DNA of 22,627 nt. Source: a virus. Positions 1 through 22,627 of the stretch are shown here, piece after piece (positions within the stretch are counted from its first letter, which is position 1; the number at the start of each line of letters is the position of its first letter). Both the position numbers and the translations under genes were made by a program. The notes beneath the pieces were generated by a model, which saw nothing but the letters and a program-made list of their open reading frames with translations, was not told the DNA's origin and made no database searches. Where the stretch lies: IMG/VR virus record IMGVR_UViG_3300049811_000253, positions 1-22,627 of that record, one strand, 5' to 3'.

Positions 1-1
1 G

Positions 2-88
2 TCGTCGCTGCGCGGTGTGTTCAAGGACGATGCGCGCACGCGCAGCGAGTTCCTGCGACTCGCGCATCCGAACGGGGCGGGGTATTGA
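2..88 (+). CDS. C-terminal end of an unidentified phage gene (cut by window edge)
   Basis: An open frame runs from the window edge and ends at TGA 86-88, giving the last 28 residues of a protein that finishes in HPNGAGY. It lies directly upstream of the gp25-type baseplate gene and on the same strand. In P2-like order this would be the place of baseplate protein gpV, but the fragment is too short to recognise and no motif supports that. The frame has no visible start inside the window. I see only that an open frame ends cleanly ahead of a structured gap; identity is unknown. Confidence 0.5.
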   Translation, partial: SSLRGVFKDDARTRSEFLRLAHPNGAGY

Positions 89-134
89 GCCAGGGCCCCG
101 AGACGAGTGAGTCGAGGGGCGGGGGGGCCCAACG

Positions 135-153
135 CCCCCCCCCCCCCCCCCCC
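135..153 (+). repeat. 19-nt poly-C tract preceded by a G-rich run
   Basis: Nineteen consecutive C residues follow GGGG C GGGGGGG CCC AACG (116-134). The G7 run at 121-127 can pair with seven Cs of the tract across a 7-nt loop (128-134), so the transcript can fold into a G/C homopolymer hairpin. On the minus strand the tract is a G19 run able to form a quadruplex. It lies in the gap before the gp25 gene. Tracts of this kind are prone to slippage in replication and sequencing, so the exact length should be treated with caution. Confidence 0.9.
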
Positions 154-176
154 GCTAGGGTAGGGGCGGGCAAGCG

Positions 177-200
177 AGGAGGGCCGCTCACGGCCCTCCT
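177..200 (+). other. Perfect 10-bp hairpin in the gp25 leader
   Basis: AGGAGGGCCG (177-186) and CGGCCCTCCT (191-200) are perfect reverse complements around a CTCA tetraloop. No T-tract follows immediately, so it is not a textbook intrinsic terminator. It may be a processing site, an attenuator, or the first of a pair with the next hairpin. Confidence 0.7.
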
Positions 201-202
201 AC

Positions 203-227
203 GAAGCGTGCGAGCGCTTCCGGTTTT
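203..227 (+). terminator. Second leader hairpin with short T-tract, possible weak terminator
   Basis: GAAGCG (203-208) pairs with CGCTTC (215-220) around a 6-nt loop and is followed by CGGTTTT (221-227). The stem is short and the T-tract has only four Ts, so at most it would be a weak or partial terminator that reduces read-through from the upstream gene. It sits about 23 bases before the gp25 start codon. Confidence 0.35.
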
Positions 228-249
228 CGACCTGCAAGTAGGGGGAAAA

Positions 250-672
250 ATGGAAATCACTCCCGTTGACCCTTCGGTGGGCATTAACGCGGAAACCGGC
301 GGGACCATCGTAGGATGGGCGCACGTCGAGCAGAGCCTTCGTGACATCTTCTGGACCCGCTTCGGGGAGCGGATCATGCGCGAGTGGTATGGGAGCTTCG
401 TTCCTGCCTTGCTCGGGCGCAACCTGACCGCGGCGGAGGTCACGCCGGTCTTCGCGGCAATCGCATCGGCCATCGAAGTATGGGAGCCGCGCTTCCGCGT
501 GACCGATCTTGTCCCGACCCGCGCCACGCGGGAGGGGGAGCTTCACATCTACATCGCCGGGGAGTTTCGCCCGCGCGCGCTTTTCGGTGACTACACCGCG
601 GAGGGCGCGCGCCGCGTGGAGCTTGTCATCGGCGCCGAGGGCTTGCGGGCAGAGCGGAGGCGGACGCAATGA
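250..672 (+). CDS. W: gp25/gpW-like baseplate wedge protein
   Basis: This 140-aa protein matches the T4 gp25 / P2 gpW family, a sheath-like baseplate wedge component that helps start sheath assembly. The family pattern is visible: a GINAETGG turn, VEQSLRDIFWT, then a GERIM..WYGS motif, and a C-terminal beta-rich half ending VELVIGAEGLRAERR. I chose ATG 250 because AGGGGG lies just upstream and homologues begin close to this point. The same frame is open back to a TTG at 85, but that extension reads through the poly-C tract as a proline run and looks non-coding. The stop overlaps the next start (ATGA at 669-672), so it is translationally coupled to the gpJ gene. Confidence 0.92.
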   Translation: MEITPVDPSVGINAETGGTIVGWAHVEQSLRDIFWTRFGERIMREWYGSFVPALLGRNLTAAEVTPVFAAIASAIEVWEPRFRVTDLVPTRATREGELHIYIAGEFRPRALFGDYTAEGARRVELVIGAEGLRAERRRTQ

Positions 673-1523
673 GCATCACGCAGATCGACATCGACGCGCT
701 TCCCCCGCCGAAGGTGGTCGAGGAGCTTGACTTCGAGGCGCTTCTTTCCGCAGCGGTGGCCGAATTGATCGCGCGCTTCCCGCCTATCGCGGGTGTGATC
801 CAGCTCGAAAGCGAGCCCGCGCGGAAGCTGCTCGAAGTCGATGCCTTCCGCGAGGTCTTGATCCGGGCGCGGATCAACGCCGCGGCCCGGAGCCAGCTTC
901 TGGCTTTCGCGTCCGAGAGCGACCTTGACCATCTGGCGGCCTTCTACGACGTCGCCCGCTTGCCGGGAGAGGACGACGCGCGCCTCCGCGCGCGGGTCGT
1001 CCTTGCAATCTCAGGCCGGAGCACGGGCGGCACCGCGGAGCGGTATCGCTACATCGCCATGACGGCATCGGTGGACGTCCGGGACGTGATCGTCTGGCGG
1101 GACGCCATCACACCGACCGTGAACGTGGCGGTCTATTCCTTCGCGCCCGGCGGTGTCGCCGGGCCGTCGCTCCTCTCGACGGTGGAGGCCGCCCTCAATG
1201 CGCCGGACGTCCGCATGGTCAGCGACACAATTTCCGTGCGGTCGGCGGTCACGCAGACGCGCTCGGTGGTGGCCGACGTCTGGCTCCTGCCGGATGCTCC
1301 GCTGGCGGTGTTCGATGGCCTCGAAGCGGCTCTGCGTGCCGATTTCGCGGCGGAGGCGGGGCTAGGCTTCGATCTGACCCGCGCGTGGATCACGGCCCGC
1401 CTGATGCGGCCCGGGGTGCAGCGGGTGGAAATCCTTTCCCCCTCCGCGGACGTCGCGGTGGCGGAGTTCGAGGCCCTTGCCCTCGGCGCAATCACACTGA
1501 CCTTCCGGGGGCGCGCGCTCTGA
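669..1523 (+). CDS. J: Baseplate J-like protein
   Basis: This 284-aa protein is a P2 gpJ / Mu gp47-type baseplate wedge protein, the part that joins the central hub to the fibres in contractile tails. Family signs are the N-terminal PPKVVEELDFEALL segment, the helical stretch RINAAARSQLLAFA followed by DLDHLAAFYDVARL, and a later VDVRDVIVW strand region typical of the second domain. Its length is normal for the family. It starts at the ATGA overlap with gp25 and ends in a TGATG overlap with the next gene, which fits the conserved W-J-I cluster. Confidence 0.93.
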   Translation: MSITQIDIDALPPPKVVEELDFEALLSAAVAELIARFPPIAGVIQLESEPARKLLEVDAFREVLIRARINAAARSQLLAFASESDLDHLAAFYDVARLPGEDDARLRARVVLAISGRSTGGTAERYRYIAMTASVDVRDVIVWRDAITPTVNVAVYSFAPGGVAGPSLLSTVEAALNAPDVRMVSDTISVRSAVTQTRSVVADVWLLPDAPLAVFDGLEAALRADFAAEAGLGFDLTRAWITARLMRPGVQRVEILSPSADVAVAEFEALALGAITLTFRGRAL

Positions 1524-2674
1524 TGACCGATCTTCTGCCCTCCAATGCGACCGCCTTCGAGCGGGCCGCGTCCTTGACCATGGACGCAAGCGCGCGTGTG
1601 GGGGCGGGGATCGCCGCCATGCGAACGGCAAAGCTCGTATCCACGCCGGACGAATGGCTCCCGTGGCTGATCGCGGAGTATGGGCTAGGCCCCGTCTCGG
1701 TCTATGTGCCGAGCGCCCGCGCCTTGATCGAGACCGGCATCGACTGGCAGCGCGTCCGGGGCACTCCGGGGGCGGTGCAGCGCGGTCTTGCGTGGATCGG
1801 CTACGCGGCGCAGATCGAGCAAGCGCCCATAACGCGGCGGCGCTGGCATCTCTTCCAGCTCGCCCTTGACCGCGTGCGGGACGCGGAGCAGCCGGACCTT
1901 GAGAGCGTCGAAGGGGTCGTAAGCCTTTCCGTGCCCGTCCGCTCGCGCTTCTGGCGCGGCTTCCGGGGCTACGACGTCAGGGAGGCGGAGTGGTCGCGGC
2001 GGCCATGGAGCGGGGCGCGCTATGCCTCCTCCTCCGGCGCCCGCCTCCGGCCCGGCGGCACAAAGTGGTCTTTCGGGCGCGGCACCGACATCAACATCCT
2101 GCTTTCGCCGGAGGAGCTCGTCGCCCTCTCCGCGTGGCAGCAACTTCCCGATAGCGAGCTGATCGGGTGGGGGCTGCGGTTCGCGCAGACCTACGGTCGC
2201 AGTCAGGCGACTTGGGGCGAGTTCTCGTGGGACGGCACGGGAGCCACATGGGCGACATACGGCGAGACGGAGCGGCTGAATTTGATGGCTTCGGCTCTCT
2301 TCCGGCGGCCCCTCTGGATCTGCTTTCGGGACGCAGCGGGCGACGTCATCGGCTTCCGTCGCGCCAAGGCGGCGAGCCCGGTCGTGCTGTCCCCCTCCGG
2401 TCCCTACCGCGTCGGCCCCTTCCGCTTCCTGCCGGTCTCGCTCGGGACGAGCTTCTACGTCGAAGCCCTGACCGACTTCGGGGACGGTGACGGCAGGACC
2501 GCGCTCACGGCCTCTCTGGTATGGGACGCGCTCCCGCTTGATACCTCTCGACCCGGCTTGCAGTGGGCCGGGCCGGGAGAGCTTTCCCCCGGGGTGGAGG
2601 TCGCCGCTCGACCCGTCCACATCACCTTTGGGCGGACGGTGCGCGAGCGCCTCCGCTATCACCTGACCTTCTAG
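1523..2674 (+). CDS. I: Tail protein I-like baseplate protein with long C-terminal extension
   Basis: The 383-aa product starts at ATG 1523 in a TGATG overlap with gpJ. Its N-terminal third resembles the P2 gpI family: LLPSNATAFERAA near the start, then a segment rich in W and A leading to RGTPGAVQRGL, the usual GT.......al region. P2 gpI is only about half this length. The extra C-terminal part (roughly residues 190-383) is rich in aromatic residues and resembles no domain I know; it may carry a fibre-attachment or adhesin function. Gene order (after J, before the large DUF4815-type protein) supports a baseplate-periphery role. An in-frame upstream extension to 1385 overlaps gpJ and is rejected. 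Confidence 0.85.
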   Translation: MTDLLPSNATAFERAASLTMDASARVGAGIAAMRTAKLVSTPDEWLPWLIAEYGLGPVSVYVPSARALIETGIDWQRVRGTPGAVQRGLAWIGYAAQIEQAPITRRRWHLFQLALDRVRDAEQPDLESVEGVVSLSVPVRSRFWRGFRGYDVREAEWSRRPWSGARYASSSGARLRPGGTKWSFGRGTDINILLSPEELVALSAWQQLPDSELIGWGLRFAQTYGRSQATWGEFSWDGTGATWATYGETERLNLMASALFRRPLWICFRDAAGDVIGFRRAKAASPVVLSPSGPYRVGPFRFLPVSLGTSFYVEALTDFGDGDGRTALTASLVWDALPLDTSRPGLQWAGPGELSPGVEVAARPVHITFGRTVRERLRYHLTF

Positions 2675-2685
2675 GCGAGGATCAC

Positions 2686-5600
2686 ATGCCCGCACCCTAC
2701 CACCACCGCTCGGGGCTCCCGGGGGTCTATGACCGCACGCCGGACTTCCCGGATTGGGCGCGCGTCCTTTTCCGCGAGGACCGGATCGCGCAGGCCGCGG
2801 AAGTCATGGAGGCGCAGAGCATCCTTGAAGGGCGCGGTCGGCGCGTGGCCGAGCGCATCATGCGCGACGGCGACCGGATCGAAGGCGCGGAAATCCTGAT
2901 CGACGCCCCGGGCGGGGCGGTCACGATCACCCCGGGCCGCGTCTATGCGCGCGGGGACGTCCGGCCCGTGCCCGGCGCTACCTTGTCCGGGGTGCCGATG
3001 ACGGGGGAGGTCTCTGTCGGCGTCCGCATCGTGACGAGCGTCATCACCGAGCAGCAAGAGCCCGCCCTTCTCGGCCTTCACCCGGGGACGGAAGCGGAGG
3101 GCGAAGCGGGGGCGGGCCGCGAAGTCGAAGCGGTCGAGTGGGGCTATTCGGGCGACGGCGAGGCAGGCGACCTGTTCCCGGTCTATCTGCTCAAGGACGG
3201 CGTGCCGGTCGATCAGACGCCGCCTCCCGCCCTTTCTGGCGTCACGCAGGCGATTGCCCTTTACGACCGGGACGCTCACGGCTCATACGTCGTCCGCGGC
3301 TGCACCGTGCGCGCCCTCGGATTGATCGGCGGCGAGCAGCACTTTTCTATCGCGGAGGGGACCGCCAACATCCTCGGCTTCAAGCGCGTGCGCGAAGCGG
3401 CGATCCGCCACACCGAGCCGGAAGACCCCGACCTCGGCTTGGTCGATGCGGAGCCCCACGTCTTCGCGGACGGCGGCACGGGGACGGCGGTCATCCAGAT
3501 CAACCGCGGGCCGCTCGCGGCGCTTGTTTCGGCCATCATCACGCGGCAAAGGACGATCACGCTGACCAAGGGCGCGACCGGGACGCTTGACCTTCTGCCG
3601 GACGACAGCGTGACCGCTATCGTCTCGGTCGTGCAGGGCGCGACGACCTATGCCGCAGGGACCGACTACATCCTGAACGCGGATCGAGTGGACTGGTCGC
3701 CCGCGGGGAGCGAGCCCGCCTCTGGCTCCTCCTATGATGTGACATACCGCTACCTCGACGCGGCGACCCCGGTCGCCACCACGGCGGACACGGTGTCGCT
3801 TTCTGGCGGGGTCACGGGGACGACGGTCCTCCTGTCCTACACATACAAGCTGCCTCGCAACGACTTGCTCTGTCTCGACGCGGACGGCCTCCCGGTCTAT
3901 GTCCGCGGCGTCTCCTCCGTCGCCGCGCCGCGCGCGCCCGCGCAACCTGCCGCGCTGCTCGCGCTTGCGGAAATCCGCAACGACTGGCGCGGGCCGCCGG
4001 AGGTCATCAACACCGACGTGCGCTCGGTGCCATACGTCGAGCTGTGGGCATATATCCGGCGCCTGTTCGACGCGCTCGACCTGATCGCGCTTGAGCGCCT
4101 CCGGCGGGACATCGACAGCCGGGAGCCTGTGGCGAAGAAAGGGGTCTTTGTCGATCCGTGGGAGAGCGACTTCTACCGCGACGAGGGCGAGGCGCAGACG
4201 GGCGCGGTCTTCGGCGGGCAGATGCGGCTTGCCATCGACCCGACCATCCACGTTCTCGGCCTGACAAGCTCGGCAATGCTGGACTGGACGCCCGAGGTCG
4301 TCATCCGGCAGGAGCTGGCCACGGGGTGCATGAGGATCAATCCCTATGCCAACTTCGAGCCGCTCCCCGCGAGCCTTGTTCTTGATCCGCCTGCCGACTT
4401 CTGGTCGGTCGCATCGACGCAATGGACGTCGGCGCAGACGCAGCAAGTCATCGGGTCAGACTTCGGCCTTGCTACGCGGGCGGAGGTCGTCGGGACACGC
4501 CGCGAGCTGATCGCCAATCTGCGGCAAATCCCTATCGACTTTCTGATCCGGGGCTTCGGCCCCGGGGAGGCGCTTTCGGCCCTGACATTCGACGGGCTGA
4601 ACGTCCTTCCGGCTGCGCCGCTTGTGGCCAATGCGTCGGGTGTGGTCGCCGGGACGTTCACCATCCCGGCGAACGTTCCCGCGGGGACGAAGGTCGTGGT
4701 CGCTACCGGGGCCGCCGGGACGACGGCGACCGCGCAGTGGGTCGGGCAAGGCACGGTTGAAATCTCCGTCATGCGGCGTGTGGCTACCCTGCCTGTGCAG
4801 CCTCCGCGGGACACCGACCGGGGCCGCTCCGACCCTCTCGCGCAGACCTTCACGCTGGTCGAGCCCCGGCACGTCGCCGGGGTGGACCTTCGCGTCTGCG
4901 CGGTAGGGGACGAGGCAAACGGCTTGCTGGTAGAGCTTCGCACGGTCGAGAACGGCATCCCGACCGGCGAAATCCTCGCTCAAACCGCGGTTTCAATGAC
5001 CGGTGTATCCCCCGGCCAGTGGATCGCGGCCCGCTTCCCGGTCCCGGTCTATCTGACAGCCGACCGGGAGTTCTGCTTCGTCGTGAAGACCGACGACGCG
5101 GAGCACGCCTTGAGCATCGGGCGGATCGGGGACTTTGACGCGGCGGCGCAGCGGTGGATCGGGGCGCAGCCCTACTCGGTCGGCGTTCTCCTCTCCTCCT
5201 CAAACGCGAGGACGTGGACGCCGCATCAGAGCGAGGACCTGACTTTCCGGCTGGTCGCGGCGCGCTTCGCGCCGACGACCAAGATGATTGCCTTCGGGCA
5301 AGTCCACGTGTCCGAAATGTCAGATCTGATCGTCCGTGGCGGCTTCGAGCTTCCTACTGCCGACGCTTCGATCATCTTCGAGGTCGAGCGCGCGGACGGG
5401 CGGGTGACGCGGCTTCTGCCGGGGCAACTGTGGGAGCTCGCGGAGTTCGTGACGGAGGCGATCACGGTGCGGGCAATCCTGTCCGGGACACCGACCGTCA
5501 GCCCGACGCTCTACGCCCGGCCCGCGCTGATCGCGGGGCGGCTCCGGGCGTCGGGGACTTACGTCTCCCGGGCCTTTAGCATGGGGGCCGCAATCCGGCT

Positions 5601-5841
5601 GTCCGCTTTCGTCAAGTCGAGACTGCCGCCGGGCTCTACGCTTGCGGTGGAGATCGACGCGGCGGACGACAACTGGACCCCGGTCGCGCAGCACGCTTCG
5701 ACCGTCCTTGATGACGGCTGGATCGAGCGCGAATACAGGGTGGCGCATTACAGCGCCCCGAGCGGGAGGATCAGGCTGACGCTTGCGGGCACTCCCGCGG
5801 CGAGGCCAGTTCTTTCCGACCTCCGGGCGGTCTCGGTCTAG
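2686..5841 (+). CDS. DUF4815-type large phage structural protein
   Basis: This 1051-aa protein is the largest in the window. The N-terminus (MPAPYHHRSGLPGVYDRTPD, then a RIAQAAEVMEAQSILEGRGR helix and a region of beta strands such as PGRVYARGDVR) matches the DUF4815 family found in many myovirus-type prophages, where the gene sits between the tail I gene and the sheath. The rest is beta-rich and contains repeated ITLTKG..GTLDLLPDD-type strands suggestive of immunoglobulin-like or jelly-roll folds. The C-terminal third (APRHVAG-type and GSTLAVEIDAAD segments) looks like carbohydrate-binding sandwich domains. It is probably a baseplate-attached fibre or adaptor. ATG 2686 follows GGCGAGG; the upstream in-frame start overlaps gene I and is not used. 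Confidence 0.82.
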   Translation: MPAPYHHRSGLPGVYDRTPDFPDWARVLFREDRIAQAAEVMEAQSILEGRGRRVAERIMRDGDRIEGAEILIDAPGGAVTITPGRVYARGDVRPVPGATLSGVPMTGEVSVGVRIVTSVITEQQEPALLGLHPGTEAEGEAGAGREVEAVEWGYSGDGEAGDLFPVYLLKDGVPVDQTPPPALSGVTQAIALYDRDAHGSYVVRGCTVRALGLIGGEQHFSIAEGTANILGFKRVREAAIRHTEPEDPDLGLVDAEPHVFADGGTGTAVIQINRGPLAALVSAIITRQRTITLTKGATGTLDLLPDDSVTAIVSVVQGATTYAAGTDYILNADRVDWSPAGSEPASGSSYDVTYRYLDAATPVATTADTVSLSGGVTGTTVLLSYTYKLPRNDLLCLDADGLPVYVRGVSSVAAPRAPAQPAALLALAEIRNDWRGPPEVINTDVRSVPYVELWAYIRRLFDALDLIALERLRRDIDSREPVAKKGVFVDPWESDFYRDEGEAQTGAVFGGQMRLAIDPTIHVLGLTSSAMLDWTPEVVIRQELATGCMRINPYANFEPLPASLVLDPPADFWSVASTQWTSAQTQQVIGSDFGLATRAEVVGTRRELIANLRQIPIDFLIRGFGPGEALSALTFDGLNVLPAAPLVANASGVVAGTFTIPANVPAGTKVVVATGAAGTTATAQWVGQGTVEISVMRRVATLPVQPPRDTDRGRSDPLAQTFTLVEPRHVAGVDLRVCAVGDEANGLLVELRTVENGIPTGEILAQTAVSMTGVSPGQWIAARFPVPVYLTADREFCFVVKTDDAEHALSIGRIGDFDAAAQRWIGAQPYSVGVLLSSSNARTWTPHQSEDLTFRLVAARFAPTTKMIAFGQVHVSEMSDLIVRGGFELPTADASIIFEVERADGRVTRLLPGQLWELAEFVTEAITVRAILSGTPTVSPTLYARPALIAGRLRASGTYVSRAFSMGAAIRLSAFVKSRLPPGSTLAVEIDAADDNWTPVAQHASTVLDDGWIEREYRVAHYSAPSGRIRLTLAGTPAARPVLSDLRAVSV

Positions 5842-5855
5842 GAAGGAGCAGGACG

Positions 5856-6266
5856 GTGACCATCGAAAACGAAACGGCGGCCCGGGGCTATCAGCTCCCG
5901 GCCCCGTCAAACAAGCTCAGCGAGGACGTCAACCGCTTGATCGCCGCGGTGACGCAGATCGACGCAGACATGGCAGCGGCCTTGCTCGCAATCGCGGGCA
6001 AGGCCAATACCGTTCACCTTCACGTCATCGCGGACGTCGCCGGACTTTCCGCGGCTCTCGACGGCAAGGCGGCAGTCGGTCATACGCACACGCTCCCGTC
6101 GCTCACGGGGGTCTCGGTGACGGCGGTCACGGACGGGCAGGCGCTGATCTACAGCGGCGGCCAGTGGGTCAACGCTTCGCTCGGGATCGGCAACGTGGCG
6201 GGCCTCGCCGCCGCGCTCGCGTCCTTGCAGGCGCAGATTGACGAAATCGACGGCGGGACTTTCTAG
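5856..6266 (+). CDS. Small HxH-containing fibre-like structural protein
   Basis: The 136-aa protein starts at GTG 5856, eight bases after a strong GGAAGGAG ribosome site (5841-5848). The N-terminal half is a predicted helix with heptad-like spacing (SEDVNRLIAAVTQIDADMAA), followed by AGLSAALDGKA. Two HxH motifs follow the pattern seen in fibre shafts: HLH near residues 54-56 and HTH at 76-78, the latter in GHTHTLPSLTGV. In T4 gp37 such motifs bind iron between three chains. The C-terminus ends in another short helix. It is likely a trimeric collar, chaperone or short-fibre component. No specific family is recognised. Its place between DUF4815 and the sheath is unusual for a fibre. Confidence 0.65.
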   Translation: MTIENETAARGYQLPAPSNKLSEDVNRLIAAVTQIDADMAAALLAIAGKANTVHLHVIADVAGLSAALDGKAAVGHTHTLPSLTGVSVTAVTDGQALIYSGGQWVNASLGIGNVAGLAAALASLQAQIDEIDGGTF

Positions 6267-6304
6267 GCCCGCCCATCCCCATCGACACCCTCAAGGAGAG
6301 AGCC

Positions 6305-7552
6305 ATGTCGGAACCGACTTTTGGCATCAGCATCACGCGCTCTGACAACGAGCCGCGCCCCGGCATCTACAGCGACATGTCGGTTGTCGGCCTGATCGGC
6401 ACGGCCCCGGCGGCGGATGCGCAGACCTTCCCGCTGAACACGCCCGTCCTGATTTTCTCGGACGACGCGGAGAAGCTTGCGGACCTCGGCGCGACCGGGA
6501 CGCTGGCGGACGCGGTGCGCCTGATCAATTCGCAGCTTGGCGAGTTCCAAGTCGCCGCGAAGATCGTCATCGTCCGCGTGACCGCGGGAGCGACCGCGAC
6601 CGACACGATCACCAACATCGTCGGCAACGGGACCACTACCGGCCTTGCGGCGTTCCTTTCGGCCCCCGCGGAGCTCGGGCACACGCCGCGCCTGATCGCC
6701 GCCCCGGGCTTCACCAGCCAGCGCGCCGCCGGGCAGGCGAATGCGGTCTGCGCCGCGCTTCCGGCAATCTGTGCCAAGCTCCTCGCGCACGCGGTCGTGG
6801 ACGGCCCGGCTACGAACATGGCGGACGCGCTCGCGTGGCGCGAGACGCTCTCCTCCGAGCGGCTTATCCCCGTCGATCCGGCGGTGAAAATCCTCTCCGG
6901 CGGCAGCACGGTCGTCGTCCCGATGTCGCCCGCGGTCATCGGCGTGGCGGTGCGGCGCGATCATCAGTTCAACGGTCGCCCCTTCCATTCGTGGGCCAAT
7001 CAGGCGGTGCAGGGCATTCTCGGGCCGTCTCGCCCCATTGCCTTCTCCCTCACGGACGGCGCGACGGAGGGGCAGACCCTCCTCAATGCAGGGGTCGGCG
7101 TCATGGTCCGCGGGGAAATGGGCGTCGAGAGCGCAATCGGCTCGGGCGGCTTCATCTTCATCGGGACCGACAACGCGGGCGAAGATGACCTCTGGCGCTT
7201 CTACAACGTCACGCGCGGGCGGGACTACATTCACCTGATGCTTCTGCGCACGCTGCGCTTCTACCTCGGGCGGTTCAACATCAACGGCCAGACGGTGCAG
7301 GCGATTGTCAACACGATGAACACGGAGCTGCGGAACCTCAAGGCGACCGGCGACATCCTCGGCTATCAGATCCGCTTCGACCGCGACCAGAACAGCCCGG
7401 AACAACTTCGGCAAGGCCGCCTCGTCATCCGCTTCGCCGCGGAGGAGGCTCCCGTCTTGCGCCACCTTGGCATCCAGTCGGCCCGCTATCGGCCCGCGCT
7501 GGACGCGCTTCTCGATGACCTGCTCGCGCAGGTCGGCGTCATCACCGGCTGA
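6305..7552 (+). CDS. FI: Tail sheath protein (gpFI-like)
   Basis: The 415-aa protein is a contractile tail sheath subunit of the P2 gpFI/T4 gp18 group, which polymerises around the tube and contracts to drive DNA entry. The N-terminus has the usual strand plus SVVGLIGTAP motif and an ILIFSDD-type segment. The C-terminal domain contains RDYIHLMLLRTLRFYLG and a final helix region ending DDLLAQVGVITG, typical for sheath C-termini that weave neighbouring subunits together. Start ATG 6305 follows AAGGAGAG. The next gene encodes the tail tube, the normal FI-FII pairing. Confidence 0.93.
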   Translation: MSEPTFGISITRSDNEPRPGIYSDMSVVGLIGTAPAADAQTFPLNTPVLIFSDDAEKLADLGATGTLADAVRLINSQLGEFQVAAKIVIVRVTAGATATDTITNIVGNGTTTGLAAFLSAPAELGHTPRLIAAPGFTSQRAAGQANAVCAALPAICAKLLAHAVVDGPATNMADALAWRETLSSERLIPVDPAVKILSGGSTVVVPMSPAVIGVAVRRDHQFNGRPFHSWANQAVQGILGPSRPIAFSLTDGATEGQTLLNAGVGVMVRGEMGVESAIGSGGFIFIGTDNAGEDDLWRFYNVTRGRDYIHLMLLRTLRFYLGRFNINGQTVQAIVNTMNTELRNLKATGDILGYQIRFDRDQNSPEQLRQGRLVIRFAAEEAPVLRHLGIQSARYRPALDALLDDLLAQVGVITG

Positions 7553-7584
7553 TCGCGGCCCCTCTCCCGAAAGGAAAACTTGCC

Positions 7585-8115
7585 ATGTCTGGCACGATCT
7601 ATGTGATGGAAGCCGCAAACCTGTTTTGCGGCGACCATGACCCCACGGCCTCGAAGCACCTGACCTTGACGGAGCTTCAACTCCCGAACCTGCAAGAGAT
7701 GTATCAGGACCATCACGCGGGCGGCTCGAAGGTCCAGATCGAAGTCGCGGTCGGCATCCAGAAGCTGGAGCCGACCTTCAAGCTCGCCGGATGGGACCCG
7801 GACCTCCTCGTGCAGTTCGGCCTTGGCTCGGGCCGCACGAAGGTCTTCACGGCGTATGGCGTCATCCGCAACAAACGGACGGGCGAGGCGGTCGAGGCGA
7901 AGGCGATCATGGAGGGGCGTCTCGGCAAGGTCGAGGCGGAAGCCTTCCAGCGCGGCGAGCTGATGGCGCACGACTATGCCATCAACGAGGTCGTCCACTA
8001 CGAGCTCTGGTTCGGGGACCGCGAGAAGCTTTATTGGGATTTCTACTCGACCGACTGGCGGCTTGACGGCGTGAGCCAGAACGCGGACGAGCGCAACATC
8101 CTGAGGATCAGCTGA
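7585..8115 (+). CDS. FII: Major tail tube protein (gpFII-like)
   Basis: The 176-aa product is the tail tube subunit of the P2 gpFII family. Characteristic pieces are MYQDHHAGGSKVQIEVAVGI near residues 34-53, the central KLEPTFKLAGWDPDLL, and a C-terminal ..HYELWFGDREKLYWDFYS segment preceding a polar tail. Its length is normal. ATG 7585 follows GAAAGGAAAA. The stop overlaps the chaperone gene start (TGATG at 8113-8117), so tube and chaperone are translationally coupled. Confidence 0.93.
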   Translation: MSGTIYVMEAANLFCGDHDPTASKHLTLTELQLPNLQEMYQDHHAGGSKVQIEVAVGIQKLEPTFKLAGWDPDLLVQFGLGSGRTKVFTAYGVIRNKRTGEAVEAKAIMEGRLGKVEAEAFQRGELMAHDYAINEVVHYELWFGDREKLYWDFYSTDWRLDGVSQNADERNILRIS

Positions 8116-8393
8116 TGGAGGAGCGCACGCGCGAGCGCGCTTTTCCGCTTGCCTATCCGGTCGAGCACGATGGCGCCCCCCTGACGGAGGTCGTGCTCCG
8201 GCGCGCAAAGGCGCGGGACATGGCGGCCATCGAAAAGATCGCGGGGGAGGACAAGACGGGGCAGATGGATCAGACCATCGGCATCATCGCGGTCCTTTCC
8301 GGGCTTCCCGCCGATGTGGTGGGCGATCTGGACGCGGAGGACTTCACAGCCCTGTCCGAGGCGCTCGCGGATTTTTTCCCCCGGGCGCGGTAG
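8115..8393 (+). CDS. E: Tail assembly chaperone gpE
   Basis: The 92-aa protein resembles P2 gpE-type tail assembly chaperones, which coat the tape measure protein and recruit tube subunits. Visible family features are EVVLRRAKARDM near the centre, a short acidic helix, and DLDAEDFTALSEALADFF at the C-terminus. It starts in the TGATG overlap with the tube gene and ends at TAG 8391-8393. Just before the stop, the slippery heptamer T TTT TTC (8372-8378) allows a longer E+E' product, as in P2 and lambda-like tails. The tape measure gene follows, the standard position. Confidence 0.9.
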   Translation: MEERTRERAFPLAYPVEHDGAPLTEVVLRRAKARDMAAIEKIAGEDKTGQMDQTIGIIAVLSGLPADVVGDLDAEDFTALSEALADFFPRAR

Positions 8394-8536
8394 CGAAGGG
8401 CTGGCGCGGCGTCGTCGCAGACGTCGCGCACGTCCTCTGCACGCCCTTGCCCGAGCTCCTAGAGATGGACTGGGCCGAGGTTCTCCTCTGGCACAATGAA
8501 GCAAGGCGCATCGCCCGTGCCGGGCGGCGCGCTTGA
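8115..8536 (+). CDS. E+E': gpE+E' tail assembly chaperone fusion by -1 frameshift
   Basis: A -1 slip on T TTT TTC (8372-8378) moves reading into a frame that stays open from 8378 to TGA 8534-8536, adding 52 residues for a fusion of about 140 aa. The extension contains VADVAHVLCTPLPELLEMDW and EVLLWHNEARRIARAG, a good match to the short gpE' domain of P2-like phages (small helix, then L.M.W.E.L.WH.EA.R). The frame has no start codon with a ribosome site of its own, which favours frameshifting. The fusion should bind the tape measure N-terminal part while free E binds tube protein; the E to E+E' ratio sets assembly. Confidence 0.85.
8372..8378 (+). other. -1 ribosomal frameshift slippery heptamer
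   Basis: The heptamer T TTT TTC is aligned with the zero-frame codons TTT and TTC of gpE (Phe87 and Phe88) and fits the X XXY YYZ rule. P2 uses a closely similar run of six Ts at the same place. GC-rich sequence (CCCCCGGGCGCGG) follows within ten bases, which could stall ribosomes. Confidence 0.85.
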
Positions 8537-8556
8537 GATAGGACGAGGGCCGCGCC

Positions 8557-10884
8557 ATGACGACGAAATCCCTGACCTCGCGCCTCGTCATGGAGGTCGT
8601 GGACCGAGTGACCGGCCCGGCGAGAACCCTCACGGGGTCGATCCTTGGCATCCAGAACGCGGCTCAGCAGGCAGGCGGCGCCGGGCTTTCGGGCTTCGGC
8701 GCCCGCCTGACCTCGGCCATCGACGCGAACAACGCGGCACTGGACGCCGCTCGGGGGCGCCTGTTCGATGCCGTTGCGGGCTTCTACGCCCTGCGCGCGG
8801 CAATCGCCTCGCCGGTCGCGGAGGCCGCGGCCTTTGAAAGCGCGATGGCTGACGTCCGCAAGGTCGTGGACTTCACCGAGGACAGCTACGCGGCCTTCAA
8901 GGACGGCTTGCTAGACCTCTCCAAGGACGTGCCCTATGCGGTCAACGGGCTTGCGGCAATCGCCGCAGCCGCGGGGCAGGCGGGCATTGCGGGCGAGGAG
9001 CTCGTCCGCTTTACGGAAGCGGCGGCGAAAATCGGGACCGCTTTCGACGTCTCCGCCGAGCAAGCGGGCGACGATCTTGCCAAGCTTATGACCGGCCTCG
9101 GGATTACGCTGGACGAAGCGATGCTCCTCGCGGACGCGATGAACCACCTGTCCAATTCGCAAGCCAGCACAGCGGCGGAAATCATGGACGTGGTGCGGCG
9201 CGTCGGCGGGCAAGCGAAGATGTTCGGCTTCACTTCCGAGCAGACGGCGGCCTTCGCTTCGGCCATGATCGCGGCAGGGGCGGAGAGCGAGGTCGCCGCG
9301 ACGTCTTTCCGAAACATGGGCAAGGCGCTCACGCGCGGAACGGCGGCGACGGGACGTCAGCGGGCCGCCTTCGAGGCGCTTGGCATGGATGCGACGGAGG
9401 TCGCAAATCAGATGCAGAAGGACGCGGTCGGCACGACCGTGCAAGTCCTTGAGGCCATCTCGCGCATCCCGAAGGAGCAGCAAGCGGCGATTGCCTCCGA
9501 TCTTTTCGGAGACGAGGCGCGGGCGCTTGGGCCTCTCCTGACAAACCTTGATCTGGTCCGATCCTCCCTCGGCCTTGTCGCCAACGAGAGCGACTATGCG
9601 GGCTCGGCATTCCGCGAGTTCGAGGCGCGGTCGCGGACCTTCGAGGCTGCAATGCAGCGGTTTCAGAACGTCCTCAGCGCGCTCCGCATCACTATCGGCA
9701 ACGCGCTCATCCCGATCTTTACCGAGCTGATGCTCAAGATCGGCCCCGTGGTGGAAAAGGTCACTGACTGGATCGGGGCGAACCCGCAGCTTGTCGGCGG
9801 CCTCCTCGCGGCGGCGGCAGGCGTCACGGCCTTCAAGGTGGCAATGGCGGGCTTGACCTTCCTCGGCTTGCTCGGGCGGGGCGGCGCGCTCTCCATGCTC
9901 GCCTTTGGCTTCAACACTGTGGGGCGGGCGGCGGCAAGCATCCGGGGCGCGGCGGGCGGGATGATCGCCCTGCAAACCGCTCTCGCTGCCATGGATGGGC
10001 AGAAGGTCGGCCTGTTCGCCAAGCTCGCCGCTGGCTTGCGGGGCGTGGCGGCAGTGACCGGCCTCACTGCCGCAAAGGGCGCTATCGCCGCGGTCGTCGG
10101 CGTCGTCGCCACGATCAGCGCGCCCGCGTGGGCGGCAATCGCCGCGGCGGTGGCGGCGGTCGGTCTGGCGTGGAAATACTGGGATCGCATCACGTCCTTC
10201 GTGTCCGGGGTCGGGGAGGCGCTTGGCGAAATCCTTTCGCCCGCGCTTGAAGCGATCAGGCCGGTCCTTGAGTGGTTCGCCCCGCTTGGGGAGCTTATCG
10301 CCGCCGGGTGGGAAAAGGCGAAGGCCGCCGTCTCGGCAGTAGGGGAGTGGCTCGGATCGATCTTCGGCAAGGAGGCGCTGTCAGAGGAGGACAATGCCGC
10401 GGCGAAGCAGTCGGGCTACGACTTCATCATGGCCTTGTGGGACGGGATGAAGCAGGTCGTCTCGGACCTCCTCGCGTGGCTTAGGGGCGTGGCTGACCAG
10501 ATCCTCGCGCCCTTCAAAAGCCTCGGGGAGACGATCCGCTCCTATCTGCCGGGCGGCGGTGGGGCGGCGGCCTTCTCGGAAAGCTTCGATGTCGGCGGAG
10601 GCGTTGACGGGGCGCGCGCAAAGGGCGGCCCGATCAGCCGCGGCGGTCGCTATCTCGTGGGCGAGGAAGGGCCGGAGCTGATCACCGCGAGCCGCTCGGG
10701 TTACGTCAACCCGGCGGGAAGCGGGGGCGGCAGAAACATGACCGTCAACTTCGGCGGCATAGTGGTGCACGCTCAAAGCTCGGACCCGGCTGCGGTGGCG
10801 CGGGAAGTTCGCCGCGAGCTTGAGGCAGCATTCCGGGAGGCGTTCAACGGGATGCAGGCTGATACCGGCCTTTCAACCTACTAG
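8557..10884 (+). CDS. T: Tail tape measure protein
   Basis: The 775-aa protein is a tape measure protein that sets tail length and passes through the membrane during DNA entry. Residues about 85-290 fit the TIGR01760 tape-measure core: AAAFESAMADVRKVVDF, a DVPYAVNGLAAIAAAAGQAG segment, FDVSAEQAGDDLAKLM, and SFRNMGKALTRG. Two long hydrophobic Ala/Gly/Val stretches near residues 410-460 and 495-545 could span membranes. The C-terminal part has the usual GGPISRGGRYLVGEEGPEL motif near residues 690-710. At 775 residues it predicts a mid-length contractile tail. ATG 8557 starts 20 bases after the end of E'. Confidence 0.93.
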   Translation: MTTKSLTSRLVMEVVDRVTGPARTLTGSILGIQNAAQQAGGAGLSGFGARLTSAIDANNAALDAARGRLFDAVAGFYALRAAIASPVAEAAAFESAMADVRKVVDFTEDSYAAFKDGLLDLSKDVPYAVNGLAAIAAAAGQAGIAGEELVRFTEAAAKIGTAFDVSAEQAGDDLAKLMTGLGITLDEAMLLADAMNHLSNSQASTAAEIMDVVRRVGGQAKMFGFTSEQTAAFASAMIAAGAESEVAATSFRNMGKALTRGTAATGRQRAAFEALGMDATEVANQMQKDAVGTTVQVLEAISRIPKEQQAAIASDLFGDEARALGPLLTNLDLVRSSLGLVANESDYAGSAFREFEARSRTFEAAMQRFQNVLSALRITIGNALIPIFTELMLKIGPVVEKVTDWIGANPQLVGGLLAAAAGVTAFKVAMAGLTFLGLLGRGGALSMLAFGFNTVGRAAASIRGAAGGMIALQTALAAMDGQKVGLFAKLAAGLRGVAAVTGLTAAKGAIAAVVGVVATISAPAWAAIAAAVAAVGLAWKYWDRITSFVSGVGEALGEILSPALEAIRPVLEWFAPLGELIAAGWEKAKAAVSAVGEWLGSIFGKEALSEEDNAAAKQSGYDFIMALWDGMKQVVSDLLAWLRGVADQILAPFKSLGETIRSYLPGGGGAAAFSESFDVGGGVDGARAKGGPISRGGRYLVGEEGPELITASRSGYVNPAGSGGGRNMTVNFGGIVVHAQSSDPAAVAREVRRELEAAFREAFNGMQADTGLSTY

Positions 10885-10894
10885 GAGCGGGCAA

Positions 10895-11317
10895 ATGCTG
10901 ATGATGATCGGACCCGTCCGCTTCGAGGTCGCGCCGATGAACGCGCACGAGGTCGGCCACGGGCACGAGACGGCTTATGTCGAGAAGCCAGTGATGGGCG
11001 CCTCTCCGCCGGTCGAGTGGGTCGGGGAAGGGCCGGAGACGTGGACGATCCGAGGGCGGCTGTTCCCCGAGCGCTTCGGCGGCCTTGGCTCCCTGCGCCT
11101 CCTCTACGAGGCGCGCAAGTCCGGCCTTCCTCACTACATGATGCGCGGGGACGGCGCGCTGATGGGGTGGGTCGTCATCGAGCGCGTCAACGAGAGGTCG
11201 AGCTACCTCAATTCGGGCGGGGTCGGTCGGATGATCGAGTTCGACCTCTCCGTCCGGCGCTGCCCGGCCCCGTTTGCGGGTCAATACTTCGCCATCATGG
11301 AGGCGATATTCCGATGA
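10895..11317 (+). CDS. U: gpU-like tail protein
   Basis: The 140-aa protein matches the P2 gpU tail family, which caps or terminates the tail tube. It has an N-terminal IGPVRFEVAP strand, then WVGEGPETWTIRGRLFPE and LRLLYEARKSGLPHYMMRGD, the regular gpU order, followed by GWVVIERVNER. ATG 10895 is preceded by AGGAG at 10883-10887. The ORF is open further upstream, but that part overlaps the tape measure gene. The stop overlaps the gpX start by four bases (ATGA). Confidence 0.9.
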   Translation: MLMMIGPVRFEVAPMNAHEVGHGHETAYVEKPVMGASPPVEWVGEGPETWTIRGRLFPERFGGLGSLRLLYEARKSGLPHYMMRGDGALMGWVVIERVNERSSYLNSGGVGRMIEFDLSVRRCPAPFAGQYFAIMEAIFR

Positions 11318-11541
11318 CCGAGACGACGGAGCGGATCACGGTAGAGGGGGACGGCGTGACCGTCCCCCTTGTCGTCTGGCGGCGCTTCCGCCGCCCCATG
11401 CCGGGGCTTGTCGAGCGCGTCTATGCGAGCAACCCGAGCCTCGCGGAGGCCGGTCCTTACCTGCCCGTGGGGACGTCATTCACCCTGCCCATCCCCGTCC
11501 CGCGTCCGCGGGAGGAGCTTGACCCTATCCGCCTGTGGTGA
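11314..11541 (+). CDS. X: gpX-like tail protein (LysM-type fold)
   Basis: The 75-aa protein follows the P2 gpX pattern: a short polar N-terminus, VPLVVWRRF, then VERVYASNPSLAEAGPYLPV and a final strand TLPIPVPRP. gpX is a LysM-like hub component found between U and D in many P2-like tails. The start at the ATGA overlap with U is favoured; the open upstream frame lies inside gene U. The gap to the next start is three bases. Confidence 0.88.
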   Translation: MTETTERITVEGDGVTVPLVVWRRFRRPMPGLVERVYASNPSLAEAGPYLPVGTSFTLPIPVPRPREELDPIRLW

Positions 11542-11544
11542 GCC

Positions 11545-12570
11545 ATGTCCAAGCGCGCGATCTTCGATGTCCTCGTGGCGGGGACGAGCATCACGACCGC
11601 GCTTGCGCCGGTCTTTACCGGCCTCTCGATCACGGACAACGCTGGCACGCACAGCGACACGGCGACCATCGAAGTCGATGACACAGACGGGAGGATCATC
11701 CTGCCGCAGCCGCAGGCTCCGGTCGTGATCCGCCTCGGCTGGATCGGTGACGGCACGCGCGAGGTCTTCCGGGGCACGGTCGATGAAGTCCGAAGCTCCG
11801 GGTCGCGCGGCGGAGGGAGGTCGCTCTCTATCAGCGCAAAGGGTGTCGATACGACGGGCAAGGCAAAGGAGGGGCAACAAAGGCACTTCGACGGCCAGAC
11901 GGTCGAAGCGATCTTGACGGCGGCGGGCGCCCCGGCGGGCATCACTCAGATCGACGTGGACCCGGCGCTTGCGGGCGTGGTCTTCCCCTACCTTGATATG
12001 AGGGACGAGAGCTTCCTGCACCTTGGGGAGCGCCTCGCCCGCGAGCTCGGGGCGGGCTTTCGAGTTCACGGGGAGCGCGCGGTCCTTGCCAAGCGCGCGG
12101 GGGGATACACGCCCTCGGTCACGGCAGCGTGGGGTGTCAATCTGCAATCGTGGAGCATGACGCCCGCTATCGGTCGGGGGCGCTTCGTGCAGACCCGGGC
12201 GAGAGCTTACGACATGCGGAGGGCGGCGGAGGTCATTGAGGAGGCGGCGACCGGGACGACGCTCTCCTCTGCCGCCTTGGCGCGGCGCGAGCTCCTGCCG
12301 GACAAGGAGGCCGCAAAGCGCGCCGCCGAAAGCGATGCCGCGGCGGCCAAGGAAAAGGCGGGCGGCGGCTCGGTCGTGATTGAGGGCACGACGGAGGCGG
12401 TGCCTGACGGGCGCTGCGTGATCGTCGGCGCGCGACCGGGCATCGACGGCACATATACCATCAAGACGGTCACGCACAGCCTAAGCCGGGGGGGAGGCTG
12501 GACGACGAGCCTTGAGCTTGCGGAGCCGCAAGCCGGGGCGGGCACTGACACACGAGCAAGGGGCGCCTGA
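11545..12570 (+). CDS. D: gpD-like baseplate hub protein (late control gene D family)
   Basis: The 341-aa protein belongs to the P2 gpD family (T4 gp27-type hub), which forms the trimeric base of the spike. Visible features are an N-terminal beta barrel with FDVLVAGTSITTAL and LSITDNAGTHSDTATIEVDD, then WIGDGTREVFRGTVDEVR, and the helix plus strand DESFLHLGERLARELGAGFR near the middle. The C-terminal third resembles the usual GTYTIKTVTHSLSRGGGWTT strand pair. Despite the family name it is structural. It closes the tail module; the holin-like gene follows from a TTG start two bases after the stop. Confidence 0.92.
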   Translation: MSKRAIFDVLVAGTSITTALAPVFTGLSITDNAGTHSDTATIEVDDTDGRIILPQPQAPVVIRLGWIGDGTREVFRGTVDEVRSSGSRGGGRSLSISAKGVDTTGKAKEGQQRHFDGQTVEAILTAAGAPAGITQIDVDPALAGVVFPYLDMRDESFLHLGERLARELGAGFRVHGERAVLAKRAGGYTPSVTAAWGVNLQSWSMTPAIGRGRFVQTRARAYDMRRAAEVIEEAATGTTLSSAALARRELLPDKEAAKRAAESDAAAAKEKAGGGSVVIEGTTEAVPDGRCVIVGARPGIDGTYTIKTVTHSLSRGGGWTTSLELAEPQAGAGTDTRARGA

Positions 12571-12571
12571 A

Positions 12572-12907
12572 TTGAGCGACTGGCACAGCATTTTCAACGA
12601 GCGCGGCGCGCTTCTGGTTTTCTTCGGCGCGCTCGGCGGTGCCGTCCGATCCGCGGCGCTCAAGACGACGTGGCGCGAGGGGCTTCGGGTGATGTTCATC
12701 GGCGGGGCGACGAGCTTCGGCGTCGGCGTCCTCGGGCCGCATCTTCTGCGCCCGTGGATCGGGGACTTGCCCGAGGGGATGCCTGGCGCGCTCGGGACGC
12801 TCTGCGCAGCGAGTTTCCTGATCGGGCTGATGGCGGTGACGATGATCGAGCGCCTTGCCGCGGGCAAGAGCATCACGACGGAGGAGGGCGGGGATGGGCA
12901 ACCGTGA
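12572..12907 (+). CDS. Putative holin (three-segment, LydA/phage_holin_3-like)
   Basis: The 111-aa protein has three hydrophobic segments: about residues 13-28 (LLVFFGALGGAVRSA), 41-58 (VMFIGGATSFGVGVLGPHLL) and 74-91 (GTLCAASFLIGLMAVTMI). The GALGGAVRS turn followed by a basic loop is typical of LydA-type holins, and the position before a lysin and spanins supports a hole-forming role in the inner membrane. I chose TTG 12572 because it is preceded by AAGGGG and avoids a long overlap with gene D; an in-frame start further up (12512) would add a basic stretch inside D. The C-terminus is polar (KSITTEEGGDGQP). Confidence 0.75.
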   Translation: MSDWHSIFNERGALLVFFGALGGAVRSAALKTTWREGLRVMFIGGATSFGVGVLGPHLLRPWIGDLPEGMPGALGTLCAASFLIGLMAVTMIERLAAGKSITTEEGGDGQP

Positions 12908-13055
12908 GCGGACGGCAGGGCGGCAGCGGCGCGATCACGCGCCACTTCTGCGGCGCGAAAAGCAAGACCCGTGCGCGGACTATTGGCACACGATGAAAAT
13001 CGGCATTCCCATCGCGGCCATCCTGTTTCTGCTCCTCCCCTTCCTGATCGGCTGA
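12894..13055 (+). CDS. Small C-terminally anchored membrane protein in the lysis cassette
   Basis: This 53-aa ORF overlaps the holin-like gene end by 14 bases and is read in another frame. It begins at ATG 12894 after GGAGGGCGGGG. The first 32 residues are strongly basic and hydrophilic (MGNRERTAGRQRRDHAPLLR), and a single hydrophobic segment (IGIPIAAILFLLLPFLIG) makes up the C-terminus. It could be an antiholin, a pinholin-like partner or an accessory membrane protein. I do not recognise a family; coding is supported by the ribosome site, overlap and membrane segment. Confidence 0.65.
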   Translation: MGNRERTAGRQRRDHAPLLRREKQDPCADYWHTMKIGIPIAAILFLLLPFLIG

Positions 13056-13068
13056 AAGGCTCCTCGCC

Positions 13069-13641
13069 ATGGATCGACCTATGTTCAAGCGCCCCCTGCT
13101 CCCGCAAGCGGCGCCGGAGCCAGCGCGCCCCGCGCCTCCCCCGGCCATCCCGATCATCCCGTGGATCGTGGAGTTCGAGAAGGTTTTCGGCTGGCATGAA
13201 GTCCGCGACCGGGACCGGCTGTCGCGCTGGCTGCGCTCTGATGGGAAGACGCTCGGAGACCCGTCGAAGCTCCCGTGGTGCGGGGACGCAATGGACACCG
13301 CGCTTGCGCTGGCGCTCCCGGACGAGCCGCGCCCGGGCGACCTCGGGAAAAACCCTTATTGGGCGCTCCACTGGCAGTTCCTCGGCAAGCGGTGCCCTCC
13401 CTGCTACGGAGCAATCGGCGTTTTCAAGAGGCCATCCGGCGGTCATGTCGGCGTGCTGGTCGGGCAGGATGCCACGGCCTATCGCGTCCTCGGGGGAAAT
13501 CAGGCGGATGCGGTCACGCGCACATGGATCGACAAAGCCCGGATTGTAGACATCCGATGGCCGATCCGCGCGCACAACCCGCGCGCTGCGCTCCCCACGC
13601 TGGCGCGCAACGGCTCGCCGCTCTCGCAAAACGAGGCGTGA
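13069..13641 (+). CDS. TIGR02594/NlpC-P60-like peptidoglycan endopeptidase (endolysin)
   Basis: The 190-aa protein shows the Cys-His-Asn layout of TIGR02594-type lysins: Cys71 in LPWCGDAMDTALA, His126 in GGHVGVLVG and Asn144 in VLGGNQADAV. These would cut peptide bonds in peptidoglycan. Residues 8-33 form a proline-rich, hydrophobic stretch (PAPPPAIPIIPW) which is not a clear signal peptide, so export probably depends on the holin. The start at ATG 13069 follows GAAAGG; another ATG at 13081 is possible. Four bases separate the stop from the i-spanin gene. Confidence 0.82.
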   Translation: MDRPMFKRPLLPQAAPEPARPAPPPAIPIIPWIVEFEKVFGWHEVRDRDRLSRWLRSDGKTLGDPSKLPWCGDAMDTALALALPDEPRPGDLGKNPYWALHWQFLGKRCPPCYGAIGVFKRPSGGHVGVLVGQDATAYRVLGGNQADAVTRTWIDKARIVDIRWPIRAHNPRAALPTLARNGSPLSQNEA

Positions 13642-13644
13642 GCT

Positions 13645-13953
13645 ATGTTCGCCATCGCACTCAAGTATTGGCGCCCCGCTCTCGCTCTCGCCCTTGCGTC
13701 GGGCCTTTGGGTGCACGGGCAGCACACGGGGCGGACGTCCTGCGAAGGGCGTCACGCCGCGGAGCTCGCTCGCGCACAAGCGGCAGCTTTCCGCGCAGCG
13801 GAGGAGGCCAGCCGCAAGGAGGCGGCCCGGCTTGAGGCCGAGGCCGCCCGAGACGCCGCAGATCAAGCCTTGGAGGACATCGCCTATGCTGAACCGCCTT
13901 CTTCCGGCTGCGGCCTGCCTGCTTCTCGCGTCCTGCGCCTCCGGGAGCGGTGA
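13645..13953 (+). CDS. Rz: Rz-like inner-membrane spanin (i-spanin)
   Basis: The 102-aa product has one N-terminal hydrophobic segment (residues 6-22, LKYWRPALALALASGLW), a long Ala/Glu/Arg helix with coiled-coil character to about residue 80, and a C-terminal SSGCGLPASRVLRLRER, a good i-spanin ending. It would act in the inner membrane and join the lipoprotein o-spanin to fuse the membranes at lysis. It starts four bases after the lysin stop. The last 68 bases overlap the Rz1 gene in another frame. Confidence 0.85.
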   Translation: MFAIALKYWRPALALALASGLWVHGQHTGRTSCEGRHAAELARAQAAAFRAAEEASRKEAARLEAEAARDAADQALEDIAYAEPPSSGCGLPASRVLRLRER

Positions 13954-14134
13954 TGCGCCGCGCGTCCCGCCCCCGGCTTCGATGATCGAGCCCTGCCCGG
14001 AGCCGGTCGCAATCCCCGGACGCGCCATCAGCGATCAGGAGATTGAGGTCGGATGGGGGCGCGACCGATCCGCGCTCCGCGCCTGCGCATCGCGGCACCG
14101 CGCGCTCGCAGAATGGACCTTGGGCCCCCGATAG
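13886..14134 (+). CDS. Rz1: Rz1-like outer-membrane lipoprotein spanin (o-spanin)
   Basis: The 82-aa protein starts inside the Rz gene, in the +1 frame relative to it, at ATG 13886 with GGAGG nine bases upstream (13872-13876). It has a lipoprotein signal: basic MLNRLL, a hydrophobic core, and lipobox LASC with the lipid-bearing Cys17. A proline-containing stretch follows (APRVPPPASMIEPCPEP), usual for Rz1. After about residue 45 it has a further helical tail (DQEIEVGWGRDRSALRAC). Embedded overlap with Rz is the classical spanin arrangement. The longer ORF upstream of 13886 is a shadow of Rz. Confidence 0.88.
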   Translation: MLNRLLPAAACLLLASCASGSGDAPRVPPPASMIEPCPEPVAIPGRAISDQEIEVGWGRDRSALRACASRHRALAEWTLGPR

Positions 14135-14146
14135 AGGATCAAACCT

Positions 14147-14410
14147 ATGCCGACCGAAACCGTCCGCCTGACCGTCTCGTCCACGTCCTACACCGTCGTC
14201 GCAGATGGTGCCTATAACGTCCTGCTCCGGCCCGTGACCCCTGTCCCGCTCCGGCTCCACGTCGGCGCCGCGCCGCCCCCCGCCAACACGACAGCGTTCC
14301 TGCCGATCAACACGGCGGGCGTCTCCCTCTCCGACCTTGAGGGCGGCGACAAGGTCTATCTGCTGGCGGAAGGCCCGGGGGCCGAAGTCGTCGTCATCCG
14401 TGGGGGCTGA
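14147..14410 (+). CDS. Small beta-rich phage protein of unknown function
   Basis: The 87-aa protein starts at ATG 14147 after AGAGGA. It is rich in alternating hydrophobic and polar residues (TVRLTVSSTSYTVVADG, PLRLHVGAAPPP) and finishes with DKVYLLAEGPGAEVVVIRGG, which suggests a small beta-sandwich. It has no signal peptide or membrane segment. Its place between the spanins and the fibre genes points to a virion decoration or fibre-adaptor protein. No family is recognised. Confidence 0.75.
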   Translation: MPTETVRLTVSSTSYTVVADGAYNVLLRPVTPVPLRLHVGAAPPPANTTAFLPINTAGVSLSDLEGGDKVYLLAEGPGAEVVVIRGG

Positions 14411-14412
14411 GC

Positions 14413-14784
14413 GTGGCAATCGTTTATGACCATGGCCGAGCCGCAGAAGCGCCGGAGCTGTTCGGGTGGGGGCTTCATCGCTACCGCGAAGGGACGACCC
14501 GCCCCGCGCTCGTGATCGACCAGACGCGAGGCGTGGCGAAGCCCAGCAACGGCGGGCTGTCTCTCTCCGGGAGTTTCGACCTCCTGCACGACGCGACCCT
14601 CTACGTCGGTCTCGCCGCGCCCTTCATCGTCGCGGACTTCGGCGCCGAGCTCGTGCGCGCCTTCCCGTCCACGGCTCCTGTCCTGACGGATTATCTCTTG
14701 CAACCGGGGGGCGGGCGCACTCCGGCGCCCGCCGAGAGCTTCGTTCCCGGCGAAAACGACCTGTGGAGCATCGGCTATGTCTAA
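14413..14784 (+). CDS. Unknown phage structural-type protein
   Basis: The 123-aa product starts at GTG 14413, two bases after the previous stop. It is Gly-rich and beta-type, with an aromatic N-terminus (FGWGLHRYREG), LVIDQTRGVAKPSNG and FIVADFGAELVRA, ending in ENDLWSIGYV. The last 8 bases overlap the fibre gene start, so it is probably coupled to it. I do not recognise it; context suggests a fibre-associated adaptor. Confidence 0.75.
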   Translation: MAIVYDHGRAAEAPELFGWGLHRYREGTTRPALVIDQTRGVAKPSNGGLSLSGSFDLLHDATLYVGLAAPFIVADFGAELVRAFPSTAPVLTDYLLQPGGGRTPAPAESFVPGENDLWSIGYV

Positions 14785-16468
14785 CATCCAATCCGGCGAA
14801 ACGTGGTCGAGCATCCGCGCCAAGATCAACGCCATCGGCGTAGCGGCGGGAGACATCGCCGCGAATACGTCCGCGGCGGCGGCCTCTGCGGCGGCGGCGG
14901 CGCAGGCCCGTGACGCGGCGCTCACTGCATCCTCCGCGGCGGAGGGTTTCAGGAACACGGCGCAATCCGCGGCGGCGACGGCAACGAGCGCGGCGGGCAC
15001 GGCGGCGACGCAGGCGGGCAACGCCGCGGCTTCCGCCACGGCGGCGGGGGCCGCGCGGGACCAGTCTCAAGCGGCGCTGGCGTCGATCCAGACCATCGTC
15101 GGGACGCCCGTCGAGCGGCGCACCGCGGTCTATAGTGGCGCTGGCACTACCTCTGCCCTGACCCTCCCGATTGCGGTCACGTCGAAAGACCAAGTCACCG
15201 TCGTCGTGAACGGCCTCGTGCTGCGGCGCGACCTCTGGAACGTCTCCGGGACGCAGCTCACGCCTGTCGCTCCGATGTTTTGGCCTGTCGGGACATCGAA
15301 TATCGAGGTCCAGATCGACCACATTCAGTTGATCTCGGCGAACAGCTTTGCCGCGGGGAGCGCGGGCGCCCCCGGTCTCTCGGTCAACGGCGACGGCGAT
15401 ACGGGCCTTCACTCGCCGGGCGCCAACAGGCTTGCGCTGGTCTCTGGCGGGGTCAACAGGGTCGAGGCGGGCACGTCAGGCCCGGTCCTCACCGGGACGG
15501 TCACGGGGACGGCTGTCACGCAAACCGCGACCGACAACACCGCGGGGCGGCTGCTCAAGGTGGGGGACTTCGGCGTGGGGGGCGCAGTTCCGCCTGACTT
15601 GTCGGATCTGACCGTTGCGATCATGCCGGGCATCTACCGGATCGCGGACATGGCGACCGCGGTCGGCGTGCCATCCGGGCAGACGGGGCAGGCCACGCTG
15701 ATTGCCACGCGGGGCAGCGACGGGAGGGGCACATTCCTCCTCTCGCTTCCGGTCGCGTCCTCGCCCGCGCAGCGGTTCTGGCATGGCTCTCGGAATACCG
15801 CGTCGGGGTCGATCAACTGGCGGCGGGCTCTGGTCGAGGGGGACTTCGGCCTCGGGGGTATCGCGGTCGGGTCAACGGACTTTGACACGATTTCGGAGGG
15901 CGGCATCTACTTCGGGGACAGCGCCACGGCAAACCGCCCCACGGGCGCCGGAAACTGGCTTGTCTTGCAGATGACGCGGCTTCTCGGGACGGCTGCCTCA
16001 CAGCTCGCGGTTTCGCGCGGAAGCGCCAACATGGGCGACATCTGGACGCGGGCGCGCAACGATGCGGGCGTGTGGTCTCCGTGGCGCATGGCCTATAGCC
16101 AGCGCAACCTCCTCGGCGCTGTCAGCCAAAGCGGCGGTGTGCCCACGGGAGCGGTCTTCGAGCGAGGGGCAAACGCAAACGGCGAGTTCGTCCGCATGGC
16201 GGACGGAACGCTGATCTGCACCGCCTCCGTGCTGACCAACACGGCAATCGCCACGGCCTCCGCGGCTCACGGCTTCCGCAGCGATCCGGTCACATGGACC
16301 TTCCCTTCGGCCTTCATCTCGGCCCCCTCTGTGCTGGTCACGGGGACATGGCCCGCGTGGCTCCAAGGCAAGAGCGCGAGCTCGGCCTCCTACGTCTTCG
16401 GCGCTGTTCAAAGCCAGACCGCGGCAGACCGCACCGCCGATCTGCTCGCTGTCGGGCGATGGTTCTGA
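14777..16468 (+). CDS. Tail fibre with Ala-rich coiled coil and two pyocin-knob repeats
   Basis: The 563-aa protein begins with MSNIQSGETWSSIRAKINAI, then an Ala-rich helix (about residues 25-105, with AAAASAAAAAQARD) that should form a trimeric coiled coil. A beta region follows around residues 110-200 and a shaft-like GDTGLHSPGANRLAL segment around 207-235. Two pyocin-knob-like repeats occupy about residues 260-350 and 354-440: each starts V/EGDFG.GG, includes GIY, and ends W.RRAL or WSPWRMAYSQ. The C-terminus (about 450-563) is a receptor-binding-like beta domain ending LLAVGRWF. It probably contacts the cell surface. ATG 14777 overlaps the previous gene by 8 bases. Confidence 0.85.
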   Translation: MSNIQSGETWSSIRAKINAIGVAAGDIAANTSAAAASAAAAAQARDAALTASSAAEGFRNTAQSAAATATSAAGTAATQAGNAAASATAAGAARDQSQAALASIQTIVGTPVERRTAVYSGAGTTSALTLPIAVTSKDQVTVVVNGLVLRRDLWNVSGTQLTPVAPMFWPVGTSNIEVQIDHIQLISANSFAAGSAGAPGLSVNGDGDTGLHSPGANRLALVSGGVNRVEAGTSGPVLTGTVTGTAVTQTATDNTAGRLLKVGDFGVGGAVPPDLSDLTVAIMPGIYRIADMATAVGVPSGQTGQATLIATRGSDGRGTFLLSLPVASSPAQRFWHGSRNTASGSINWRRALVEGDFGLGGIAVGSTDFDTISEGGIYFGDSATANRPTGAGNWLVLQMTRLLGTAASQLAVSRGSANMGDIWTRARNDAGVWSPWRMAYSQRNLLGAVSQSGGVPTGAVFERGANANGEFVRMADGTLICTASVLTNTAIATASAAHGFRSDPVTWTFPSAFISAPSVLVTGTWPAWLQGKSASSASYVFGAVQSQTAADRTADLLAVGRWF

Positions 16469-16473
16469 CCTTT

Positions 16474-16500
16474 GGCGCCCGCCGCTTCCGCGCGGGCGCC
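16474..16500 (+). other. 9-bp GC hairpin between fibre and tailspike genes
   Basis: GGCGCCCGC (16474-16482) pairs perfectly with GCGGGCGCC (16492-16500) around a 9-nt loop. No T-tract follows, so it looks like a partial terminator, RNA-stability or processing element that could tune fibre versus spike expression. Confidence 0.55.
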
Positions 16501-16532
16501 TGTCCTCCAACATCTTGAGAAGGAGCCTTCAC

Positions 16533-18203
16533 ATGGCCTTCGTCAACCGCCGGGCCGTCCAGCATCCGGGCGACTGGCCCGAAAACTTCGGGGCCGCCGG
16601 GGACGGCGTGACCGACGACAGCGCCGCCATTCAGGCTTGGCTCAATCACATCACGGCGAGCAACAGGCTCGGCACGCCCGGGGCCGCGCGCTACCGGATC
16701 AACAGCATTGTCTCCGCCGACTGGACGGGTCGCAATTTCGGCATTGAAGGATGCGGCTCCCTCCTCACGCAGTTCATCTGTGGCTCGTCCGCGGGCGGCA
16801 TCCGCATGCGGAGCAACGCCCGCGCCAATCAGGCGCGCATCAACGGCTTTTCGGTGCTCGCAGACGCGCAGGGCGGCGTCGGGCTTGAGGTCTCGATGCC
16901 CGAGGGCGGGATGCAGGACCGGAGCACCCTCCAATCCGACGACGTGGCGGCGCTCTCGGATTGGGTCGCCGCTACGAAGTGGTTTTCGACCGGGATTGCC
17001 TTCATCGGGCACTTTGACCCGCACATGCACCGGACCCGCGCGGTCGGCCCCGGAGCACTCGCGGGACTGGAACCGTCGAGCGTGAAGTGGCTCACCGAGG
17101 TCGGCATCGACATCTCCGGCTGCTATGACCCGAAGCTGATCGGCCCTCGCGTCCAGAACGCAGTTCGCGGGGTTTTCGCGGGCATCTTCCAGGCGAGCAT
17201 CGTCTCTGCCGTCTCCTCTGGCGGCACGACGGCGATCAACTTGTCCGCGCCGACGAGCGTCTTCACGGCGGGCTTCCAAGTCCGCATCATGGAGGCGAGC
17301 AACCCGGCGATGAACGCCAGTTTCTGGATCGGCCCCGGAGCCAACAGCTCGCAGTTCCGGCTTTGGCAGGATCAGGCGCGCACGGTCCCGGTCTCCTTCC
17401 CGGGCACTTTCACCGGCCTCGTCCACCAGCAGGCGCAGGCGGAGGCCTTGCAGATTGACGACAGCAACATCAACGGGACGCACTTCGCGGTGGACATCTT
17501 CCGGCCCTTCCTCTCGGAGCCCACGCTGTGGATGAAAGGCAACCACCTGAACGGCAATCACGCGAACCTTGTCATCGACGGCATCAACCTTTTCCACATC
17601 ATCGGCAACAACTTCTTCTCCGTGACCGACCCCGCGCTCTGGCCAAGCATCACACCGCGCGACATCTGGCTGAAAAACGGCTATTGGGGGACGATTGTCG
17701 GAAACACATTCGCTTCGGTCTTTGACGGAAGGCGCCACCCGGAGCGGATCAACATCGACATCGAGCGGCACCCGGTCGATGGGTCCAGCGGCAATGACAT
17801 CGAGATCAAATCGAACGTCTTCGCTTCGTCCCTTGCCCGCCACGCTGTCCGCGTCAACCCCGGCCCCGTCCGGGTCGCAATCGGCCCGAACAACCTCGGG
17901 GGCACCTACACCAAGCCCTACGAGATCAACAATCAGTTCAGCACATGCACCGTCACCTACGAGCCGGGCAGAAACTACTCCGACCTGAACGCCGCGCCCG
18001 AAGGGCATGTGAACGGATTGTTTCAAGTGTCCGCGACGAACAAGCCGGGGCCGTCGAACAGCGCCGGGAGCTTCGTGCAGGAGCAGTGGGACGGGGCGAC
18101 AAGACTGCAGAGGGCGCACCTGTTTTTCCCGGCGGCCAACCGCGGGGAAATCTACGAACGGACGTTCCTCGGCGGATCGTGGACCGCGTGGAGGCTGGTC
18201 TGA
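16533..18203 (+). CDS. Tailspike/pectate-lyase-like beta-helix protein, candidate depolymerase
   Basis: The 556-aa protein carries a pectate-lyase-superfamily beginning (ENFGAAGDGVTDDSAAIQAW, residues about 17-36), the standard start of right-handed beta-helix tailspikes. Beta-helix-type repeats with asparagine turns follow (NHLNGNHANLVIDGINLFHI, then IIGNNFFSVTD and IVGNTFASVFDG). The last about 60 residues (NGLFQVSATNKPG..., ending GGSWTAWRLV) look like a pyocin-knob-type module, as in the preceding fibre. It may bind and cleave a surface polysaccharide, but no catalytic residues can be named. ATG 16533 follows AAGGAG at 7 bases. No capsid-binding N-terminal domain is obvious. Confidence 0.82.
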   Translation: MAFVNRRAVQHPGDWPENFGAAGDGVTDDSAAIQAWLNHITASNRLGTPGAARYRINSIVSADWTGRNFGIEGCGSLLTQFICGSSAGGIRMRSNARANQARINGFSVLADAQGGVGLEVSMPEGGMQDRSTLQSDDVAALSDWVAATKWFSTGIAFIGHFDPHMHRTRAVGPGALAGLEPSSVKWLTEVGIDISGCYDPKLIGPRVQNAVRGVFAGIFQASIVSAVSSGGTTAINLSAPTSVFTAGFQVRIMEASNPAMNASFWIGPGANSSQFRLWQDQARTVPVSFPGTFTGLVHQQAQAEALQIDDSNINGTHFAVDIFRPFLSEPTLWMKGNHLNGNHANLVIDGINLFHIIGNNFFSVTDPALWPSITPRDIWLKNGYWGTIVGNTFASVFDGRRHPERINIDIERHPVDGSSGNDIEIKSNVFASSLARHAVRVNPGPVRVAIGPNNLGGTYTKPYEINNQFSTCTVTYEPGRNYSDLNAAPEGHVNGLFQVSATNKPGPSNSAGSFVQEQWDGATRLQRAHLFFPAANRGEIYERTFLGGSWTAWRLV

Positions 18204-18215
18204 CACAAGGCGGGA

Positions 18216-18238
18216 GGGCCGCGCGCAAGGCGCGGCCC
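18216..18238 (+). other. 9-bp GC hairpin after the tailspike gene
   Basis: GGGCCGCGC (18216-18224) and GCGCGGCCC (18230-18238) pair around GCAAG. There is no T-tract behind it, so it is probably a processing site or weak pause, not a full stop. It is one of two similar hairpins that bracket the tailspike gene. Confidence 0.5.
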
Positions 18239-18282
18239 CTCTGCAAAGGTGAGCGGCGGTTAGCATAGGAGGGCGGGGGCAC

Positions 18283-18951
18283 ATGACATCCCGGATCAGA
18301 CACAGGCGGAACGCGACCGCCGGGGCGGCTCCTGCCGCCGCGGCCCTTCTGCCGGGGGAGCTCGCGGTCAACACGCGCGATGCGCGGCTCTTTGCGCGGA
18401 TCAACGACGGAGCGGATCGGGTCGTCACGCTTGGGGCTGAAATGTCCCCGCTCGTGGCGGGCGCGCTCAAGGAAACGAGCGGCGCGGCGTTCCTCGGCGC
18501 GATGGGGCTTCCCGCGGGAGGGGCGGGCTTCGACCTGATCGAGACGCGGGCGGCGACCGGGGCGGAGGTCGCCTTTACCGGGCTTGCGGGCTTCCGGGAT
18601 CTGATGCTGGTCGGCGTAGGGGTTCAGGGAGGGGCGAGCATCACGACGCAGATGCAGGTCGGGCACCCCGGAGGCTATCTGGTCACGTCGATCTACCAGC
18701 AGGCTAACGCGGCGGTCGGCCAGTTCCCGCTCTCCGACAGCGGGACGAGCGCCCGGTCATTCTCGCTCGTCATCCACAACTTCAACCGCACCGACGCCAT
18801 CAAGCCGGTGAACATGGGGACGGCGATCCACACCTATACCAACTGGCCTGTCTGCATCCTGACCCCGCTTTCGCTGGACAGGCTGCGGGTCTTCCCGAAT
18901 ACCGGAAACCTCAATGCCGGGACCATCTACCTGCTCGGGCGCCCCGGCTGA
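18283..18951 (+). CDS. Fibre-like or receptor-binding protein with short N-terminal trimer domain
   Basis: The 222-aa protein starts at ATG 18283 after TAGGAGGG. Its N-terminus (RIRHRRNATAGAAP, then LLPGELAVNTRDARLFARIN and DGADRVVTLG) follows the pattern of an N-terminal domain common in fibres and hyaluronidase-like tail proteins (r.krGt, GElavnt....lyv.dG). The rest is beta-type with GGASITTQMQVGHPGG and ends in GTIYLLGRPG. It is the last gene of the late operon, followed by a terminator. It may be a third receptor-binding protein or a fibre accessory protein; no family name is certain. Confidence 0.75.
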   Translation: MTSRIRHRRNATAGAAPAAAALLPGELAVNTRDARLFARINDGADRVVTLGAEMSPLVAGALKETSGAAFLGAMGLPAGGAGFDLIETRAATGAEVAFTGLAGFRDLMLVGVGVQGGASITTQMQVGHPGGYLVTSIYQQANAAVGQFPLSDSGTSARSFSLVIHNFNRTDAIKPVNMGTAIHTYTNWPVCILTPLSLDRLRVFPNTGNLNAGTIYLLGRPG

Positions 18952-18984
18952 CCGCCGGGACGCGCGCAGCTGTGCATCAAAGCG

Positions 18985-19025
18985 AAAGGCCCCCCGCGCG
19001 GTTTCGACCGTGCGGGGGGCCTTTT
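18985..19025. terminator. Bidirectional intrinsic terminator between convergent operons
   Basis: AAAGGCCCCCCGC (18985-18997) pairs with GCGGGGGGCCTTT (19012-19024) in a perfect 13-bp stem, and one G-U plus three more pairs extend it to a TTTCGA loop (19002-19007). The plus strand has TTTT at the 3' side and the minus strand TTT. It sits between the last late gene and the end of the leftward operon. Confidence 0.9.
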
Positions 19026-19047
19026 GTCGTTTCCGGCCTGCGGCGGG

Positions 19048-19353
19048 TCAGCGGGCGACGCCTGCGGCGGCGCGGCGCATCTCCTCCTCCGCGGCCTTGC
19101 GGCGGGCGCGCTCGCTATCTTCCCGGGCCTTCTCGACCAAGGCTGCGGCGGCGAGGCGCTTTGCCTCGGTTTTCCCGCGGTGCTTTTCCCAAGCCTCGGG
19201 CAGGACGGCGGCGCCTTGGCCGATCAGGCTCGCGGCGTGCTCCCGGCTGTTCATCTTGCCTGTCCCGTGCGCGGAAAACTCCTGCCCGCGGAGGACGTGC
19301 TCCGGGCCGCTCCCGAGGTTCAGTGTCATGTCGTAGGTGGCGACGATCTTCAT
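19048..19353 (-). CDS. Small hypothetical protein with charged C-terminal helix
   Basis: The 101-aa product has a beta-like N-terminus (MKIVATYDMTLNLGSG, then VLRGQEFSAHG), a SLIGQGAAVLPEAWEK middle, and a C-terminal 40-residue helix full of Ala, Glu, Arg and Lys that could be a coiled coil. Start ATG 19353-19351 is preceded on the minus strand by AAAGGAG lying inside the end of the upstream gene. It is the last gene of the leftward operon. I do not recognise a family. Confidence 0.75.
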   Translation of the reverse strand: MKIVATYDMTLNLGSGPEHVLRGQEFSAHGTGKMNSREHAASLIGQGAAVLPEAWEKHRGKTEAKRLAAAALVEKAREDSERARRKAAEEEMRRAAAGVAR

Positions 19354-19356
19354 CTC

Positions 19357-19584
19357 TCACACTCCTTTCTTCGCGTATTGGGTCAGGATCGTCTCGCGCT
19401 CCGTCGCCCCCTTCCGCTTCCGCTCCGCTACCGCGGCAGCAATCGTGCGGGGGACGACGAGGGCTCCCTCCTCGGCCTCGGGGGAGAGCCCCGGCGAGAC
19501 GATCAGATTAGCCTCTCCGATCACCCCGAAGCTCACGCGCGCGAATGCGCCGCCCCCCGCGAAGGGGGCGGCGCGCGGTGTCAC
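19357..19584 (-). CDS. Small hypothetical protein (GTG start)
   Basis: The 75-aa protein starts at GTG 19584-19582, which overlaps the stop of the HTH gene (GTGA), and ends 3 bases before the next start. It begins VTPRAAPFAGGGAFARVSFG and has a LIVSPGLSPEAEEGALVVPR strand-turn region, then a basic helix with ERKRKGATERETILTQYAKK. A much longer open frame extends upstream to 20448 but is a shadow of the neighbouring genes. Function is unknown; its coupling to the HTH gene suggests a related regulatory role, but this is only inference. Confidence 0.6.
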   Translation of the reverse strand: MTPRAAPFAGGGAFARVSFGVIGEANLIVSPGLSPEAEEGALVVPRTIAAAVAERKRKGATERETILTQYAKKGV

Positions 19585-19820
19585 GGGCAGAGGTTCTCGA
19601 CCGGCACGTCGAGCACTTTGGCGGCCCATATGAGCTGCGGCCCCGTGATCGTGGACGTGCCGTTGACGATCCGAGCGACGACCTGCGTGCTGATGCCGAG
19701 GGCGCCCGCGAGGTCGTCGTAGGAGTAGCCAGCCGCGGTCATCGCGTGGAGCAGCTTCTTCCCGACCGCGATCTTGACGAGCCGCTCGTGCTTGTCGGTG
19801 AGTGAGACGACAGGCGTCAT
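19581..19820 (-). CDS. Small XRE/Cro-type helix-turn-helix protein
   Basis: The 79-aa protein has an XRE-like HTH core at residues about 32-72: YSYDDLAGALGIST (helix 2 and turn), QVVARIVNGTSTIT (recognition helix and following turn) and LIWAAKVLDVPVENL. The N-terminal 30 residues form a further helix (ERLVKIAVGKKLLHAMTAAG). It is a small Cro-like DNA-binding protein. Start ATG 19820-19818 is preceded by GGGGGAGG. It lies within a co-directional operon, with no divergent promoter or partner repressor visible, so whether it controls lysogeny is unknown. Confidence 0.82.
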   Translation of the reverse strand: MTPVVSLTDKHERLVKIAVGKKLLHAMTAAGYSYDDLAGALGISTQVVARIVNGTSTITGPQLIWAAKVLDVPVENLCP

Positions 19821-19823
19821 GCT

Positions 19824-20000
19824 TCAGCCTCCCCCGGGGATGCAGAAGGCCTGAGCCGGGGTAAAGCTCATGCTGCCCGGCATGGCGGCGACGGCGACCT
19901 CGCAAGCGTCCTTGCTGGGCATAGGAACGGCAGTCACACCCATGCCTGAGGTCCCGTTCCACGCCCACACGATCAGCCAGTAGGGTGCGAACATAGTCAT
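19824..20000 (-). CDS. Small protein with hydrophobic N-terminus and two cysteines
   Basis: The 58-aa product begins with a hydrophobic stretch (MFAPYWLIVWAWNG), then SGMGVTAVPMPSKDACEVAV and ends FTPAQAFCIPGGG. The two cysteines (about residues 33 and 53) could form a disulfide. It resembles widespread small phage proteins with an N-terminal hydrophobic helix and a DACE-type motif, none with a known function that I can name. ATG 20000-19998 overlaps the upstream stop (ATGA); the second Met, at 19994, has better spacing to GGAGGG. A longer frame to 20042 is unlikely. Confidence 0.65.
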   Translation of the reverse strand: MTMFAPYWLIVWAWNGTSGMGVTAVPMPSKDACEVAVAAMPGSMSFTPAQAFCIPGGG

Positions 20001-21226
20001 CCCTCCGCCTCGTCGCGCGCGTCCTTCCAGCCGCTCGACCACGCCTCCGCCAGCGCCTCGTTGCGCTTGAGGTCCGGCGGGCAGGCGTCCACCTTCTGGC
20101 CGCGCGAGAACGCCTTGCGCCCGCGCTGATAGGCCGCTGTCTCGGCGTCCTCGTCCGCCTGCGCCTTGCCTTCGTCGCTGGCCCCGTTTTCCGGCTCGCC
20201 TGTGGCCGCTTCACCCTCGGGGGCAGTCTTCCCCTCGGCGGAGGCCTTGGCGCTCTCCTGCGTCGTTTCTGCGGCCCGCTGCGCGACGTCCTCCTCGTGC
20301 TGCTTTTGGGCCTCGGCGCGGTCTGCGGCATGGCGATCCTCGGCTGCCTTCTGCCGGTCGGCTTTCGACGGCTCCGCCTCCTCCGTGCCCTTCCCGATGT
20401 CGGCCAGCTTGGCGGCGGTCCCCTTCGGCGCGGCATCGCCTCCGCCATCGCCCTTCCGCTTGCCCATGTCGGGGAAATAGTCCTCGACCTTCTGCTCGCC
20501 TTCCTTGATAGCCTTGTGCATGGCGATCAGCGTGGCGATTTCCTCAAGGCCGATGTCCTCCTCCCCCGCGACCTCCAAAGCGGCGAAGATTTGCTCTGGC
20601 TTGACCCCGAAAGCGGCGAATGCCTTGAAGGCGGCGCCCCGGCGCTCCGGCAGCGTCTTGACCTCGCCCTTCACCGTCTTCATCGCGGCCTCGTAGGCTT
20701 CATTCCAGACGGCCTTCGGGACGCCCGCGAGGATCGCGTTTCGCTTGGCGATAGAGCAGGCGGCGTTGCCGGTCACAACGATCATGTCGTCATTGAACAG
20801 GCGACCGTGGCTGTCCACGATCCGGCGCCGGACGCGGGCCGTGGTGGCGGTGTTCGTTTCCAAGTCGTGAAACACGCCTTCGGCTTCGACGTATTTCTCG
20901 AAGCGATCCACATGGACGACGCGCGCGCCGACACGGCAGTTCCCCCACTGGCTGGCGACGATTTCAGCCAGCCGGATCGAGGGGCCGAGGATAGGCTTCT
21001 TCCCGCGCGGCAAAGCATAGCCACACTCCTCCGCCGCCGCCGGGCTGATCGTCACCAGCGACAGGACGTTCTTGACGACCCGCGAGACGCTGCGCGGATA
21101 GGCGTGGGCGGTGGCGATCTGCTGGTCGATCTCCGCCTTGACGAGCTGGCCCACGAGGCTCTGCGCCGGGGCGGTGGTAGCGGGCAGTTCGCCGGTTTCC
21201 GGGTCGAAGTTTGCAACTTGTGTCAT
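19997..21226 (-). CDS. RecT/Rad52-like candidate annealing protein with RMF-like C-terminus
   Basis: The 409-aa protein has three parts. Residues about 1-255 are a conserved phage domain: FDPETGE, LVKAEIDQQIATAHAYPRSV, ECGYALPRGKK, GPSIRLAEIVASQWGN, EAEGVFHDLETN, VTGNAACSIAKRNAILAGVP. This layout recalls single-strand annealing proteins and their helper families but is not a clear RecT, so the function is inference. Residues 256-360 are low-complexity Glu/Ala/Lys linker. The last 45 residues (AYQRGRKAFSRGQ, a CPP motif, then AWSSGWKDARDE) resemble ribosome modulation factor (RMF): R/G helix, Cys-Pro, W..GW. MTQ at 21226 is preferred over 21238 because GGTGGA lies 4 bases before it. The stop overlaps the next gene. 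Confidence 0.75.
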   Translation of the reverse strand: MTQVANFDPETGELPATTAPAQSLVGQLVKAEIDQQIATAHAYPRSVSRVVKNVLSLVTISPAAAEECGYALPRGKKPILGPSIRLAEIVASQWGNCRVGARVVHVDRFEKYVEAEGVFHDLETNTATTARVRRRIVDSHGRLFNDDMIVVTGNAACSIAKRNAILAGVPKAVWNEAYEAAMKTVKGEVKTLPERRGAAFKAFAAFGVKPEQIFAALEVAGEEDIGLEEIATLIAMHKAIKEGEQKVEDYFPDMGKRKGDGGGDAAPKGTAAKLADIGKGTEEAEPSKADRQKAAEDRHAADRAEAQKQHEEDVAQRAAETTQESAKASAEGKTAPEGEAATGEPENGASDEGKAQADEDAETAAYQRGRKAFSRGQKVDACPPDLKRNEALAEAWSSGWKDARDEAEG

Positions 21227-21261
21227 TGGGTCCACCATCTTGGGAAATTGCGTTATGCGCG

Positions 21262-21282
21262 GGGGCCGCTCGGGGCGGCCCC
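21262..21282 (-). other. 8-bp GC hairpin in the leader of the annealing-protein gene
   Basis: GGGGCCGC (21262-21269) pairs with GCGGCCCC (21275-21282) around five bases. It lies in the only sizeable gap (about 64 bases) between leftward operon genes, downstream of the 85-aa gene and upstream of the RecT/Rad52-like start. No T-tract follows on the minus strand. It may slow or stabilise the transcript. Confidence 0.5.
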
Positions 21283-21290
21283 GGCGGGTT

Positions 21291-21548
21291 TCAGTCGTCT
21301 AGACCGCGAACAAGAGGCGCGGGGGAGGGCGGGACAAAAGGAGCGGGATTAATCGCTCCGTCATCCCGGACGTTGACCATCGGCCCCGGCTCCGCGATCA
21401 GCGCCAGAAGATCGGCGGCGGCCTCCAAATGAACGGAGGCCCTCACGGCTTTCTCGCTGTCGTGATACGACTTCGGGAAGCAGGCCTCGGCCTTGCTGAT
21501 ATGGCGCAGCGCGGCGGCGGCGACCTTCGCAACGGGGACGGAGGTCAT
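21291..21548 (-). CDS. Small hypothetical early phage protein
   Basis: The 85-aa product begins MTSVPVAKVAAAALRHISKA and continues CFPKSYHDSEKAVRASVHLE, a helical region, then a Pro-rich, unstructured C-terminus (INPAPFVPPSPAPLVRGLDD). Its start overlaps the upstream stop by four bases (ATGA). No motif is recognised. The helical part looks like a small helical-bundle phage protein; conservation would decide. Confidence 0.7.
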   Translation of the reverse strand: MTSVPVAKVAAAALRHISKAEACFPKSYHDSEKAVRASVHLEAAADLLALIAEPGPMVNVRDDGAINPAPFVPPSPAPLVRGLDD

Positions 21549-21871
21549 TCATCGGCCTCCGCTTCCGCGCCGCCCGGGATGTATTCGGCCATCCCGAGGG
21601 GCACGGCGCCCGCTTGCGTGGTGAAGGTGTGGACGGTCCCGCAGTCCTCAAGCTCTCGCCTCAGCTCGACCACGCGCATTGCCACGCGCGCGGCCTGCGC
21701 AGGGTCGGTCAGATCCAGCAGGATCGCCGCGTTGATCGTCAAGCACCCCCCTCTCAAGCGCAACGGCGACCGCTCTCCGAATGCGGTCGCGCCGAGGCGC
21801 TCCGCCATGTGCTCGTCGGGCGTCCACGTCGCGCTGATCTTGATGGCCTGCTCAGTTTTGCGTTCAGCCAT
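21545..21871 (-). CDS. Small hypothetical early phage protein
   Basis: The 108-aa protein starts at ATG 21871-21869 and overlaps the next gene by four bases. It shows EQAIKISATWTPDEHMAERL, a strand-rich LRLRGGCLTINAAILLDL, a helix AQAARVAMRVVELRRELEDC, and an acidic tail (PGGAEAEADE). No family is recognised. It has no membrane segment, so a cytosolic role is likely. Confidence 0.7.
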   Translation of the reverse strand: MAERKTEQAIKISATWTPDEHMAERLGATAFGERSPLRLRGGCLTINAAILLDLTDPAQAARVAMRVVELRRELEDCGTVHTFTTQAGAVPLGMAEYIPGGAEAEADE

Positions 21872-21874
21872 CGG

Positions 21875-22141
21875 TCAGCCCTCCGCCGCTTCGGCGTCGG
21901 GGCGGCTCAATGCCTTCCCGAGCGCGAGGAAGCCGAGCTCGAATTGCGTCCTCGCAATGGCGACAAGGCGCTGGTCATAGACCCCGCGCAAGTGCGGGCG
22001 CGAATGCTCCTCGATCATTTCCATGATCGCGGCCTCCGCTTCGCGCACCACGGAGGGAAGCTGGATCGGCTCCTCCGTGGGCGTGGCGGCGGAGGACTGA
22101 ACCCCTGGCGCCGCAGGTTCGATCTTCTTCTTTTCCGTCAT
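21875..22141 (-). CDS. Acb2/Tad1-hairpin-like small protein, candidate cyclic-nucleotide sponge
   Basis: The 88-aa protein has a disordered N-terminus, then two helices. The second (residues about 56-81) carries DQRLVAIARTQFELGF followed by LALGKALSRP, close to the signature of the Acb2/Tad1 hairpin domain found in small phage proteins (R..AI.RT....GF.AL..A..RP). Known Acb2 proteins bind cyclic di- and trinucleotides and block CBASS; Tad1 relatives block Thoeris. Function here is inference from that pattern. I chose ATG 22141 because AGAGGA precedes it; the longer frame to 22183 has no ribosome site. It lies among early genes, three bases ahead of the next one. Confidence 0.7.
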   Translation of the reverse strand: MTEKKKIEPAAPGVQSSAATPTEEPIQLPSVVREAEAAIMEMIEEHSRPHLRGVYDQRLVAIARTQFELGFLALGKALSRPDAEAAEG

Positions 22142-22202
22142 AGTCGATCCTCTGTTGATCGGGTGATGTAGATCGCCGCCCACTGACAGGGGCGCGAAAG
22201 GT
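22142..22202. other. Short intergenic gap, no gene seen
   Basis: This 61-bp gap lies between the exonuclease stop and the Acb2-like start. It contains the minus-strand ribosome site AGAGGA for the downstream gene and three GATC sites. No strong promoter or terminator is apparent. Confidence 0.6.
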
Positions 22203-22627
22203 TCAGGCCGCCGCGTAGTGGACGCGCGCCTCGGGCAGGCGCCCGTCGCGGATCAGGATGCTGAGGATAGCCCTTGCGTCCGCCGCATCCGACAGCGCGT
22301 CGTGTGCCGCCTCCTGCATCAAGCCGAAGAAGGCGGTCGCCTCCGCAAGCTTGACGAAACCGCGCTGGATGCAGAGCCCTTCCTCCCCGTAGGGGTCGAG
22401 CGCCTTCATGAGGCAGACATTCCGCGTCTCCTCGAAGCGATCCGGCAGGCCCGCGCGGCGGAGCTCGGCCCGCATCATCTTGCAGTCAAATTGCGCGTTG
22501 AAGGCCACCGCGATCAGGCCGCGGTCGATGATCTTGTTCCAGAGCGCGAGCACCTCCTCGACCGGCATCCCGTTTGCGGTCAGGAAAGCGTCGGTCAGAC
22601 CATTGACCTCCCCCGCCTTGGTGCCGT
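22203..22627 (-). CDS. DnaQ-like DEDDh 3'-5' exonuclease (N-terminus cut by window edge)
   Basis: The minus-strand frame is open from the window edge to TGA 22205-22203, giving 140 residues without the N-terminus. It shows the DnaQ-type order: VNGLTDAFLTANG, a helix, then ExoII-type VAFNAQFDCKMMRAELRRAG with the conserved Asp, and ExoIII-type AHDALSDAADARAILSIL with His and Asp. The ExoI DxE motif would lie outside the window. It is an RNase H-fold exonuclease that trims 3' ends, probably for phage DNA replication or recombination. ATG 22568 inside this frame is not the real start because homologous sequence continues upstream. Confidence 0.88.
   Translation of the reverse strand, partial: GTKAGEVNGLTDAFLTANGMPVEEVLALWNKIIDRGLIAVAFNAQFDCKMMRAELRRAGLPDRFEETRNVCLMKALDPYGEEGLCIQRGFVKLAEATAFFGLMQEAAHDALSDAADARAILSILIRDGRLPEARVHYAAA

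Follow-up and report, generated by a model that had tools for sequence, protein, structure and literature searches.

A divergent Acb2-type hairpin protein, a putative cyclic-oligonucleotide sponge, in a fragment of a contractile-tailed virus

Acb2 proteins are broad sponges that act by sequestration: three cyclic dinucleotides are held between head-to-head protomers, and two trinucleotides are bound at the ends of the central channel, independently of the dinucleotide sites (review PMC12043709). In Vs.4, the Acb2 of phage T4, cGAMP is held by Y8, H11, K23, R79 and F82, the substitutions Y8A and F82A each weaken its binding, and L29, A66, A73 and A77 are required for hexamer formation, mutation of the hexamer residues abolishing cGAMP binding (PMC10097602); T68M also lowers binding (PMC12657230). 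Tad1 (CbTad1, CmTad1) has the hairpin domain PF24729 in common with Acb2, and its gcADPR pocket is formed by the loops of an N-terminal beta-sheet domain together with the helices (PMC12043709). Work on the Panoptes system led to the proposal that phages may tune the specificity of Acb2, a T2 mutation probably disrupting the dinucleotide site (PMC12657218).

The window (the whole stretch of DNA analysed here, a virus record of 22,627 bases with ~68% G+C) carries contractile-tail genes on the plus strand (baseplate, sheath, tape measure, hub, lysozyme and tail fibre) and, at its right end, a minus-strand cluster made up of an exonuclease gene, the hairpin gene described below, two small ORFs (108 and 85 aa, with no assigned function) and the genes of a phrog_3657 protein and an HTH protein (Table 1). 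Its composition shows the hairpin-gene ORF to be real, and a ribosome-binding site precedes it: a GAGGA Shine-Dalgarno-like motif lies a short way 5' of its ATG, and the GC content at its codon positions (0.69/0.47/0.82) is similar to that of neighbouring genes, the plus-strand ORFs overlapping it having 0.82/0.49/0.65 and 0.59/0.65/0.79. The early-operon position suggested in a previous sequence-only reading of this DNA is plausible for a minus-strand cluster lying opposite tail genes; we infer the timing of expression only, since the contig is a fragment.

Table 1 Coordinates of the hairpin gene, its predicted parts and its neighbours in the window
Feature	Positions	Strand	Evidence
Acb2-type hairpin protein, 88 aa (MTEKKKIEP...SRPDAEAAEG)	21875..22141, stop included	-	ORF, RBS, codon-position GC, PF24729, own profile
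Predicted disordered N-terminus, residues 1-27; replaces the GY-bearing N-terminal loop/helix of Acb2	22061..22141	-	AlphaFold2 low pLDDT, alignments
Predicted helix 1, residues 28-46 (LPSVVREAEAAIMEMIEEH); R33 at the place of Vs.4 K23 / Acb2 K26	22004..22060	-	AlphaFold2, residue table
Predicted helix 2, residues 57-78 (QRLVAIARTQFELGFLALGKAL); R58 = Acb2 R67, T65 = Vs.4 T68, A63/G70/L74 = hexamer-interface positions	21908..21973	-	AlphaFold2, alignments, residue table
3'-5' exonuclease (RNase_T / phrog_192), upstream neighbour, cut by contig end	22203..22627	-	PF00929 E 4e-6, phrog_192 E 4.1e-15
phrog_3657 protein with C-terminal Rmf/CrpP-like domain; syntenic anchor	19997..21238	-	phrog_3657 E 9e-45, RMF PF04957 E 5.7e-8

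Judged by profile comparison, the homology of the hairpin protein to the Acb2/Tad1 hairpin is clear. The match to PF24729 spans residues 21-79 (E 7.3e-6, 26.5 bits) and falls 0.5 bit short of the curated cut-off of 27, and an HMM built from 18 phage members without the window protein gave the latter 30.4 bits, compared with 11.1 for the highest-scoring of 2000 shuffles; PF24729 matched all of the other members of this alignment (18/18). The profile of phrog_717, the Vs.4 family, aligned with residues 52-84 (E 0.021), and the nearest PDB sequences were those of Acb2 (p26), which alone reached only E 0.08. Membership in the Acb2/Tad1 hairpin family, as claimed in the sequence-only reading, is thus well backed by the two profiles and weakly by the fold, with the curated threshold narrowly missed; the C-terminal RT....GF.AL..A..RP pattern on which that reading relied is present, the helix reading DQRLVAIARTQFELGFLALGKALSRP. 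Within the family the protein is of the Acb2 type and not of the Tad1 type.

The closest sequences come from alphaproteobacterial and Mu-like phages, namely L022/G010, Brevundimonas phage Strzyga and L261, each of which, unlike the hairpin protein, still has the GY, N and K of its dinucleotide pocket. Its closest relatives among them are L022, an Acb2-like protein encoded on a viral contig (44% identity over 57 aa), and L261, from a prophage of the same order as the Rhizobiales host of L041 described below (37% over 62 aa). Searching the phage collection by tblastn gave weak matches to helix 2 only, direct single-protein scans of viral contigs, bacterial contigs and plasmids found no relatives, and searches of NCBIfam and PADLOC with the protein gave nothing meaningful. 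Weak matches in the PDB to pentameric ion channels and a hydroxylase were judged to be chance helix matches.

An AlphaFold2 model made with ten related sequences predicts an antiparallel two-helix hairpin (helices 28-46 and 57-78) with pLDDT above 90 (blocks 31-70), preceded by a disordered segment of 27 residues, in agreement with the earlier description of the N-terminus as disordered and longer than in the minimal domain. In a Foldseek search of the PDB, Vs.4 ranked first without being significant (E 2.5, probability 0.21-0.23). The control member L022, folded in the same way, reached probabilities of 0.98-1.00 against Acb2 and Vs.4, its E-value also not being significant, so the fold agrees with that of the family, but the hairpin protein is clearly more divergent. 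A structural second look placed Vs.4 (Z 6.1), Acb2 (5.2) and Tad1 (5.2) prominently among unrelated hairpins, with Z values within the range of the helical-hairpin background. Rip1 (9oox) scored like Vs.4 there, has no sequence support and was rejected, its Z too lying within the helical background. Foldseek found no significant match to the hairpin protein among viral models. Relative to L022, helix 1 is predicted to be ~5 residues shorter at its N-end, where P25 and P29 interfere.

Most residues of the dinucleotide pocket of characterised Acb2 proteins are, by alignment, not conserved in the hairpin protein, a point missed in the sequence-only reading. In a structure-guided table the equivalent of Vs.4 Y8 is gone (V14 or A18 stands there, by alignment), the conserved G7 is replaced and the conserved N20 has become S, while the other pocket positions read H11->P, K23->R33, R79->K76 and F82->S79; no aromatic residue occurs in residues 1-54. 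The loss of Tyr is strong evidence because 83 of 96 aligned members keep it (85 after correction of two segment-cutting artefacts), and loss of F82 alone is weak evidence because most members carry Ala there. Since the cyclic-dinucleotide pocket is not conserved, the classical anti-cGAMP activity is not to be assumed. Compared in sequence only, the hexamer-interface positions L29/A66/A73/A77 of Vs.4 correspond to I39/A63/G70/L74, each either the same residue or a conservative change; G and L are often found at these positions in other members. Both T65 (Vs.4 T68, Acb2 T74) and R58 (Acb2 R67) are kept. In the Acb2-cA3 work, R67 is reported to contact trinucleotides. No position of the family varies less than the equivalents of R67 (94/96) and T68 (95/96), in a set that was partly selected on them.

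Acb2 of Pseudomonas phages PaMx33/PaP2 (p26; PDB 8h2j, 8ixz), the best PDB sequence match at ~21% identity, is likewise a two-helix hairpin with the helix-2 signature (93-94 aa vs 88 aa here), and its R67 and T74 have kept equivalents. Its MDNQH..I.GYR N-terminus with Tyr11 is absent from the hairpin protein, in which N23 is lost, K26 is replaced by R and W68 by L, and which has no C-terminal Phe. Vs.4 of phage T4 (PDB 7uq2) is also a hairpin of 88 aa, compatible at T68 and at the hexamer-interface positions, and has Asp where Acb2 R67 and the hairpin protein have Arg.

Members without the pocket Tyr recur in the Acb2 family. We scanned viral contigs for the helix-2 signature and obtained at least 80 loci, in which retention of R and T is given by construction. 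Among the matches listed, 66 had GY upstream, 12 were uncut ORFs without GY (one of which, L180, may be truncated) and two were cut by contig ends; the matches listed also include members with His at the position of the Tyr, members lacking the residue, and one near-identical set with Cys (KGCREL), which comprises the Acb2 proteins L163, L198, L209, L146, L156 and L213. An approximate tree joins the hairpin protein to L131 and L137, both Tyr-less (support 0.83), and in it the loss of Tyr takes six label changes, a slight overestimate because L147 and L173, which appear Tyr-less in the 96-sequence alignment through segment cutting, both have GY. The Tyr-less Acb2-like proteins of L131 (1365-1700) and L137 (2149-2541) have long C-terminal extensions with a shared terminal HVEW/HIEW motif, and terminase genes lie downstream.

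A further relative, L041 of a Rhizobiales bacterium AFS086096 prophage, was found independently by gene order: exonuclease, hairpin gene and phrog_3657 protein follow one another as in the window, which supports a real, inherited gene. Its protein (22-26% identity) shares the absence of the pocket Tyr and has H and E in place of R67 and T68, so retention of R and T is not universal among Tyr-less members and an argument for trinucleotides cannot be extended to L041. A PF24729 gene occurred in none of the viral contigs with phrog_3657 relatives and in only one of 80 bacterial loci, L041. Other family members lie in head-gene regions (L261 among them), before terminase genes or beside recombination genes, the Acb2-like gene of Pseudoalteromonas phage B8b being of the last kind; such varied neighbourhoods are what a mobile anti-defence gene would show. 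The phrog_3657 protein of the window, which scores above the cut-off of NF041886, has relatives that are common in alphaproteobacterial genomes. It is 51% identical to that of Microcystis phage Mae-JY30, and tail-sheath DNA of the window (6933-7531) is 77% identical to this phage; the other relatives of the window are alphaproteobacterial, and the host recorded for Mae-JY30 might be worth re-examining.

As suggested in the sequence-only reading, the hairpin protein is probably a cyclic-nucleotide sponge. The two-helix hairpin would most likely assemble into an Acb2-type hexamer, and this hexamer would sequester a cyclic-oligonucleotide alarm signal during infection and thereby shut off a CBASS-like effector (or that of a cA3-type CRISPR system). 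Because residues of the side pocket are lost or changed and the helix-2 core with the R67 and T68 equivalents is kept, the likeliest ligand would be not 3',3'-cGAMP but a cyclic trinucleotide (cA3/cAAG) sitting in the central channel, or else some other signal; we regard the chances of this complete reading, a divergent Acb2-family hexamer with such a ligand, as evenly balanced. A conventional Acb2 would instead still sequester cyclic dinucleotides (3',3'-cGAMP) through a rebuilt N-terminus, with other residues taking the place of Tyr8 and Phe82. It could draw on the charge retained at two pocket positions (R33, K76), and the Phe82 equivalent is missing in many members (commonly Ala) as well as in the solved Pseudomonas phage Acb2, as the Tyr is in some other members. 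We nevertheless consider it unlikely, given the replacement of G7, Y8, H11, N20 and F82, the weakened cGAMP binding of Vs.4 Y8A and F82A (PMC10097602), the lack of aromatic residues in residues 1-54 and the shortened helix 1.

A hairpin derived from Acb2 that has ceased to bind nucleotides, serving another early-operon role (e.g. as a protein-protein adaptor beside the exonuclease and the phrog_3657 protein) or persisting as a decaying remnant, would account for the lost pocket residues and for the further loss of the R67/T68 equivalents in syntenic L041. The neighbourhood in phage B8b would suit it too, but members elsewhere lie among head or terminase genes, so the position of the hairpin gene does not point to a recombination role; with an intact ORF, a good ribosome-binding site and codon composition, and strongly kept helix-2 residues, we find this explanation rather improbable, if worth keeping in mind. 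A Tad1-like anti-Thoeris protein sequestering gcADPR, the other possibility raised in the sequence-only reading, seems to us highly improbable. Acb2 and Tad1 have the Pfam domain in common and Tad1 chains (7uav, 8kbc, 8kbf) appeared in the structural second look (Z 4.5-5.2), but these values lie in the background range of helical hairpins and the best PDB sequence matches are to Acb2. The N-terminal beta-domain of Tad1 is absent: residues 1-27 are disordered and AlphaFold2 predicts no N-terminal beta-sheet that could form the gcADPR pocket, which makes anti-Thoeris activity by that route unlikely.

For the reading as a divergent sponge of trinucleotides or another signal, one may speculate that Panoptes provides a selective reason for the loss of the dinucleotide site. 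It is conceivable, if doubtful, that a subgroup of Acb2 including the hairpin protein, L131 and L137 has lost the dinucleotide pocket but retained the hexamer core, and so consists of sponges that bind trinucleotides only or a new ligand. If this is true, a phage could overcome trinucleotide CBASS and leave in place the cyclic-dinucleotide decoys guarded by Panoptes. A natural Acb2 lacking one of the two sites would separate the di- and trinucleotide functions and reveal the residues that determine specificity, and such a member would test the proposal that Acb2 is tuned by phages to spare nucleotides whose loss sets off Panoptes (PMC12657218). The range of the family is also widened, by a phage whose relatives are alphaproteobacterial and by a gene order found in a Rhizobiales prophage too.
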